Origin: Fibrobacter sp.
Lineage (GTDB): Bacteria > Fibrobacterota > Chitinivibrionia > Chitinivibrionales > Chitinispirillaceae
Assembly: GCA_012523595.1 (NCBI GenBank)
Contig: JAAYIG010000164.1
Location: 1-64,000, forward strand
Direction of reading: 5' to 3'
DNA length: 64,000 nucleotides
The position numbers and the translations under genes were made by a program. Of this stretch, positions 1 to 64,000 are shown in pieces; positions within the stretch are counted from its first letter, which is position 1; the number at the start of each line of letters is the position of its first letter. A model generated the notes under the pieces. It did not search any database, was not told the origin of the DNA, and saw nothing but the letters and a program-made list of their open reading frames with translations.

Positions 1-41
1 AGCTGTTTCAGTAACGGATTACCATGTTCTTTTCTGGCCAT
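1..41 (-). CDS. 5' end of a gene running off the left edge
   Basis: A minus-strand ATG at 41 is preceded by GGAGG at 51-55, an ideal ribosome-binding site. The 13 visible residues read MARKEHGNPLLKQ, and the frame is still open at base 1. The peptide is too short to assign. An HGNPLL-type start would fit a transposase, but that is a guess. The good RBS and open frame are the only support. Confidence 0.4.
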   Translation of the reverse strand, partial: MARKEHGNPLLKQ

Positions 42-192
42 AACTGTAAACCTCCATTGGTGTTAAGTGGTTAAAATAATCCATACACCAACTATTCTGA
101 GGTTTACACAAATTTTTCAGCACTCTCTGGTCATACAGAATCCATAAAAAAATATGAACCAGGGGATATCGAGGTATTCGAAAAATGGATTG

Positions 193-215
193 AAAGAGTG
201 TGCAACACGCTCTTT
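193..215. terminator. Hairpin downstream of the two-component operon
   Basis: Ten-base arms AAAGAGTGTG and CACGCTCTTT (one G-U-type mismatch) flank a 3-base loop. The hairpin ends on an A/T run in both directions, so it could end transcription of the minus-strand operon upstream. The U-tract is modest. Confidence 0.5.
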
Positions 216-273
216 ATTCACTGATGATATCGGCAATCAATGTACCAGCACATAGTATTTTTTTCATTTTCAT
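214..273 (-). pseudogene. Truncated 19-codon ORF coupled to the hybrid kinase
   Basis: An ATG at 273 overlaps the kinase stop codon as ATGA, the same coupling seen at the other two junctions of this operon. It encodes MKMKKILCAGTLIADIISE and then stops inside the downstream hairpin. The peptide resembles the first beta strand of PfkB-family sugar kinases (ILxxGxxxxDI). I infer that a fourth operon gene was truncated here. It could also be a coincidental short frame. Confidence 0.35.
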
Positions 274-2858
274 TTTCCTTCGTTCTGCCTGTTCTCATGT
301 CTGAAATGCTTCCCCAGCCCCAAAAGCACCTCAGTACCTCTCCCGACCTCTGACCTGACCTCAATAGTAATAGACAACCGGTCAGCAAGCTCTTTTACCA
401 GGTAGAGGCCGAGGCCCGTACCTCCGCTCTCCTTTTTGGTAGTAAAAGCAAGATTAAAAATCTTTGATAACTGCTCTTTCTGAATACCGCATCCTGAGTC
501 TCTTATTACCAGTACGTTACTGTCCATCTCTATCTGAATTTTACCGGTTTCATTTATGGATTCAACGGCATTGGAAAGGAGATTCATGATAATCCGGGAA
601 AACGCTCCTTTGTTGGTTTTTATTTCCAGACCGGGAGGGAGATTCAATTCATAGGAGATATTTTCACCTGTCTTGTTCTTAAAGATTTCAATAATCGGGG
701 CAAGAAAGGAATGAAGCTCTATAGTTTCAACTGAAAAGCTTTCACCATGGAAAAGAGAACGCATTGTATTCACTATACTCTCGATACGGGAGACATTTTC
801 TTTGATAAATCCAATGCTTTTTGTCAGGGTATTGTCTGATGTATTGACAAGCTCCTGAGTACTTTTCTCTATTACATAGAGAGGTCCTCTGATTCCGGAG
901 AGGGGATTGAGGATTTCATGGCAGATTCCGGCGGTTAACATCCCGACAGATCTGTATTTTTCCAGTTCGAATGTCCGACTTTTCAGGGCATTGTACTCAA
1001 GTAAAGAGCAGATCCTTGCTGTGAGCAGGTCCATTGTAAATGGTTTCGGTATATAATCGATAGCCCCGCTTGTAAGGCCTTTCAGCTCCTCGGAAATTCC
1101 GGATTTTGCGGTGAGGAAAATAAAAGGTATGCCTTTCATTTGATCATTTTCTCTCACTCTTTTAAGAAGCTCATAACCATCCATGGTATCCATCATGACA
1201 TCAGAAACAATCAAATCCGTGTTGAATTTACCGAGAAGATCAAGCGCATCTTTACCGTTTGACGCGCAGAGGACATTGTATTCAGGGATAAGTGATTCCC
1301 TCATGGAGAGGATCAGCTCTCTGTTATCTTCGACAAGTAATACAGTTTTCTTATTGCAATCTATGTTTGTGTTTTCAAAAGAAGGATTGTCTGTAGTGAT
1401 TGTAAAACTGGAGGAGATCTTGAAATCCGAGAGAGAAAGAGATTCCCCGTTGGGCCCTGATGGAATTTTTACAGTGAAACAGGTCCCTTTCTCGTCACTT
1501 TCAAGGGAAATTTTCCCTCCCATACCCTCAACTATGCCTTTGACAATATAAAGACCCATACCCATTCCCTGAGTATTCCCTTTTTTATGGGAGATCTGGT
1601 AATACTTGTCAAAGATATGCTGCTGCATTTCTTTTGGAATTCCATTACCTGTATCTATGACCTTGATTTTGATAAAATCTGTACTGTCTGCCGCCTCAAG
1701 CTCCAATCTGATTTCTCCGCCTCCGGGTGTATACCTCATGGCATTGTCAAGAAGGTTGTTCAGTATCCGATCGAGAGCATACACATTGGAGGTAACCTCG
1801 ACTCCAGGGCTTAGTTTTCTCACCAGACGGATTCCAAGGGATGCTGCTGATGGTTCCACCAGGTCTGCAGTGTCATTTATATAATCGGTCAAGTTAATCC
1901 TGTGCATCTTTTCATACACAAGACGACCCTGTTCAATCTTTTCCGTATCGAGAAAATTGGTCATATCCCGGACCAGTTTGTTCACATTCTTTTTTACTAT
2001 CAGAAGATCTTTGTCGCAGGGGTTCCGTGAGATGAATTTGTCGAGATAGTTTTGAATAAGTGTGGCAGGTGTCCTTGTTTCATGGGCCAGGTTTACAAAG
2101 GAGCTTGTTTTTTCTTTTATGGCAATCTGCAGCTCTTTGGTACGCGCATCTACTCTCTCTTCAAGATGAGCTTTAGTGGCTATAAGTTCATGATGTTCAT
2201 CGTTGAATTGTTTTATAAGAGCAAGAGATGAGGATATTGCCATGATTATCATGCCTATGGTTATCACTAGCAGTTGCTCGGCGAGGGGATAACCTCTGAG
2301 ATACATGATCGGAAATATTATGTAGGAAGAACAGTATGCAATTGAGCTGATACTTATTATCTTTTTGTTTCCATCCCGTAAATGTTCCTGTCCTTTACTG
2401 AAAAACACTGCAAGCATCAGTATCCACAGCCCTGCACCCGGAGGAAGGGTTAAAATGACGATTGCTTTGATCGGTGTATATGCATCACCTGACAGCAGGT
2501 ACCAGATATAGCAAGCCGAGATGAAAATTATCATCGATACAGTATACAGGTAAACGTACTTTCTGATCTTTTTAAGGTCCAGAGCGGTATTTATAAAGTA
2601 GAGCATGGCGCAGATGGCAAAAGATGAGGATGTGTACTGGGCGAAAACTACCAGATGTCTCAAGTGGGGACTGCTGAAAAGAGATGTGCCCGGGAGTATA
2701 CCCTTTACAACAGTAATGTAGGCACATGATAGTACCAGAATTGTGTAATAAAGATTATTTCTGTCGTTTTTTCTACCGGCGTATACAGAAAAATGGTGAA
2801 TAGCCAGAGATATGTAGACACCGCATAAAAAGGTATAGAGAATTTCGAATCCGTTCAT
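270..2858 (-). CDS. Hybrid sensor histidine kinase with a second kinase core (HK-REC-HK)
   Basis: An 862-residue membrane sensor. The N-terminus (about 1-220) holds roughly seven hydrophobic segments with no large periplasmic loop, then a coiled coil. A first HisKA/HATPase core has its phospho-acceptor His in LAHETRTP near residue 258 and GMGLYIV further on. A receiver domain (about 500-620) has the acceptor Asp in VSDVMMD near 554. A second complete kinase core follows, with GICHEILNP near 643 and GTGLGLYLV near the end. Two kinase cores around one receiver is an uncommon order and suggests an internal phosphorelay. It is the third gene of an operon with the sigma-54 regulator and an FAD oxidoreductase, overlapping the latter by 4 bases. 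The signal sensed is unknown. Confidence 0.9.
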   Translation of the reverse strand: MNGFEILYTFLCGVYISLAIHHFSVYAGRKNDRNNLYYTILVLSCAYITVVKGILPGTSLFSSPHLRHLVVFAQYTSSSFAICAMLYFINTALDLKKIRKYVYLYTVSMIIFISACYIWYLLSGDAYTPIKAIVILTLPPGAGLWILMLAVFFSKGQEHLRDGNKKIISISSIAYCSSYIIFPIMYLRGYPLAEQLLVITIGMIIMAISSSLALIKQFNDEHHELIATKAHLEERVDARTKELQIAIKEKTSSFVNLAHETRTPATLIQNYLDKFISRNPCDKDLLIVKKNVNKLVRDMTNFLDTEKIEQGRLVYEKMHRINLTDYINDTADLVEPSAASLGIRLVRKLSPGVEVTSNVYALDRILNNLLDNAMRYTPGGGEIRLELEAADSTDFIKIKVIDTGNGIPKEMQQHIFDKYYQISHKKGNTQGMGMGLYIVKGIVEGMGGKISLESDEKGTCFTVKIPSGPNGESLSLSDFKISSSFTITTDNPSFENTNIDCNKKTVLLVEDNRELILSMRESLIPEYNVLCASNGKDALDLLGKFNTDLIVSDVMMDTMDGYELLKRVRENDQMKGIPFIFLTAKSGISEELKGLTSGAIDYIPKPFTMDLLTARICSLLEYNALKSRTFELEKYRSVGMLTAGICHEILNPLSGIRGPLYVIEKSTQELVNTSDNTLTKSIGFIKENVSRIESIVNTMRSLFHGESFSVETIELHSFLAPIIEIFKNKTGENISYELNLPPGLEIKTNKGAFSRIIMNLLSNAVESINETGKIQIEMDSNVLVIRDSGCGIQKEQLSKIFNLAFTTKKESGGTGLGLYLVKELADRLSITIEVRSEVGRGTEVLLGLGKHFRHENRQNEGK

Positions 2859-3829
2859 CTTCTTTGAAGTGAATCCAATTCAGGTTTAATGTTCGAAATG
2901 TACGTATTGGCAAGATCAGATTTGTTCTGAATTATGGAAAATGCTGCCTTTTCTCCTGAGATCAGGGCGGAGGTGATTCCGATTCCCCAGTTTTCTATAA
3001 GCCCGGACGCCTCTCCGGCATAGATCACGTTCCCTTTACCAAAGAATAGACAATCCGGCTCCATTCTATATTCTATGCAGCACCTTTCATCTCTGATTAA
3101 TTCCAATTCAGGATCATATCTCTGTTTTAAAAAATCAAACCATCTCTCGAAATATCCGTCATATTTTCCAGTCCATCCGGTGCCGATAAAAAAGAGATCA
3201 TCTTTAAAGTAAAAGAACGAGAATGCATTATCTGTGAATTTCCTGCTGATATTGACATAGTAAATACTTTTATCACATTCAAAATGGCCCCTGTATACTT
3301 TTTGAATGCCGACACCTGCATTTTTAGACAGATAATTTTTATCCAGAATTTTTCTCAACCTGGAATTAGCTCCTGTTGCGCAGACAAGGTATTTGCATCT
3401 GAAGGTGCTTTTTTTTCCATCAGTCAGGACATCTACAGCTACCTTATCCCCGATCTGATCGAAAGTTTCTACTGTACTATTACCAAGAAATTCAGCATCG
3501 GATTTTTCCAGCAGCCAGGAATCGAATCTTTCTCTATACAGGTTCAGGAATAGATCATATCCTTTGACACTGTTATAGTTCTTGCCTGTGCTGCTCCATT
3601 GAAATTCTATCTCTCTGTTGTTACACAGTATGCTTTCAGGTATTGGACCGAATATCCTCTGAACGGTGGATACTGCTTTGCTTGTGAGAAAGCCGCAGCA
3701 TGGTTTTATCCTGGGAAAGTTTTTCTTTTCGATCAGCAGGGGAGAAATTCCATTTTGTGAGAGGATTTTTGCACAGGTTGAACCTGCCGGCCCTGCTCCG
3801 GCAATGATTACATCGTATTCGTCTCTCAT
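2855..3829 (-). CDS. FAD-dependent oxidoreductase, geranylgeranyl-reductase-like
   Basis: A 324-residue flavoprotein. The N-terminal Rossmann motif GAGPAG lies at about 11-16, followed by an acidic strand end (LIEKK) and PRIKPCCGFL, as in the geranylgeranyl reductase/halogenase branch of flavin oxidoreductases. A second FAD motif near the C-terminus reads YAGEASGLIENWGIGI. That family reduces isoprenoid chains or oxidises small aromatics, but the substrate here cannot be read. It is sandwiched between the response regulator and the hybrid kinase with 4-base ATGA overlaps on both sides, so it is translated with them. It may make or sense the signal. It is a little short for the family (usually about 350-400 residues), with only the C-terminal tail reduced. 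Confidence 0.8.
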   Translation of the reverse strand: MRDEYDVIIAGAGPAGSTCAKILSQNGISPLLIEKKNFPRIKPCCGFLTSKAVSTVQRIFGPIPESILCNNREIEFQWSSTGKNYNSVKGYDLFLNLYRERFDSWLLEKSDAEFLGNSTVETFDQIGDKVAVDVLTDGKKSTFRCKYLVCATGANSRLRKILDKNYLSKNAGVGIQKVYRGHFECDKSIYYVNISRKFTDNAFSFFYFKDDLFFIGTGWTGKYDGYFERWFDFLKQRYDPELELIRDERCCIEYRMEPDCLFFGKGNVIYAGEASGLIENWGIGITSALISGEKAAFSIIQNKSDLANTYISNIKPELDSLQRR

Positions 3830-5271
3830 GAGTTAAATAACTCTTCTCTGTTCCCGTTGCCGGGAGAGAACAAGTGGTTTTTTTTCAGTTCCTTTACAGA
3901 TATTCCCATGTTCTTCAATTTCCTGGACAGATTACTGACCTCCACACCAAGTACATGAGCTGTATCTGTCAGGCAGTAGTTGTTTTTCTCCAGTTGATAT
4001 TGAATGTACTGTGTTTCCAGTTCAGAAAGAGTAAATGACTGATTAAATACAGGCCGGTTTTCCTCTTTGGCGCCGGCTCTGATATTTAAAATATCCGATT
4101 TCCTGATAATGGAATCATCAGTGAGCAGATATGCCTTGTATATAAGGCTTTTCAGTTCTCTTACATTTCCCGGATAATCAAGAGAAGACAGGTACTCCAG
4201 ACACTCTTTGTCCATCTGTTTTGTAATCCGGCCCTCATTGTTCGCGATTTCCGACAGAAAATAAGCCGATAAAATCGGGATATCTTCCCTCCGGTCCCTC
4301 AGTGGTGGGATGTAGAGGGATAGAATATTGAGCCGGAACCGCAGATCTGATCTGAATCTGCCGGTTTTGATCAGGGAATCCAGGTTTTTATTTGTAGCAG
4401 AGATTATGCGTACATCCACTCTCTCCGGTTCAGTGGAACCAACAGGCGAAATCTCGAAGTCCTCAATGGCCCTCAGTATTTTGGCCTGCTGGTTTAAAGG
4501 AAGTTCCCCGATTTCATCCAGAAACAGTGTCCCTCCGTCAGCCAGTTGAAATTTACCGGGTTTATCGATTAATGCTCCTGTAAATGCTCCTCTTTTATGC
4601 CCGAAGAGCTCTGATTCAAAAAGATGCTCAGGGATGGCGGAGCAGTTTACTTTTATCATCGGTTTATCGGCTCTGCTGCTCAGGAGGTGAATAAGATTGG
4701 CGATTATCTCTTTTCCTACCCCGCTTTCACCTTCCAGAAGCACATTGGCATTTGATGAAGCGTATTTGCGGGTGAGAGAAAGCACATTCTGCATCTGAGA
4801 ACAGGAGTGGATCAATACGGTATTTCTCTGATGGAAAGCGTTGCTGAGCGATGCAATCTGAGATTCAAGAAGAGAGTAGTACTGCCTGTCTGCCCTCTCT
4901 TTTTGCAGAGCAGAATAGATTTCCTCAACCATTTCATGCAGTTTCTCAGGATCAAATGGCTTATTGACTATTTTGTGGAAAAGTTCATTATTGATTCCCT
5001 TTTCCAGAATCTCACGGGTGGAGAATGCCGTAATAAGCACTGCCTTGTAGGAGGAGAGATACTTTTTTGCCTCATAAAGGAGTTCAAGCCCGTTAATCTC
5101 CGGCATCCTGAAATCCATAAGAATGATGTCGAATTGATTCCCTGACCGGAGAGCATTCAGAGCCTCTGATGATCTGGAGCATGCTGTTATATGATAATTT
5201 TTTAGAATGCTGGAAAGAGTAAAAACTATCGCTTCTTCATCATCAACAATCAGTATGTGAGGTTTTTGCAT
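3826..5271 (-). CDS. Sigma-54-dependent response regulator, NtrC family
   Basis: A 481-residue activator of sigma-54 promoters. The receiver domain (1-120) has the acidic pair DD at 10-11 and acceptor D53 in ILMDFRMPE. The AAA+ domain has Walker A GESGVGKE, the sigma-54-contacting loop GAFTGA, Walker B GGTLFLDEIGELP and a downstream arginine-finger region. The C-terminus is a Fis-type helix-turn-helix (TDTAHVLGVEVSNLSRKL). It is first in the operon, and its stop overlaps the oxidoreductase start. The presumed partner is the hybrid kinase two genes downstream. Paired palindromes and a sigma-54-like promoter in the divergent intergenic region are plausible targets. Confidence 0.93.
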   Translation of the reverse strand: MQKPHILIVDDEEAIVFTLSSILKNYHITACSRSSEALNALRSGNQFDIILMDFRMPEINGLELLYEAKKYLSSYKAVLITAFSTREILEKGINNELFHKIVNKPFDPEKLHEMVEEIYSALQKERADRQYYSLLESQIASLSNAFHQRNTVLIHSCSQMQNVLSLTRKYASSNANVLLEGESGVGKEIIANLIHLLSSRADKPMIKVNCSAIPEHLFESELFGHKRGAFTGALIDKPGKFQLADGGTLFLDEIGELPLNQQAKILRAIEDFEISPVGSTEPERVDVRIISATNKNLDSLIKTGRFRSDLRFRLNILSLYIPPLRDRREDIPILSAYFLSEIANNEGRITKQMDKECLEYLSSLDYPGNVRELKSLIYKAYLLTDDSIIRKSDILNIRAGAKEENRPVFNQSFTLSELETQYIQYQLEKNNYCLTDTAHVLGVEVSNLSRKLKNMGISVKELKKNHLFSPGNGNREELFNS

Positions 5272-5393
5272 AATGACTATAAGCTGTGAGATTGTCCTAC
5301 CTTAAGGTTTTGGCGGGCTCAGGATTAGCGGGAAAGGTAATCCGAGTATTAACAAGCAGTAAAATAATAAAGGGGCAATCAAAGAATAAAGTC

Positions 5394-5431
5394 TTATCAA
5401 TATGATAACACCTCTTTTATCAATAGGATAA
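5394..5431. promoter_or_regulatory. Pair of palindromic sites, candidate NtrC-type activator sites
   Basis: TTATCAATATGATAA (5394-5408) and TTATCAATAGGATAA (5417-5431) are near-identical palindromes with starts 23 bases apart, about two helical turns. They lie about 60-100 bases upstream of a sigma-54-like promoter and divergent from the gene for an NtrC-family regulator. That is the usual geometry for its enhancer sites. The binding protein is inferred. Confidence 0.45.
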
Positions 5432-5490
5432 CTTTCCTCCTTTTTATAAACCTGAAACCTGTTTTTTTTAATTTTTGCCCCTCAAAAAAA

Positions 5491-5507
5491 TTGGCATAGA
5501 TATTGAT
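5491..5507 (+). promoter_or_regulatory. Sigma-54-like promoter (-24/-12)
   Basis: TTGGCATAGATATTGAT matches the -24 element exactly at TTGGCA. The -12 element is TTGAT instead of TTGCT. The GG-to-G spacing is the required 12 bases. The weak point is the C-to-A change at -12. Confidence 0.4.
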
Positions 5508-5517
5508 TGGTTATCCC

Positions 5518-5613
5518 GCAGAGGTGTTTTAATAATATTTACCTGAAATAGTATGAGGGCTAAAGTAGGAAAAAGGTGGATTCAGGGTAGCTCCTGATCC
5601 ACCATTTTTTTTT
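5518..5613 (+). ncRNA. Candidate sigma-54-dependent small RNA
   Basis: About 12 bases after the -12 element begins a stretch with no credible plus-strand gene. It ends in a strong intrinsic terminator at 5575-5613, so a transcript of about 95 nt is predicted. Its position next to an NtrC-type regulator suggests control by that regulator. No known RNA family is recognised. Confidence 0.35.
5575..5613. terminator. Strong, possibly bidirectional terminator
   Basis: GGTGGATTCAGG pairs with CCTGATCCACC (one bulged T) around a 6-base loop, followed by ATTTTTTTTT on the plus strand. On the minus strand it is also followed by five T, so it may equally end the minus-strand NUDIX operon about 150 bases upstream. 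Confidence 0.75.
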
Positions 5614-5761
5614 GTTATCCAAAGCACTTTTACCACTACTTCTTTCCTTCGAAAAGTAGAATTCCGGAATCAGTGTTTCTGCGTTAGGAAGCCTGAGTGT
5701 GATTCTCTGAAAGTCTACACTTCTGCTCCGCTCAACAACCGGGAGCTGAAACAACCGATGC

Positions 5762-6172
5762 CTATCTGTTTCTCTTTTTATACTCCAGGTACTCTCTCAG
5801 CACCGGAATATCAGCAGGTGCCCAGTCGAGATTTCTCGATTCTGATGCAGTTATAAAACGCACCTGTGAATGCTCAATCGGAAGTATAATACCAGTATTG
5901 ATTCTGCAGATAAAGGGGATTAATTCGATGGAAATCCAGGGGTAATCGTAAACCACAGGACTCAGTTGATTTTCTATATCTATTGTTGCTCCCAGTTCCT
6001 CTCTTATTTCTCTCCGGAGCGCATCCTCCGGCTTCTCTCCGCTCCTTACTTTTCCCCCGGGAAATTCCCAGAGTTCTGCGTTTGTCTGGTTCAGATTGCG
6101 CTGTGCAGCCAGAAACTTGTTATCCTGTTCAATGATAGCGCAGACAACGGGAATTCGTTTATTCTGGTTCAA
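5762..6172 (-). CDS. NUDIX hydrolase, MutT-like (8-oxo-dGTP diphosphatase type)
   Basis: 136 residues, normal length for MutT. A complete Nudix box starts at GGKVRSGE and ends REIREELGA (about residues 38-61), giving the Gx5Ex7REUxEExGU pattern that binds Mg2+ and hydrolyses nucleoside diphosphate-X bonds. The N-terminal strand (PVVCAIIEQDNKFLAAQR) is typical of MutT enzymes that clean oxidised dGTP. Its start overlaps the upstream MBL-fold nuclease stop by 4 bases, so the two are co-translated. The exact substrate is not provable from sequence. Confidence 0.88.
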   Translation of the reverse strand: MNQNKRIPVVCAIIEQDNKFLAAQRNLNQTNAELWEFPGGKVRSGEKPEDALRREIREELGATIDIENQLSPVVYDYPWISIELIPFICRINTGIILPIEHSQVRFITASESRNLDWAPADIPVLREYLEYKKRNR

Positions 6173-7581
6173 CTCTCACCTGTATTGTACCGGAAAACCT
6201 CTCCGGGAGCTGGAAAATGCACATTTCTGAACCCTTTACTCCTCAATCCATCCCTGAGCGGTAAAGCCTGATCCGCATCACCATGTATCAGAAAAATGTG
6301 TTCCAGCCGTTCCGGTGAATTGAGTCCAACATAGTCAAGCAGGTTACGCCTGTCGGCATGTGCGCTGAAAGCATCCATGACTGTAGTCTTGCACTTGACT
6401 GTATGCTCCTCTCCGAATATCCTTACAATCCTCTGTCCGTCGATAATTTTCCTGGCGAGAGTTTCCCTGGCTGCATACCCCACGAAAAGCACCAGGTTTT
6501 TAGGGTTATGCACATTGTTACGCAGGTGATGCAGGATCCGGCCGCCTTCGGCCATCCCGGAACCGGAGATTATTACATGAGGGAATGTTACCGAATTGAG
6601 CCTTTTCGACTCCTCGACATCATGTACATACGATAATCTCCGGAATCCAAAGGGATCCTCATTATCGACAAGGTAAATTCTTTTTGTTTCTCTGTCAAGA
6701 TAGTCGGGATAATTACGGAAAACTTCGGTTGCTCTGCATGCCAGAGGACTGTCAACGTAGACCGGCATGTCCGGGATTCGGTTCTGGTCAAAAAGCTTGT
6801 GCAGCACATAAACGAGTACCTGAGTGCGTCCAACCGCAAAAGAGGGGATTATAATTTTTCCTCCGTTGGATGCGGTCTCACGGACGGCTTTTGCCAGTTC
6901 CTCCTCGACATTGTCATAGCTTTCGTGAAGCCTGTTTCCGTAGGTCGATTCCATTATGAGAATGTCAAGTTCACGGAGGACGTTTGGATCGTGGGTAAGC
7001 GGCATTCCTGGCCGGCCGATATCACCTGTAAAACCAAGTTTGTAGGTTTTCCCGTTCTCGGTAATCTCAAGGTGTATGCCGGCTGAACCCAGTATATGCC
7101 CGGAATCCCTGAACATTGCCTCAACACCTGGTGCAATTGTGAAGGCACGGTCGTAGTCAACTCCCACAAACAGCTCTATTGCTGCATTTACGTCTTCTAT
7201 GTTGTAAAGAGGCGGAATTTCCGGCTGATGACTGCGTCTTCTTATGCGGTTTACCCACTCAAGATCTTTCTCCTGAAGATATGCTGAATCCCTGAGCATG
7301 AGTTTGCATAGGTCAATGGTGGCGGGTGTGGTGTATATAGAGCCTTTAAAACCCTTTTTTACGAGATTGGGAATGTTGCCGCTGTGATCAATATGGGCAT
7401 GGCTCAGAATGACCGCATCGATTTCTGCAGGATTGTAGATAAAATTCTGGTTTTTTTCATAGCTCTCCTGTCTTCTCCCCTGGAACAACCCGCACTCCAG
7501 AAGGAGTTTTTTACCATTTACACTTATCAGAATCTGAGAGCCTGTAACAGTCTGAGCGCCGCCGCAAAATTGAATCTGCAT
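6169..7581 (-). CDS. MBL-fold beta-CASP nuclease (RNA processing family)
   Basis: 470 residues. The metallo-beta-lactamase zinc motif HAHIDH lies near residue 60, with further ligand motifs DSGHILGSAG and TGDIGRP. A beta-CASP insert (SFAVGRTQVLVYVLHKLF) and C-terminal motifs (SGSGMAEGGRILHHL, DAFSAHADRRNL) follow. This is the CPSF/YSH1-like bacterial branch, single-strand or tRNA 3' nucleases acting in the cytoplasm. It is the first gene of a two-gene operon with the NUDIX hydrolase. AAGGA upstream of the ATG at 7581 supports the start. RNA as substrate is family knowledge. Confidence 0.88.
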   Translation of the reverse strand: MQIQFCGGAQTVTGSQILISVNGKKLLLECGLFQGRRQESYEKNQNFIYNPAEIDAVILSHAHIDHSGNIPNLVKKGFKGSIYTTPATIDLCKLMLRDSAYLQEKDLEWVNRIRRRSHQPEIPPLYNIEDVNAAIELFVGVDYDRAFTIAPGVEAMFRDSGHILGSAGIHLEITENGKTYKLGFTGDIGRPGMPLTHDPNVLRELDILIMESTYGNRLHESYDNVEEELAKAVRETASNGGKIIIPSFAVGRTQVLVYVLHKLFDQNRIPDMPVYVDSPLACRATEVFRNYPDYLDRETKRIYLVDNEDPFGFRRLSYVHDVEESKRLNSVTFPHVIISGSGMAEGGRILHHLRNNVHNPKNLVLFVGYAARETLARKIIDGQRIVRIFGEEHTVKCKTTVMDAFSAHADRRNLLDYVGLNSPERLEHIFLIHGDADQALPLRDGLRSKGFRNVHFPAPGEVFRYNTGES

Positions 7582-7733
7582 AAAGAAATCCTTCCATGAG
7601 GAGCCGCACGGTTTTACTGTACGGCAGTTTTGCCCTGCTTAAGAGTATCTGTTCTAATTGTATACTGCCGAAGTGTTAAGTACAAGGGTAAGGTTGGGGG
7701 GGATGAAACTGTCGTAAAATAGTGCAAGCTACT

Positions 7734-7903
7734 AGGGACGAGAGTACGAGAGTACGAGGGTACGAATGTACGACATCACGACAACGTGATAACACGAAAG
7801 AAACGACGGGACGTAAAAACGAGTGTAAGACATTGCAAGGGAAGATAGAGACGGGAAAGAGGACGTTTCGATACCGATTCCGATGCCAATACCGACCCCG
7901 AGG
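7734..7903. repeat. Composite repeat, copy A: TACGA-type array plus CCGAN hexamers
   Basis: 7734-7815 is a run of short units of the type GAGTACGA/GTACGACA, spaced about 8-9 bases. 7870-7903 is a run of hexamers of the type CCGATT (gatACCGAtTCCGAtGCC...). The same two motifs recur at 12.5, 12.9, 42.6 and 51.0 kb. There is no coding sense in any frame. It fills the gap between the MBL nuclease and the SDR gene. Confidence 0.7.
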
Positions 7904-7917
7904 TGAGAGAGGTCGGG

Positions 7918-8670
7918 TTAGTACTTGTCAGGAAGATAGGTTTCCCGAAGGTGTCTTCCGCCATCAACGAATATTATCTCTCCGGTTATAAACTCATTGG
8001 AGGCCAGAAAGACGGCTGCTTCACCGATATTTCCTGGATTGCCATGCCTTTTGAGTGGTATGGTTCCGGAGAGTTTCTCAAGGTAAGACATTGGCTCTCC
8101 GGGCGGAGGGAGGATTAATCCGGGAGCTATTCCATTTACTCTGATCTCAGGAGCATAGGCCAGGGCTGTGATTCTGGTAAGGGCAGTTAGAACATGCTTA
8201 CTGAGGATATAGCCGGTGTGGTTCAGATCGTAGCTGGTTATGCGCTGGTCCAGAAGATTAATGATGCAGCCTCTTTTAATCTCCCGGGCATACGCACGGC
8301 TCAGGGAGAATGGAGCCCAGGCATTAATTTCGATGTTGTTTACCAGGTCTGCAAGGGCAAGATCATCAATTGTGGATTTGGTGAAAATCGAGGCATTGTT
8401 TACCAGAATATCAAGTGATCCGGAGAGCTCCAGACTCTGTTCTATAAGCTTATCCGATTCGAAACGGGATAGATCAGCCTGTATGCTCCATGACCGGACA
8501 CCCATTCTGTCAAGCTCAGAGGAAAGCTCATCAGTGTGCCTCTTTGAACTGTGGTAATGAATTATTATGTTGACCCCTCTTTCCGCCAGAGACAATGCTA
8601 TTTCCCGTCCAATACGAACAGCTGAGCCGGTTATAAGAGCAGTTTTCCCGTCAAGAGACTTTTTCCCCAT
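7918..8670 (-). CDS. SDR-family oxidoreductase, pteridine-reductase-like
   Basis: 250 residues, standard length for a classical short-chain dehydrogenase. The N-terminal nucleotide motif is TGSAVRIG, and the TGxxxRIG form with HYHSSKRHT after strand 2 is typical of pteridine or dihydromonapterin reductases (FolM-like, NADPH-dependent). NNAS is present at about 90, and the catalytic Tyr-Lys pair is YILSK. The C-terminus has FITGEIIFVDGG. It stands alone between two repeat elements. FolM-type activity is a family-level suggestion; a general 3-oxoacyl reductase role is the alternative. Confidence 0.85.
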   Translation of the reverse strand: MGKKSLDGKTALITGSAVRIGREIALSLAERGVNIIIHYHSSKRHTDELSSELDRMGVRSWSIQADLSRFESDKLIEQSLELSGSLDILVNNASIFTKSTIDDLALADLVNNIEINAWAPFSLSRAYAREIKRGCIINLLDQRITSYDLNHTGYILSKHVLTALTRITALAYAPEIRVNGIAPGLILPPPGEPMSYLEKLSGTIPLKRHGNPGNIGEAAVFLASNEFITGEIIFVDGGRHLRETYLPDKY

Positions 8671-8725
8671 GGATCTCCTCCTTGCTCTCTTAAGGAGGCA
8701 AAAATTGTGCCCTGGAGGTATTCCT

Positions 8726-8861
8726 GGTCGGGGTCGGTATCAGGTGTGGGAGAGAGAATTCTGTTTTCTTTAAAGCCCGGTTCCACCGGGCTTTACTTGG
8801 CTAGAGGCGGCATTAATGCCGCCTGTTTGCGAAAATTTTCGATACCGATTCCGACCCCGAT
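8726..8861. repeat. Composite repeat, copy B
   Basis: It contains a GGTCGGGGTCGGTATC run (8726-8741), a hairpin AAAGCCCGG/CCGGGCTTT (8772-8794), the palindrome GGCGGCATTAATGCCGCC (8806-8823) and a CCGAN hexamer run (8841-8861). The CCGAN-type runs sit at both ends in opposite orientation, like terminal inverted repeats. The remainder of the 336-base gap before the kinase gene shows nothing else. Confidence 0.75.
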
Positions 8862-9006
8862 TTCAGAACAAATGTTGTCTATGGTTATGCAGATTTTTCT
8901 GTGTTTCGGGACACTTATTGGGAATGAAAACAAAGTGATAATATTGTCGCTTTTTCCCCGAATTGCTATTTTTCTTCCAGTTTTGTACATTTAATCCAGA
9001 GGTACG

Positions 9007-9921
9007 ATGCAGGAATTAAGCGAATTCAAGGCGAATTTTGATCCAAACAGTTTTCTGGGGAGAGAAATCGCCAATGTTACACTTGTAGAGTTGCTTGGTC
9101 GCGGGGCGATGGGTGCGGTTTATGTCGCGTTCCAGAAATCGCTGAAAAGAAAAGTAGCACTGAAGATCTTTCCCAAGGCAAGTTCGAATCTCAGCGACAT
9201 GAGAGTTCTGTTTCGTGATGAAGCTGAGACAGTTGCGGTGTTGAATCATCCCAATATTGCGCCTGTGTTTGACATGGGAGAGACACCTGATGTGCTTTTT
9301 ATCATGATGCAGCTTATTGTGGGAGAGAATCTCCGTTCATTGATCCGCCGCCACCTGCTTCATCCTCTGCCCTCCCGAAGGACAGTACCTCTTAATAAAG
9401 TCTTACAGATTATGATCCAGGTTCTCGATGGTCTGGATTATGCCCACAGGGAAAATGTCATCCACCAGGATATAAAACCTGCCAACATTATAATAGAGGA
9501 GCGCAGCGGAAGACCGGGTATTGTAGATTTTGGAATAGCCAGAACCGAGTTTTCCGCAAATGAGCATTCAAGATACGTGCTGGGTACACCTCTTTACATG
9601 TCACCTGAGCAGATCACCGGAATCCAGACTGACTGCCGCTCAGATATCTACTCTGCCGGGATGGTGCTCTATGAGGCACTTGTCGGCAAGATTCCGGTAA
9701 AGACATCCTCCCTTGATCAATTACTTGCCCTGAAAGCATCCAGTACCGAATCGATTTTCAGTTGCAATCCGTCAAGCAGTAGTGAGGTTATCGATGATGA
9801 ACTCGAGAAAATTATTCTCAAAGCAACTGCTCCAAGGCGTGAGGACCGGTACCAGATCTGTGCAGCGTTCAGAGAAGATCTTAAAAAATACGCCTCAGCC
9901 CGGATGCTTTCGGTATTATGA
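9007..9921 (+). CDS. Serine/threonine protein kinase (Hanks type, soluble)
   Basis: 304 residues, a bare kinase domain without membrane segment or sensor. The glycine loop LGRGAMGAVY is at about 29-38, the ATP-anchoring Lys in VALKIF, and the catalytic loop reads HQDIKPAN (HQD instead of the usual HRD). The metal-binding loop DFG and the P+1 region GTPLYMSPEQ are intact, so it should be active, though as a non-RD kinase it may not need activation-loop phosphorylation. AGAGG precedes the ATG. The next gene starts 16 bases downstream and is probably co-transcribed, so the GGDEF-like protein may be a partner or substrate (inference). Confidence 0.92.
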   Translation: MQELSEFKANFDPNSFLGREIANVTLVELLGRGAMGAVYVAFQKSLKRKVALKIFPKASSNLSDMRVLFRDEAETVAVLNHPNIAPVFDMGETPDVLFIMMQLIVGENLRSLIRRHLLHPLPSRRTVPLNKVLQIMIQVLDGLDYAHRENVIHQDIKPANIIIEERSGRPGIVDFGIARTEFSANEHSRYVLGTPLYMSPEQITGIQTDCRSDIYSAGMVLYEALVGKIPVKTSSLDQLLALKASSTESIFSCNPSSSSEVIDDELEKIILKATAPRREDRYQICAAFREDLKKYASARMLSVL

Positions 9922-9937
9922 GCAGAGGGAGATAAAA

Positions 9938-12046
9938 ATGGATCAGAAACAGGCTGAACAGGTTGCCCGCCTCTTCAACGTGGTTTTCAACAGCGCCTTT
10001 CTCTACGGCGGATCTCATCCGACAACTCATAAAAATATCACTCTCTTCCACGAAATTCTGGAGAGTGAACTCACGGCTCTTCCCTTTATTTCACTGATAG
10101 TCGACCGGGAGAGCCTTTATGTGGAAGAATGGTGCATGGATAAAATTATCAATGTTAAACGTATTGTTTCTCAATTGACAAAATGCGAAATCATGTCGCT
10201 CAGCTTCTCAAGAGGAGTGAAGGCAGATGAAATCCGGGAAATAATCCGGTTAACAGGAGACAGCAAGGAATACCGTCCGGCAAAGGATATCGAGAAGGAA
10301 CTCGCTGCCGCAGGAATTTCGAATATCAAGATAAACTACATAAAAATCGGGAAAATAACCGCTGATCAGGCTCTGGTTGACAAAGATATGACGGTCGGGG
10401 GCGGTACATACGATGCGGAATCGGTGCAGGTGACAACATCTTTGAGCAGAAATGCCCTGCAGCAGATCGAGCAGGTATTGACAATGGCAAATCTCGTCGA
10501 TCAGCCCCGGAAAACCGCCGTCATGCTGAGTGAAGCCGCCTGCAATCCTGAAACATCGGATGAGGCATTAAGATCAATCGGGAATCTGCGCAGTGAAATC
10601 AACAAGGCAGGCCCACTGTCTCTCGATGTGCTTCTGGAGGCAGTATATGAACTGAAAGTGGATCTTGCAGAAACTATCGAGGTGCAGAAAACAACCGGAA
10701 AAATCCTCTCCACTGCAGATCCTGTCCGGAAACAGGTAAACGAACTGACCTGCGATATAATCCTTAAACTTGTCAAAGAAGAATACCAGCAGGGAACACT
10801 TCCGCTTAAAAGGCTTGTTCAGATTGTCCGAAGGATGCTTCCTGATATTTCAGAACTCAAAGAACTCCTTCCCAGACTCAAAGAGACTCTGCTGGAAGAA
10901 GGCATGTCTCTTGCCGATTACCTTCAGTTTATAAGAGACCTGGATCTTGAGCTTGAAAGCGAAGCCATCGCGGGTTCTCTCAAGGATGCCGCTGAGAGTA
11001 TTGGTGTTACTGTCAAGGATATAGTCTCTGCTATAAAAGCCGAACCTGAAGACAGCGCTAAACTTATCTACCTGGCTTCGGAGATAAGACGGGGCACAGG
11101 CAGTGATGAAACGCAACTGTCGAACCTGCTTGCAGATTACATTGAAAAAATCAGTGTCGAAGTTGCGATGGATTCAGGAGAACTGGCTAAACCTCAGGGA
11201 AGCAGGATACTTAGAAGAATACTGATGCAGCTTGAAAACAGTCTTATCGATAAACTCAAGAACACAGGTATAGAGGAGCCGGTACTTATCAGTGTGAAAC
11301 AGCAGTTGTCAAGCCGATTCGAATCGGCTTTCGATGAAGCAGTATTGAAATATATCAATGACAACAAAACAGAAAAGGATTCATCACCGGAAGAGATTTC
11401 CAGAAAAATTCTTAACTTCCTCGAGCATCAGGACCAGGTTTCACGACTCCAGAGATCACTTGTTGAAAACCTGAAGGAAAAAGGGTTCGATACAGACCGG
11501 ATAAACCAACTGCTTAAAAGACTCAGCAAAACATCATTGGAAATAAAACGGGCGCTTCCACCGGGAACACTCTATTCCAATAACATGCTGTTTTTGCTTG
11601 ACCGGGAGATGAAGCAGCATCAGAGGTATAAAACCCCTTTTTCCACCATGATGATCTCTGCGGTAAAAATCATCTCTCAAAATGGAGCACGGTCTCCTGC
11701 AAAAGATGAAATTGTCAGGGTTATTCCACCTCTTTTTCTGGCAGTTAAAGAATTACTGAGAGACATAGATCTGATCGGATTTATCCAGGAGCCTGAAACA
11801 GGGGTGATTTTTGTGCTGCTTGCCATGACCGACAGTACAGGAGCCGGAGTAGCAAGAGAGAGATTGAGACAAAAGATAAATAATCTGCAATTGACAATTG
11901 ATGATCAGGTCTGTTCCATCGAACCGGCTATTTCCATAACAATCCCATCCGATGAGAAACCGTTTGATTTGAAAGTGTTTCTGGAAACGGCAAAGAAAAA
12001 CCATCTGGAAGAGATAAGGGCCAGAATAGGGAACCATGGGAAATAA
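9938..12046 (+). CDS. Large signalling protein with degenerate C-terminal GGDEF-like domain
   Basis: 702 residues from the ATG at 9938, chosen because GAGGGAG lies at 9925-9931; in-frame starts inside the kinase gene are less likely. The N-terminal ~130 residues (LYGGSHPTTHKN ... FSRGVKADEI) resemble a module found ahead of HD or GGDEF domains in delta-proteobacterial regulators. The middle is long, helical and charged. The last ~150 residues follow the GGDEF fold (PFSTMMISAVK, DIDLIGFIQEPETGVIFVLL, ARERLRQKI), but the GGDEF signature is replaced, so cyclic-di-GMP synthesis is not expected. The pairing with a Ser/Thr kinase suggests a regulatory scaffold. Function unknown. Confidence 0.75.
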   Translation: MDQKQAEQVARLFNVVFNSAFLYGGSHPTTHKNITLFHEILESELTALPFISLIVDRESLYVEEWCMDKIINVKRIVSQLTKCEIMSLSFSRGVKADEIREIIRLTGDSKEYRPAKDIEKELAAAGISNIKINYIKIGKITADQALVDKDMTVGGGTYDAESVQVTTSLSRNALQQIEQVLTMANLVDQPRKTAVMLSEAACNPETSDEALRSIGNLRSEINKAGPLSLDVLLEAVYELKVDLAETIEVQKTTGKILSTADPVRKQVNELTCDIILKLVKEEYQQGTLPLKRLVQIVRRMLPDISELKELLPRLKETLLEEGMSLADYLQFIRDLDLELESEAIAGSLKDAAESIGVTVKDIVSAIKAEPEDSAKLIYLASEIRRGTGSDETQLSNLLADYIEKISVEVAMDSGELAKPQGSRILRRILMQLENSLIDKLKNTGIEEPVLISVKQQLSSRFESAFDEAVLKYINDNKTEKDSSPEEISRKILNFLEHQDQVSRLQRSLVENLKEKGFDTDRINQLLKRLSKTSLEIKRALPPGTLYSNNMLFLLDREMKQHQRYKTPFSTMMISAVKIISQNGARSPAKDEIVRVIPPLFLAVKELLRDIDLIGFIQEPETGVIFVLLAMTDSTGAGVARERLRQKINNLQLTIDDQVCSIEPAISITIPSDEKPFDLKVFLETAKKNHLEEIRARIGNHGK

Positions 12047-12088
12047 ACCTTTGAGTATTCATGCGGAGAATACTGAAATGGAGATACT

Positions 12089-12478
12089 ATGTTTGCCCGT
12101 CTTTTACTGCTCTTTCTGCTGATCCCACTGATTGAGCTTTACGTTTTAATAAGAATCGGTTCATTTATCGGAGCTCTGAATACAATCTTTCTTCTTATAC
12201 TGACAGCAGCCACTGGTGCCATACTTGCCAGAAAACAGGGAATGAACACTCTGTGGCAGATTCAGCAGAGCCTTTCAATGGGGAAAATACCCGCCGGGGA
12301 ACTGCTTGATGGTTTACTGATCATTTTTGCTGCGATACTTCTGATTTCACCGGGAATAGTCACAGACATGATGAGTTTTCTTCTTCTTATCCCGTTTACC
12401 CGCAGGTTTTTCAAGAGGTGGATTAAGAGGAGAATGCAGAACTGGATTGACAGAAAAAATGGAATGACACCCGTTTAA
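12089..12478 (+). CDS. fxsA: FxsA-family membrane protein
   Basis: 129 residues. There are three to four hydrophobic segments, with the family's conserved LIELYVLIRIG near residue 15, TGAILARKQG in the cytoplasmic loop, and LLLISPGIVTDMMSFLLLIP before a very basic tail (KRWIKRRM). FxsA proteins are small inner-membrane proteins linked to phage F exclusion; their normal role is unclear. It follows the GGDEF-like protein by 42 bases on the same strand and may share its transcript. Confidence 0.88.
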   Translation: MFARLLLLFLLIPLIELYVLIRIGSFIGALNTIFLLILTAATGAILARKQGMNTLWQIQQSLSMGKIPAGELLDGLLIIFAAILLISPGIVTDMMSFLLLIPFTRRFFKRWIKRRMQNWIDRKNGMTPV

Positions 12479-12956
12479 GGGTACGACATAACGACAATAC
12501 GACAGCACGAGTGTACGACAATACGACAAAACGACTGCACTCAAATGCATGTAAACCCCGATAAATCGGGGTAATAGAAAACAATTAGATTTCATTTTCT
12601 TGCAAGCCCGGTTCACCGGGCTTATCCTGGCTGGAGACGGCATTAATACCGCCTCTTTTTATGTCAACACAGAGGGGGTGGCAAAAGCCCCGCCTGCGCT
12701 AAGAAACTACGGCAGATCAGGCAGTGGGAGACTTCCCCCACCTTATCTCTTAAATGAAAAAAAATGTACTCTGCAAATGATGTTTATACTGGTTAAAATC
12801 CCTTTTCGATTACGATTACAGGCACGAGCACAGCTTTGCTGAGCACATGAAAAGTCATCGAGAATCTGGCTAAGGAACAAACGGTTCTGGATTACTCTCC
12901 GGAGATAACCGAATTAAAACAGGTGATACCGATTCCGATTCCGAAACCGACCCCGA
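12479..12956. repeat. Composite repeat, copy C (minus orientation)
   Basis: Starting at the fxsA stop it holds, in order: a TACGACA-type array (12480-12540), a CCCCGATAAATCGGGG hairpin, AAGCCCGG/CCGGGCTT, an imperfect GGCGGCATTAATACCGCC palindrome, a flank reading as the reverse complement of the conserved CACCCCCTCTGTGTTGACATA block of the 50 and 53 kb copies, and a CCGAN hexamer run at 12928-12956. No gene is visible in this 511-base gap. Confidence 0.8.
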
Positions 12957-12989
12957 TCTGAAGAACAAGTACTAACCATTAATTTCTAA

Positions 12990-13844
12990 TCATACCCAGA
13001 GTTCTCTGTAATCCCAGGCATACTCCTCAAAAGTCCTGGGCTCCCGCTTGAGGATTTCTGCAAGATCAGGCCGCACCTCCTCACACCAGCCTTTTCTTGC
13101 AATTTCATATAATCCAATCATTATGTCTGCTGCATCCTCTGACCATCCCGCCCTCAAGAACTCCCTTTTGGCATCATTGTGTGAAACAGGAATATAGGTG
13201 ACAGTTTTTCCTGAAACTTTGGAAAGAATGTGAGCGATCTGGTAATGATCAAGTGCTTTCTTTCCGGTAAGCACAAATATGCGGTTTCTGAAAGATGAAT
13301 CCATCAGACTGTTTGCCGCTGCTTCCGCAACATCTCTACCATCAACAAAACTTACCCGCGCCCTGTTTGCCGGCAGATGAAGCAGGCTGCTTGATTTAAT
13401 GAAGGAACCGGCCAGATTCCCGAAATTCTGCATGAGAATGTTTGGACGAAGTATCGTATAATCGATTCCGCAGGACTGAACGCATTTCTCTGCAATAGAA
13501 AGAGGGGTCTGGTTTAATTCACTTCCTATTGAGCCGAGGCTCACAATCTGATCTACTCCCATTCGCTTCGCTGTATCCAGGGCGGGTATCAGAAGTTCAT
13601 CAATCCTGGGGATGGAGATCGGTGTAGCCAGAAAAAGGCCGTTAATATTCTCAAATGCTTCCTGAAATGTCTCAGGCTTATTGTAATCAAATAACACTAC
13701 CGGACACCCTGCGGTGTCCAACTGAGTCGCTTTCACTACATCGCGTACACCGATCCTGACACAGATACCTTGCGAGATCATCAGTTTTATCATTTCCCTT
13801 GCTACTGTGCCGGTGGCACCGGTGATCAGGAAATTCCTCTTCAT
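12990..13844 (-). CDS. NmrA-family NAD(P)-binding protein
   Basis: 284 residues with an atypical-SDR Rossmann start (TGATGTVAREMIKLMISQG). The body follows the NmrA/azoreductase-like pattern: GLFLATP, VSLGSIGSELNQTP, YTILRPNILMQNFG, FVDGRDVAEAAANSL. Such proteins bind NAD(P) and act either as quinone or azo reductases or as redox sensors. There is no catalytic YxxxK, consistent with the family. It is divergent from the DUF362 gene with a 122-base shared promoter region. Substrate unknown. Confidence 0.85.
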   Translation of the reverse strand: MKRNFLITGATGTVAREMIKLMISQGICVRIGVRDVVKATQLDTAGCPVVLFDYNKPETFQEAFENINGLFLATPISIPRIDELLIPALDTAKRMGVDQIVSLGSIGSELNQTPLSIAEKCVQSCGIDYTILRPNILMQNFGNLAGSFIKSSSLLHLPANRARVSFVDGRDVAEAAANSLMDSSFRNRIFVLTGKKALDHYQIAHILSKVSGKTVTYIPVSHNDAKREFLRAGWSEDAADIMIGLYEIARKGWCEEVRPDLAEILKREPRTFEEYAWDYRELWV

Positions 13845-13966
13845 ATTGTCCTCCCTTGGACTCGTTCCTTAAAAATTACGGAGACTTATCTGCACTTATG
13901 AAGCGGAAAAGGTTGGCATATCGTTTGATTCTTTTTTCAGAGTCGCATCCATGGAGGTATGTTCGA

Positions 13967-14830
13967 ATGAAAAGTAAAGTAGCAATTTCTCATCAGGCCC
14001 GGATAAGCGAAGCCATAGAGGAATCGTGCGATCTGCTGGGAGATCATTCTTCTTTATTCAACGGAAAGCATGTTGCAATCAAACCCAATGATACCTGGGC
14101 TACTCCATCGGACCTGACAGCTTGCACGCAGGCAGATACCGTAAGAGCGGTTATCCGCTATGTAAAGCGCTTCAATCCGTCCATTATTACAGTCAGCGGC
14201 GGGGCAGGAGCAGCGGAGACAGCCGATGTGTTCAGGTATCTGGGAATTGATAAGGTGATAGAGGAGGAAAAGGTAAGGTTCTTTGATCACAACAAGGGTC
14301 CCTTTCAGGCTGTTGAACTGAGTTATGGACCGATGCATGAGGTAATGATAAACCCTCATATCCTGGAATATGATGTTCTCATCTCTCTTGCCCAGCATAA
14401 AGTACATGATTTTGCTATGGTCACTCTCAGCATGAAAAATATCGCGATGTCATTTCCGGCAGCCGATTTCTACGGTCATCCCAGAGAAAGTTATGTTCAT
14501 AAACACAGTATCTTCAGAGATATTCAGTCGTTTATAGCAGGAATGTGCAAGCGTTTTCCTATCGACCTTGCCATAATCAATGGACATCCAGCAATGACCG
14601 GAAGAGGACCTGTCGGAGGAAATGTGTTTGAATCGGACCTGGTAATCGCATCGATGGATTTTGTTTCGGCAGATTCAATAGGGGCAAAACTTCTGAATAT
14701 AAACCACGTAGACCACATAATCGAGGCTGAAAAAATCGGCCTTGGCAAAGCAGATCTGGAATCAATTGAGATTGTAGGGGTTCCTCTGAGAGAGGCCATA
14801 GCAGAGTTTTCCAGGAAAATGTATTCCTGA
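13967..14830 (+). CDS. DUF362-family protein
   Basis: 287 residues from the ATG at 13967, chosen because GGAGG sits 9 bases upstream (13953-13957); an earlier in-frame ATG at 13856 has no such site. The domain matches the DUF362 pattern: VAIKPNDTW near the start, then TVSGGAGAAETADVFRYLG, LISLAQHKVHDFAMVTLSMKN and a C-terminal DFVSADSIGAKLL. The function is not established; relatives often carry ferredoxin-like domains, absent here. It is divergent from the NmrA-like gene. Confidence 0.85.
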   Translation: MKSKVAISHQARISEAIEESCDLLGDHSSLFNGKHVAIKPNDTWATPSDLTACTQADTVRAVIRYVKRFNPSIITVSGGAGAAETADVFRYLGIDKVIEEEKVRFFDHNKGPFQAVELSYGPMHEVMINPHILEYDVLISLAQHKVHDFAMVTLSMKNIAMSFPAADFYGHPRESYVHKHSIFRDIQSFIAGMCKRFPIDLAIINGHPAMTGRGPVGGNVFESDLVIASMDFVSADSIGAKLLNINHVDHIIEAEKIGLGKADLESIEIVGVPLREAIAEFSRKMYS

Positions 14831-15095
14831 ATTCCAATACAGCCGTATCCTGTTTATCAAGCTGTTTTTTAGCTGTACTATTGTGCTGGTTTTCTCCTTC
14901 CCATCTATTCATGTCCGAAAAAAAAAGCATCCGCTTAAGTTTTTTTATGGTCTGGTGTGCACTCCTGATAAATCAGGGCCTGGTAGAGTGGCTGATTCAA
15001 TTTTTTTTACTGGAAATTATTGCAAAAACCCTCATTCCATTTGATGTCAGAGTTTATTTTCAGGGGGGCTTTTTCAGGAAAAACGGGTTACAGGC

Positions 15096-16424
15096 ATGGA
15101 TGAATTAGCTGAATTTATTGAGGAAAGAGATTTAAAGGGGCTTCGCCAGTGGCTTATTGACACAGGCACACTGGAGATTGCTGAAGCGCTCACCCGTGTT
15201 GATCCTGAATACCGTGCTCTATCCTTTCGACTCCTTCCCAAAGACCGCTCCCTTGATGTCTTCGAAATGCTTGATACTTCGTATCAACAGGAGATCTTAA
15301 AGGCACTCCGTGAGAGCAATGTCCGTGATATCCTGGAGAACATGGAACCGGATGACAGGGCGAAGCTGCTCGATGAGATGCCGCCACGATTGGCAAAACA
15401 GCTCCTTGAGGGACTCTCTTTCAAAGAACGCCGTCTGACCTCAATTCTCCTTGGATATGCAGAGAATTCTGCAGGAAGGATCATGAGTCCGGAGTTTGTC
15501 GAACTGTGGAAAGATATGACTGTTGAGGATGCGATTGCCAAAGTGAGGAGGTCCGGAAGGGGTGTTGAAGCTATCTATTCTCTTCCTGTCACAACCGGAA
15601 AAGGGGAGCTGATCGGAACGATCGATCTTGGTGACCTTGTCATGGCTGATCCATCCCAGAAGGTTGGTGAAGTTGTCACAGAGGAAAATTATTTTGCCAA
15701 AGCTGACCAGGATCAGGAGGAAGCATCAAGACTGCTCCTCGAAACAGGACTTGCTGCATTGCCTGTTCTTGATAGTGAAAACCAACTTGTGGGTGTATTG
15801 ACATTCGATGATGCTATGGAAGTCCTTCAGGAAAGCGATACCGAGGATATCTTCCGTATCGGTGCTTCCGAACCACTTGGCACACCTTACTTTTCGGCAT
15901 CACTTTATAAGCTTACCCGCAACCGCGCAGTATGGCTTCTTGTTCTTGCTTTTGCAGCTACTCTTACTGTCAATGTCCTCAACATTTTCCAGGTAACTCT
16001 TCAAAATGCGATAAAGCTCTCTCTTTTTATTCCTCTTTTGATAGGAATAGGGGGAAATATCGGGTCCCAGTCTGCAACTATCATTATAAGGGCAATGGCT
16101 TTGGGTGAAGTTTATTTCTCTGATCTGTTGCGTGTACTTGCAAGAGAGGTAAGGGTTGGTTTTCTGCTGGGATTAATTATGGGAGCCATCTCTTTTCCGG
16201 TTGTAGGGCCATTTTTCGGATGGGATATTGCAGCTGTGCTGGCTGCTTCATTGTTGTCAATAGCATCACTGGCTGCTTTTGCAGGCTCGATTCTTCCCAT
16301 GTTTGCTAAACGCATCGGAATTGATCCGGCAGTGATGAGTGCCCCTGTTGTATCTACACTTGTCGATGCCTCAGGTTTGGTCATTTATTTCCTGATAGCG
16401 AGAATGATTCTGGGGATTGGATAA
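15096..16424 (+). CDS. mgtE: Magnesium transporter MgtE
   Basis: 442 residues, full length for MgtE. An N-terminal helical superhelix (about 10-130, LLDEMPPRLAKQLLEGL) is followed by two CBS domains (about 130-250, GTIDLGDLVMADP, GLAALPVLDSENQLVGVLTF). Five membrane helices (about 275-440) carry the pore signature LLIGIGGNIGSQSATIIIRAMALGE. The homodimeric channel admits Mg2+ and is gated by Mg2+ on the cytoplasmic domains. No Mg2+ riboswitch is apparent in the 265-base upstream region, which otherwise shows nothing. A hairpin terminator follows. Confidence 0.95.
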   Translation: MDELAEFIEERDLKGLRQWLIDTGTLEIAEALTRVDPEYRALSFRLLPKDRSLDVFEMLDTSYQQEILKALRESNVRDILENMEPDDRAKLLDEMPPRLAKQLLEGLSFKERRLTSILLGYAENSAGRIMSPEFVELWKDMTVEDAIAKVRRSGRGVEAIYSLPVTTGKGELIGTIDLGDLVMADPSQKVGEVVTEENYFAKADQDQEEASRLLLETGLAALPVLDSENQLVGVLTFDDAMEVLQESDTEDIFRIGASEPLGTPYFSASLYKLTRNRAVWLLVLAFAATLTVNVLNIFQVTLQNAIKLSLFIPLLIGIGGNIGSQSATIIIRAMALGEVYFSDLLRVLAREVRVGFLLGLIMGAISFPVVGPFFGWDIAAVLAASLLSIASLAAFAGSILPMFAKRIGIDPAVMSAPVVSTLVDASGLVIYFLIARMILGIG

Positions 16425-16448
16425 ACAGGTTCTGACAGGAATAGAAAA

Positions 16449-16471
16449 GGACACTCTTAACCAGAGTGCCC
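16449..16471. terminator. Hairpin between converging mgtE and PEP-CTERM genes
   Basis: GGACACTCT pairs with AGAGTGCCC around a 5-base loop. On the minus strand it is followed by TTTTCT, so it best fits termination of the PEP-CTERM gene, and it may serve mgtE too. Confidence 0.65.
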
Positions 16472-16486
16472 TCTTCCGGAAAGTAC

Positions 16487-16819
16487 TTATTTTTTCCTGA
16501 AATGACGGCTTAACATGTACAAGCCAGAGACTCCTGTGATCATTAAGAGCACAACTGAGGGCTCCGGGACAGAACGTCTGGGCGGTTTTGGTGGCTTTGG
16601 TGGCTTTGGTGGCTTTGGTGGCTTATTGGGCCCAGGACCTTTCGGTCCACCCATAGCATAAAGCTCATCTGAGAAATCCGCATTGACCACAAAGGAGACT
16701 TCTGTCTGTTGTGAACGCAAGCCGGCGTATTCAAAATCACCTTCTGACCAGGGGTTTGCATACGTCATGGCAGCAGAGAAGATAAGAGCCAGAAACGCAG
16801 AATAAAACACACTTTTCAT
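16487..16819 (-). CDS. PEP-CTERM protein with a KPP repeat stalk
   Basis: 110 residues from the ATG at 16819, supported by AGGAGG at 16823-16830. A signal peptide (MKSVFYSAFLALIFSAAMTYA) leads to a short body, a glycine/proline segment, a tandem KPP repeat of about five units (encoded by a 9-base DNA repeat at 16582-16623), and then the sorting signal VPEP, a hydrophobic helix and a basic end (RHFRKK). This is the PEP-CTERM tripartite signal cleaved by exosortase during export to the surface. The exosortase gene lies 145 bases upstream on the same strand. No other PEP-CTERM protein is in the window. The mature function is unknown. Confidence 0.85.
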   Translation of the reverse strand: MKSVFYSAFLALIFSAAMTYANPWSEGDFEYAGLRSQQTEVSFVVNADFSDELYAMGGPKGPGPNKPPKPPKPPKPPKPPRRSVPEPSVVLLMITGVSGLYMLSRHFRKK

Positions 16820-16964
16820 GAAAACCTCCTTAGGGTGAGTCAATTGAACCATTACGTGTTTATCTGGTCAGGTTTCCGCGCAAAGCACTGATACCTTCAC
16901 CCTCAGCCTGTCAATGGGTGTTATTGTTGACAAGCCTTCACTTACGGTTGTCAGACAGAACGCA

Positions 16965-17924
16965 TTATCCTGAGCAGTTTTCAATAGAATGTAAATGCAT
17001 AGTCTGTGCCATCTCTGAACACTTCATCTGTTCTTTTTCACTGCTCTTTGCAGAACAGGAGTCTGGATCGCTTTTACTGCCTGTTCGATTCCGTCCTGAA
17101 ATTATCCTTGACAAAAAAACAAGGACAATAAGTAACGCCGGGTAGACCAGAGGCAGAAGAAGCACATCAAAGGGACCATGGGTGTGAAACCGTTCGGCTT
17201 TATAATTCCAGAATCCTATCAGTGTTATTCTCAATATGTTGAAAACGACCGACAGAGGGACTGACAGAAGAATAAGCAGCAGCCGTCTATAATATTTATC
17301 AAGTTTTATCCAGGCCAGGGGAAACGCAAATGCCAGAAGTGCCACTGTCTGGTTTATCCCTGAGCAGGATTTATTGACATCTAAAGTTACATTCGGAAAG
17401 ATAAGCGAAATCCCCTGCATCTTTACATTGAGACCGCAGATATGGAGAAGAAACCATGAACCAACTGTGCTGGAAATCTGAAGGGCTCTTATCAGAGCAG
17501 GAGTAATCTCGGGAATTATGATCAGAAAAAAAACCAGGTAACCTGTGGGCCACAGAAGAAATGTCCCTCTTTTCCATCCCAGAAGCGCATAAAAAACACC
17601 GCTGAGAAACAGGAAAGGGGAGAGTTCAATCAAAAACAAGGGAAGAAAATTGTTGCCGATAGAGCCTTGAAGCAAAGCAACCAGACACATCGTCGCTCCC
17701 CCAATGATGGCACTTTTCTCCCGCTTAGCCTCTGATAATTCATCTCGTCTGATCCAGAGCATTAAAAGAAGGAATGGAAAAACCAGAAGTATCCAGTTAT
17801 TCTGTTTTGAAATTTTATCGGCCAGAAGTATCACAGGGCCGATGAAAGAATAAACCGCCACGGCAAGAATTGGACAGAAGAGTATAAGTTTTGCGATCAT
17901 AACCCAATATTGTGCATCAAACAT
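16965..17924 (-). CDS. Exosortase (archaeosortase/exosortase family)
   Basis: 319 residues, about eight membrane helices. The catalytic triad of exosortases is visible: Cys in NKSCSGINQ, Arg in FNILRITLIG and His in FHTHGPFDV. These transmembrane cysteine proteases/transpeptidases recognise PEP-CTERM tails and release or attach the protein at the surface. The only visible substrate is the adjacent KPP-repeat protein, which suggests a dedicated pair. The C-terminal ~50 residues are soluble and charged (SKSDPDSCSAKSSEKEQ). The start at 17924 has no strong RBS. Confidence 0.9.
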   Translation of the reverse strand: MFDAQYWVMIAKLILFCPILAVAVYSFIGPVILLADKISKQNNWILLVFPFLLLMLWIRRDELSEAKREKSAIIGGATMCLVALLQGSIGNNFLPLFLIELSPFLFLSGVFYALLGWKRGTFLLWPTGYLVFFLIIIPEITPALIRALQISSTVGSWFLLHICGLNVKMQGISLIFPNVTLDVNKSCSGINQTVALLAFAFPLAWIKLDKYYRRLLLILLSVPLSVVFNILRITLIGFWNYKAERFHTHGPFDVLLLPLVYPALLIVLVFLSRIISGRNRTGSKSDPDSCSAKSSEKEQMKCSEMAQTMHLHSIENCSG

Positions 17925-17995
17925 GCCACTCTGTATTTTGAGTTTATCTTCTAATTACTTGTTATCAGGGATGAATAGTGAAATGGAGGCTGGTG

Positions 17996-18544
17996 ATGAG
18001 AAAGTCGGTTATATTTTTAGCTTCGTTGCTTATGATCACAGGATCAGCTTATTCCGGAATGTCATATATCAGAACAGGAGCAGGTTTTAACGTCAGTCTG
18101 GTGGTTCCCGATGGTCGCCTTCATCCTACTTTCGGGTGGGGGGGGCTTATGGACCTGGGTTTTAGTCTGGGTAATGCCGGGGAGCTTCATTTCTTCCCGA
18201 ATATAGAATTCTGGATCTCCGGTGATGAGAGGCCGGGAGTAGATGAGACCTGTTTTGAGATGGCTATAAACGGTGATGTTCGTTACTATTTCCCTGTCCC
18301 GAAGCGCATAACGGTCAGGCCCTATGGGGGAATGGGCTTGGCGGCGGTATATGAGTACCAAAACTTGGAATATCTCAACGGCACAGATCGCGATTACACC
18401 GATATGGGTGTGGCAGTCAATTTCATGGGTGGAATCGATATCCCATTCACATCATCTATCACGGGTTTTACGGAAATGAAGGGAAAGGTGGGGGAGGGAA
18501 ATGAGGTGATAAAATTTACATTTGGTATGAAATTCCTCTTTTGA
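17996..18544 (+). CDS. Outer-membrane beta-barrel protein
   Basis: 182 residues from the ATG at 17996, preferred because GGAGG lies at 17985-17989. A clear signal peptide ends near AYSG. The rest is alternating amphipathic strands rich in Gly and aromatics (GAGFNVSLVVP, VRPYGGMGLAAVYEY, EVIKFTFGMKFLF), and the terminal Phe is the usual barrel-insertion signal. The size fits an eight-stranded OmpX/OprF-like barrel. Function unknown. Confidence 0.8.
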   Translation: MRKSVIFLASLLMITGSAYSGMSYIRTGAGFNVSLVVPDGRLHPTFGWGGLMDLGFSLGNAGELHFFPNIEFWISGDERPGVDETCFEMAINGDVRYYFPVPKRITVRPYGGMGLAAVYEYQNLEYLNGTDRDYTDMGVAVNFMGGIDIPFTSSITGFTEMKGKVGEGNEVIKFTFGMKFLF

Positions 18545-18635
18545 GAACCTGTTCTCATTGTTTCAGGAACTTCAGTAGACATGCAGGACAATCCCGGTTA
18601 CATTCTCTGGCTCTCACGGGTAGAAAAACAGAGAG

Positions 18636-19541
18636 TCAAAACCAGAAAGTGAGCGTAAAAGAGACTGCCGAAAGTATAAGTGATGTAAGCGCTGCCCTTT
18701 CGAAAGTCTTTGCTCTGTTGAACGTGTTTTCAAACCTCTCCGGATGATTAAAGAAATCTTCTCTGCCTAGTTCCATGTACTTTGAGTAATAGTATCTTTC
18801 TGCGGCAAAGCAGGTAACTGCACCCAGGCCGAAAATCGCTGCTGGATAGATAAATTTGGAGGTATAGAACTGTCGTTTCCGCATTTCCAGAAGGTAGGTA
18901 TGAATTCCAGGCTTGCTGAGATCGAGTCTGCGGTGCACCGGTTCATATCCATCGAGTTCACCTGTGATCTCCATGTTTCCCACCGGCAGTATCCACTCTA
19001 ACGGTGTTGACCCCTCCAGCCCGGATTCTCCCCTTATTCTTACTCCTTCGGGTGCGGACTGGATCCTTAAATGGCAGACATATTCGGTCCTGAGATTTTC
19101 TATTGTTTTCTTTACAAGAACAGATTTGAAGGTGGAGATTTCACCCGGTTCGTAGACAAGGGAGATCAGAGGGTTTTCAAACACCTCTTTTTGCTGAAAT
19201 AGCTCAATACTCTGAAGTCCGATCAGCAGGACTGCAACAGAATCGGAATCAGGATAAAAAAGAGAGACATTCATCACAAGGTCGTTAATTTTTGAGCTGT
19301 CAGTGAGCACATCCGGGCTAAATACTGTCAGGCAGTAGCCGATCTCTTTGAGAGGATTCTTCAACTGTTCCATGAAGTCTGCAGAGAAGCCGCTGCCGAT
19401 GTTGTTGATTACAGATACATCGCAGAGATAATGGAGCGCTTTTTTTCCGGGGCCGCAATCATTTGGAAATGCCTGAAAAGAAAAAGAAACAAGGAGAAGA
19501 GTAGCGAGGCAAAGGGAGAATTTTTTGCTTTTTACTTGCAT
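18636..19541 (-). CDS. Exported PEGA-domain protein with C-terminal membrane helices
   Basis: 301 residues. A signal peptide (cut near QAFPND) leads to a region of about 120 residues that is not recognised. A PEGA-like domain follows at about 155-220 (LRIQSAPEGVRIRGESG ... PLEWILPVGNMEITGELDGY), and then two hydrophobic helices near 235 and 285. PEGA domains are beta-sandwich modules in envelope proteins of Gram-negative bacteria. The gene converges with the barrel-protein gene. The role is probably envelope-structural. Confidence 0.75.
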   Translation of the reverse strand: MQVKSKKFSLCLATLLLVSFSFQAFPNDCGPGKKALHYLCDVSVINNIGSGFSADFMEQLKNPLKEIGYCLTVFSPDVLTDSSKINDLVMNVSLFYPDSDSVAVLLIGLQSIELFQQKEVFENPLISLVYEPGEISTFKSVLVKKTIENLRTEYVCHLRIQSAPEGVRIRGESGLEGSTPLEWILPVGNMEITGELDGYEPVHRRLDLSKPGIHTYLLEMRKRQFYTSKFIYPAAIFGLGAVTCFAAERYYYSKYMELGREDFFNHPERFENTFNRAKTFERAALTSLILSAVSFTLTFWF

Positions 19542-19792
19542 TATCGGGATCTCATATAGCTGTTAACTGCCTGCAAGTTAATATACTTATGAATTCACCT
19601 TTTATCAAACTGCTTCCTGATTTTGTTAAAGCAGATTATCCCCACAACCACGTTCACTTCATCGATTACGATACAAATAAAATTAAATATCTTTTTCCAC
19701 ATTTAAATCACCGTAATCAGCCTAATCAGCTTAATCAGTGATCGTCAGATTGCATATTTAAGAAAAATCTAAGTATTTTCATATATTGAGAA

Positions 19793-21352
19793 ATGGAGGG
19801 CACTCTGCATTCATTAAAGCGTTTCAGTACACTGCTGGCTCCGCTGGTTCTTCTTTCATTTTTCTGTATCAATCGCGATAATCCCTGGGACCCGGTTAAC
19901 AGTTGTCCAGAAGTGCTGAAAAGTGAAATTATCAGTAGACAAACTCCGGCAATTGACTCCTCACTGAATGCAATTCTCTCCACAGATTCCTCATGGAACA
20001 GTCTGGCTTTTATTCTTGACAGTATCAGCCGGATAAACAACTCTATCCTTAAATCCAATCCCGTCACAGCGAAAACTGTCGACTCTCTGCGCAAGCATAA
20101 CAGAAAGATCGATTCCCTGAACCGTATCACTACCGAATGCAGCCTTATCGATACTCAGAATCTCCTCGACACTCTGGATTTTCTTGTTGAACTGCAGGAT
20201 ACGCAGCTTTTTGAGGAGTGCAGGAAAGTTTTCAGTATCGAGTCTCTTAAAATCGCAGCCCTGATATCATCGGGAAACCAGGAGTGCACTCCCCACGGGG
20301 TTTACAGCAAGAAAACGATAGATTCTATTTTCGCAATGATGGCACCTGTTACCGGTAAATGGGACTCTCTGCAGAAACGATGGCAGGGCTACGGGCAGGA
20401 GATGAAAGATTCAAATAGGCTCAGTATCGACATTTTTAACCGTCAAGTACAAATAGACAATCATACTATAATATCCTATAATAGATCCCGGTTGATGCAG
20501 ATCGCCTATTGTGGCAAGGAGTTACACTCCGACCCGGAATCTTTAAAAACAATAATCCCCTCTCTCCAGCCGGGTGATACTCTTTATCTGGACAGCATAA
20601 AGATCACATCACAGTTCTCTTTTCTGAACGTGGGAGACAACGGAGGACCGCCCATAGTCGTTATCGGTTCCCCTTTTATGAATACAATTATCAACCCGGC
20701 CGGATTTTTCCTTACCGAAAGCAGGAATATCCGCTTTTACAATCTGATATTTGCCGATGGTGCAAACAGCGGTGTAAAACTGGAATTTAACTGTGACCGG
20801 ATTTTGTTTGAAAACTGTGTTTTCCGCAATAACAGCCAGCACGGTGTTGAGGCTATTCAGAGCAATGTCGAACTGCGGAACTGTATCATTTATCACAACA
20901 GTGGTTCCGGTGTCAGAATTCAGGGAACCCATTCGGTTGAGCATGGGCTGGTGGCAGACAATATTCTTGTCGCCCATAACCGGGCCTATGGAATAAATTC
21001 CATTTCTGCCGCTATTATGCTTTCAAATGCTACAATCTCCGATAATGGCCTTGATGGGATAAGGCTTGAGGTAGCCAACAGGCCGGTTACAATTGCCAGA
21101 TCACTGTTGACTTTCAATGAATACTATGGAATACGCAGGGATCCTTCGGAGCCGGGCCTTGGATTCTTTACAACTCCCAACACCGCTTTTTTCGGCAACA
21201 AGGCGGGAGTGATGATGGCTGACAGTGTGTATCTTAAACTGAATGAACCATTTATCAGTGAAGATCCCCATTATCTTAACAGGGATGAAGATGAGTATAT
21301 GATAGGACCTCAGAGCAATCTCTCCGGCATGGATATTGGATATTCAAAATGA
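19793..21352 (+). CDS. Secreted right-handed beta-helix protein
   Basis: 519 residues. A hydrophobic signal ends at LLSFFC followed by INRDNPWDP; the DNPWDP motif right after a Cys is common in Fibrobacterota lipoproteins, but the SFFC context is not a canonical lipobox. Residues ~40-240 are helical and polar. From ~250 on is a parallel beta-helix with repeated units such as NIRFYNLIFADGANSGVKL, RILFENCVFRNNSQHGVEA and VELRNCIIYHNSGSGVRI. Such folds bind or cleave polysaccharides, but catalytic residues cannot be named. GGAGGG lies just after the ATG, so a CTG start at 19805 is possible. Confidence 0.75.
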   Translation: MEGTLHSLKRFSTLLAPLVLLSFFCINRDNPWDPVNSCPEVLKSEIISRQTPAIDSSLNAILSTDSSWNSLAFILDSISRINNSILKSNPVTAKTVDSLRKHNRKIDSLNRITTECSLIDTQNLLDTLDFLVELQDTQLFEECRKVFSIESLKIAALISSGNQECTPHGVYSKKTIDSIFAMMAPVTGKWDSLQKRWQGYGQEMKDSNRLSIDIFNRQVQIDNHTIISYNRSRLMQIAYCGKELHSDPESLKTIIPSLQPGDTLYLDSIKITSQFSFLNVGDNGGPPIVVIGSPFMNTIINPAGFFLTESRNIRFYNLIFADGANSGVKLEFNCDRILFENCVFRNNSQHGVEAIQSNVELRNCIIYHNSGSGVRIQGTHSVEHGLVADNILVAHNRAYGINSISAAIMLSNATISDNGLDGIRLEVANRPVTIARSLLTFNEYYGIRRDPSEPGLGFFTTPNTAFFGNKAGVMMADSVYLKLNEPFISEDPHYLNRDEDEYMIGPQSNLSGMDIGYSK

Positions 21353-21373
21353 AGGGGTAAAAAAGGAGATATC

Positions 21374-22231
21374 ATGAAAAGAGTGGGGCCGCATGTTCAC
21401 ACTACCGGCGGGGTTTTCAACGCACCTCTCAATGCGGCTGCCGTAGGGGCAACTGCTTTCGGATTATTTACAAAGAATCAGCGGCGATGGGATGCCAAAC
21501 CACTGGACAACCAGACAATCGATGCGTTCCGGAAAAATCTCTCCGACTCCGGATTTCTCCCAAAGCATGTTCTGGCTCACAACAGCTACCTGATCAACAT
21601 CGGCCATCCTGACAAGGATCTCCGCACCCGGTCACTCAACGCTCTGATCGATGAACTCAACAGATGCAATCTGCTGGGACTCCCCCTGCTCAACATTCAT
21701 CCAGGAAGCCACCTTAACCTGTGCACTGTCGATGAGTGTCTTGAGATTATTGCTGCCTCGATCAACATTGCTCTTGATAAGACAGAAGGGGTTACCGTGG
21801 TCCTGGAGAATACCTCCGGACAGGGATCCAACGTGGGATTTATCTTTGAACACATAGCCGAAATAATAAGAATGGTACATGACAAGTCGCGGATCGGATT
21901 TTGTCTGGACACATGCCATACTTTCTCTGCAGGCTATGACCTGCGCACAAAGGACGCTTACGAAAAAACCATGAATGAAGTTGATAGAATAATCGGTTTC
22001 AGGTTTCTCCGGGGAGCACACCTTAACGATTCCAAAGCTGCTCTGGGGAGCAGGCTGGACAGACATCACTCGATAGGGAAGGGGGAGCTGGGGACTGATG
22101 CTTTCCGTTTTATTATGAATGATCCCCGTTTCGAGGAGTTGCCTCTGGTGCTGGAGACAATAGATGAGTCGCTCTGGGCCGGGGAAATTGCCATGCTTTA
22201 TGAGATGGTCTCACCATCCTCAGAACCCTGA
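21374..22231 (+). CDS. nfo: Endonuclease IV (AP endonuclease)
   Basis: 285 residues, normal length. The Zn-binding TIM-barrel motifs of Nfo are present: GPHVHTTGGV at the start, AHNSYLINIG, LNIHPGSH, VVLENTSGQGSNVG, GFCLDTCHTFSAGYD, HLNDSK and DRHHSIGKGELG. It cleaves DNA 5' to abasic sites in base-excision repair. AAGGAGAT precedes the ATG. It follows the beta-helix gene by 21 bases on the same strand and may be co-transcribed. Confidence 0.96.
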   Translation: MKRVGPHVHTTGGVFNAPLNAAAVGATAFGLFTKNQRRWDAKPLDNQTIDAFRKNLSDSGFLPKHVLAHNSYLINIGHPDKDLRTRSLNALIDELNRCNLLGLPLLNIHPGSHLNLCTVDECLEIIAASINIALDKTEGVTVVLENTSGQGSNVGFIFEHIAEIIRMVHDKSRIGFCLDTCHTFSAGYDLRTKDAYEKTMNEVDRIIGFRFLRGAHLNDSKAALGSRLDRHHSIGKGELGTDAFRFIMNDPRFEELPLVLETIDESLWAGEIAMLYEMVSPSSEP

Positions 22232-22655
22232 AAACACTGACTTTTCTCCGGTTGTCCGGCGCAAAATATTAATTGTTTTATTTGTGAATCAATGTTATAT
22301 TACTAATGATTTAACCTTGGTAAATAAGGGCTTTTTGGAACCGGAATATGCTCACAGGCAAAGAGATAATTCTTAAAAAAACCGGAAAATCTTCTGATCT
22401 GTACCTTCTTTATTCTTCATCGAAATCCTGTTCGCTTTACTTCAGAAAACCAGCTCCTTTTCATATAGAACAAAATGTTTTTAATGTAAAAACACGGAGG
22501 GGTCCGATAAAATCTGTATCTGAATAAATTCAGATACAAATAAGAATAAGGAATCTTATTTCATTAAATAATCAGGAAATCATTTATTCAGGAAAATCAA
22601 GGCTGGATCCTCGTGATCTGTTATACGCATCTCAACCTAAACAAAAGGGGTTCTC
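22232..22655. other. 424-base gap upstream of HU
   Basis: A+T-rich and without clear genes. It presumably contains the HU promoter. The only open frame is a 59-codon one at 22348-22527, listed separately. Confidence 0.5.
22348..22527 (+). CDS. Possible 59-residue protein upstream of HU
   Basis: The frame begins MLTGKEIILKKTGKSSDLYL and ends IKSVSE. It is basic with no hydrophobic segment and no recognised domain. The upstream sequence (TTGGAACCGGAAT) offers only a poor RBS. It could be a short leader ORF or chance. Confidence 0.25.
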   Translation: MLTGKEIILKKTGKSSDLYLLYSSSKSCSLYFRKPAPFHIEQNVFNVKTRRGPIKSVSE

Positions 22656-22922
22656 ATGAACAAAGGTGATCTGGTTGCTGCAGTTGCAAAGGATCTGGGC
22701 GGCTCAAAAGACGCTGCGCAGAAAGCGGTCAATTCCGTTCTGGAAAACATCAAAAAGAACGTGAAAAAGGGCGTAAATATCATCGGTTTCGGTTCTTTCG
22801 GTGTTTCTACACGTAAAGCCCGTACCGGCCGCAATCCAAAAACCGGCGAAACCATCAAAATCAAAGCCTCAAAGAACATCAGATTCAAAGCCGGAAAAGC
22901 CTTCAAAGACATTGTCAGATAA
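22656..22922 (+). CDS. HU-family DNA-binding protein
   Basis: 88 residues, standard HU/IHF length. The start [20 protein letters not shown], the core [23 protein letters not shown] with the beta-arm proline in RNPKTGE, and the end [10 protein letters not shown] are all typical. It forms dimers that bend DNA and compact the nucleoid. AAAGGGG precedes the ATG, and a strong intrinsic terminator follows directly, so it is probably monocistronic. Confidence 0.95.
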
Positions 22923-22927
22923 AAACA

Positions 22928-22957
22928 ACAAAGAGCCCGGAAATCCGGGCTCTTTGT
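22928..22957. terminator. Intrinsic terminator of the HU gene
   Basis: A perfect 13-base stem ACAAAGAGCCCGG/CCGGGCTCTTTGT with a 4-base loop (AAAT) sits a few bases after the HU stop. T-rich on the descending arm. Confidence 0.9.
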
Positions 22958-22983
22958 TTATTAAACCCCGAAGAAAACACAGT

Positions 22984-24723
22984 TTATCTCAGGGTAAAGT
23001 AGAAGGTCGCTCCTTTGCCGGGTTCACCGCTGGCCCAGATTTTTCCTCCGTGTCTCTGAATGATCCGCTTTACTATCGTAAGCCCGATCCCTGTACCCTG
23101 ATACTCTTTCCCGGAATGAAGCCTTTTGAAGGGAAGGAATAATTCTCCTGCTCTCCCAATGTCAAATCCTGCCCCGTTATCTCTGATGAAAAAAACATGC
23201 TTACCCTCCAGCACAAATTCCCCGAATTCTATAAAGGTCTCCGGATTCTTCTCCGTGAATTTCCAGGCATTTCTCAACAGATTCTCCAGCACTATCATCA
23301 TAAGCTGAGCATCCGCCATCGCTCTGACATTTTCTGCAACCCTGAATTCCGCCTTCCGGCCGGGTTCCTTTCGGATCAGGGAATCGAGTATTGTATTGAC
23401 TGTTTCTGACAGGTTGGTATCAGTGAGGGAAATCTCACCTGTACCAGTTCTTGCCAGACGCAACAGATCATCTATCAACTGGAACATCCTTTCTGCTGAT
23501 GTCAGTATCTTGTGGATGTATTCCCTGCCCTCACCCCCCAGTGTCTCAGCATACTCATCCTTTAACAGGTTTCCGAACCCGTTAATGACCTGTAAAGGTG
23601 TTCTGAGGTCATGTGCCACTGAATAGGAAAATGCCTCCAGTTCCTCATTGGCCACCATCAGATCTTCTCTGGCTTCACTGAGCTTTTCATAGGCGCGGGC
23701 GTTTGATACAGCAAGTGAGATCACATTGTTTACGGATAATGCAAAGTTGAGATAGTAATTGCTGTACTGTGGAAAGGCGAAATTCTCCATGATAATTACA
23801 CCCATTGGTTCATTTCTGCGCCTTATCTGAATTGCAAAACCGTCCCCTGAATCGGTCCTGATATACTCTGTCTCCATTCTAACGACTCTGGAAATGAAAT
23901 CTTCACTAATCCTGACCGACCCCGGACAGAATACAGGTTTTCCGGATTTGTGGTCTGCCAAAGGTATGTAAATGAGAGCTTTCGGAGCGCATACTGCATT
24001 AAAGAGCTTTAAGATATTCTCTATTACTACCGTCTCTGAGGACATTACGGAAATCTCACCTATCAGGTCCAGTGCCATGGCGAAATCAGCGATCTGCCGT
24101 TCGCGATACTCCAGATCCTCAGAATTTCTCTTCCTCTCCTTTCTATTCCTCCACTCCAGAACTATCTTCGATAAAAAGAGACGGGTATAGCCAAGACCAA
24201 CAGTAACCCTGTTAAATGGAATGTCAAGGAAAGCGGAAAATGCCTCCATCTCTTCCTGGGCGTTTTCGCCTGCTCCGGTATCCAGCCATAAAAGTTTTTT
24301 GATTGACTGAGAATACATCTCCCGGGCTGTATCCCGTTTGAGTCTCAGCTTTTCCATATTCTTTCGCCAATTGGACAGCATACCGGATGATATCAGATAA
24401 AAGCCTTTGCTGAGGTAATCTGAAATGACTTCAGGGGAAGTATACAGCTCAAAGCAGCTTGACAACCGTACAAGTGTGCACTGCTTTTCCAGTTCGGTTC
24501 CTGTTTCTACATTTAGTGAATAGTCAAAAATGCAGATACAATCAGAACTCCCAGCCTGCTCCCTGATAGTCCTGATGATTTCATCGGTTCCGGTTTTCAT
24601 GGGATACAGGCATGATACAGGGAGCCGGGCAACTTCCACATCGTCAAGCTGTTCCGTCTTTGCCGCAGCCTTGACCTCCGGGAGATGATTTTCACAGATA
24701 AAAATAAAAACTTTCTCGCTCAT
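22984..24723 (-). CDS. Sensor histidine kinase with N-terminal DUF1638 and GAF-like domains
   Basis: 579 residues from the ATG at 24723, 2 bases past the UroD-like stop; an ATG 33 bases further upstream is also in frame. Residues ~1-190 fit DUF1638 (YLISSGMLSNWRKNM, KLLWLDTGAGENA), a domain otherwise met beside corrinoid methyltransferases. A GAF-like sensor region (~215-350) comes next, then HisKA with SVAHDLRTPLQV and HATPase with NLLRNAWKF, IRDNGAGFD and GTGIGLTIV. There is no membrane segment, so it is a cytoplasmic sensor. Third gene of an operon with a corrinoid-binding protein and a UroD/MtaA-like protein, suggesting that it reads their methylation or cofactor state (inference). No cognate response regulator is adjacent. 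Confidence 0.85.
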   Translation of the reverse strand: MSEKVFIFICENHLPEVKAAAKTEQLDDVEVARLPVSCLYPMKTGTDEIIRTIREQAGSSDCICIFDYSLNVETGTELEKQCTLVRLSSCFELYTSPEVISDYLSKGFYLISSGMLSNWRKNMEKLRLKRDTAREMYSQSIKKLLWLDTGAGENAQEEMEAFSAFLDIPFNRVTVGLGYTRLFLSKIVLEWRNRKERKRNSEDLEYRERQIADFAMALDLIGEISVMSSETVVIENILKLFNAVCAPKALIYIPLADHKSGKPVFCPGSVRISEDFISRVVRMETEYIRTDSGDGFAIQIRRRNEPMGVIIMENFAFPQYSNYYLNFALSVNNVISLAVSNARAYEKLSEAREDLMVANEELEAFSYSVAHDLRTPLQVINGFGNLLKDEYAETLGGEGREYIHKILTSAERMFQLIDDLLRLARTGTGEISLTDTNLSETVNTILDSLIRKEPGRKAEFRVAENVRAMADAQLMMIVLENLLRNAWKFTEKNPETFIEFGEFVLEGKHVFFIRDNGAGFDIGRAGELFLPFKRLHSGKEYQGTGIGLTIVKRIIQRHGGKIWASGEPGKGATFYFTLR

Positions 24724-24725
24724 TT

Positions 24726-25769
24726 TCAGATCCAGTCCAGAGGATACCGTCCCCATTTGAAAACAGCATCACTGATTGCTGAAAGCGTTTCCTCCTTCAC
24801 CTGAAGAGGAATCTCGCCGTGGGAATCTGCCAGTATAAAACCCCCGCCAATCCCTGCCCTTCTGATCAGTTGCTTTACTTTTAATTCGGCTTCATCTCTG
24901 GTCCACCTGCGCATCGAGATTCCATTGAGATTTCCCACTACAGCTATTTTCCCTCTGGTTGCCTCCTTTATTTTCCTTATATCATCTTCACTGCCGACCC
25001 CCACGGCTTTTGTTCCTGTCAGAGAAACCCTGTCCAGAATAGAGAGACAGCGCCCTGATGAAAAATGGGTGCAGACAGGTCCCTTGATACGGGAAATGGT
25101 ACGCCGGGCTACCTCAAACCCGGTACGGAGATAAAGCTCCCCTGGGATAATCGTCGTTGATGACACCGGATCGAAATAACAGATCGCAGTCGCACCTGCA
25201 TTCAACTGAGCATTAGCCCATGCAACGCAGAATTCTTCATTGACACGCATCAATCCGGTAAACATCTCGAGGTTTTCATAAATCAACTCCAGATACCTTC
25301 CAAACCCCATCTGCATTACCGGAAGAGAAAACGGGGACATCACAACCCCAAGAATGGGTACCTCATCGCCGGCTTCTGCTTTGAGGATTTCTATTGATTT
25401 GAGCACTCTGGTAAGGGAATGCTGCTGTGAGATCACCGGAACCGCCAGATCGTTAATCTGCCCGGGGTCCCTGATAAAAGGCTCTCCCGCATTTGCCGGT
25501 CCGTTTTCTCTGAAGATAACCTTCCCTCCCCAAGCCTCAAATTCTATTGCCGAGTAATAAAAAGCGTATAGACAGTCGTGATGGAACCTGTTTCTCATGC
25601 GTAATTGTGCTTCAGCGACATTTTCCGCCCGCGAATAGTATTCCCTTATGGGCAAGCCCAATTCCCTGGCGCCATGCAGTGACAGCAATAACAGCAGTGG
25701 AATACGGTCAGGTTCCTGAAGCTCTATTGCGGAAGTGAACCTTTGCATCGATGTCATTTCGGGTTTCAT
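24726..25769 (-). CDS. Uroporphyrinogen-decarboxylase/MtaA-like protein
   Basis: 347 residues of the UroD superfamily TIM barrel, in the branch used for methyl transfer from corrinoid proteins (MtaA, MtbA, CmuA). The neighbour is a corrinoid protein, which supports that branch. In MtaA-type enzymes Zn is bound by an HxC motif and a later Cys in a GCG-type loop. Here the corresponding segments read THFSSGRC and ADSHGEIP, so the usual thiol ligands seem replaced or shifted. It may be a methyl-binding or sensing module and not a standard thiol methyltransferase. Middle gene of the operon: 10-base gap upstream, 2-base gap downstream to the kinase. Confidence 0.82.
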   Translation of the reverse strand: MKPEMTSMQRFTSAIELQEPDRIPLLLLLSLHGARELGLPIREYYSRAENVAEAQLRMRNRFHHDCLYAFYYSAIEFEAWGGKVIFRENGPANAGEPFIRDPGQINDLAVPVISQQHSLTRVLKSIEILKAEAGDEVPILGVVMSPFSLPVMQMGFGRYLELIYENLEMFTGLMRVNEEFCVAWANAQLNAGATAICYFDPVSSTTIIPGELYLRTGFEVARRTISRIKGPVCTHFSSGRCLSILDRVSLTGTKAVGVGSEDDIRKIKEATRGKIAVVGNLNGISMRRWTRDEAELKVKQLIRRAGIGGGFILADSHGEIPLQVKEETLSAISDAVFKWGRYPLDWI

Positions 25770-25779
25770 AAATCTGATC

Positions 25780-26460
25780 TCAACTGGATTCAGCTAAAAA
25801 TTGTAAAACAATATCTATGGCATCTGATGCGGTCCGCCCCCCCATATCCGCGCCTACTTCTTTCCATAGCTGTGGATCGAGCCGGAAAGGCGCACCACCC
25901 ACTGCAATTTTTACCTCTTTTCCGGCTTTTATAAACCCCTGCTTGACATCCTTGACCCGGAGTGCGGATGGAAGCATAAGCACAGAGATCAGGAGCAGCC
26001 TTATGTCATCTTCCAGAGAGCGTTTTATCAGATCAGGAACCACCATAGTCCCGTAATCACGGATCTTGTATCCGATTGAGTAGAGAAATGAATAAACAAT
26101 CTGCTTTCCAAGCAGATGATAATCCTCAAGCGTAACAATGGCAATCTTCGATTGAAATGAGATGTTACTGTGGTTTAAGGGGAAAAGCCTGCTGATTAAT
26201 TCCTCGCATATACGCCCGCTCATATAGTACTGTGACAAGGCTATTTCACCTTTTTCCCATTTCTTTCCAATCTCTTCCAGAACAGGAACGATAACCTCCT
26301 CAATGCTGCTTATCAGCCCGCTTTTCTGAGACGCTTCCTCGATTACCTCCCTTGCCCTGATCCTGTCAACGGCTAATAGGGCCTTTTGAAACCTTTCTGT
26401 AACAGAAATGTCCGTTGCCACATTTTTTCCTTTTTTAATGGAGCTGCGTGATAAAGCCAT
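25780..26460 (-). CDS. Corrinoid (B12)-binding protein, MtbC/MtaC-like
   Basis: 226 residues. An N-terminal helical cap domain (about 20-95) has GKKWEKGEIALSQYYMSGRI. A Rossmann-like B12 domain has the lower-ligand motif DYHLLG (DxHxxG, His coordinates cobalt), then SVLML (SxL) and VGGAP (GG), so base-off/His-on cobalamin binding is expected. Such proteins carry methyl groups between methyltransferases, or act as B12 sensors. It leads an operon with a UroD/MtaA-like protein and a soluble kinase. No substrate-specific methyltransferase (MtaB/MttB type) is nearby. Confidence 0.88.
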   Translation of the reverse strand: MALSRSSIKKGKNVATDISVTERFQKALLAVDRIRAREVIEEASQKSGLISSIEEVIVPVLEEIGKKWEKGEIALSQYYMSGRICEELISRLFPLNHSNISFQSKIAIVTLEDYHLLGKQIVYSFLYSIGYKIRDYGTMVVPDLIKRSLEDDIRLLLISVLMLPSALRVKDVKQGFIKAGKEVKIAVGGAPFRLDPQLWKEVGADMGGRTASDAIDIVLQFLAESS

Positions 26461-26499
26461 TTAAGAAGCTGCGAAAATTGTGCCAGACAGGTAATGATG

Positions 26500-26735
26500 C
26501 CCAGGGGCGACAAGTGTTCCTTACAAGCAACACCCTCACCTCCACGTCATTTCTGCGAAAGCAGAAATCCAGGCGACTGATAGAGTATCATGTGGGGGTG
26601 CTGAGATGAATGAGAAGAGATGAAGACAGGAAACCGGATGCCTGTTTTCACAGGCATGACATCCTTGAGGTGACAGATGAATTTTACAAGCAATACATTT
26701 ATCTTTACATCGCGCGAAAGCAGGAACCTGGTAAG
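26500..26735. repeat. REP-like hairpin cluster
   Basis: It contains the inverted form of the 47.8 kb repeat (CAAGCAACACCCTCACCTCC, ACGTCATTTCTGCG), a hairpin ATTTCTGCgaaaGCAGAAAT and a second one GCCTGTTTTCACAGGC. No gene is visible in the 276-base gap. Confidence 0.6.
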
Positions 26736-26736
26736 C

Positions 26737-27891
26737 TTACTTATACCGGAACTTGCCTCTTACCTCTTTGACCATTGAACCCTGGGGCCTGTTCACTACA
26801 TTCAGCAGTCTGTCAGTTACCTCAAGCCACAGGGTAAATGTTTTTATCTTCCTGCTGGCGGGGGTGATAAACAGAGAAATAGGATCTCCCATGCTGACAA
26901 TGTCCATGAAATCATCACGGGAAACACCTTCGGTCTCCTCAGGATCGAGCTTGTAATACCAGCTGGTCCAGTGGTCTTCCGTCATGAGATTCCCCTCTAT
27001 TGTCACCTCGGGATCTTTTCGACTTGTAAATGCGACAACGAAATAGGATGTATTGCTTGTGTCAATTAATACCTCCTGAATGACATTGCCGGGATCATCA
27101 GGCCCGTAGAGTCTCAGAAACTTGTGCTTTTTCTCTGCGGGATCATAATACTGCCGCCCCCTCCCCTCAACCATGTAAATTCCCACAGAATCGATTACAG
27201 GGTTTGTGTTTACAAAAACATCAGCTCCGGGAAGTCTCGAAAAGATGCTGTTGTAACGGACAGAATAATCACTCTGTATTGTGTGCCAGTTATCTACCTT
27301 TGCAAAAATTCTCAGTTGTACGGTCAGGTATTGAAGCATCTGGGGAAGAAACTCCATTATAGAGTCGTACTGGGAAGATATCTGCTTCAGAGCCGCTTCA
27401 TCGGCTTTTTTAATCTGTGATGCCATCATTTCGACCATATTAAGCAGATCGTTCTTCTTAAGTCTGGCAAACTCATCAGGGATCATCTTCCGGTACTTTT
27501 CAGGTAATAAAGAAAGCAGGTTCTCAGGAACAGACGGGCTCTCCCTTATTATGTTCCGGGGTATGACCATATCGAAGGAGATACACGATGTATTTTCGGA
27601 GAAATAGCACTCAGAAGCACTGTATTCAAGCGGTCGTACATCGAGAGCTGTGTCGACACCTTGGTAGTTTTTCAGTACTTTGCAGGATATTTTCCAGGAG
27701 AGGTCTTCAGGCAGGACCTTCCGTCCGCTGAAAACAGCTCTGACATTGACCGTGTCTCCAGGTGATGCTTCCGGAGGTTCATAAATGAAATCGATAAGAC
27801 GGACTTTGTCCTCTTCGATCCTCTCGTATTTTGTCGGGAAAGTGGTACATCCCAGGAAAAGAAGCATAAGAATACTTATAAGTCTCAGCAT
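26737..27891 (-). CDS. Lipoprotein of unknown function
   Basis: 384 residues. The signal MLRLISILMLLFLGC ends in a canonical lipobox (LFLGC), so it is lipid-anchored. The mature part begins with a probable beta-sandwich (about 30-130, PGDTVNVRAVFSG), a helical stretch (about 135-190) and further beta-rich sequence ending in EVRGKFRYK. No family is recognised. It starts 15 bases after the TonB-receptor fusion gene on the same strand and is probably an accessory surface component of that system. Confidence 0.75.
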   Translation of the reverse strand: MLRLISILMLLFLGCTTFPTKYERIEEDKVRLIDFIYEPPEASPGDTVNVRAVFSGRKVLPEDLSWKISCKVLKNYQGVDTALDVRPLEYSASECYFSENTSCISFDMVIPRNIIRESPSVPENLLSLLPEKYRKMIPDEFARLKKNDLLNMVEMMASQIKKADEAALKQISSQYDSIMEFLPQMLQYLTVQLRIFAKVDNWHTIQSDYSVRYNSIFSRLPGADVFVNTNPVIDSVGIYMVEGRGRQYYDPAEKKHKFLRLYGPDDPGNVIQEVLIDTSNTSYFVVAFTSRKDPEVTIEGNLMTEDHWTSWYYKLDPEETEGVSRDDFMDIVSMGDPISLFITPASRKIKTFTLWLEVTDRLLNVVNRPQGSMVKEVRGKFRYK

Positions 27892-27906
27892 ATTGATTTT
27901 TCTCCC

Positions 27907-30684
27907 TTAAAATTCGGCTTTTACTCCGGCTGACAGCATGGGAAACATGCTGAATGTCATTTTTTCCGTATAATCGTAGTTGTAAAACTCCATCTCCGGA
28001 CTCTTGTATAGAAACCAGCTGATATTCTGAAGATCGATATAAAAAGAGTACATCCATTTATCAAACACCAGTTTTTTGTCAAGCCTGATGTCAAGCTGGA
28101 AGAAAGGATTTACACGGGAGGAGTTTGTCTCTCCATACTCAGGGAAAAAATAGTTGCTGTTTTCACTTTCGATAACCCCGATAATGGGGGTAGTCGGATC
28201 ACCGCTGACAAACCGCATACGGAAACCGAGATCGAATTCTCTTTTTAAATGCCAGCTCCCAAGCATCTGCAGGTTATGGGTCTGATCTTTTCCATACAGT
28301 ACCCACTTTTTTTCAGACCGATCATAACGTTCGCTTCTGGAGAGAGTATAGGCGATCCAACCGAAAAACCTCTCGTTTTGTAAATGCCTGAGCATCAGTT
28401 CCATACCGTACATCCGGCCTCTGCCGTTACTGTACCAGAGCCTCTCAGACTTTGCGATTTCGGCTCCTTCCGCCATCCTTGGAATGTCCCACTGATTATT
28501 GAAATAAAACTGCAGATCCGAGTTGATAAGATCTGTTATCTTCCACTCATGTCCGGCAACATAGTGTGCAGCTTTGGTTGCCGGCATTGATGGGACACCC
28601 CATTTCTGGTGTATTACCTGACCCATGGGCTGGGGGGTCTGGCTGTAGTTGCCGATTGCGGCTTTGAAAGTGTGATTTTTTAATGCCTCATACCTGGCAT
28701 TCAGACGCACTGAGGGCTCACCGCTGTAACCCCTGCTGTTGTTAAATCCCTGATAACTCCAGAATTCAGGCACAATCGATCCGTCATATATAAGCTCCGG
28801 GAAATAATCATAACGGATTCCCGGAATGATAAGCAGTTCATCGATGGGTTTCCATTCGAGATTAAGGTATGCCCCAACTACTCCGAAATGCCAGTTTTCA
28901 TTGGAATCTCTCTGAAACAGACCATTGGCAGAGGGAATGACAAGTTCCATGTCATAGGAGATATTTTGAATGTCTGCTCCAATGTTTAAAGCACAGTGCC
29001 GGTTGAATGTATAAGTCAATTGATCCCTGAAATAGCTGGTCAACATATCTGCATCCTGACGCATGATACCGAAAACTGAGACTCTCTGAATGCCGTAACT
29101 GAGGCTGTATCGGAAAGAATTTTTCCACTTATTGTCAGGTGTCCAGTCCCAGCCCAGGATTCCGGTATGAAAAGAAAGATTCATCCCAAGTCTGTCCCTG
29201 GCCTCGGAAACCTCCTCTGAGCCGATCCGCAAATCAGGGTAGATTATTCCCATGCTGTCACGGTAGCCGAAAAGAGTGAAAGAGAGTTTGTGGTTTGACG
29301 GCAAACCGGCATCCGCTCTTAACAGGTAATCCCAGTAAAAAGGTGAGAGTGTTGCCGGAAACTGGTCCTCTGCCATCTTCGCGGCCAGACCCAGAATCTC
29401 ACCAATAAAGCTGCGACGGCCTGAAAGAAGCACTTTTACATTCTCGTTTACCGGACCTTCTACCAGAAATGACCCGTCGACATTACTGACATCCACCTGT
29501 GCATGAAATCTGTCGGATTTTGCCGCTCTGCCGTTTATCTCTATTACTCCCCCTATTGCTCCTCCGTACCGTGTCCCGAATCCGCCCGGATAAAAATCGA
29601 TCGATTCAAGAGCTTCGGAATTGTAAATAGATTTGAGACCTCCAAAATGATAGAGTGAAAGCAGCTGCACTCCGTCAAGGAAAAACCGTGAATCCCATGA
29701 TGGCGCCCCCCGGACTATGATATCACCGGATCCAAAAGAGGGCCTCGCCACCCCGGGCATCGCCTGTACAACCCTGATCGCATCACCTCCAAGTCCGGGT
29801 ATCCTGCGGACCTCCTGAATTGACATCTGACGCCTGCTGATCTCTTTTTCCTCTATCTGCCCATATACCACTATCTCATAGTCGGAATAGGAATGGCGCT
29901 CGATGAAATAATTTGCAGAAAGCTCCTCATTTTTTGTTATTGTCTCCTTTGTTCCGGAGGAACTGTATCCTGAGGCAATAACCGAAACTTCTACAGTACC
30001 GGCAGGAAGACTGTAAAAACGGAAAACACCCTGAGAGTCAGATTCAGTTACAAGCTTGCCTTCCTCCAGCCGCTGCCCGGGTATTGATGCAATCTTTTTT
30101 ATATACTCTCTGAAGGGAAGAGGAAGAGTTTTGTCTGAAAGAGTATCATTGAAAGTCAGAACCACCATGGCATCGGCAACAGGGGCGCGGGTGCCCTTTT
30201 CAAGTATCTTTCCCAGGAAATTGACGGTTTCAGGAATCGAGTCTACAGCTTCCTGAAGACTGAAGCGGTACTCGTATTGGAGAAGCACAGCGACACTGTC
30301 TCCATCGGCGGTTGCAGGAGTAAATTTGAAAAGCCTGCATGCCGCTGCCGCGCTGCTGTCAAGCTGTGGATCCAATCCTCTTAACACAGTTACACTGTCG
30401 ACACCACCGGTTTCGTTTACCAGCAGTTCAAGCAAAACAGCCCCCTCGATCCCCTTTTTCACCAGTTCAGCAGGGTAATCCGCCTCTATAAATGTCAAAA
30501 GCTCAGGCATTTTCTCGATCGGGGGAAGGGAATCCTCCTCTGTTTCAGCCACTGGCTCTGTATCGGCATCGGCATCAATTTCCAGTAAAATCTCTTCAGG
30601 TTCCTCAGTGATTGTGCCTGAAGGTTTTTCCTGGCCCTGAGTACTCAGGCAGAAAAGAAGAAAGATGAGGGGTAATTTTATCAT
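27907..30684 (-). CDS. TonB-dependent receptor with N-terminal TonB-C-like and carboxypeptidase-regulatory-like domains
   Basis: 925 residues. A signal peptide (about 1-17) and an acidic linker (30-60) come first. A domain at about 62-145 matches the TonB C-terminal fold (ADYPAELVKKGIEGAVLLELLV ... AACRLFKFTPA). A carboxypeptidase-regulatory-like beta domain lies at 160-265, a plug at about 280-390 (MSIQEVRRIPGLGGDAIRVV, VRGAPSWDSRFFLDGV) and a barrel to the end, closing with LSAGVKAEF. It takes up a ligand across the outer membrane using TonB-ExbBD energy. A TonB-C-like domain in the same chain as the receptor is unusual. The lipoprotein downstream probably works with it. Ligand unknown. Confidence 0.88.
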   Translation of the reverse strand: MIKLPLIFLLFCLSTQGQEKPSGTITEEPEEILLEIDADADTEPVAETEEDSLPPIEKMPELLTFIEADYPAELVKKGIEGAVLLELLVNETGGVDSVTVLRGLDPQLDSSAAAACRLFKFTPATADGDSVAVLLQYEYRFSLQEAVDSIPETVNFLGKILEKGTRAPVADAMVVLTFNDTLSDKTLPLPFREYIKKIASIPGQRLEEGKLVTESDSQGVFRFYSLPAGTVEVSVIASGYSSSGTKETITKNEELSANYFIERHSYSDYEIVVYGQIEEKEISRRQMSIQEVRRIPGLGGDAIRVVQAMPGVARPSFGSGDIIVRGAPSWDSRFFLDGVQLLSLYHFGGLKSIYNSEALESIDFYPGGFGTRYGGAIGGVIEINGRAAKSDRFHAQVDVSNVDGSFLVEGPVNENVKVLLSGRRSFIGEILGLAAKMAEDQFPATLSPFYWDYLLRADAGLPSNHKLSFTLFGYRDSMGIIYPDLRIGSEEVSEARDRLGMNLSFHTGILGWDWTPDNKWKNSFRYSLSYGIQRVSVFGIMRQDADMLTSYFRDQLTYTFNRHCALNIGADIQNISYDMELVIPSANGLFQRDSNENWHFGVVGAYLNLEWKPIDELLIIPGIRYDYFPELIYDGSIVPEFWSYQGFNNSRGYSGEPSVRLNARYEALKNHTFKAAIGNYSQTPQPMGQVIHQKWGVPSMPATKAAHYVAGHEWKITDLINSDLQFYFNNQWDIPRMAEGAEIAKSERLWYSNGRGRMYGMELMLRHLQNERFFGWIAYTLSRSERYDRSEKKWVLYGKDQTHNLQMLGSWHLKREFDLGFRMRFVSGDPTTPIIGVIESENSNYFFPEYGETNSSRVNPFFQLDIRLDKKLVFDKWMYSFYIDLQNISWFLYKSPEMEFYNYDYTEKMTFSMFPMLSAGVKAEF

Positions 30685-30842
30685 TTTTTTACCTTTGATT
30701 AATCTGGTTTAATTTAAAGATGTATTATCTCATTTTATTAACCTGATTAAGAAAACAATTTCTTGTTTTAATTGGGGAAGTTACAGTTTGTAACGGAATT
30801 ACCCGGGTGGAAAACGCAGGAAATTCTGGTACAGAACTAAAT

Positions 30843-30880
30843 ATACGTTTGAGCAACAGCGGGAGAAGAGGCAAACGTAT
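30843..30880. promoter_or_regulatory. Inverted repeat in the 316-base gap before tRNA-Ser
   Basis: ATACGTTTG (30843-30851) and CAAACGTAT (30872-30880) form a perfect 9-base inverted repeat with a 20-base purine-rich loop. It lies between the divergent TonB-receptor gene and the tRNA. It could be an operator or an RNA hairpin. The rest of the gap shows nothing. Confidence 0.3.
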
Positions 30881-31000
30881 GTGATTTCCATTTCGGCTGA
30901 ATGGGGAAATATATAAATGACATAATAGAAAAGACTTCCTGTCTGAAAGTTACACCTGCACGTTTACCGGAAATTATTTTAAAGACTTATCAAAATTTGC

Positions 31001-31090
<90 letters not shown>

Positions 31091-31092
31091 TA

Positions 31093-31131
31093 AAATACCC
31101 CGACCTGATTTCTGTTCAGGCCGGGGTATTT
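31093..31131. terminator. Terminator after tRNA-Ser
   Basis: AAATACCCCG...CCTG pairs with CAGG.CGGGGTATTT, then TCATTTC. A stable stem directly downstream of the tRNA. Confidence 0.8.
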
Positions 31132-31249
31132 CATTTCTGTATAATGAGTTGTTCCCCAGAGGTAAACACTTTCTTCCTTATAACTAACAAATAAGCCCCA
31201 ATAATCAATATATTATCAATAATATCGTGCACACTAAAAAGGGGCAGTT

Positions 31250-32737
31250 ATGATTACCAGGGTTATACCATTCCTTCTTTTATCACTCTGTATAAGCGTA
31301 AATGGTCAGAATATCTTTCCGGACTGCAGGTTTCATTTCGGTACTGATTGGGAAAAGGCCAGAAACAACAATGCTCTGATGCAGCAGGTTGATTATCTTA
31401 CCGGGCCCTGGATTGGCACCTCTGAGACATTTAATATAGGAGAATACTATGAGGTGTGCCGTAACAACAACAAGGTGCCGGTAAACCACACATATATCAT
31501 CGCATTTGCCGCCCGCCGCGACATGGGCCTTCAGGACTGCAACGTTGATGAAAACAACAATCTCTGCCGCAGAGGCGCAAAGTATATCCGGCAGAACAGG
31601 GCAAAGATTCTCAATATCTACGCTGATTTTGCCCGGGGAGTCAATAACATAATGGGAAATAAGCCGAGTGTATGGCTGATGGAAGCAGACTTTACGCAGT
31701 ATACTCTGGACATGCAGGAGGGAGGAGGTCTGAGCTATCAGGAAGCCGGTCAACTGATGAAAGATATGATCTCCACCATAAAGTCAAACTGCCCCTCAGC
31801 TTACTTTTCGATCGATATCTCTCCATGGCGTGATACAACATGGCAGAAGAACTGGTATGGGGCTCTTGGAATGGATCAGTTTTCCTTTATCCATACATCG
31901 GGTGGAAGCAGCAGAGGGGATACAGAATTTATAAGTGATTCCTGGTCACCAAGCCTTCCCAAGTGGGCATGGACATACAGGACTTTCAGAAAACCAATCT
32001 TTGCAGATGCAGGTTACGGGGTTGGAGGGGCCGGAACAGGGCACGATTCGCGCTGGGATGATATAAACAATCTGCGGAATCGCATTAATGACGGGGTTCT
32101 TGGACTGGCACAGGTAAACCCGGCCTCAAACTGGGCAAACACAATCTCTTCTTTACGTTCTCAGCTCCCCAAACCTTCATCCTGTTCTGATCAACCCTGC
32201 ACACCCTCCTCCATTACGCCTCATATTCAGATAAACTCAGAGGCCTGGCAGCAGACAGCTGAAAAGTCAGTAAATGCCGGTTCTTCAGTAAAATTCGGTC
32301 CACATCCCACAAGCGGCGGATCATGGAGCTGGAGCGGACCCGGTGGCTTCAGCGCATCAACCAGAGAAGTAAGCTTGACAAATATCAGAGTTGATCAGGG
32401 TGGTGAATATACAGCAACCTATACCAATGATCAGGGATGCAAGAGTACGCAGAAGTTTAAACTGACTGTGAATCCGGTGGTTTCCGCAAATATTCCTGAG
32501 GGGAAAGCCGGTTTCAGTGTATCTATCAATAATAACATTCTGAGAACAACCGGTAATGCAGGAATCAATCTTATGGTTTCACTTTACACCCTGAAAGGGG
32601 AACTCGTTTTCAGAAAAAATCTTACTGGTCAGGCTGTTTTGCCTCTGGCTTCGGAACTGATAGGTGGAAGTTATCTTCTGGAGGTAAAGAAGGCCGGAAG
32701 AGTAGTTTTGAAAAACAGGGTGTTGCTTGCGGATTGA
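31250..32737 (+). CDS. Secreted putative glycoside hydrolase with Ig-like and C-terminal sorting domains
   Basis: 495 residues. A signal peptide (cut near VNGQ) leads to a ~300-residue domain with TIM-barrel-like features (HFGTDWEKARNNN, VWLMEADFTQY, YFSIDISPW, KPIFADAGYGVGG). I cannot assign it to a numbered family; Glu in LMEADF and Asp in SIDISPW are candidate catalytic residues. An Ig-like domain of the kind common in Fibrobacter surface enzymes follows (about 325-410, SWSWSGPGGFSASTREVSL). The C-terminal ~75 residues (VSLYTLKGELVFRKNL ... GGSYLLEVK) look like a type IX sorting domain. It probably acts on plant polysaccharide outside the cell. Confidence 0.65.
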   Translation: MITRVIPFLLLSLCISVNGQNIFPDCRFHFGTDWEKARNNNALMQQVDYLTGPWIGTSETFNIGEYYEVCRNNNKVPVNHTYIIAFAARRDMGLQDCNVDENNNLCRRGAKYIRQNRAKILNIYADFARGVNNIMGNKPSVWLMEADFTQYTLDMQEGGGLSYQEAGQLMKDMISTIKSNCPSAYFSIDISPWRDTTWQKNWYGALGMDQFSFIHTSGGSSRGDTEFISDSWSPSLPKWAWTYRTFRKPIFADAGYGVGGAGTGHDSRWDDINNLRNRINDGVLGLAQVNPASNWANTISSLRSQLPKPSSCSDQPCTPSSITPHIQINSEAWQQTAEKSVNAGSSVKFGPHPTSGGSWSWSGPGGFSASTREVSLTNIRVDQGGEYTATYTNDQGCKSTQKFKLTVNPVVSANIPEGKAGFSVSINNNILRTTGNAGINLMVSLYTLKGELVFRKNLTGQAVLPLASELIGGSYLLEVKKAGRVVLKNRVLLAD

Positions 32738-32764
32738 TTTCATCACAAGCTGCACTTTTCCCTC

Positions 32765-32792
32765 AACTTTATTTCTGCGAAAGCAGGAATCC
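32765..32792. repeat. REP-like hairpin
   Basis: TTTCTGCgaaaGCAGGAA, the same hairpin as at 26.56 and 51.35 kb, lying between two convergent genes. It may act as a terminator. Confidence 0.55.
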
Positions 32793-32875
32793 GGAAATCA
32801 TCCCAACCGCGTTGCCGGCAGAAGTGCTCACCGAACACAGTTGAAGTGAGCACTCATCACAAAACTTAATATTTA

Positions 32876-33745
32876 TCATTTGGTGCTGCGGCTGATATTT
32901 GATAAAAGCAAATACGAACAGAGCATCGATACGAGTGCGAATACAGGGATTATAAATACTGCAGGTATGATATTATACCCCTGAAGTCCCATCGCTATGA
33001 TTTTTGCAACAAGTGCTGACATCAGTAGTGAGAGGAAAATCAGATATACTGGCCCGATGAGAAACCCCCATGGTCTTCTGCGAATCAATAGAATTCCGGA
33101 TACTGCTGCTAATGGCAACAGCAGACCTAAATCGAAGCCCTGGACAATGAGGGTCGTATAGTGATCGAGAGATGAGGGGTATATGCTGCCATCGAGCAGT
33201 GGTGGTACTACAATGCTCAGCCAGAGCAGTGCAATTACAATTGCATTGAAAATGAGAAATCCACCGGCAAATTTTACAGGTGCACCCGGGCGGAATGATG
33301 CGGGCAGATTGTCCACTCCAATTGAAATAAGGGATAACGATAAAGCAAAAAATGAAGTGCCCAGAAGAAATGCGTACACCAGAAAAAACGGATTAAATGC
33401 AGCCATCGCAATATAAAACATATATGTCACCAGAAAATATCCCAGAACGCCGGAGAGCACAAAACGGGCTCTTAATGAACCTTTGAGAGTAATAAGAAGC
33501 GAAACTATCAATAAAGGTACGGCGATAAAGAGAGTAACATAGTCCTGTGCAATACCCTGAGGTACCAGTTCTGCGGACATGTTCTGGTATATACCTTTAC
33601 CATAGATTTTTACAACTTTGCCATGGATAGATGTGAAATCATGCGGGCCGGGTCCTCCCGAAGAGAATATCCCTGTCGACGCAGCAATAATGGCCGCTAT
33701 AGCGATACATAAAACAAGAATCGATAGTATAGTGTTTCTTTGCAT
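32876..33745 (-). CDS. Multispanning membrane protein of unknown function
   Basis: 289 residues, about eight hydrophobic helices, basic ends. The loop after helix 1 (GPGPHDFTSIHGKVVKIYGKGIYQNM) is conserved-looking and extracytoplasmic. No transporter signature or cofactor ligand pattern is recognised. It stands alone, convergent with the putative hydrolase gene. Confidence 0.75.
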   Translation of the reverse strand: MQRNTILSILVLCIAIAAIIAASTGIFSSGGPGPHDFTSIHGKVVKIYGKGIYQNMSAELVPQGIAQDYVTLFIAVPLLIVSLLITLKGSLRARFVLSGVLGYFLVTYMFYIAMAAFNPFFLVYAFLLGTSFFALSLSLISIGVDNLPASFRPGAPVKFAGGFLIFNAIVIALLWLSIVVPPLLDGSIYPSSLDHYTTLIVQGFDLGLLLPLAAVSGILLIRRRPWGFLIGPVYLIFLSLLMSALVAKIIAMGLQGYNIIPAVFIIPVFALVSMLCSYLLLSNISRSTK

Positions 33746-34920
33746 CTGTCCTTCCTGTTATTTACAGATTAGGAGTTGATTTGTATAAAATAAATTATGT
33801 GCTGCGCTGAAATTAGAAGCAGCGGTAACGCCTGCGGCTGCTAATGTATGCAAACCGGAGATTTGACATAATATAAGTGCATTATTGGGGTGGCGTCTTT
33901 ATTGTAATATTCCGAAATCTCTCTGCAGTTGTTTAATCAACTGGTTCTAATTTTTCCATCTCTTTTTTAGCGGTAGATTCATCAACCTGAACCATTTCAG
34001 CTTTGTTAATCATTCCGCCTTTTACATAAACCGAAACTGCTGTCATAATAATATCATTCTGAACCCTTTGAGGGAAAATACTGGTAAGTAATAAATTTTC
34101 TGGGCTCATTGCTAATGTATCCTGTTGTTGAACAGATGTTGAAACTTGGTGGTGGTTCGCAGAAAAAATGGTTACTTGTCCAGGAGGTATTGAAAAATGT
34201 AAACATTTCATTATTGTTTGTAATTTTGATTGAATCACCAGAAAAGAGTATCTTCAATGGAAAAGTAAGCGATTTCAACATTGTTGTTTTCAATTTTCAA
34301 ACTATCCAGGGTGATTTTTAAATGATTACTGTCTTGAACTCCTGAGAAACTGCCGGATGTTCGAGTCTTCGCATAAATCCATATATCACCTGCAATAAAA
34401 GCGTTGGAAATATTTACTGAACAGCAGAGCTTTAAATAGCATTGTATCGATTTGCTCCTTGGTGAATAGAACGGTGAAGTCTATACAAATATCTATTAAT
34501 TTTCAGAAAAATCACCTTATATTTAATAAATGTTATCATTCATGTTCATGTATTTCCGGAACAGGTCTTCTCATCCTGATTTGTTTCGCTTAGCGGTTCT
34601 GGCAAATGATGTAGAATCATTTTATCCAGTTGAAGATAGCGAATCGTTATGCATTCAGGCAAGCCTGACAGCAACATTGATCTTGCATTCACATCTTTTC
34701 GGAACCTATCTTCATTTGTATACTCTTTCAGTGTTGGTTCGATGTTCTTTGACATGATGCTTCAGGTACATGTAATTTACTTTAAAAATGCATCAAATGG
34801 TGTTTTCAATTGACAACACAAAGCCCGGTTCAGGTGTTAGTTTAGCCATAGGTAATGGCCGCGTTTGTTTGCGACCATTACAATAAGTGTATCATAAATC
34901 TTTTTTGTTTGGGGGGTTGT
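33746..34920. other. 1.17-kb stretch without an intact gene
   Basis: A+T-rich. The minus strand at 33933-34293 has two overlapping frames that together look like one decayed gene (listed separately). The remainder holds no supported gene, tRNA or strong hairpin. Confidence 0.5.
33933..34293 (-). pseudogene. Probable frameshifted gene remnant
   Basis: Two minus-strand frames overlap. One starts at 34293 (MKTTMLKSLTFPLKILFSG), the other ends at 33935 (AKKEMEKLEPVD) with protein-like sequence such as ENLLLTSIFPQRVQNDIIM. A frame change near 34100-34200 would join them into about 110 residues. No family is recognised, and neither frame has a good RBS. Confidence 0.3.
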
Positions 34921-36681
34921 ATGAGTATCAAAAAAGTATGTGCCGTGGCGCTTGCGTTACTGGCTATCGGGTCTTCAATGGCCTGGGGGCAGTGCGATGT
35001 GTTTACTACCAGTACAATAAGAAATTGTAATGGTATTGACTATGAACTCTGGAGTCAGAACAACAGAGGAAATGTCAGCATGAAGATCACAGGAGGCAGC
35101 ACTAACCCCAATGGGGGGACGTTTGAGGCTACGTGGAGCGGTACGGAGAATGTTCTTTTCCGCGCCGGTAAAAAATGGGGACAATCAAGCACCACAACTA
35201 CCAAATCGATCGGTAACATAACTCTCGATTTTGAGGCGACATGGACTTCCAGCGACAATGTAAAAATGCTTGGCGTATATGGCTGGGCTTTTTATCCCTC
35301 AGGAAGCGTGCCGGCAAATTTCTCCAATCAGATTGAGTACTACATTATTCAGGACCGCGGCAGCTATAACCCGGCTTCCGGCGGCACCAACGCCCAAAAA
35401 AAGGGTGAGGGCACAATCGATGGTATTCTTTATGAATTTTGGGTTTGCGACAGGATCAACCAGCCCATGCTGACCGGCAACGGCAACTTCAAGCAGTACT
35501 TCAGCGTTCCAAAGAGCACCGGCAGCCACAGAACAAAAGGAATGATCTCCGTTTCCAAGCACTTTGATGCGTGGGACAAAGCCGGTATGAAGATGATGGA
35601 TTGTCCGTTGTACGAAGTCGCGATGAAAGTTGAATCCTATACCGGTTCGCCAAATGGCAACGGCTCGGCGAAAGTAACAAAGAATCTTCTAACTCTTGGC
35701 GGCAGCAGCGGTGGTGATGAGTTTACTCTTGTGACGAACGTTTCTCCAAACGGTGCGGGAACGGTGACCAGAAACCCGAACAACAGCTACTTTGCCAAAG
35801 GCACATCCGTCCAGCTCACAGTCACTGCCAACACCGGTTATAAGTTTATTGGCTGGGAGGGTGACGCCTCGGGTTCTACAAGCCCGGTTACCGTTACAAT
35901 GAACAAAGACCTTACCGTTACAGCGAAGTTCCAGTTGGAATCGGGGGATGGCACGGTCAACCTTTTAAAGGACGGTAACTTCCCGAGCAGCAGTGTTATC
36001 TCAACAGGTGATGACTCGTCATGGAAGCTGGGGCAGGGTCAATACTGGGGTGATTCCCAGGCATCGTCGAGCGTAAGCAACGGAACCGCGGCGATAAACG
36101 TTACCACCACCGGATCTGAACCCTATCAGCCGCAGCTTGTTCAGTACGGTTTGGCTCTTGATGAAGGTGTGATGTACAAGCTTACCTTCAAGGCAAGAGC
36201 ATCGGCGGCAAGGAAGATCCAGGTCTCGTTCCAGATGGCAACAGACCCCTATACAACTTATGCCGAGAAGGAGTTCGACCTTACCACGACCGATCAGGAA
36301 TACCAGTTTGTGTTCACTATGAGCAACGCAAGCGACCTGTCGTCACAGTTCGCGTTCAATCTGGGTCAGGCGACAGGCACCGTCTATATCAGTGACGCTA
36401 AACTGGTACACACTGCAACATCAATACACCGCGGCCACAGCTCAGTAGCGACCCGCGGCGGCATGTCGCTGGTATCCGTAAAGGGCAGAACCCTGAACGT
36501 CTCGCCGGTTGACGGTTCCAGACTGCAGGTCAGGGTATTGGACGTAAATGGCAAGGTAGTAGCCAGTTACAAGGCAAATGATGCGGCATCTTACTCGTTA
36601 TCAAATATCTCCGCAGGCCGGTACTTTGTTTATGTTACAGGCATGGGAGTAAAACAATTCACGCCGATTACCTTGAAATAA
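34921..36681 (+). CDS. GH11 endo-1,4-beta-xylanase, multidomain
   Basis: 586 residues from the ATG at 34921 (GGGGGG shortly upstream, signal peptide ending SSMAWGQ). Residues ~25-265 are a GH11 jelly roll: the nucleophile Glu is in the EYYIIQDRG strand and the acid/base Glu in MKVESYTGS. An InlB-like repeat follows (~280-355, GTVTRNPNNSYFAKGTSVQLTV, FIGWEGDAS), then a CBM4/9-like carbohydrate-binding module (~360-515, NLLKDGNFPSS ... VYISDAKLV), then a sorting-type C-terminal domain (~530-586, VRVLDVNGKVVASYK, GRYFVYV). It cuts xylan outside the cell. The terminator follows directly, so it is monocistronic. Confidence 0.93.
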   Translation: MSIKKVCAVALALLAIGSSMAWGQCDVFTTSTIRNCNGIDYELWSQNNRGNVSMKITGGSTNPNGGTFEATWSGTENVLFRAGKKWGQSSTTTTKSIGNITLDFEATWTSSDNVKMLGVYGWAFYPSGSVPANFSNQIEYYIIQDRGSYNPASGGTNAQKKGEGTIDGILYEFWVCDRINQPMLTGNGNFKQYFSVPKSTGSHRTKGMISVSKHFDAWDKAGMKMMDCPLYEVAMKVESYTGSPNGNGSAKVTKNLLTLGGSSGGDEFTLVTNVSPNGAGTVTRNPNNSYFAKGTSVQLTVTANTGYKFIGWEGDASGSTSPVTVTMNKDLTVTAKFQLESGDGTVNLLKDGNFPSSSVISTGDDSSWKLGQGQYWGDSQASSSVSNGTAAINVTTTGSEPYQPQLVQYGLALDEGVMYKLTFKARASAARKIQVSFQMATDPYTTYAEKEFDLTTTDQEYQFVFTMSNASDLSSQFAFNLGQATGTVYISDAKLVHTATSIHRGHSSVATRGGMSLVSVKGRTLNVSPVDGSRLQVRVLDVNGKVVASYKANDAASYSLSNISAGRYFVYVTGMGVKQFTPITLK

Positions 36682-36692
36682 GTTATTGATAC

Positions 36693-36720
36693 ATGCAGAA
36701 GGGAATTTCCCCTTCTGCAT
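36693..36720. terminator. Terminator of the GH11 gene
   Basis: A perfect 11-base stem ATGCAGAAGGG/CCCTTCTGCAT with a 6-base loop, 11 bases after the stop. The T-tract is weak (GGTATTGTTTG). The rest of the 316-base gap to the RDD gene shows nothing clear. Confidence 0.75.
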
Positions 36721-36997
36721 GGTATTGTTTGAGCTAAATTATGTAGATAATTTACAAAATAAGGCAGGAACAGTGTTCCTGTTCACTTCTGGAAGCACTG
36801 GTTAGAGCAGACTTCCATCACGCCCGCCACATGAATCTGCCTGTTCTGTCCAACTTTGGTATTTCTATAAAGCACCAGATAGATGTGACAGTGAAAAAGT
36901 GCTGGAACCAAAACAACTTATAGCTTCAGTTGTATTAGATACAATTCAGCGATAGATTGACCAGTTTAGAGGCCGGAGATTTATGTTTAAAGTCCTT

Positions 36998-37828
36998 TCA
37001 AGTATTTACAACTTTAGTTCTTGCGATTAGATCATGGAGACATCGCTTCTCTTTCCCAAAAATAAAAAGGGGATTTATCAATCCTAAAAACTTCCCAACA
37101 ACTGATAACAGACTTAATAACACTAAAGAACCATATCGTAAAAAGATTATTCTGAACACATTCGCAATTGTATGTGACTTGTAGTCAACTATTTTAATTC
37201 CAAGTACTTTTTTTGCGATAGTTTGACCGTTCTTATGTAATAAGTAAGCATTAATTGTGATAAAGGTCAAAATGCTGACTGAAGGGAGAATGATTTGTTG
37301 AAATATTGATATATTCTGAATGAATTTGCCCTTTACAATTGCAAATAATAATGGTAGAAAAGAAAGGTTGAATATTAATCCGTCAATTAATGCTCCAAGA
37401 AACCTTGTGTCACGGGAGGCTAGTATTACCTGCTCTTTTGACTGCATATCTGTACTTGATTTCTTTGGAATAAATCTGTAAGCTAAACCTGAGAGAGTCA
37501 AAAAAATAATAGTCAAAATAGATGGCCACAATGAAGAATACACTACTTGCATTTGGTTTTTATATGCTGTAGCTATAAATTGTTTGGGTAAATGTTGAAG
37601 ATCCTTGTATGTTTGTATAAGACAAATTGTGAATCCTGCCAGACTACAGAATAATGGGAATAACGAGGCTGTAATAGAGACATTAAAGGCCCGTTTTTTG
37701 GGATGCAGTGAGAACATCAAAACAGGTATTGCAACAAAAAGAATTAAGAAGGAATGTAATGCAAGAGACATAAAAAAAGAAGCCGGGCTATAAAGGCTGA
37801 TTTTAATTATTTGATCTAAGTATTCCAT
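36998..37828 (-). CDS. RDD-family membrane protein
   Basis: 276 residues. The N-terminal half has three hydrophobic helices with no recognised family. The C-terminal half is an RDD domain: the Arg-Asp-Asp pattern is TRFLGALIDGLIF near 140, then LLHKNGQTIAKKVLGIKIVD and KRCLHDLIARTKVV. RDD proteins are small membrane proteins, some acting as Na+/H+ antiporters, most uncharacterised. A+T-rich codon use unlike the GH11 gene next to it suggests separate origin. Confidence 0.85.
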   Translation of the reverse strand: MEYLDQIIKISLYSPASFFMSLALHSFLILFVAIPVLMFSLHPKKRAFNVSITASLFPLFCSLAGFTICLIQTYKDLQHLPKQFIATAYKNQMQVVYSSLWPSILTIIFLTLSGLAYRFIPKKSSTDMQSKEQVILASRDTRFLGALIDGLIFNLSFLPLLFAIVKGKFIQNISIFQQIILPSVSILTFITINAYLLHKNGQTIAKKVLGIKIVDYKSHTIANVFRIIFLRYGSLVLLSLLSVVGKFLGLINPLFIFGKEKRCLHDLIARTKVVNT

Positions 37829-38371
37829 ACTGTACTCCTTCTGATCACTTTAAATTGGTTCTTTATTCCTTTATTTTCTTGCCTGTCTCTTATGAGAAAA
37901 ATCTGTTGTACAGGAACGCTTTCTCCAATTTACGTTAGGACGTCCCGATAGAAATATGCGTTTATGAAGCGAGAAGGAATAAATGGTGTATTTCGCATGT
38001 CAAGTAATGTATATGCCATGCTGAGCTGGCGTTGATGGCCGGCTGTACCCATGGAAGCTTGATCTTGATATCATGCACCATTTATACAAATGGATATAAT
38101 TCATTTCCGCCATACTTGTCAATATTCTCATGTGATATTTGCCCTTTGTAATGTAGAATTATTGTTTTTAGAATGGGTGTCTGGGCCTGAAAACAAAAAA
38201 CGGGGTCTTACTTTCTTCAAATCATATTTCCTGCACATCGAAGATTTACGACTACAATATGTTTTCTCTTAATAGAGCATCTTTAGAAATTATTGTTTTG
38301 TAAATATTGTACTCTGTAATAACTGGCTTTCTTTTGCATAAGATTCCAAACGGCTGGGCGAGCCTTTTCAA
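37829..38371. other. 543-base A+T-rich gap
   Basis: No supported gene on either strand, no tRNA and no strong hairpin. It lies between the RDD gene and the SEC-C pseudogene. Confidence 0.5.
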
Positions 38372-38764
38372 CTAAAACAAACTATTCAGTATCCTCTTCA
38401 ATGTAAAATCATCAATTCTTATATAACCTTCTTCAGTAAGTATTCGTGTGAATTCACGAGGTGATAAATTTTTGGATATAACCATTTCAATGATTTATTC
38501 CGAAAATGCTGAAGCATCATCTTCATTTTCAAAGTGTTTGTTTGTATTGACCAAACAAGAATATTTTTCCAATTTACCTGGAGAGATCTCTTTTTCACAT
38601 AAAATCGATGGGAAATAGCCTAAAGGAGGACCATTATAACTGCCGGAAGAAAAAGTAAAATTACCTTTCAGATCAGAATCAGGAGTATGATCTAAATCGT
38701 AACAGCATTTTTTGTATTTTTTTTAACCACTGCTGCATGGACATGGTTCATTTCTACCTGTCAT
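38372..38764 (-). pseudogene. SEC-C motif protein interrupted by two in-frame TAA codons
   Basis: Reading from the ATG at 38764 gives MTGRNEPCPCSSG, a TAA, then KKYKKCCYDLDH: the zinc-binding SEC-C motif (CPCxSGxKYKKCC) split by a stop in an A8 run. The same frame continues for about 73 residues, meets a second TAA after ASAFSE, and continues IIEMVISKNLSPREF to a final stop at 38372. The frame is conserved over 131 codons, so decay is recent, or the homopolymer run is mis-sequenced. SEC-C motifs occur in SecA tails and many small nucleic-acid or protein-binding proteins. Confidence 0.75.
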
Positions 38765-38826
38765 TAATTAAACCTTTCACCATTGACAATGAAAATTAGC
38801 CGACCACTGAGCAACACCGCTTTGTT

Positions 38827-39474
38827 TTAATTGTCATCCAGTGTCTCAAGACCATATTTTTCCAGATGGTGAGTATCTCCCCATACCTCAAGATTCCATT
38901 CCATTTTGTCAGATATCGAGAAAACGTTTATGCTTCCATTATACAGGGAGAAAGATCTTTTCTGGTTCAATGGTAAATTTAATGCCCTGTGAAACATACT
39001 CATCAAAGTTCCACCATGCGAAACGATTAAGATAGTCTTATCTAAATTGTGTGAGGATATCTCTTCGATACACTTTATTGCTCTCTCATGTCTTTGCCTG
39101 ATTGATTCTCCATTGGGTAAAACATATTCAGGATCATTTGATGTAAATTTTATCCATTCATCAGGATACTTTCTTTGAAATACATTTTTTGTAAGCTCCT
39201 GAAGAATTCCCAGATTTCTTTCCCTTAATCTGAAATCAGTGATAAAGTCTTTCCCGATAATACCTGAAATTATCTCTGATGTCTCAATAGCACGCCCAAG
39301 ATCACTTGTGTAAAAATTGTCAAAACGTATTTTACGCAAACCATCACCGATAGCTTTTGCCTGTAACCTGCCAAGATCTGTCAGGTTACTATTGAGATGT
39401 CCCTGTTGTTTTTCAATTTTGTTCCATTCAGTTTCACCATGTCGTACAGCATATATTTTGGTTGCCGATCTCAT
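38827..39474 (-). CDS. Histidine phosphatase family protein (phosphoglycerate-mutase-like)
   Basis: 215 residues, standard length. The phospho-acceptor motif RHGETEWN is at about 11-18; the second His is in IVSHGGTLMSMFH near 150, with Arg/Glu ligands between (FRLRERNLGILQEL). The family hydrolyses small phosphate esters (cobalamin precursors, sugar phosphates, broad-specificity PhoE types). The substrate cannot be told. A lone gene in the A+T-rich accessory stretch. Confidence 0.9.
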   Translation of the reverse strand: MRSATKIYAVRHGETEWNKIEKQQGHLNSNLTDLGRLQAKAIGDGLRKIRFDNFYTSDLGRAIETSEIISGIIGKDFITDFRLRERNLGILQELTKNVFQRKYPDEWIKFTSNDPEYVLPNGESIRQRHERAIKCIEEISSHNLDKTILIVSHGGTLMSMFHRALNLPLNQKRSFSLYNGSINVFSISDKMEWNLEVWGDTHHLEKYGLETLDDN

Positions 39475-39572
39475 TAAGTTGTCTTTCGGTGTGTGTTTAT
39501 TGGTTTATGTATTTAAGCCCGAGCCCAGTGACGTACAATGTTCCCCCCTATACCGAAGAATTTTCTGACCTT

Positions 39573-40004
39573 TTAACGCCAGGGATGTCCGCAATCTGGG
39601 TAATTGGCATTGTGAACGCAAAGTTTTTTCCCGCATGATGTGCAAATCCATCGTTCATTTTCACTGCGTACAAACTCACGGATTCCGGCATGCTCAATAC
39701 GATTGAGATTCTCAATCATACTCATACTGTATTTCTCCTGGTATCGGACGTCGAGCTGTTTTAATCTAAAACACGGGAAAATATCACAGGAGTAGCAATA
39801 TTTGGCATTCCTGTTTAACCGGTTGCAATTTCGAATCCGGTACGAAATACAAGATTTGGCTTTATCAATATCTCCACCACGACATCCCGGACAGTGTTTC
39901 CCTTTTTTTCGCATGGCGGCAAAACAGACACTACAGTTCATACCGCATGGAGCAATGTCTTTAATTGTCGTTCTGCGCTCATCGGGTATTATGCGTAAAG
40001 GCAT
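39573..40004 (-). CDS. DUF3795 cysteine-rich protein
   Basis: 143 residues with at least 14 Cys. The start APCGMNCSVCFAAMRKKGKHCPGC and middle YCYSCDIFPCFRLKQLD are the DUF3795 pattern, probably binding zinc or an iron-sulfur centre. The end has a further CTSCGKKLCVHNANYPDCG knuckle. Function unknown. Stand-alone gene. Confidence 0.85.
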   Translation of the reverse strand: MPLRIIPDERRTTIKDIAPCGMNCSVCFAAMRKKGKHCPGCRGGDIDKAKSCISYRIRNCNRLNRNAKYCYSCDIFPCFRLKQLDVRYQEKYSMSMIENLNRIEHAGIREFVRSENERWICTSCGKKLCVHNANYPDCGHPWR

Positions 40005-40092
40005 TCATGATCCCGAAAACCGATATATTCGTAACTGTGTTTCAATCGTGCATCCTGTACCCTGTAATATTGTTCTAGGGGAGTGATCTTTA

Positions 40093-40746
40093 TCATAGTT
40101 CTAATTCTACAGGAAGCGTTTTTGCGGCTTCGATACATAATTTCATGTCATTCAAACCAATCTTTCCTTTATACAGTTTTAGCTCTTCATTTTTTTTGGT
40201 AATTTTATTATACAAATCATCATGATTAGCCATTGACACTTTCTTGACTGTGTCAAATCCAGAAATTGAAAGTATATGCGCAAATGTTGAATTAACCCAC
40301 TGAATTCTTACTAAATCACTTAATTTCAACAAATCAATCACTTTTTCTTCATCAATATCTGTTTCATTTAGGAATTTCTTTCTATCACATGCCCGGCCAA
40401 GTCTTTCGTACAAAACTTTTGTATTTGAAATGCCTTCCTTTTCAAATTTTTTAATAACATCTTGAGAAATCCAATTAAACTCTGATAACTTCAGTGGTTT
40501 TGATTGAATGCTTTTTAATTCACGCAGTAAAATGGTTAAATATTCTTCTGAAATGTCTTTATCTTTCAATAATTCAACTTTTGTCTTCTTGTTGCTAATA
40601 ATTGAAAATAGCTGTTGAAGATTTTTAATATCAGCTTTTTGAAAAGCATTAAAATGAATATCAGCTTCGTCCTTTAAGATCTGCCTGCTTGGGATGAAAC
40701 TTCTCTTTTTTAGCTGGTCTTTATATTGACCGAGAGATATTCGCAA
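40093..40746 (-). CDS. DUF4332-type helix-hairpin-helix protein
   Basis: 217 residues, two related halves of helical hairpins. The C-terminal half (SDLVRIQWVNSTFAHILSIS, GFDTVKKVSMANHDDLYNKI) matches DUF4332, a pair of HhH-like motifs that may bind DNA; the first half (FNWISQDVIKKFEKEGISN) is a weaker copy. Lysine- and A-rich, with A+T-rich codon use. Function unknown. Confidence 0.75.
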   Translation of the reverse strand: MRISLGQYKDQLKKRSFIPSRQILKDEADIHFNAFQKADIKNLQQLFSIISNKKTKVELLKDKDISEEYLTILLRELKSIQSKPLKLSEFNWISQDVIKKFEKEGISNTKVLYERLGRACDRKKFLNETDIDEEKVIDLLKLSDLVRIQWVNSTFAHILSISGFDTVKKVSMANHDDLYNKITKKNEELKLYKGKIGLNDMKLCIEAAKTLPVELEL

Positions 40747-40905
40747 AATTGATTGAATAATTCATATTATCACCTTTATATTGGATTTATTCTTATCCCC
40801 AGGAATTTCACACAACGTCCAGATATAGCCAAAAATGCCGCAAATGATATCATTATAGGCTACTAGTTGGGCACTCAAACCGTGGCATGATATTCTCTCT
40901 GGAAA

Positions 40906-41595
40906 TTATTTATACCCTCCATAAACAGCATAATTATAACATTTCCATACCACATCAACGTTTTTAAACCCTATCTCTTCCAACCACTTAATATGCTTCA
41001 TTAAACTGGTTGGTCTGTCCTCCTCTTTGTATTTCATCATCCACTTGTTCTCAATCTCATCCACAGGAACATTTCTTTTCATAAATTCTTTCCATTTTGA
41101 CATATACAGCTCTTGCAAATGATTGTTGGAACCTAAAACCACGTCGGCATTATAAAAAACGCCTCTGTCTGTTAATGCGCTATAAATCTTTTGATAAAAA
41201 GCTTTTTTATCTTCATCTTCCGCCAAATGATGCAGGGCCAGAGAAGATATTATCACATCATACTTCTTATCAAAATCAAAGCTGTAAAAGTCTCCTGTGT
41301 GATAGTCAATATTTTTATCCCCTCCTAATTTTATCTGTGTCATCTTTATCATATTCTCTGCTATATCTAAACAAAAAATATGAGCGCCGGGAAATGCCTC
41401 TTTTATTTTACACGCGATAGTCCCTGTCCCGCATCCTAAATCGATAACTTTAATTGGATCATCTTTTCTAAAAGGAATCGAAAGGATCAAGGCTTCTATC
41501 ATTTGCTCATAGAAAGGTATCAACTTTAAAATAACCCGATCAAATTCGTTTGCTTCTTCCTCAAAATGACTTTTTACCTTCTCAATTCTTTCCAT
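40906..41595 (-). CDS. Class I SAM-dependent methyltransferase
   Basis: 229 residues from the ATG at 41595, where AAAGGAG precedes. The SAM-binding motif I is VIDLGCGTGTIA, the acidic end of strand 2 is IFCLDIAENM, motif III region YDVIISSLALHHL. It resembles UbiE/trans-aconitate-type enzymes acting on small molecules. The substrate is unknown. A+T-rich; no operon partner, the next methyltransferase gene is 190 bases away. Confidence 0.88.
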   Translation of the reverse strand: MERIEKVKSHFEEEANEFDRVILKLIPFYEQMIEALILSIPFRKDDPIKVIDLGCGTGTIACKIKEAFPGAHIFCLDIAENMIKMTQIKLGGDKNIDYHTGDFYSFDFDKKYDVIISSLALHHLAEDEDKKAFYQKIYSALTDRGVFYNADVVLGSNNHLQELYMSKWKEFMKRNVPVDEIENKWMMKYKEEDRPTSLMKHIKWLEEIGFKNVDVVWKCYNYAVYGGYK

Positions 41596-41785
41596 GTTTT
41601 CTCCTTTAAAATTCTTTGGGAGGCCAGGAAAATGCACTTGTCGCAACCTCACGACTTTTATCTTTTTTCTTGGTCAGTGCATCCCCTTTTTCTCTCTGGG
41701 GCCACTTCCTGTTGGCATTCGGCCCATGCCTTGCGGCTTGCTGGAATTAATTCTGTGCAGGTGCATACAATATAAGATATTCTAA

Positions 41786-42532
41786 TCACCGTTTCATCAG
41801 TGCAAACACACCCCATCCCAGGTATTCACGTGTGTACGCCGCGTAGCGTTTGGGTTCTGAGTTCAACAGGGTCCGAACCTCTTTCCCGAAATCATCATCG
41901 GGATTTGCTTCGAGCCATAGACGCATGGTAAACCATTTGGCAGCCTCGTATCTGTCCCAACTGTCCTGGTCTGCTAATACCATTTCTATGACATCGTAAC
42001 CGAGATCGCCGAAAGATCCAATCAGTTCCGGAAGGGAATGAAAGTCGGATATTGAATTGGCATCGCAATTCCTGGCAACCTCTTCTGATGGTGGCAACTG
42101 ACGCCAATAGGGCTCGCCGATAAGAATGATTCCTCCGGGGGTCAGGCTTTTCGTCAATAGATCGATGGTACCTGCTACACCTCCTCCGATCCATGTGGCA
42201 CCGAGACAGGATGCCACACCGACTTTTTCTTTGGAAACATAGCCGGAAGCATCGGCATGGATAAACTTGACTTTATCGGCGACACCAAGTTCTTCAGCGC
42301 GAAGTTTCGCTTGTTCTGTGAACAGGTGGCTCATGTCGATACCTGTGCCGAAAATACCGTAATCACGTGCCCAGGTACACAGCATCTCTCCCGAACCGCT
42401 GCCTAAATCAAGTATTCGGGTTCCTGCTTTCAGACGCAGCGCAGAGCCGAGAGTTGCCAGCTTTTTGGGAGTGAAGGGGTTATGGATACGATGAGCACTT
42501 TCGGAAATGTTGAATATTCTTGGGATGTCCAT
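41786..42532 (-). CDS. Class I SAM-dependent methyltransferase
   Basis: 248 residues. Motif I is ILDLGSGSGEMLC, strand 2 TGIDMSHLF, motif II/III VASCLGATWIGGGVAGTIDLL and GGIILIGEPYW. It is not a close copy of the neighbouring methyltransferase and has higher G+C codon use. Small-molecule substrate likely, identity unknown. Confidence 0.88.
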   Translation of the reverse strand: MDIPRIFNISESAHRIHNPFTPKKLATLGSALRLKAGTRILDLGSGSGEMLCTWARDYGIFGTGIDMSHLFTEQAKLRAEELGVADKVKFIHADASGYVSKEKVGVASCLGATWIGGGVAGTIDLLTKSLTPGGIILIGEPYWRQLPPSEEVARNCDANSISDFHSLPELIGSFGDLGYDVIEMVLADQDSWDRYEAAKWFTMRLWLEANPDDDFGKEVRTLLNSEPKRYAAYTREYLGWGVFALMKR

Positions 42533-42606
42533 TTTATTAATACTCCTTTAAGGTGTGTGTGGTTATGACCTGATAAAAACTCACAAATTTAGACCGTTGT
42601 TTTCCA

Positions 42607-42932
42607 GATCGGGGTCGGTATCGGAATCAGTATTGAATTTATTTCATCGGATTTTCTCAGAAAAAACGTTCTGTGTAAAGATAACTTTTGCGAAGTACAA
42701 TTATTGCATTAAGAGATAATGTGCAGGAGGTCTTCCTCTAGCCCGCCGTAGCTTCTTAGTGAAGGCAGGCGCCACTCCCTGTGTGTTGACATAGTGTTGT
42801 GCCCTGCGAGAAAATGTTGCAAGTCGGGTAAGTCAAGCTGGTTTCTTCAGAGGCGGCATTAATGCCACCTCTAGTCAAGATAAGCCCGGTAAACCGGGCT
42901 TGCACGAAAATGCAGGCTCATTGTTTTCTTCC
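42607..42932. repeat. Composite repeat, copy D
   Basis: It begins with a CCGAN-type run in reverse orientation (42607-42629). A conserved flank follows (CCGTAGCTTCTTAG, GTGTTGACATAGTGTTGTGCCC), then AGAGGCGGCATTAATGCCACCTCT and the hairpin AAGCCCGGTAAACCGGGCTT, ending around CATTGTTTTC. Its right end abuts a TOPRIM gene remnant. Confidence 0.8.
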
Positions 42933-43190
42933 TTAATAAGGTGGGATTTGATCGGCTTTAACTTGTTTGCGTCATCAATAATTTTATCTACCATGACAAT
43001 CAATTCTTCTCGTAGTTTGTTTGCTTCAGCAGATGGTGTAATCTTGTCGAAATCGCGTATAATTACATCCAAATCTGCAAAGAGAAATACTGGCACGTTG
43101 AACCTTTCAAAAAACTCTCTGTATCTCTTAAAGCTTCCTTTGCCACATGGGATAATAGAACGATTGCATTCTTATTACTAATATTCTTAC
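42933..43190 (-). pseudogene. Remnant of an OLD-family/TOPRIM nuclease
   Basis: The minus strand encodes IPCGKGSFKRYREFFERFNV then PVFLFADLDVIIRDFDKI, matching the TOPRIM core of OLD-family nucleases (glycine loop, then a DLD metal site). The preceding strand (NKNAIVL) is in another frame, so a frameshift lies near 43150. The 3' end runs into repeat copy D, which supplies a false tail of about 17 codons. Both ends of the parent gene are missing; OLD nucleases of phage-defence type are usually 500-700 residues. Confidence 0.6.
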
Positions 43191-43808
43191 ATTCAATAGT
43201 CAGAAAAAGATCTTGGATATGAACATCCCCTCAAGAAAGTAAAATAAACAAATGATAATTGATAGTAAAAATTGTGATAATCTCCATAATATATCGGTTG
43301 ATGAAAACTAATGAATGTCAATTCCAAATTTCAATTAATGGGAAAAATGAACTCCTTAGTGAGTGAGTCCTGATTTTCTTAATTCCAAACCTATCTTGTG
43401 AAATCTTAAAATCTTCTATTTTTTTTTGTTTAAAATATGCCTGAAGACACTCCTTCCCCCCGTCACGGTCTTTCCTAAAAAGAAAACCCGCGTCAAGGAC
43501 AACCCCCAAACCTTTTAAATCTATGCAAAAAACCCGATTATCAGTTAGAAATTGCAAAAAAGATGAAGCTATCGGGTGAATTAATATACTTATTATAAAT
43601 TTTACATTGCTCCCTGCAAATGAAAGATGGATACAAAGGATAGGGGACTGTAGACCATCCGGTCGATAGAAATCAATTGAGGATGAAAAAACACCCTCAT
43701 TTCAGTTATATTTTGGAAAGATGGAATCTGCTGTGCAACTGTTTGAAAAAGGTGCATAATTATGTGTAGGTGGAGCAAAAAATGATACCCGGAAAACGAG
43801 GAGTTTTG
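43191..43808. other. 618-base A+T-rich gap upstream of the GH105-like gene
   Basis: The minus strand at 43318-43557 has an open frame of 79 codons (MQFLTDNRVFCIDLKGLGVV) of unknown character, perhaps another gene fragment. Nothing else is supported. Confidence 0.4.
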
Positions 43809-45140
43809 ATGAAATATTTTATGGCAGGCGTTGTTCTTATGTGTACTGTCCTGTTGTTTTCTTCTGTTATCGGCCAGGAGCTGCCCTCAAAGGAGCAAAT
43901 TATAAGTAAAATGAAGCTTGCCAATGACTATTTCATGCAGAAATGGCCTGACCCCTGCAACAGTTGCCTCGTGGGTAACCGTCCCAGCAATATCTGGACA
44001 AGGGCAGTGTATTACGAAGGAAGCATGGCTTATTATGAATTAAGTAAGGATATCTCAGCTCTGAATCATGCCGTAAACTGGGGAGAATTTCATGGCTGGA
44101 ACATGAGAAGCGGGACAACAACCACCAATGCGGACAACCAGTGCGCAGGGCAGATATATATAGATCTCTACAGGATGGATCAGAAGCAGGAGCGTATCTC
44201 CAATATAAAGACTTGTATCGACAGGATGGTGATCTCAGAAAGCGATAACCACTGGACCTGGATTGATGCGATTCAGATGGCGATGCCGGTATTTGCAAAA
44301 CTGGGTGTTCAGTACAGTGATACCCGGTATTTTGACAAGATGTACAGGCTTTACAACTATCCTAAAACAACCCTGGGGCTCTATAATAAAACTGACCGAC
44401 TCTGGTGGAGGGATGCTTCCTTTAAAAACCAGAAGACCTCTTCAGGGAAAAATATCTACTGGTCACGGGGCAACGGATGGGTCTTTGCCGCACTGGTACG
44501 CGTATTAAGCGAACTTCCGGATACAGATCCTTACAGGACAGAATACCTGGATATTTTCACAGAGATGGCAGGAGCGCTTGCTTCTGTGCAGCGCGATGAC
44601 GGGTTCTGGAATGAAAACCTGGCCGATCCGGAGCATTTCGGCGGTCCGGAGATTACCGGCACAGGGCTTTTTGTTTACGGTTTTGCCTGGGGAGTAAACA
44701 ATGGAGTGCTTTCCAGAACAGAGTATATGCCGGTGATTGTCAAGGCCTGGAAAGCAATCTCTGATAGTGCGATTTTCCCAGATGGAAGGCTGGGTTATGT
44801 GCAGGGAACAGGTGATTCCCCCGGAGACAACGGCGCCGGTGTAACAAATGTAACCCCGTCAAGGAATATTATCCCTGATTTCGATGATTTCGGTCTGGGA
44901 TGTGTGCTCCTTGCAGGCAGTGAGGTGGCAAAACTGGCGGACAACCCGACTGCCGTGAAAGGGACACATCTTTACCCGGTATCAAAGCAGGTTTCTGCAT
45001 GGAAATTAACCGGGCCCCTGACTTGCCGTCAATTTACAAGCAATCGTCACCCGGCAAGAGTTATTACGCTCTCGGGGGAGCTTGTGAAGAAGGTGCACGG
45101 TGGGAAGGGTGTGGGTAGTGGGGTGTATGTGGGGAAGTGA
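43809..45140 (+). CDS. GH105/GH88-type unsaturated uronyl hydrolase, secreted
   Basis: 443 residues from the ATG at 43809 (GAGGAG at 43798-43803). A signal peptide (cut near VIGQE) leads to an (alpha/alpha)6 barrel of the YteR/RhiN type: WTRAVYYEGSMAYYE, NADNQCAGQIYIDLY, WTWIDAIQMAMPVFAKLG, WWRDASF, IYWSRGNGWVFAALVRVL. These remove unsaturated galacturonyl residues from rhamnogalacturonan fragments made by lyases. The final ~50 residues (WKLTGPLTCRQFTSNRH, LSGELVKKVHGGKG) look like a shortened, unusually basic sorting domain. The next gene, a GH9, starts 285 bases downstream. Confidence 0.88.
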   Translation: MKYFMAGVVLMCTVLLFSSVIGQELPSKEQIISKMKLANDYFMQKWPDPCNSCLVGNRPSNIWTRAVYYEGSMAYYELSKDISALNHAVNWGEFHGWNMRSGTTTTNADNQCAGQIYIDLYRMDQKQERISNIKTCIDRMVISESDNHWTWIDAIQMAMPVFAKLGVQYSDTRYFDKMYRLYNYPKTTLGLYNKTDRLWWRDASFKNQKTSSGKNIYWSRGNGWVFAALVRVLSELPDTDPYRTEYLDIFTEMAGALASVQRDDGFWNENLADPEHFGGPEITGTGLFVYGFAWGVNNGVLSRTEYMPVIVKAWKAISDSAIFPDGRLGYVQGTGDSPGDNGAGVTNVTPSRNIIPDFDDFGLGCVLLAGSEVAKLADNPTAVKGTHLYPVSKQVSAWKLTGPLTCRQFTSNRHPARVITLSGELVKKVHGGKGVGSGVYVGK

Positions 45141-45425
45141 GGGGACGGGGTACGACAAAAGGCGCCACGTAATGGAAGATCATTTGTAATCGTTTGGTGT
45201 ATTAGTCATTTTTCAGCAGTTCCCGGCTGGTACGATTATTAAAAGTAAAAGATTATAACAGTTAATATCTTCATAGTTGCACCAACTCAGGGTATTTCGC
45301 GAGACAGAATAGCGCGCAATAAGAAATAAAAGACTTTCGCGATAAAGGAGCGATATGAAATGGTAAAATAAACGACAGGAGTATATATTAAAGAGGTATT
45401 TACTTTTTGAGAAAAGGGAGATTTT

Positions 45426-47792
45426 ATGAAAAAGAGGCTGGTAATTGCCGCTATTCTGTGTGGACTGGTGCAACTTCAGGCAGCGCTTACTCTTAAAGAG
45501 GTACGCACTGCTTCCAATAATGTCCTGGTTGTCTTTTTTCACAACACCGCTCTCAATGCAAATGCTGTGAGCATCTCTGATATATCGCAATGGAAGGTCA
45601 ATGGTGAAGCAGTAACTGCAATAAACAGGTATGTCATGCAGGCAAATGCCTGTGATTACCATATCTATCTTACAGTCCCGCAGTTAGTCAATGGAACGAC
45701 TTATGAGATTGAGACGCCCCATGGAGATACAAGTATCGTATTTGACGATCACAAAATATTCTGTGAGTCAATTAAAACAAACCAGGCTGCTTACAGTGCT
45801 CTTTGCAAGAGTAATTATGCCTATTTTGCCATCTGGCTCGGGGATGGCGGCAGCAGGCAGATAAGCGGTACGCTTCCTGCCTATCAGGTCTTCGAAGTAT
45901 ATACAAATAAAGTAGTGGCGCAGGGAACCCTTACCGAGGTTGGCGAGGATCGGACCTCGGGTGATTTTGTCTATAAAATAGACCTCTCTTCGGTTCCACA
46001 GGGCGGCCCGTACAAGATTGCAATTGACGGCTACGGCTGTTCTTATCCCTTTGGTGTCGGCGGTGACTTTTCACGCCGTCTGGCGCACATAATGTTCCGC
46101 GGTCAGTATTACCAGAGGTGCGGATGTCCAATACATGAGCCCTATGGATGGAATATACGGCAGAAGGCATGTCATACGCTTATCTATGATGTAGATGGTC
46201 CGATTGGGGAAGCCAATATTGTAGTGACAGGCGACGAGCCCACGATGACCGTTTATGGAGGTTACCATGATGCCGGCGACACGGACCGCCGGGCCTATCA
46301 CATGGCAAACCCGGTAATCAATTTGATGCTTTACGAGGCTTTTCCGGATCTCTTTGTGGATGACCAGTTTAATATCCCGGATAAGTTTGATGAAAACTTT
46401 AATATCCTGGGTAAAGGCAACGGGATTCCGGATATTATCGATGAGGCGGAATGGGGGACACTTGCATGGGAGTACCTGCAGAATGAGGACGGAAGTATCC
46501 ATTTTGGAACAGAAACCAAAGGGTATGCAGATGGGGCGCCATACGATATAGCTGATAAGCACCGTTATGGCACCGTAGTTATCGATGATCGCCCTGCCGC
46601 AGTGGCCCCGGGACTGTTTCTGCACCTTGCACGGCTTTTAAAACCCTATAATGAAGCACGCGCGGAGCAGCTTGCCGAGCGGGCCCAGCGTACCTTTAAT
46701 TACATCAGCACAAAAAAATGGGGCAACCCCGAGAAGCTTTATTATTATATCCAGAAATATCTCTACGATGGTGATGAGGCAGCCCATGAACAAGTCAAAT
46801 CACTTGTCAGTACTGTGGATCGTTATCCTTTGTGCGTGACAGGAACGCTGGGGTATTCACTTAACAACAGTGCATTTGATAATCCGGGGTATATGGTCTC
46901 TTACATGGTCGAGAAGACAAGGGTTACTGATCCGGAAGTTATTGCAAAGTTTACTAATGCACTGAAGGCCGGTGCGGATTCCAATATCGTTGAGCTGAGG
47001 AGGTATGCGTATCCTGTGGGTAACAATCCGATTGGAACCTCGTGGGGTCATAATGTCAGGCAGCCCAGCTATGCCTGCGCACCACTGCTTTACTGGAGAT
47101 TCTCAGGCGAGCAGTCATATTTTGATGCGGCGTGTAATCTGATGGACTATATTCTGGGGCTTAACCCGCTGGGGATCAGTTACGTAACCGGTCTTGGCTT
47201 TCATCAGGTCCACAATCCCCACGACAGGCAGAGCTGGTATACAAAAAGTAAAAGCTGGGGAGTTCCGGTACCGGGTATAACGGTTTTCGGCCCGGGTGTT
47301 TCCCCTGCCGGCACAACAGTTCCGGCATTGACCGCATTGCCGGTAGAGCGTCAGTTCGCGGATAATCATAACTGTATCTCAACTTCAGAGTTCACGATTT
47401 TTGAAACAATGACTCATTATTCCATGTACACGGTTTTAGCCGGCGGGGGAAAGTGGGATGAGTCAAATGACCCGTTTGCATCTCAACAGATTGCAGTAAA
47501 AAGGGACAGGGTAAAGGCGAAGGTGAATCCCGGGACGTTGCTCTCGGCGAATTTGAGAAATGGAAAACTTGTCATAACCCTCAACCTTATGTCAAAAGAA
47601 CGGATCCGCGGCTCTCTCTTTACTTTGAATGGGGCGGTTCTGTCTGAATTTGATCTTGGAATTGCGGGTCCTGGTCTTTCGACATTTCATCTGCCAATTG
47701 ACAGGATGAATAGGCTCGGGACAAATTTGGTTTTCTGCCGGATTCAGAGTGGGAAGACGTCTGTTGCAGGGAAAGTGTTTATTGGAGAGTAG
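45426..47792 (+). CDS. GH9 endoglucanase with N-terminal Ig-like domain, secreted
   Basis: 788 residues. A signal peptide (cut near LQAA) is followed by a first beta domain (~20-105), a CelD-type Ig-like domain (~115-205) and the GH9 barrel (~210-690). Catalytic Asp residues are in GGYHDAGDTDRR, the substrate His in GFHQVHNPHDRQ and the acid Glu in CISTSEFTIFET. A C-terminal sorting-type domain follows (~705-788, GSLFTLNGAVLSEFDLG, NLVFCRIQSGKTSV). It cuts beta-1,4-glucan. GGGAG precedes the ATG. Confidence 0.94.
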   Translation: MKKRLVIAAILCGLVQLQAALTLKEVRTASNNVLVVFFHNTALNANAVSISDISQWKVNGEAVTAINRYVMQANACDYHIYLTVPQLVNGTTYEIETPHGDTSIVFDDHKIFCESIKTNQAAYSALCKSNYAYFAIWLGDGGSRQISGTLPAYQVFEVYTNKVVAQGTLTEVGEDRTSGDFVYKIDLSSVPQGGPYKIAIDGYGCSYPFGVGGDFSRRLAHIMFRGQYYQRCGCPIHEPYGWNIRQKACHTLIYDVDGPIGEANIVVTGDEPTMTVYGGYHDAGDTDRRAYHMANPVINLMLYEAFPDLFVDDQFNIPDKFDENFNILGKGNGIPDIIDEAEWGTLAWEYLQNEDGSIHFGTETKGYADGAPYDIADKHRYGTVVIDDRPAAVAPGLFLHLARLLKPYNEARAEQLAERAQRTFNYISTKKWGNPEKLYYYIQKYLYDGDEAAHEQVKSLVSTVDRYPLCVTGTLGYSLNNSAFDNPGYMVSYMVEKTRVTDPEVIAKFTNALKAGADSNIVELRRYAYPVGNNPIGTSWGHNVRQPSYACAPLLYWRFSGEQSYFDAACNLMDYILGLNPLGISYVTGLGFHQVHNPHDRQSWYTKSKSWGVPVPGITVFGPGVSPAGTTVPALTALPVERQFADNHNCISTSEFTIFETMTHYSMYTVLAGGGKWDESNDPFASQQIAVKRDRVKAKVNPGTLLSANLRNGKLVITLNLMSKERIRGSLFTLNGAVLSEFDLGIAGPGLSTFHLPIDRMNRLGTNLVFCRIQSGKTSVAGKVFIGE

Positions 47793-47800
47793 GTTTTTTT

Positions 47801-48006
47801 CGCGGGAATGACGTTGAGGTGAGAGTGTTGCTTGCAATGAACATTTGCCCCCTCAGGGTATCATGCCTGTGAAAACAGGCATCCAGGGATTGTGATATGT
47901 CAATACTGGATTCCAGTTTTCACGGGAATGACGTGGAGGTTAGAGTGTCGCTTGCAATGAACATTTGCCCCCTCAGGGCATCATGCCTGTGAAAACAGGC
48001 ATCCAG
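47801..48006. repeat. Two direct repeats of 86 bases, 120 bases apart
   Basis: 47801-47886 and 47921-48006 are nearly identical. Each starts C(G/A)CGGGAATGACG, contains GCTTGCAATGAACATTTGCC and ends with the hairpin ATGCCTGTgaaaACAGGCAT. They lie between convergent GH9 and Cthe_2159-type genes. Confidence 0.85.
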
Positions 48007-48017
48007 TCATTCTTTCT

Positions 48018-50345
48018 TTAAAAACCAAACCCACTACTCAATCTTCTTCCAATTGAGGTTATCCTCGATGACACCTGGAAGTTGTCTGCAAGCGCGGTGC
48101 CGGGTGAATAGCTTTCTCCTTTGTATATCCCATGTTCCTTTGTCCCGCCTGAAACACTGCCGCCGTAGTAGAAAGTATAGGTGCCGGCAGTCAAATCGGG
48201 CGATGAAAAAACGACATACTGGTAGTTTGTGGCTGGTTCAAACGTAAAGACAGTTTCGCCGTTTGATCCCCTGAGACTTATCGGGGTGCCAACATTAACC
48301 GTCTCATTAAATGCAGCTACCAGGCAGTTCTGCTTTGAATTCTGAGTTGGTGGATAGGCCATCTGGTAATTGGCCGCAGAGCCTGCGGCCAGGACATATC
48401 CTCCGTTTACAAGTACGTAGTACTCATTCGGATTGGAAAAATCGAAACCCACATCAAAAGGACCCTCCACACGTGCATCTCCAATTTTAGGATCGGGTCC
48501 ATGAAGAATCACGACACCGCCGTTAATCTCTATGTCTCCATTGGAATCGAGACAGTCGCCAATGGTGCAATAAACAACAACGTATCCTCCATTGATCTGC
48601 AAGAGATGATCATGCGAACTTGGCTCGATGCCAAATTGACCACCACCGGGGTTTTCTGAGGTACTTTTCAGTGCCACATTTATACCATCATCGTAGGCAT
48701 TAACCGTTATCTTTCCATCATTGATTACCATCGCAAACCCCTCAAGACCCTCGTAGCATCTTACAATATTGATTTCCCCATTATCGATAGTCAGCAAGGA
48801 ATCCGTATGTATTCCGTCATCACCGGATGAGATTGTAAATACTCCGCCTTTAATTACAGCAAGCTGGTCCGAATGAATACCGTCATCTGCCGAGTTAATG
48901 TTAAACGTACCATCTGTAATGACTATATTGTTTTCAGCCTTTATTCCCTTTGCGCTTACGTCACTGTCGTATTGCTTCCCATCTTTGAATGTATCGCTGC
49001 CTCCACCTGAAATTATGTCAAATTTTCCGCCGTTTATTTCCACATAGTTGGCTGCATCGATACCATCCCCGTTACTTCTGATCTTTATGTCACCGTCTTC
49101 GATTAACACAATTCCAGTTGACACATTTCCGCTGTCTGAGGACTTTAAACCATCACCCCTTGCAGTTATATCAAAAGTTCCACCACGAATAACAAGTTTG
49201 TCCTTTCCCCTTATGCCATCATCAGCGGAGTTTATGACAAAGTTACCTCCAATGATGGTAAGTTTATCTTTACCCGCAATCGCATCCTTGTAATTGGCAT
49301 TGATAACCAGCTTTCCGCTCCCCTGGAAAACAAGATCATCTTTACTGTAAATTGTGGCTTTGGGCTCATCATCTTCGAAAAAGAGGGTGTAGTTTTGAGG
49401 ATCACTGAATTTGTTCTCGGTCCCTTCAGCCAGTTCAACAATCGTGTTTTTTGCTTTCTGGACAAACAGTGGAGAGGTGGAAGAGTTGCCTATGTCCACT
49501 CCCTTGAGGACAAGGATCACATCATTTTTATCCTCTGTATTCACCACTATTCGCCCGTCGGTCAGTGGCCCGTCTATATGGTAAGTCCCAGATGACATCA
49601 CAGTGACTTCGGTACCGTTAACAAGTGCACCAGGTCCGGATACCTCTATTCTGTCAGTTAAAAGATGAATCTCTGTATAAGAGCCGGTTTTCTCCATCTC
49701 GATGATAATGTCCTGCTGGAAAGCACCGGTCACAGGAAAGCTTCCGGTCAGGTACCCGTCCTTCGATGCTATAAGAGTATCAAATGCCTGGAAAATATCA
49801 GCTACTTCCTTTGCATGTGGCACGGCCAGAGTGCTGTTGCCGGAAGAAAACATACCATTTTTGAAATTGACACTCGTTCCGGTGGAAAAGAGTGTACCTG
49901 TAAATGTGCTGCGGCTGGTAACAATTCTTATACAGGTAAGTCCCGGACTTAACTGGGGAATTGAGACTGTCTGATGGCTATTATCAGGGTTGTCCGGTAG
50001 AAGTGTAAAGATCTTTTTACCGTTTATTGAAAACAGTTCCACCCGTTTGAGCTGTTCATTATCAGGGCCGGAAGAAAAAACAAGAGCATTGTTTTTAATG
50101 ACAAAGGGATTGGTGTTTTTACCTGGATGAAAAGGATTCGTGGCAGAAGAGGTAACAAGGGCAAAGGAGCCATCAGGACCCGAAACATCCGAGAGCCCGC
50201 TGGATTTCATCGCTACAATTACACCGGATATCCCCTCCCGGGTTTGTTTGTCAATAATTTTTCCGGACAGTGAGATCTGCTGGGCTGCAGTAAAGAAAAG
50301 AATACCGCATAAGAGAATAGCTGAACAGACTGTAATTTTTCTCAT
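48018..50345 (-). CDS. Secreted Cthe_2159-type polysaccharide-binding beta-helix protein
   Basis: 775 residues from the ATG at 50345. A signal peptide (cut near TAAQQ) is followed by a carboxypeptidase-regulatory-like domain (~25-70, SLSGKIIDKQTREGISGVIV) and a segment at ~85-155 resembling a sorting-type domain (RVELFSINGKKIFTLLP) but internal. The main beta-helix (~230-690) has repeated units such as DGIRGKDKLVIRGGTFDI, DGIDAANYVEINGGKFDI and DGIHSDQLAVIKGGVFTI. This matches the Cthe_2159 family, which binds cellulose and polygalacturonate with calcium. Asp-Gly turns suggest calcium sites. The barrel-end residues (SRLSSGFGF) are not a usual sorting tail. Confidence 0.85.
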   Translation of the reverse strand: MRKITVCSAILLCGILFFTAAQQISLSGKIIDKQTREGISGVIVAMKSSGLSDVSGPDGSFALVTSSATNPFHPGKNTNPFVIKNNALVFSSGPDNEQLKRVELFSINGKKIFTLLPDNPDNSHQTVSIPQLSPGLTCIRIVTSRSTFTGTLFSTGTSVNFKNGMFSSGNSTLAVPHAKEVADIFQAFDTLIASKDGYLTGSFPVTGAFQQDIIIEMEKTGSYTEIHLLTDRIEVSGPGALVNGTEVTVMSSGTYHIDGPLTDGRIVVNTEDKNDVILVLKGVDIGNSSTSPLFVQKAKNTIVELAEGTENKFSDPQNYTLFFEDDEPKATIYSKDDLVFQGSGKLVINANYKDAIAGKDKLTIIGGNFVINSADDGIRGKDKLVIRGGTFDITARGDGLKSSDSGNVSTGIVLIEDGDIKIRSNGDGIDAANYVEINGGKFDIISGGGSDTFKDGKQYDSDVSAKGIKAENNIVITDGTFNINSADDGIHSDQLAVIKGGVFTISSGDDGIHTDSLLTIDNGEINIVRCYEGLEGFAMVINDGKITVNAYDDGINVALKSTSENPGGGQFGIEPSSHDHLLQINGGYVVVYCTIGDCLDSNGDIEINGGVVILHGPDPKIGDARVEGPFDVGFDFSNPNEYYVLVNGGYVLAAGSAANYQMAYPPTQNSKQNCLVAAFNETVNVGTPISLRGSNGETVFTFEPATNYQYVVFSSPDLTAGTYTFYYGGSVSGGTKEHGIYKGESYSPGTALADNFQVSSRITSIGRRLSSGFGF

Positions 50346-50562
50346 GATGGGCAAACCTTGTTAAGTTTATAAGCTTTAGTGGCTTTGGATTGAGCCCTCA
50401 GCCAGATGGATCTATGGTAGTGACAGTGTCTGCTTTTATTAGTGTTAATATATCACCAAATTTCTCTAAATATTTTAAAAAGTAGTGCCTGGTGCTGTAC
50501 CGGATATTTTATTTCCTCTGGAGGGAAATCCAGAAACGATTGAATTAAAGGAGTTTATATAG

Positions 50563-51086
50563 TGGGAGGCTCACCCTGCCTGCCCTGCCGTAGCTTCTTA
50601 GCGTAGGCGGGGTTTCAGCCCGCAGAAGACTGCGGTCTTCCACCACCCCCTCTGTGTTGGCATAGAGTTGTGGCCTACGGGAAAATGTTACCAAGTCGGG
50701 CAAGATTAGCCGGCTTCTCAACCTTTACTGGTGGAAGAAGAAACGATTATTATATACCGGATTTACTTTCGTTCCTGTGTTCGTAACCGTAAACAATAAA
50801 AGATTATCAAAAACCGCATGAGGATTGGGTATTTACCCTTGTTTTGTCATGTTGTCTTACAGAGGCGGTATTAATGCCGCCTCTAGCCAGGATAAGCCCG
50901 GTAAACCGGGCTTGCAGGAGAATGAAATCTCATTGTTTTCAATTTACCCCGATTTATCAGAGTTTACATGTATTAGAGTGCTGTTGATTTGTCGTGCGAT
51001 CGTTTTGTCTTTCTGTCGTACTCTCATACCCTCGTACTCTTGTCCTGTCGTGCTCTCGTGTTGTCGTAATGTCGTATTGTCGTACA
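50563..51086. repeat. Composite repeat, copy E (longest)
   Basis: In order: GGGAGGCTCACCCTGCC, CCGTAGCTTCTTAGCGTAGG, CACCCCCTCTGTGTTGGCAT, a segment shared with copy F (CTGGTGGAAGAAGAAACGAT), AGAGGCGGTATTAATGCCGCC, AAGCCCGGTAAACCGGGCTT, CCCCGATTTATCAG, and a TCGT-type array (about 50990-51086) of units like GTCGTATT/GTCGTAAT. No open frame is coding-like. Confidence 0.85.
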
Positions 51087-51116
51087 TTCCCTGCCTTCAA
51101 ATGTTTTTTCGCTAAG

Positions 51117-51272
51117 CCTTAGTATCTGTCTGAAAAAACCTTAGTAGTAGCAGAGTTGAATACACGTACAAACCTTATTACCTTATTTTTTTCATACCTT
51201 TTAATAAGGTAATAAGGTTATGGTCATTGATTTTTCTGTTTACTACTAAGGTTTCAAAGATAGATACTAAGG
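51117..51272. repeat. Three-level nested palindrome
   Basis: Outer arms 51117-51131 and 51258-51272 (14 of 15 pairs), middle arms CCTTAGTAGTA at 51139-51149 with 51241-51251 (perfect), inner arms AACCTTATTACCTTATT at 51171-51187 with 51203-51219 (17 perfect pairs, 15-base loop). The whole element is about 156 bases, noncoding and MITE-like. Confidence 0.85.
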
Positions 51273-51605
51273 TTTTTTGAGATAAAGATAAGAGTCTGAA
51301 CTGTGATTTCTGTGATTAAATTGATTGAGATGATTTCTGGATTCCTGCTTTTGCAGGAAAAACGTAGAAAGGAAAATGCTGCTTGTAATGAACAACTGTC
51401 ACCTGGAAAGTCCTGCCCATGACGGTCTTCCGGCATGGATAATGATTCGTTACCTTCAGCGGGGGTTTTAGGGGCCCCCGCTCCGCCGTAGCTTTAACGG
51501 GGGTAAGTTTGCCTGGCCGTAACACTGGCGACTTCACGAAAACAGGTCTACTCAACCTTAAGGCTTCGCGGAGGCGAGCAAGACACGGCCTCTGCCATAT
51601 TCTTA

Positions 51606-53360
51606 TTATTTCTTGATTGACACTGTATGGACATGCTCCCCTTTCTTCCCAAAAAACAACTGTTCCTGCTTTATCTTTTTGCCTTTCTGATCTCTGATTA
51701 CAATGTCGTACTCGCCGTAAAAGCCCCTGAAATTGACTTTGGCATCGGAGCCGACTTTCAGGGTATCATGGGTTGACCAGACATTATGAATCAGATTGTA
51801 CACGGTGTCTGCTGCAGGACGGGCCTTGAAGTCGAAATCATACAAACCAGCTCCGGGGCACCAGTGACGCGCATCCCAGAATCCCCAGAACAGGAATCCC
51901 TCGATTGCAGGATGAGAAAAGCAGGTACGGAGAACCTTCGCGTATTCCTTGGCCTGGTCTGCCTCGGAAATATTCATCGCACGTACATTCATGTCAAACT
52001 CGGTTACCTTTATCGGTAAACCGATTTCCGCAAGGTAGTCCAGTTTTGCGGCAATGTCCAGAGGATTCGCCCGGTCCTGGAAATGCCCCTGTACGCCGAT
52101 ACCGTGCACCGGAACTCCTCTTTTCAGTAAACCCTCGATCATATCCCTGTAAATCTTGGCATCACCACCTGAGATGATAGAATACTCGTTGATATAAAGC
52201 TTTGCTCCGGGGTCTGCGCGATGTGCCCATACAAAGGATGAGTCGAGGATATCGTATCCCAGACGATGGAAATGCGCCGTCTCATGTACCGGCTCATTCC
52301 ATACATCATATTCCAGTATTTTTCCTTTATACAGGGTAAGATCACGGGTAATTCGCTCCTTGATAGCATCACGAAGCTGCTGATCACTTCCCTGTCTGGC
52401 CCAGTGGTTCTGATAGCCGTAATTTTCGATACCCCAGACAAGTGTGTGTCCACGTATCGGGAATTTGTTCTTTTCACCCCATTTCAGATACTCATCGATA
52501 ACTTTGGTTTTTGGAGCACCCTTCTGAGGTTCATACTCTTCCCACTTTAACGCATTTTCAAAAACACCACTGTTGAAAAATCGCAGTGCAGTTGCCCTGT
52601 ACTTCTGCTCATCATCACCACCTGCAAAATTGAGACATGTACCCAAGGGAAACTCATGTCGTTTCAGGTGTACTTCGACACTTCCGTTAAACGGAGTGTT
52701 TTTGGCATCCGTGATTTTTATCGAAAACGAGCCTTTGCGGAGTGAATCGATGCGCTGTTCCGCTTTATCGTACCAGTCGGCTGGAACTTCCTTCAGATCC
52801 AGATAACCGGCATCAGTGATAACTACATCATCGATAAAGTAGTCCCCTTTGGAATGCGCACACTGAAAATTCATCTGGATATCGGTTGTTGTAGACGGTG
52901 CGGTAAATAACATCTCGTAAGGTTTCCATTCATCGGTAAGTTTGAATTTCTTACCGCTGTAATATGTCCAGGGAGGAGATCCCTTGATAAATACGACCTC
53001 CAGGATTCCGGCTCCATTTTCACCTCTGGCCCAGAATTCTAATTTGTATAGGTTGTTCTTCTTGATCTGAAAGTTTTTCTGCTGAAGCTGCACGTGCCAT
53101 ATTTCAGTGGCGACATTATCAATCCTGAATCTTCCGCAGTAATTGCCGGAGTGAGGTTTGTAGTCAACGATTTCAAAGCTGCCCAGTTTCGGAGCAAATG
53201 TCCAGAAAAACCAGCTATCCATTCCATTCTCAAATGTCCCGTCAGCATAGGGCTTTGCCATCGGCTCGGCAGGAGGAACATATGATGGAGAGCGGTTTTG
53301 GGCTGAAATCACTGTTATCAGTACAGTCAGAATCAGAAACGGTTTAAAGATGGTATTCAT
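51606..53360 (-). CDS. GH10 endo-1,4-beta-xylanase with N-terminal CBM
   Basis: 584 residues from the ATG at 53360 (AGGGA upstream). A signal peptide ends near VISAQN. A CBM4/9/22-like module lies at ~35-180 (YADGTFENGMDSWFFWTFAP ... YFIDDVVITDAGYLD). The GH10 TIM barrel (~235-520) has acid/base Glu in YDVWNEPVHE and nucleophile Glu in IKVTEFDMN. The tail (~525-584) is a small beta domain without a recognisable sorting signal (HVHTVSIKK). It hydrolyses xylan and partners the GH11 enzyme functionally. Monocistronic, flanked by repeats. Confidence 0.95.
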   Translation of the reverse strand: MNTIFKPFLILTVLITVISAQNRSPSYVPPAEPMAKPYADGTFENGMDSWFFWTFAPKLGSFEIVDYKPHSGNYCGRFRIDNVATEIWHVQLQQKNFQIKKNNLYKLEFWARGENGAGILEVVFIKGSPPWTYYSGKKFKLTDEWKPYEMLFTAPSTTTDIQMNFQCAHSKGDYFIDDVVITDAGYLDLKEVPADWYDKAEQRIDSLRKGSFSIKITDAKNTPFNGSVEVHLKRHEFPLGTCLNFAGGDDEQKYRATALRFFNSGVFENALKWEEYEPQKGAPKTKVIDEYLKWGEKNKFPIRGHTLVWGIENYGYQNHWARQGSDQQLRDAIKERITRDLTLYKGKILEYDVWNEPVHETAHFHRLGYDILDSSFVWAHRADPGAKLYINEYSIISGGDAKIYRDMIEGLLKRGVPVHGIGVQGHFQDRANPLDIAAKLDYLAEIGLPIKVTEFDMNVRAMNISEADQAKEYAKVLRTCFSHPAIEGFLFWGFWDARHWCPGAGLYDFDFKARPAADTVYNLIHNVWSTHDTLKVGSDAKVNFRGFYGEYDIVIRDQKGKKIKQEQLFFGKKGEHVHTVSIKK

Positions 53361-53587
53361 AGATTTCCCTGCTTTCTGGAGTTCAGTCATTAGGGTTATA
53401 GTGATCTTTTTAGAAATTAATATAATTGAAGATAATGGTTATTTGCGAGTGCCCCCGCGCTAGCATAGATATGGCATTGATCTGAAGAATTCCTGAAAAA
53501 GCAGGAATTCAGATATTAAAAGTAGAATATAAGAATATAGCAGGGGGGCTGTGTTCCTGCTCATCTCCAATTAATGAAATAATGAAG

Positions 53588-53976
53588 TGGGAGGTCTCCC
53601 CCTGCCTTCAGCCCGCAGAAGACGCAGGAATATCCCGCCGTAGCTTCTTAGCGTAGGTGGATCTTCCACCACCCCCTCTGTGTTGACATAGTGTTGTGCC
53701 CATCGGGAAACTGTTACAAGTCTGGTAACATTGGCTGGCTTCTTAATTTTTACTGGTGGAAGAAGAAACGATTATTGTATACCGGATTTTCATTTCGTTT
53801 CTTGTGCTTGTAATCGTAAAAAACTACAGAGGCGGCATTAATGCCGCCTCTAGCCAAGATAAGCCCGGTAAACCGGGCTTGCAAGAAAATGAAATTTTAT
53901 TGTTTTCTATTTACCTTGATTTATCAGGGTTTACATACATTGGAGTGCAGTTGTTTTGTCGTGTTGTCGTACTGTT
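53588..53976. repeat. Composite repeat, copy F
   Basis: Same order as copy E: GGGAGGTCTCCCCCTGCC, CCGTAGCTTCTTAGCGTAGG, CCCCCTCTGTGTTGACATAG, the CTGGTGGAAGAAGAAACGAT segment, the palindrome AGAGGCGGCATTAATG...CCTCT (53828-53851), AAGCCCGGTAAACCGGGCTT and a short TCGT-type array (TTGTCGTGTTGTCGTACTG). Confidence 0.85.
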
Positions 53977-54093
53977 GGCTTTGCAAAGACGAGAAACAGA
54001 CATAACCCTGTTCTGGTATTATTCATATTTTTTTTACTTTGATGGTGTTATCAGGAAACAGAGATTACATCAGGGGAGGGAGCGGTAAGCTCC

Positions 54094-54905
54094 CTAATTC
54101 ACCTCAGGGGTGAATTTTTGACTTTCTGAGGCTACATTTGGATGGGTTGAGTCGTTAATTCACCTGGGGTGAATCATACACTTAACTGCTTAAGACAATT
54201 TTTCACCCCGGAGATGAAATAGTGAGAGAGTTGAAGGTTTCCTCACCGAAAGGAAAAATTTCACCTCCAAGGCTCATTGAAATGACAAGCTGGCCCTTTA
54301 TTCATATATGAAGAAGATGGAGCAGGTTATTTTGTTCACCTGTTCCCAAATAAAACAGTATCATTTTTCTTTAAATTCAACTATTATGATTAGATTCTCA
54401 TTCTTTTTTCTTAGTGTTCTAAGAGGGTCGCTCTGGAGAAAAATTCAGAGTCCTTAATTCATCTCTGGGGTGAATCTTATACTTAATCGCTTAAGATTGT
54501 CTTTCACCCCGGAGATGACATTGTGAGCGAATTAAAGGCTTCCTTACTACCGACACAAAAGATTTCACCTCCAAAGCTTATCAAATCGACTGACACTCTT
54601 TATATATATAGAAAAGGAAGGAGCTGGTTTTTGTTTTACATACATCCACACATTTATACCGAATCATTTTCTTTGTTTTCTATTATAATGGTTGAATTTT
54701 CATACCTTTTTCTTATTGTTCGGCGGAGGGCTATCCTGGGAGAAAAACCTCAGTGTTCTAAATTCATCTCCGGGGTGAATCCTGAACTTAACCGCTTAAG
54801 TCAATCTTTCACCCCAAGGTGACACAGCGAGAGAGTCGAATGCTTCATTACTACTGACAGAACGCTCCCACCCCCCAATCCCCATCAAAACAACCAGCCA
54901 ACTCC
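54094..54905. repeat. Diverged ~300-bp tandem units
   Basis: Units start at 54155, 54454 and 54759 (periods 299 and 305), plus a partial copy at 54094. Each opens with TTCA(C/T)C...GGGGTGAAT, then CTTAA.CGCTTAAG-type and TTCACCCC(GGAG) motifs; similarity of units 1 and 2 runs to the end (TTCTTA.TGTTC ... GGAGAAAAA). The third is cut off by the MFS gene. Each unit could encode a short peptide from a GTG (VRELKV..., VSELKA...), but frames are not maintained. Confidence 0.7.
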
Positions 54906-54913
54906 TTATCTAA

Positions 54914-56047
54914 TCACCCCCTCACCCTGTGCCCCAAAACGAAAAATGGCAGAGAAAGAACCTGCATACCCGCGGCAAATGCCACAAGGCTAAAACGGGA
55001 CTGTTCATACAAGAGCCCTGTGGCAATCGAACCGAGCAGCCATCCGAATCCATACCCAGTATAGTAGAGACCAAACGCCAGGCTTCGGTGATCTCTGGGG
55101 AGTTCCGAGGCAACAACTGAGCTAAGAAGCATGTCCTGGGTGACCTGGCCCACTCCCCATAGAAGAATTCCTGCAATGGCGAAGTTTGCGGGAAACAAAA
55201 AGATAAACGGTGAGAACATCGCGCTAAGGAAAACAGCCACAAGGACCACAGAGTGTCCTCTTTTATCATAGAGCCTCCCAAGAAAAAGGCTGACTATTCC
55301 TCCGGAAGCCGTTGACAGGACCAGGAAAAACGGTACGGTCTGACGTGCGATGCCGCTTTCTGAAAGATGAAATGAGATCAGCTCGAAATTTGTCAGGCCG
55401 GCGGCAAAGAATATTCCTGCCGCGTAGTAATACCAGTATGCTTTTGTAAAACCTTTTTTTGTCGCCGATGGTTTCAGTTCGAGCCTGGAAGGGAAGGGGT
55501 AATTGACACGGGCAAGTGTCAGGAAAACAAATGCCAGAAGTGCGGGAATAAGAAGCAGCCCGTATCCGGTGCGGAACTTATCTGTAAAAAGAAGTATGAT
55601 GGCGATAACGAGCGGACCAAGAGCTCTTCCAGTGTAATCCAGTGCAGTATGCAACCCGTAGACCCATCCCCGGCCATAAACCCCTGTTGTAAACGACAGC
55701 ATCGACTGGATAACCGGTTTCCTGGCACCGCGTCCGAGGCCCTGAATAAGAATGAGGAGTGCAGCAGCCTGCCAGTGGCCGGTGAGTGCTATTGCGGGCA
55801 CCGCAAGTAGATTGAAGATATAGCCGGTGAAAACTATTGACCAGTGATTTTTGATCCTGTCTGCGATAAAGCCGGAGAGACCGCGTGTCAGGTAGTTTAA
55901 AAATTCGCTGGCTCCTCCGGTGATGCTTATTGCAGCGGCGCTTGCCCCGAGTGAAGCTAAAAACATGCCGTTTATGGCTGCGCCGCCGGAGTAGGTGGTG
56001 TTGCCAAAGAGGTCGACTATGCCGATTAAAGAGATGAACCTGACCAC
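54914..56047 (-). CDS. Major facilitator superfamily transporter
   Basis: 377 residues, about 12 helices (slightly short). The MFS loop 2-3 region reads LTRGLSGFIADRIKNHWSIV and the second-half equivalent LFLGRLYDKRGHSVVLV, both conforming to the GxxxDRxGRR-like pattern. GLGRGARKPVIQSML lies in helix 4-5. The substrate cannot be assigned; the locus context suggests sugars or drugs equally. Confidence 0.88.
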   Translation of the reverse strand: MVRFISLIGIVDLFGNTTYSGGAAINGMFLASLGASAAAISITGGASEFLNYLTRGLSGFIADRIKNHWSIVFTGYIFNLLAVPAIALTGHWQAAALLILIQGLGRGARKPVIQSMLSFTTGVYGRGWVYGLHTALDYTGRALGPLVIAIILLFTDKFRTGYGLLLIPALLAFVFLTLARVNYPFPSRLELKPSATKKGFTKAYWYYYAAGIFFAAGLTNFELISFHLSESGIARQTVPFFLVLSTASGGIVSLFLGRLYDKRGHSVVLVAVFLSAMFSPFIFLFPANFAIAGILLWGVGQVTQDMLLSSVVASELPRDHRSLAFGLYYTGYGFGWLLGSIATGLLYEQSRFSLVAFAAGMQVLSLPFFVLGHRVRG

Positions 56048-56198
56048 TGATTAACCTGATAAGATGATTGCACTGATTTAATAGAGGAAAAGACTTGATT
56101 ACTAATAATGCTGACTAGAATGATTGCACTGATATAATTAGAGAAAGAGATTAATTGTTCTTATTGACAAATATTCTGATGCTACGTTGCGATCCCGA

Positions 56199-56585
56199 TC
56201 AACTCAAATGTTCTGAACCTCTTTTCCAGGGCAGTTTTCCGCTTATCTCTATCTCAAGAGAGAAACTCAGAAAGGTTCTGATAAGAACGACTGCGGCAAG
56301 CAAGCCGACACTGGAGAAAGTGGGCACCACTGCGACAGTTCTGATAATGTCTCCGGCAACAAGGAATTCCAGACCGAGTAGAATCGCTCTGCTCAGGTCA
56401 ATTCTGGCCACCCGATAGATGCTTCTCCTGTCTTTTCCACTGAATAGATGAACGAGGGAGATAATGACAATATACAGGGCATCTGCCCCGATAATCAGAA
56501 TGCCGAGCATCTCAATTAATGAGCCAATTATCTCCACCAGTTGATCAGACAAAGCAGGTATCCTTTTACCCTGTGTATTAGGCAA
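56199..56585 (-). CDS. DUF1622 membrane protein
   Basis: 128 residues, three hydrophobic helices. The conserved DUF1622 core LSRAILLGLEFLVAGDIIRT is followed by LIRTFLSFSLEIEISGKLPW. It is a small inner-membrane protein of unknown function. It starts 151 bases beyond the MFS gene's start on the same strand, so it could be co-transcribed. Confidence 0.85.
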   Translation of the reverse strand: MPNTQGKRIPALSDQLVEIIGSLIEMLGILIIGADALYIVIISLVHLFSGKDRRSIYRVARIDLSRAILLGLEFLVAGDIIRTVAVVPTFSSVGLLAAVVLIRTFLSFSLEIEISGKLPWKRGSEHLS

Positions 56586-56805
56586 ATTGAGTGCCTAAAC
56601 TTACAGGGTGGTATTCATCTAAATGAAGAAGCCTATCTCGCGTGCACGTTTGTTAATATATCTATCTTCATTATATTTACTGGGTACAGTCACTTTTGTC
56701 ATTGGGGATTCAAGTTGAAGCTGTGGTGTTTTTTGGAGGATTGAGTAGACGAATTATGATTTTTTGTATTAATAAATATTGACCTGTCAAATTACCAATA
56801 GTATA

Positions 56806-56833
56806 TTGACAAAACCTCTATAGATTCTATACA
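56806..56833 (+). promoter_or_regulatory. Strong sigma-70-type promoter
   Basis: TTGACA (56806-56811), 16-base spacer, TATACA (56828-56833). Transcription should start near 56840 and read into the NusG-paralogue gene after about 590 nt. The sequence ATACAACGCGA at the -10/start region recurs at 57151. Confidence 0.6.
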
Positions 56834-56839
56834 ACGCGA

Positions 56840-57428
56840 GAAAGATTTGAGGGTTTATAGAGGGTGCATCACGGAATGAGGGCTTGAATGAGTAAAGTCA
56901 CTCCTTTTATGCTCACCTTTCCAAAAAGATTCTAAACCGAATAAGGGTTAGAAAACAGTAAAGCAGGTGGTTCCATTTTCCAGTGAAAATCCGGAACCAT
57001 TGATAGGTAGTATGTCCTATCATTCTGTATTGTTCTGCAAATATGCAGAAGTACTGAATCTGTTAACGTCACAAAAGCGTGGGTGACACCCACGGGGTCA
57101 AAGTGTATCTAAATTTGAAATTAAAAAGGGAAAAATACAGGTTGAGGGGCATACAACGCGACTTGTTTGACCCCTCCCCCTGCTGCATACGGTTCATGAA
57201 AGACATGAACGTACGAGTATCAAGGTTTACAGGTGTGTGTCCGATGTATGACGGGTAATAAGATTCTACAGCTTTTGAGCAGATTTTTCAAGTAGTTAGT
57301 AAACCTTTATGAAGAACAAAGGCTTCCGTTCTTTTTATGGATTCCTGACTTTTAAAACAGCATTTTGAAAAGGTATACCTGATCCATTTGTACCTGTAAA
57401 ATCATAATGGTTTCAGGCATCAAAGAAA
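56840..57428 (+). promoter_or_regulatory. Long structured 5' leader of the NusG-paralogue cluster
   Basis: No gene is visible. Strong hairpins: GGTTCC-ATTTTC/GAAAAT-GGAACC at 56969-56998, TGATAGG/CCTATCA at 57001-57022, CGTGGGTG/CACCCACG at 57078-57094, and a long-range stem GGGGTCAAA (57094-57102) with TTTGACCCC (57166-57174). Leaders with hairpins upstream of LoaP/RfaH-type genes serve as antitermination recruitment sites. No Escherichia-type ops element is recognised. Confidence 0.5.
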
Positions 57429-57995
57429 ATGGGCATCATTTCTTACAAAGATAATCCACCCATATGTAATCTGGATCGCCCGATTATTGAATCTGAAGGT
57501 ACATGGTGGATTGCAAAAGTGAAACCTCGGCAGGAAAAAGCGTTTGCCCGTGACCTTCTGGAGCGCGGGGTCGGGTATTACATTCCCTGTTATATAAAAG
57601 TAACGAGAAGATCGGACGGCAAAAAAAGAAAATCTGTTTTGGTTCTGTTCCCTTCTTATGTTCCTTTCATCTCAGAAAACCCTTACCCTCTGCTGTCTTT
57701 TAACAGAATTTCTACGATTCTTCCTGTTCAGGGACAAACCAAATTCAAAAGACAATTAAACCGGATAGACGTTGTAAACAATAGTGGTATTGAAATAGTG
57801 CCTGTAAGTGCAGGCAATTACTGTATTGGTGATCTTGTAAAAGTAATATCAGGACCTTTAAAAGGGCTGGTTGGCAGAGTAATCCGGAATCAGAGTGGTG
57901 TATCAATTGTATTAGTTGTTGAAGGGATGGGAGCGGCAAGTGTCACTGTAAGTAAATACCAGCTCGAATCAATTTGCAGGAAAAACCTGTTCTGA
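57429..57995 (+). CDS. NusG-paralogue transcription antiterminator (UpxY/LoaP/RfaH-like)
   Basis: 188 residues. The NGN domain (about 25-110) starts WWIAKVKPRQEKAFARDLLE, with YYIPCYIKVTRR and LVLFPSYVPF, as in specialised NusG proteins such as UpxY, TaA and LoaP. The KOW domain (about 135-185) reads GDLVKVISGPLKGLVGRVI. It binds RNA polymerase early in transcription and prevents termination in a long target operon. It is the first gene of the peptide cluster after a structured leader, fitting self-targeted antitermination. Confidence 0.85.
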   Translation: MGIISYKDNPPICNLDRPIIESEGTWWIAKVKPRQEKAFARDLLERGVGYYIPCYIKVTRRSDGKKRKSVLVLFPSYVPFISENPYPLLSFNRISTILPVQGQTKFKRQLNRIDVVNNSGIEIVPVSAGNYCIGDLVKVISGPLKGLVGRVIRNQSGVSIVLVVEGMGAASVTVSKYQLESICRKNLF

Positions 57996-58086
57996 TCATT
58001 GTTATTCTTCAAATAAAGTTACTGGCTGAATTCAAGGTGAACATTAAGTGGATGAAGATATCATAAACCAGGTGTGATGAGGAATT

Positions 58087-58884
58087 ATGAAGGCGCTTAT
58101 TTTAGCTGCAGGAAAGGGCCAGAGGATTCGACCATTAACCGATGAAGTTAACAAGTGTATGCTTTTGTTAAATGGCAAACCCATTCTTGAGCATGTAATT
58201 AATAGATGCTGTCAGGTTCCACTGATTGATGAGATATTGATTGTTGTTGGATATCGTGCTGAGGACATAATCAATCATTTTGGTATCTCCTATTATGGTA
58301 CAAAAATATCATACATAATTCAGCGTGAACAAAAAGGACTGGTTGACGCGATTCTGTGTGCTAAGTCGATGGTAAAGGAGAGTGATTTTTTTCTCCTGTT
58401 AGGTGATGAGATCGTTATCGGTTCAGATTATGAGAAATTTATTTCCGAAGCAATAAAAAAACAGAATATCTGCACAATTGGTGTTGCATCTGTGTCGGAT
58501 ATATCACGGATTAAAAAAACATATACTCTGCTTCATGATGAATCGCGGAGAGTTTTTCGCCTGATTGAAAAACCATCACGGCCACTAAATAATCTGATTG
58601 GTACAGGTCATGTATTGTTCAAGAATGCGATTTTTGATTACATAGAAAGTGTCCTGGTAAATCCGGTCCGGGGTGAGAAGGAACTTCCTGACCTGATTCA
58701 AGCTGCAATTGATGCTGGGGAGAAGGTCTACTATTCCTGTCTTTGTTCTCATTATATAAATGTCAATGAACTGGCAGATTTGAAGCTGGCTGAGGAGCTT
58801 CTGATATCAGACCAATTGAATAGAATCCAGGAAGATTGTACTACTTTGGCAAATATCAGGTATCGTTGCCAGAGAGACAAGTAA
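58087..58884 (+). CDS. Sugar-1-phosphate nucleotidyltransferase-like protein
   Basis: 265 residues. The GT-A-like nucleotide-binding start MKALILAAGKGQRIRPLT is complete, with Lys in NKCMLLLNGKP, GYRAEDI and LLGDEIVI (metal Asp). It makes NDP-sugars or transfers nucleotides to phosphorylated acceptors. No transferase or sugar epimerase neighbours are visible, so within the cluster it may supply a nucleotide-activated group for the peptide product (inference). 91 bases after the antiterminator gene. Confidence 0.85.
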   Translation: MKALILAAGKGQRIRPLTDEVNKCMLLLNGKPILEHVINRCCQVPLIDEILIVVGYRAEDIINHFGISYYGTKISYIIQREQKGLVDAILCAKSMVKESDFFLLLGDEIVIGSDYEKFISEAIKKQNICTIGVASVSDISRIKKTYTLLHDESRRVFRLIEKPSRPLNNLIGTGHVLFKNAIFDYIESVLVNPVRGEKELPDLIQAAIDAGEKVYYSCLCSHYINVNELADLKLAEELLISDQLNRIQEDCTTLANIRYRCQRDK

Positions 58885-58998
58885 ATAGTTCGTAATTGAG
58901 TCAAATATTCTTATTTCCTGGATACTTCATATACAAATAAGAGCTGCCCTTTTTCTGAATAAATCAGGGAAACCAAATATCATCTGTGGCAAATATAA

Positions 58999-60711
58999 AT
59001 GGATAAGATAATTTTACTGGGAAGTCCTGGCGAGCGGCCATTCTATATGCGGACTAATATACCACCGCTTTCATTGGGTGTACTGCAGGGGTATCTCTGT
59101 GAAAATGGATTCGATGTTATAACTCATGACTTGAATGTTTCTCTTGCCAGGCAGATAAAAGAACTGAGCAAGGAAAAATTCACAATCCTGTATGATAAGG
59201 ACCTTTTTCTCAATAGTATCCAATACTCAATGAAAGATCAATATGCTTTTCTCATAAGAAATTTGCTGAGAGACATTGATTTTTCAAATGGAAAACTGGT
59301 TGGTATATCACTTGGTTCGAATTATTCCTTTTTTGAAATACACACAGGGTTTTTGATTGGGAAGTATTTAAAGGAAAAGTATGATACCACAATTGTTTTT
59401 GGTGGAGAAAATGTTGAGTATCTTTATAATTTCAGAGAATCGTTTCATGAGCTCTGGAGTGTAGTATGTAAGATTTTCCCCTACATCATTTTTGGACCGG
59501 GAGAAAAAGTCCTTGTCCGAATGGCAGATTCGCTGTTTAAATCCGGGAAGGTAATTCAACCGGAAGCTCTACCTGGAGTTGTTTATTATAAAGGTGATAT
59601 AGTTGTTTGTAATACACCCGATGAACCATCTCTCACAAGGCCTGATTTTTCTGGTTTACCATTATCTTACTATTCAACATGCATAGATAATTCTATCAGT
59701 GACAACAGAAGGAATAATCTTAACCATATTCAGTTTTTTAAATGGCCCTTTCCCCATACTTTACGTGCATCTGCAATGAACAGATTCTGTTTACCAGTTG
59801 AAAAAAGGAAAGAGGTCACTTTTATCCCCTATATTTTTAACTACAACTGTCCTTTTAAATGTGCTTTCTGTGTGCAAAGTAATCCTTCAAGACATGAAGT
59901 AATTACAAAAGATCCGGAGAATGTTGTTGATGATTTAGCAATAATGATGGAAAAATACAAGTCTCCTTATTTTTACTTTTTCAATAATACATTCAATAGT
60001 TCGCCAGGTTTTGTAAAAAAATTTCATTCCAAGGTTACAAAAAGAAAGTTAGAGTTGTACTGGAGTGATTGTGCGAGGTTTAACAACCTTGATGAAAATC
60101 TTATTCGAATGATGTATGAATCAGGTTGTAGAAAACTAATCTTCGGGTTTGAGACCGGGAGTGAAAAACTACTGCGAATGATAGATAAACGACTCGATCT
60201 TAATCATGCTGAAAAAATAATCAGACTTTGTTCAAAGCAGGGAATCTGGGTTGATCTTGAAGTTATAATCGGTTTGCCACATGAATTTGATGAGGATTTT
60301 CAGGCAACTTGTGATTTTATTCTGAAAAACCGTGAATATATCAATACATTTGCTGTAAATCGCTATTTTGTTGTCCCCTCATCACTGATTGGGATGAAAC
60401 CTGATAAATTCGGGATAGAGTTGATTAAAAACAGGTTTGAATATGAAGACATTCTGAAAAGGAATAAGGATCATTTGTTACAGGTAAGGAATGAACGGTG
60501 TGAAAAAGTCTCAGTCGGTAATTTCAGGATCTATTCCTTCAAAGAGGTAAACGGAAGATCTGTGGAGCAGGTAGAGATTGATACCGACAGGCATTTTTCG
60601 AAGGTAATGGATTTGTATAAGTCATTAAGTATTACTGATGAGATTCGTCTGTGTAATCTTCATCTGGCACTGAAACGAAAACAAAAACAAACGGTTATTG
60701 TATCTGGCTGA
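58999..60711 (+). CDS. B12-binding-domain radical SAM enzyme
   Basis: 570 residues. Residues ~1-210 resemble a cobalamin-binding Rossmann domain as in BchE/PhpK-type proteins (IPPLSLGVLQGYLCENGFDV, LVGISLGSNYS, FGGENVEYL, IFGPGEKVL). The radical SAM core (~275-480) has the cluster motif CPFKCAFC, then GCRKLIFGFETGSEKLL. The C-terminal ~90 residues are unassigned. Such enzymes methylate unactivated carbons or rearrange rings. In this cluster the likely substrate is the peptide encoded next. Weak RBS; 114-base gap upstream. Confidence 0.85.
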   Translation: MDKIILLGSPGERPFYMRTNIPPLSLGVLQGYLCENGFDVITHDLNVSLARQIKELSKEKFTILYDKDLFLNSIQYSMKDQYAFLIRNLLRDIDFSNGKLVGISLGSNYSFFEIHTGFLIGKYLKEKYDTTIVFGGENVEYLYNFRESFHELWSVVCKIFPYIIFGPGEKVLVRMADSLFKSGKVIQPEALPGVVYYKGDIVVCNTPDEPSLTRPDFSGLPLSYYSTCIDNSISDNRRNNLNHIQFFKWPFPHTLRASAMNRFCLPVEKRKEVTFIPYIFNYNCPFKCAFCVQSNPSRHEVITKDPENVVDDLAIMMEKYKSPYFYFFNNTFNSSPGFVKKFHSKVTKRKLELYWSDCARFNNLDENLIRMMYESGCRKLIFGFETGSEKLLRMIDKRLDLNHAEKIIRLCSKQGIWVDLEVIIGLPHEFDEDFQATCDFILKNREYINTFAVNRYFVVPSSLIGMKPDKFGIELIKNRFEYEDILKRNKDHLLQVRNERCEKVSVGNFRIYSFKEVNGRSVEQVEIDTDRHFSKVMDLYKSLSITDEIRLCNLHLALKRKQKQTVIVSG

Positions 60712-60786
60712 TGATTATGCATGGATTTAGGCATAATCGAAGGCAGATTGTTATCAATTCACCAATAGAATTTTCCGGAGGTACAA

Positions 60787-61092
60787 ATGTCTGATATGGA
60801 TTCTCAGATGAATGTGGAAAATGATTCCCCGATAGTAGAGCTTTTCAAACGTGTGGCATGTGAACCAGAATTTAAAAAGCTCCTGATGGAAAACCCGGAT
60901 GAAGCCATAAAGGAGTACGAACTGAATGATGCTCAGATTATCATGGTGAAGAATCTGTCTCCTGAGGATATCGAGAAGCTTACTCTTGATAATCTTGAAG
61001 AATTCTTTTCGGCAGATGCTGCGGTCTACACTCCGGATGAAGGAGAAGATCCGAATGCTGAGATGTATTCTATCGATGATTTTCAGGAGTAA
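60787..61092 (+). CDS. Candidate RiPP precursor peptide
   Basis: 101 residues, strong RBS (GGAGG at 60777-60781). The N-terminal part (~15-60) has the helical pattern VELFKRVACEPEFKKLLMEN and PDEAIKEYELNDAQ, i.e. F-x2-LL-x-N/D-P-x2-A-x2-EY-x-L, as seen in leader peptides of several RiPP families. The C-terminal ~35 residues are acidic with two Tyr (AVYTPDEGEDP, EMYSIDDFQE) and no Cys, Ser/Thr-poor, so a lanthipeptide or sactipeptide is unlikely. Modifications at Tyr, Asp/Glu or Pro are more plausible (inference). A candidate attenuator follows before the next radical SAM gene. Confidence 0.7.
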   Translation: MSDMDSQMNVENDSPIVELFKRVACEPEFKKLLMENPDEAIKEYELNDAQIIMVKNLSPEDIEKLTLDNLEEFFSADAAVYTPDEGEDPNAEMYSIDDFQE

Positions 61093-61099
61093 AATAATA

Positions 61100-61146
61100 A
61101 TAAAAGGGAGCAATTCTTCCCTTTTATACCTCGTGTCATTGCTCCC
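61100..61146 (+). promoter_or_regulatory. Candidate attenuator with two mutually exclusive hairpins
   Basis: Stem 1: ATAAAAGGGA (61100-61109) with TCCCTTTTAT (61118-61127), perfect 10 pairs. Stem 2: GGGAGCAAT (61106-61114) with ATTGCTCCC (61138-61146), perfect 9 pairs. They share GGGA and cannot form together. Stem 1 ends in TTTTAT and could terminate; stem 2 would prevent it. It starts 8 bases after the precursor stop. Confidence 0.5.
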
Positions 61147-61217
61147 TGAATCTCCTGCATCTCTGTAATTCTTTCTGATGTTCCTGAATTTTAGAAAACA
61201 ATAAATGTGGGTATACA

Positions 61218-62168
61218 ATGAAGGTCAAATATGATTCGATTATAGGTGATATACACACTTCTGATGGTGTTCTATATCCGCCAAAGACATTAAGCCTTCA
61301 TCTTACCGATAGATGCAATAGTAAATGCATATTTTGTGGTGAAGATTCACACTCCAGTCTGACTGATACAGTACAGTCAAAACAGCTTATCAGTTTTCTG
61401 GATGAACACGATCCATCTGAATGGACTGCAGTAAATATTCATGGCGGGGAACCGACAATCAGACCTGATTTCATAAACTTGCTTTCCTATATCAGAAAAT
61501 CGGGTTATAAAACCATCATTCTCCAGACAAATGCTTTGATGCTGGGTTTGAAAGAATTTTCCAGACGTGTTCATGAAATCGGAATAGACATTTATACTGT
61601 GGGTTTTCATGCTCATGAATCAAAACTTATGGATACTTTAACCAGGATACCAGATAGTTTTGACAGAATAATAAATGGTATACGATCGATTAAAAAAAAT
61701 GATAACTATTTACGAACAACTACGGTAGCCTGTTCAGGTAATTATAGGCATTTGACTGATATATGTAAAAAAGGAATAGATGAAGGTGTCGATCACATCA
61801 ATATTTCTGCTATGCAGCCAGGTGGAAGCGCTTTCCGAGAATTAGACAATCTGCTAATAGGTTACGATGAATGCCGTCCATACATTGAGCAAGCAATTGA
61901 ATATGCTATTACACATGACAGGAAAGTGACTCTTGAGGGATTTCCATTATGTGCGGTTCCAGCATATTCCCGTTACTATGTAGACTGGTCTAAGCAGAGG
62001 TTGAATGTATTGTATAGAGAAATGAGAATGAGTAACTTCAATGAATTTCTAACTGTAACAACTCGTATAAAAAGCGGGCCTTGTACAAATTGTCCCTGCA
62101 CTGAAAAATGTTGTGGTGTTTATAAAGACTATGTAAAGAAAATCGGGTGGAAAGGAATAGGAATCTAA
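61218..62168 (+). CDS. Radical SAM/SPASM-like peptide-modifying enzyme (first of two paralogues)
   Basis: 316 residues. The [4Fe-4S]-SAM motif is CNSKCIFC at about 34-41, followed by HGGEPTIRPDF (GGE SAM-binding). The C-terminal cysteine cluster PCTNCPCTEKCCGVYKDY, with another Cys in GFPLCAVPAY, suggests an auxiliary SPASM/twitch-like Fe-S cluster. These enzymes make carbon- or thioether-type crosslinks in peptides. It shares the whole architecture with the gene at 62915. Its TAA stop overlaps the next start (TAATG). Confidence 0.85.
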   Translation: MKVKYDSIIGDIHTSDGVLYPPKTLSLHLTDRCNSKCIFCGEDSHSSLTDTVQSKQLISFLDEHDPSEWTAVNIHGGEPTIRPDFINLLSYIRKSGYKTIILQTNALMLGLKEFSRRVHEIGIDIYTVGFHAHESKLMDTLTRIPDSFDRIINGIRSIKKNDNYLRTTTVACSGNYRHLTDICKKGIDEGVDHINISAMQPGGSAFRELDNLLIGYDECRPYIEQAIEYAITHDRKVTLEGFPLCAVPAYSRYYVDWSKQRLNVLYREMRMSNFNEFLTVTTRIKSGPCTNCPCTEKCCGVYKDYVKKIGWKGIGI

Positions 62169-62899
62169 TGTCAAATATCAACACCAATGTGGAAGACATA
62201 ATTCCGTTTTCAAAAGATGAATTTGAGATTTTACTGGCCTTGTCCATGGGTATGAAGAGTAATTCAAGGTCTCGTATTTTGAATGCTCTTCAAAAAAAGC
62301 ATGAAAGTAACCCTTCAGATGAGAAATCAGCCATTTCTCTGGCAATTGCAATATATCTGCTTATCGGTCCTAAGACAGAGGCAATAGAAAGAGCCAAAGC
62401 TCAGGTCAGCGGTTACATGATTATGAGCGAGTGTTTGAAAATTCATAGTACCTGGTGGTTGCCAAGGTATCTTAGAAGTGAAATTTCATTGGGAATTCCA
62501 GATGGGCTTGCCGAAATGTCATCGGGTGTTCATTCAATAGGCGCTTCAATTGTAAAGCCATATGAAGATAGAGAAGTGTTGATAGAGATGCAGGGAAGGT
62601 CAGTATATTCAGAACCATATTTCATGTGTCCTTATATGGGGCAGGTAAGAGAAATGCTTGGCAGCGGGAATATTGATGGTGCATATAAAATGTTCAAAAG
62701 AGCATGTGACAAGGTCGAATGCAAACCGACTTATCATACTCGACTGTTAAGCCAGGTGTTTCTCGATGTAATTATAATTTTAAAGAGATTATGCCTGGAG
62801 GAATTTGCGCTTCAGGTCCAGCAAAAGGCAATGACAGTTTTCCCCAAATCCCGCTCAATAGCTGAAAGTATTAATATGACTTATACCTTACTTACATAA
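62168..62899 (+). CDS. Helical cluster protein of unknown function
   Basis: 243 residues from the ATG at 62168, overlapping the preceding stop as TAATG, i.e. translationally coupled. Mostly helical, TPR-like in feel (EEFALQVQQKAMTVFPKSRS), with a region of conserved-looking residues (VYSEPYFMCPYMGQVREML). No metal or cofactor motif. Position between the two radical SAM genes suggests a partner or peptide-presenting protein. Not recognised. Confidence 0.65.
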   Translation: MSNINTNVEDIIPFSKDEFEILLALSMGMKSNSRSRILNALQKKHESNPSDEKSAISLAIAIYLLIGPKTEAIERAKAQVSGYMIMSECLKIHSTWWLPRYLRSEISLGIPDGLAEMSSGVHSIGASIVKPYEDREVLIEMQGRSVYSEPYFMCPYMGQVREMLGSGNIDGAYKMFKRACDKVECKPTYHTRLLSQVFLDVIIILKRLCLEEFALQVQQKAMTVFPKSRSIAESINMTYTLLT

Positions 62900-62914
62900 A
62901 GGACTAATTTAATT

Positions 62915-63865
62915 ATGCAGAATGCAAAAAAAATGTTGAGTATTCATACTACTGATTTATGTAATAACAGATGCATATTTTGTATTGTCGATTCTCCTTG
63001 CCAGACTAAACAACAGGTAAGCCGCGAAAAAATAGATGCCTTTCTGGAGGAAAACCGTGATTCAGGGTATGTGGCTGTGAATTTACATGGTGGGGAGACA
63101 ACAACAAGGCGGGATGTTCTTGATTTGCTGGAGAAAATACAGGAATGTGGATATTCTGAGATCATTCTTCAGACAAATGCCCGCAAGTTATCAGATATCG
63201 ATTTTGCCAGAAAGGTAATTGAACGGGGAGTATGCCTTGTAGTAGTGTCGATGCATGGCAAAGACAGTGCAACTCATGATTCTATAACAAGGGTCAGTGG
63301 GAGTTTTGAACAGGCGATGCAGGGTATCCGCAATGTAAAAACACTGGGTGCATCAGTACGGACCAACACTGTTGTATCAAAGATGAATCAGGGTCAGATT
63401 CAGGAGATTGCATCTTTATTGATAAATGAAGGAGTTGATCATATTAACATTTCAGCTCTACATACAGCCGGTACAGCTTATCGTAATTTTGATCAGGTAA
63501 CACCCAGATATCGCGATATAGAATCTGAAGTTGTTGCTACTGCAGTAATGGTTGATAAAGCAAATGTACAAATTACCTTAGAGGGTTTCCCGTATTGCTG
63601 TATAAGAGGAGCAGAAAACTATGTGATCGAATGGGAGAACGAACAATTCAAAATGTTGTTTAGGTCGTTTGTTTATGATGATTATTCCGAGATGATGGAT
63701 CGGATGCATCGGGTTCATGGTACTCCATGCATGAAATGTGAACGTAAATCGATTTGTGGCGGAGTCTATAAGGAATATGCTGCAAAAATTGGGTGGAGTG
63801 AGATCGGTTATAATTATGGAATAAATATGCCCAGAGTGGAGGATGTCAATGCGATTGCCAGATAG
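62915..63865 (+). CDS. Radical SAM/SPASM-like peptide-modifying enzyme (second paralogue)
   Basis: 316 residues, same length as its paralogue at 61218. SAM motif CNNRCIFC near 12-19, HGGETTTRRDV, then the C-terminal GFPYCCIRGAENY and PCMKCERKSICGGVYKEY cysteine cluster. The two enzymes probably perform related but different steps on the precursor. The start codon follows the helical protein by 15 bases; the next gene's start overlaps its 3' end by 17 bases. Confidence 0.85.
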   Translation: MQNAKKMLSIHTTDLCNNRCIFCIVDSPCQTKQQVSREKIDAFLEENRDSGYVAVNLHGGETTTRRDVLDLLEKIQECGYSEIILQTNARKLSDIDFARKVIERGVCLVVVSMHGKDSATHDSITRVSGSFEQAMQGIRNVKTLGASVRTNTVVSKMNQGQIQEIASLLINEGVDHINISALHTAGTAYRNFDQVTPRYRDIESEVVATAVMVDKANVQITLEGFPYCCIRGAENYVIEWENEQFKMLFRSFVYDDYSEMMDRMHRVHGTPCMKCERKSICGGVYKEYAAKIGWSEIGYNYGINMPRVEDVNAIAR

Positions 63866-64000
63866 TAAAGATGACACGATATGGAAGACAATCAGGTTTG
63901 CTGCGAGGCAATCATTCCCGGAGAAATTTGCCGCAAATTTGCTTCAGCGTGCGGAAAATGACACTGAAAACGCTGAGTATTGGTATGAGTATGGTCTGTG
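63849..64000 (+). CDS. Second small helical cluster protein, truncated by the window edge
   Basis: An ATG at 63849 overlaps the radical SAM gene by 17 bases. The frame is open to base 64000 (50 codons seen). It begins MRLPDSKDDTIWKTIRFAAR and continues FAANLLQRAENDTENAEYWY, a TPR/Sel1-like helical pattern. Its position repeats the radical SAM-helical protein order seen upstream. Confidence 0.6.
   Translation, partial: MRLPDSKDDTIWKTIRFAARQSFPEKFAANLLQRAENDTENAEYWYEYGL

Follow-up and report, generated by a model that had tools for sequence, protein, structure and literature searches.

A predicted glycosylated, radical SAM-modified RiPP pathway of the nitrile-hydratase-like leader peptide kind in a Fibrobacter genome

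A long co-directional gene cluster in a Fibrobacter sp. contig probably encodes a glycosylated, radical SAM-modified RiPP pathway of the nitrile-hydratase-like leader peptide (NHLP) kind, a reading to which we give a probability of about two in three. Its precursor is flanked by radical SAM enzymes, nucleotidyltransferases and DUF6365 proteins, the latter predicted to be glycosyltransferases, and the system appears to combine glycosylation with radical chemistry rather than to rely on the latter alone.

The window, i.e., the whole stretch of DNA analyzed (64,000 nucleotides), represents the first 64 kb of a contig of ~89 kb. The cluster forms a plus-strand run from 57429 to 86564 (contig coordinates; ~29 kb), is opened by a NusG paralogue, and continues for ~22 kb beyond base 64000, ending near 86.6 kb of this contig. 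Gaps within the run are mostly shorter than 130 bp or replaced by overlaps, and the largest (242 bp) lies 5' of the gene designated rSAM_C. All open reading frames listed in the original prediction proved to be real, on the plus strand and in the order given, from the NusG paralogue to the second helical protein; no identifiable cluster part was found in the 623 bp between the start of its region and position 57429. The components are as follows.

57429..57995, plus strand: UpxY/RfaH-like NusG paralogue; NusG and KOW Pfam matches above cut-off
58087..58884, plus strand: sugar-1-phosphate nucleotidyltransferase; PF00483, E 1.6e-35
58999..60711, plus strand: B12rSAM1, B12-radical-SAM-like enzyme; PF04055, E 7.8e-14
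60787..61092, plus strand: RiPP precursor, 101 aa
61085..61217, plus strand: stem-loop region, covering the 125-bp gap 3' of the precursor
61218..62168, plus strand: rSAM_A, HxsC/MoaA-like radical SAM enzyme; PF04055, E 2.7e-14
62147..62899, plus strand: helA, helical (TPR-like) partner protein; 22-bp overlap with rSAM_A
62915..63865, plus strand: rSAM_B, HxsC/MoaA-like radical SAM enzyme; PF04055, E 8.7e-18
63843..64526, plus strand: helB, second helical partner; crosses the window edge at 64000
from 64544 and from 65759, plus strand, beyond the window: two DUF6365 proteins
from 67003, plus strand, beyond the window: class III aminotransferase
from 68461, plus strand, beyond the window: u311, beta-rich protein without a family
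69403-71927, plus strand, beyond the window: ABC-2 exporter
72678-74638, plus strand, beyond the window: MacB/FtsX-like exporter
from 74687, plus strand, beyond the window: LolA-like protein
75497-78152, plus strand, beyond the window: outer-membrane-type proteins
from 78395, plus strand, beyond the window: rSAM_C, further radical SAM enzyme
from 79385, plus strand, beyond the window: GlpA-like FAD enzyme (flavoprotein)
from 80663, plus strand, beyond the window: class V, PhnW-like aminotransferase
from 81791, plus strand, beyond the window: NTase2, second nucleotidyltransferase
from 82675, plus strand, beyond the window: third DUF6365 protein
from 83987, plus strand, beyond the window: B12rSAM2, second B12-type radical SAM enzyme
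85605-86564, plus strand, beyond the window: family-2 glycosyltransferase (GT), closing the run

Extension past base 64000 thus supplied exporters and additional enzymes, and neither a protease nor a Cys-peptidase exporter, frequent but not obligatory in RiPP pathways, was found among the annotated genes of the operon. The NusG paralogue matches the UpxY model NF033644 at E 2.3e-18, below the curated cut-off; paralogues of this kind are the subject of the review PMC7819879. The helical protein helA has a 25% match in a Clostridiaceae cluster and no informative family, and helB has a 31% match to the helB of that Clostridiaceae cluster (L006). The stem-loop region has a minimum free energy of -29.3 kcal/mol (z -2.35), with an 11-bp stem at ~61100-61127 plus an outer stem; it also holds a terminator-like match, the total count of such matches not being above that in shuffles. 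The hairpin 3' of the precursor may be a leaky terminator or a stabilizing hairpin that sets precursor dosage.

Judged by its sequence, the 101-aa protein is an NHLP RiPP precursor, composed of an NHLP leader (residues about 16-65), a conserved block (63-84) and a variable acidic tail (85-101). The leader-like helix first noticed in the sequence turned out to be a genuine NHLP leader: the NHLP-clan family NF038399 was matched by all seven orthologues tested (best E 1.2e-13), while the window copy reaches E 4.4e-7 and 29.9 bits, under the 40-bit curated cut-off. With the Frankia_peptide family PF14407, the best orthologue scores E 1.2e-7 and the window copy only E 0.066, its 13.9 bits falling short of the cut-off of 48. 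The best PDB match of a profile of the seven orthologues is 6lk7, listed as a nitrile hydratase alpha chain, which we take to be the leader of the Pseudomonas Os17 precursor; further matches are nitrile hydratase alpha subunits and the NHLP 9cjx, and all of them, 6lk7 included, are weak (E of at least 0.006). In all five precursor pairs compared, dN was below dS (ratio about 0.03-0.5), which identifies the precursor as a real coding gene.

The precursor has nine orthologues, all inside syntenic clusters, and the ten precursors align end to end. The pentapeptide A79-V80-Y81-T82-P83 (AVYTP) is invariant in 10/10, and mean identity to the commonest residue is 65% in the leader, 80% across residues 63-84 and 44% in the tail. 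The acidic, Tyr-containing C-terminus had been proposed as the substrate; this assignment as the core was rejected, since the tail varies and its Tyr is absent from four orthologues (L011, G582, G758 and G799). The AVYTP motif upstream of it is the likely modification target, as far as conservation can indicate.

To establish the distribution of the system, 84,980 species genomes were scanned for the rSAM_A/B pair, giving 79 loci. An NHLP open reading frame, detected with an NHLP profile, lies close to 9/9 loci with rSAM_B identity of at least 42% and to 0/70 weaker ones (Fisher p 5e-12), some of the 70 being short or truncated. AVYTP precursors occur in six of the nine loci: Clostridiaceae M8S5, Micromonospora, Virgisporangium, Catellatospora, Rhizohabitans and a Clostridia MAG. 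When 391 genomes from the class to which the Clostridiaceae hit belongs were searched, three more AVYTP clusters appeared, so that ten are available, one from this genome and nine from Clostridia and Actinomycetota; Micromonospora sonchi, Catellatospora bangladeshensis and Rhizohabitans arisaemae are named isolates carrying the motif. The precursor, rSAM_B, at least two DUF6365 genes and a nucleotidyltransferase are present in 10/10 AVYTP clusters, as is u311 (the L011 copy only at 20-24%), with an ABC ATPase in 9/10 and a B12-radical SAM enzyme in 8/10. The NHLP-DUF6365-rSAM_B set recurs with other cores in Acidobacteriota, Elusimicrobiota and Chloroflexota, where the loci also carry a nucleotidyltransferase and rSAM_C relatives, and two of the NHLP peptides have signal-like N-termini. 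The smallest version, rSAM_C-NHLP-NTase-DUF6365-rSAM_B, was found in Chloroflexota (L014).

A short precursor gene with a conserved core is therefore kept beside modifying enzymes, and the RiPP-type cluster of the original prediction is borne out by the NHLP orthologues and their conserved radical SAM neighbors. The same comparison bears on a quite different explanation, under which the locus makes a surface or capsule glycan and the small protein serves as some unrelated subunit or regulator. Capsule loci are the usual targets of UpxY-type antiterminators, and the operon holds a family-2 GT, outer-membrane genes and nucleotidyltransferases; however, the UpxY-type factor is not conserved in the other clusters, and the precursor, radical SAM and GT genes persist without it in the relatives from Actinomycetota and Clostridia. 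As the precursor also belongs to a RiPP leader clan, we regard a capsule locus as highly improbable.

The enzymes rSAM_A and rSAM_B share 37% identity. An alignment of 12 relatives shows no variation in the CxxxCxxC motif or in four more cysteines (in rSAM_B, C228, C272, C275 and C281), a pattern consistent with one auxiliary Fe-S cluster. The initial description called both SPASM-like; SPASM (PF13186) gave no Pfam match in either protein, and the extra cysteines point to one auxiliary cluster instead. Orthologues of rSAM_B are found at 45-55% identity in the nine other AVYTP clusters and at 42-45% in three more distant ones; a clear orthologue of rSAM_A is confined to the Clostridiaceae sister cluster (L006). 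In the tree, rSAM_A of this genome groups with rSAM_A of L006 (100/100) and rSAM_B with its rSAM_B (91/95); the Fibrobacter and Clostridiaceae genomes accordingly have the duplicated pair in common.

Pfam detects the B12-binding domain of B12rSAM1 only weakly and below cut-off (E 0.016), and cobalamin use is accordingly assigned by family resemblance; the radical SAM CxxxCxxC motif is present in all orthologues. These occur at 36-44% identity in 7/9 other AVYTP clusters. None was found in the whole Virgisporangium genome or in the Clostridia MAG genome (L011), where the radical SAM domain alone matches weakly, and the enzyme is thus ruled out as a defining part. Of the suggestion that up to three radical enzymes modify the peptide, the conserved neighborhood holds, while the three do not constitute a defining set, given the absence of the B12-type enzyme from two clusters.

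Among solved structures, the sugar-modifying enzyme AprD4 is closest to B12rSAM1, and the many matches of rSAM_B include the sugar enzyme BlsE (E 2.7e-22); sugars are therefore a possible substrate of the radical enzymes. The peptide might then be a scaffold, the radical enzymes working on a free or peptide-attached sugar and the NHLP protein serving as a carrier that releases a small saccharide- or amino-acid-derived product. PQQ and mycofactocin are both cut from peptides, and the mycofactocin core contains Val-Tyr, which also lies within AVYTP. Two nucleotidyltransferases, three DUF6365 proteins, two aminotransferases and a GlpA-like enzyme in one operon would suit such a product; yet the class V aminotransferase and the GlpA-like enzyme are confined to this cluster, and the class III aminotransferase occurs in just one other. 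Furthermore, members of the rSAM_B family also accompany NHLP peptides whose cores are quite different, which suits peptide recognition. We consider a scaffold role unlikely, although it is the alternative that we weigh most seriously.

The glycosylation part of the preferred pathway was approached through structure prediction of DUF6365, as a sequence search against the PDB returned no match. The model of the L006 orthologue has a pLDDT of 88, and the 50 PDB matches listed for it are all GT-B type glycosyltransferases or designs derived from them (best E 7e-13; TM about 0.6). On the basis of these matches, DUF6365 is a predicted GT-B glycosyltransferase, assigned by a fold from which donor and acceptor are not readable. 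A non-glycosylated radical RiPP, with DUF6365 proteins acting in binding or tailoring and the nucleotidyltransferases serving another pathway, would be compatible with the breadth of this fold superfamily, and no biochemical test of DUF6365 was found in the open-access literature. Against it stand the high confidence of the model, the uniformity of the listed PDB matches and the presence of a nucleotidyltransferase and DUF6365 with the precursor in every cluster, the smallest included; such a pathway therefore appears improbable. The nucleotidyltransferase of the window is not recognizably orthologous to those of the other clusters, each of which has one.

Several other candidate parts were considered and rejected. 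A UDPGT-type glycosyltransferase is present in L006 and, with weak identity, in Actinomycetota, and its absence from this genome excludes it as a shared part. The beta-rich u311 model (pLDDT 72.5) finds its best PDB match in the lipid carrier LmcA, with a TM of 0.31-0.36 that is too weak to name it. Phosphonate chemistry for the second half of the operon, suggested by the PhnW-like aminotransferase, was discarded because PEP mutase (TIGR02320) is unmatched in the genome.

The precursor (at high score), rSAM_B (E below 1e-25) and DUF6365 (over cut-off) were sought in 151 genomes, 150 of them relatives, and were found in this genome alone; all of its DUF6365 copies sit in the operon. Because the 150 relatives lack all three, the cluster was probably acquired horizontally, which is the simplest reading. 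Its G+C content is 38-42%, versus 44% across the first 54 kb of the window. Of 399 genomes from the order that contains the Micromonospora hit, two encode DUF6365, one within an NHLP locus and the other elsewhere, with no NHLP open reading frame detected near the gene.

In the glycosylated, radical SAM-modified pathway that we favor, the UpxY-like factor would allow RNA polymerase to read through the ~29-kb operon by antitermination, and the folded NHLP leader of the 101-aa precursor would recruit the enzymes, as other NHLP systems suggest. Together, rSAM_B, rSAM_A and the B12-radical-SAM-like enzyme would modify the conserved stretch that AVYTP closes; given its conservation, Tyr81 or a neighboring residue is the most likely site. 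The nucleotidyltransferases would supply activated sugars, the DUF6365 proteins may put them on Tyr, Thr or Ser side chains of the core, and the ABC-2 and MacB/LolA-like exporters would carry the product out. More broadly, we see an even chance that glycosylated radical SAM RiPPs form a new class, present in five or more phyla, whose DUF6365 glycosyltransferases and HxsC-like radical SAM enzyme act together on NHLP precursors; in the AVYTP branch, the Tyr-centered pentapeptide would be remodeled, perhaps to give a small product that is set free. The cluster provides DUF6365, formerly unassigned, with a likely role and a likely substrate, and AVYTP, invariant across Clostridia, Actinomycetota and this organism, offers a precise target for co-expression tests.

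No published description of an NHLP/rSAM_B/DUF6365 cluster was found in the open-access literature, and the set matches none of the systems compared here, in agreement with the initial view that the combination lies outside described classes. It resembles the Os1348-type NHLP RiPPs (Pseudomonas pfl/pos; PMC12636437) in the folded nitrile-hydratase-like leader, the long precursor and the lack of an obvious protease; according to the same source, the pfl cluster also appears to lack a leader peptidase. The pfl/pos systems differ in their HEXXH oxygenase, nitroreductase-domain enzyme and other cores, and the passages that describe them do not include the rSAM_B/DUF6365/nucleotidyltransferase set (PMC12636437). 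A link to aminopyruvatide-type (apy) RiPPs is provided by ApyD, the nearest NCBIfam of B12rSAM1, but the match covers the radical SAM domain only and its 89.6 bits lie under the cut-off of 750, and no MNIO-type protein was found among the annotated genes of the operon. Similarly, rSAM_A and rSAM_B score best in NCBIfam with HxsC4/HxsC, whereas these scores of 122-145 bits, against 500 for HxsC4, rule out membership in the His-Xaa-Ser (Hxs) systems, the HxsA-type His-Xaa-Ser peptide is unmatched, and the precursor is of the NHLP kind. Mycofactocin shares a radical SAM-modified peptide, Val-Tyr and glycosylation; in contrast, AVYTP is internal and follows an NHLP leader, and the mycofactocin radical SAM model matches weakly, below cut-off. 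To our knowledge, mycofactocin is the only known pairing of radical chemistry and glycosylation on ribosomal peptides. The NHLP precursor clan itself is known; it is plausible that the present clusters will constitute a new RiPP class once their chemistry is known, and they already provide a testable class of ribosomal peptides in which the two are paired.

Beyond the window, the Fibrobacter operon encodes three consecutive enzymes:

C164 79385-82678 (L002 3386-6679), GlpA-like flavoprotein, PhnW-like aminotransferase and nucleotidyltransferase

Despite the PhnW-like aminotransferase, PEP mutase is absent from the genome; we speculate that the trio could yield an activated amino-alcohol, e.g., CDP-serinol. 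Single enzyme genes in two clostridial AVYTP clusters also stood out:

L006 18822-19955, macrolide-family (MGT) glycosyltransferase, above the curated MGT cut-off (Clostridiaceae)
L113 7987-9825, NodU/TobZ-like carbamoyltransferase adjoining the precursor (Clostridia MAG)

The carbamoyltransferase is in line with sugar decoration. The glycosyltransferase adjoins exporter genes and could serve in self-protection, which, if so, would suggest a bioactive cluster product.

Further peptides with nitrile-hydratase-like leaders (NHLP) were located as follows:

L114 8692-8913, 73-aa NHLP-type peptide ending in MRAVYGCFGAY
L114 845-2554, carbamoyltransferase-like gene upstream of this peptide
L112 8533-8835 and 8917-9255, minus strand, tandem NHLP-type pair
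L012 543-1094 and L013 7523-7921, NHLP peptides following signal- or TAT-like N-terminal segments

The contig that carries the AVYTP cluster L011 also encodes the 73-aa peptide, which adjoins a B12-type radical SAM-like gene. The tandem pair, with differing Ser/His/Tyr-rich cores, shares genome G582 with an AVYTP cluster, and an rSAM_B-like gene (30% identity) lies ~6 kb away. The L012 and L013 peptides adjoin DUF6365 (predicted glycosyltransferase) and rSAM_B relatives; such N-terminal segments are unusual in RiPP precursors.
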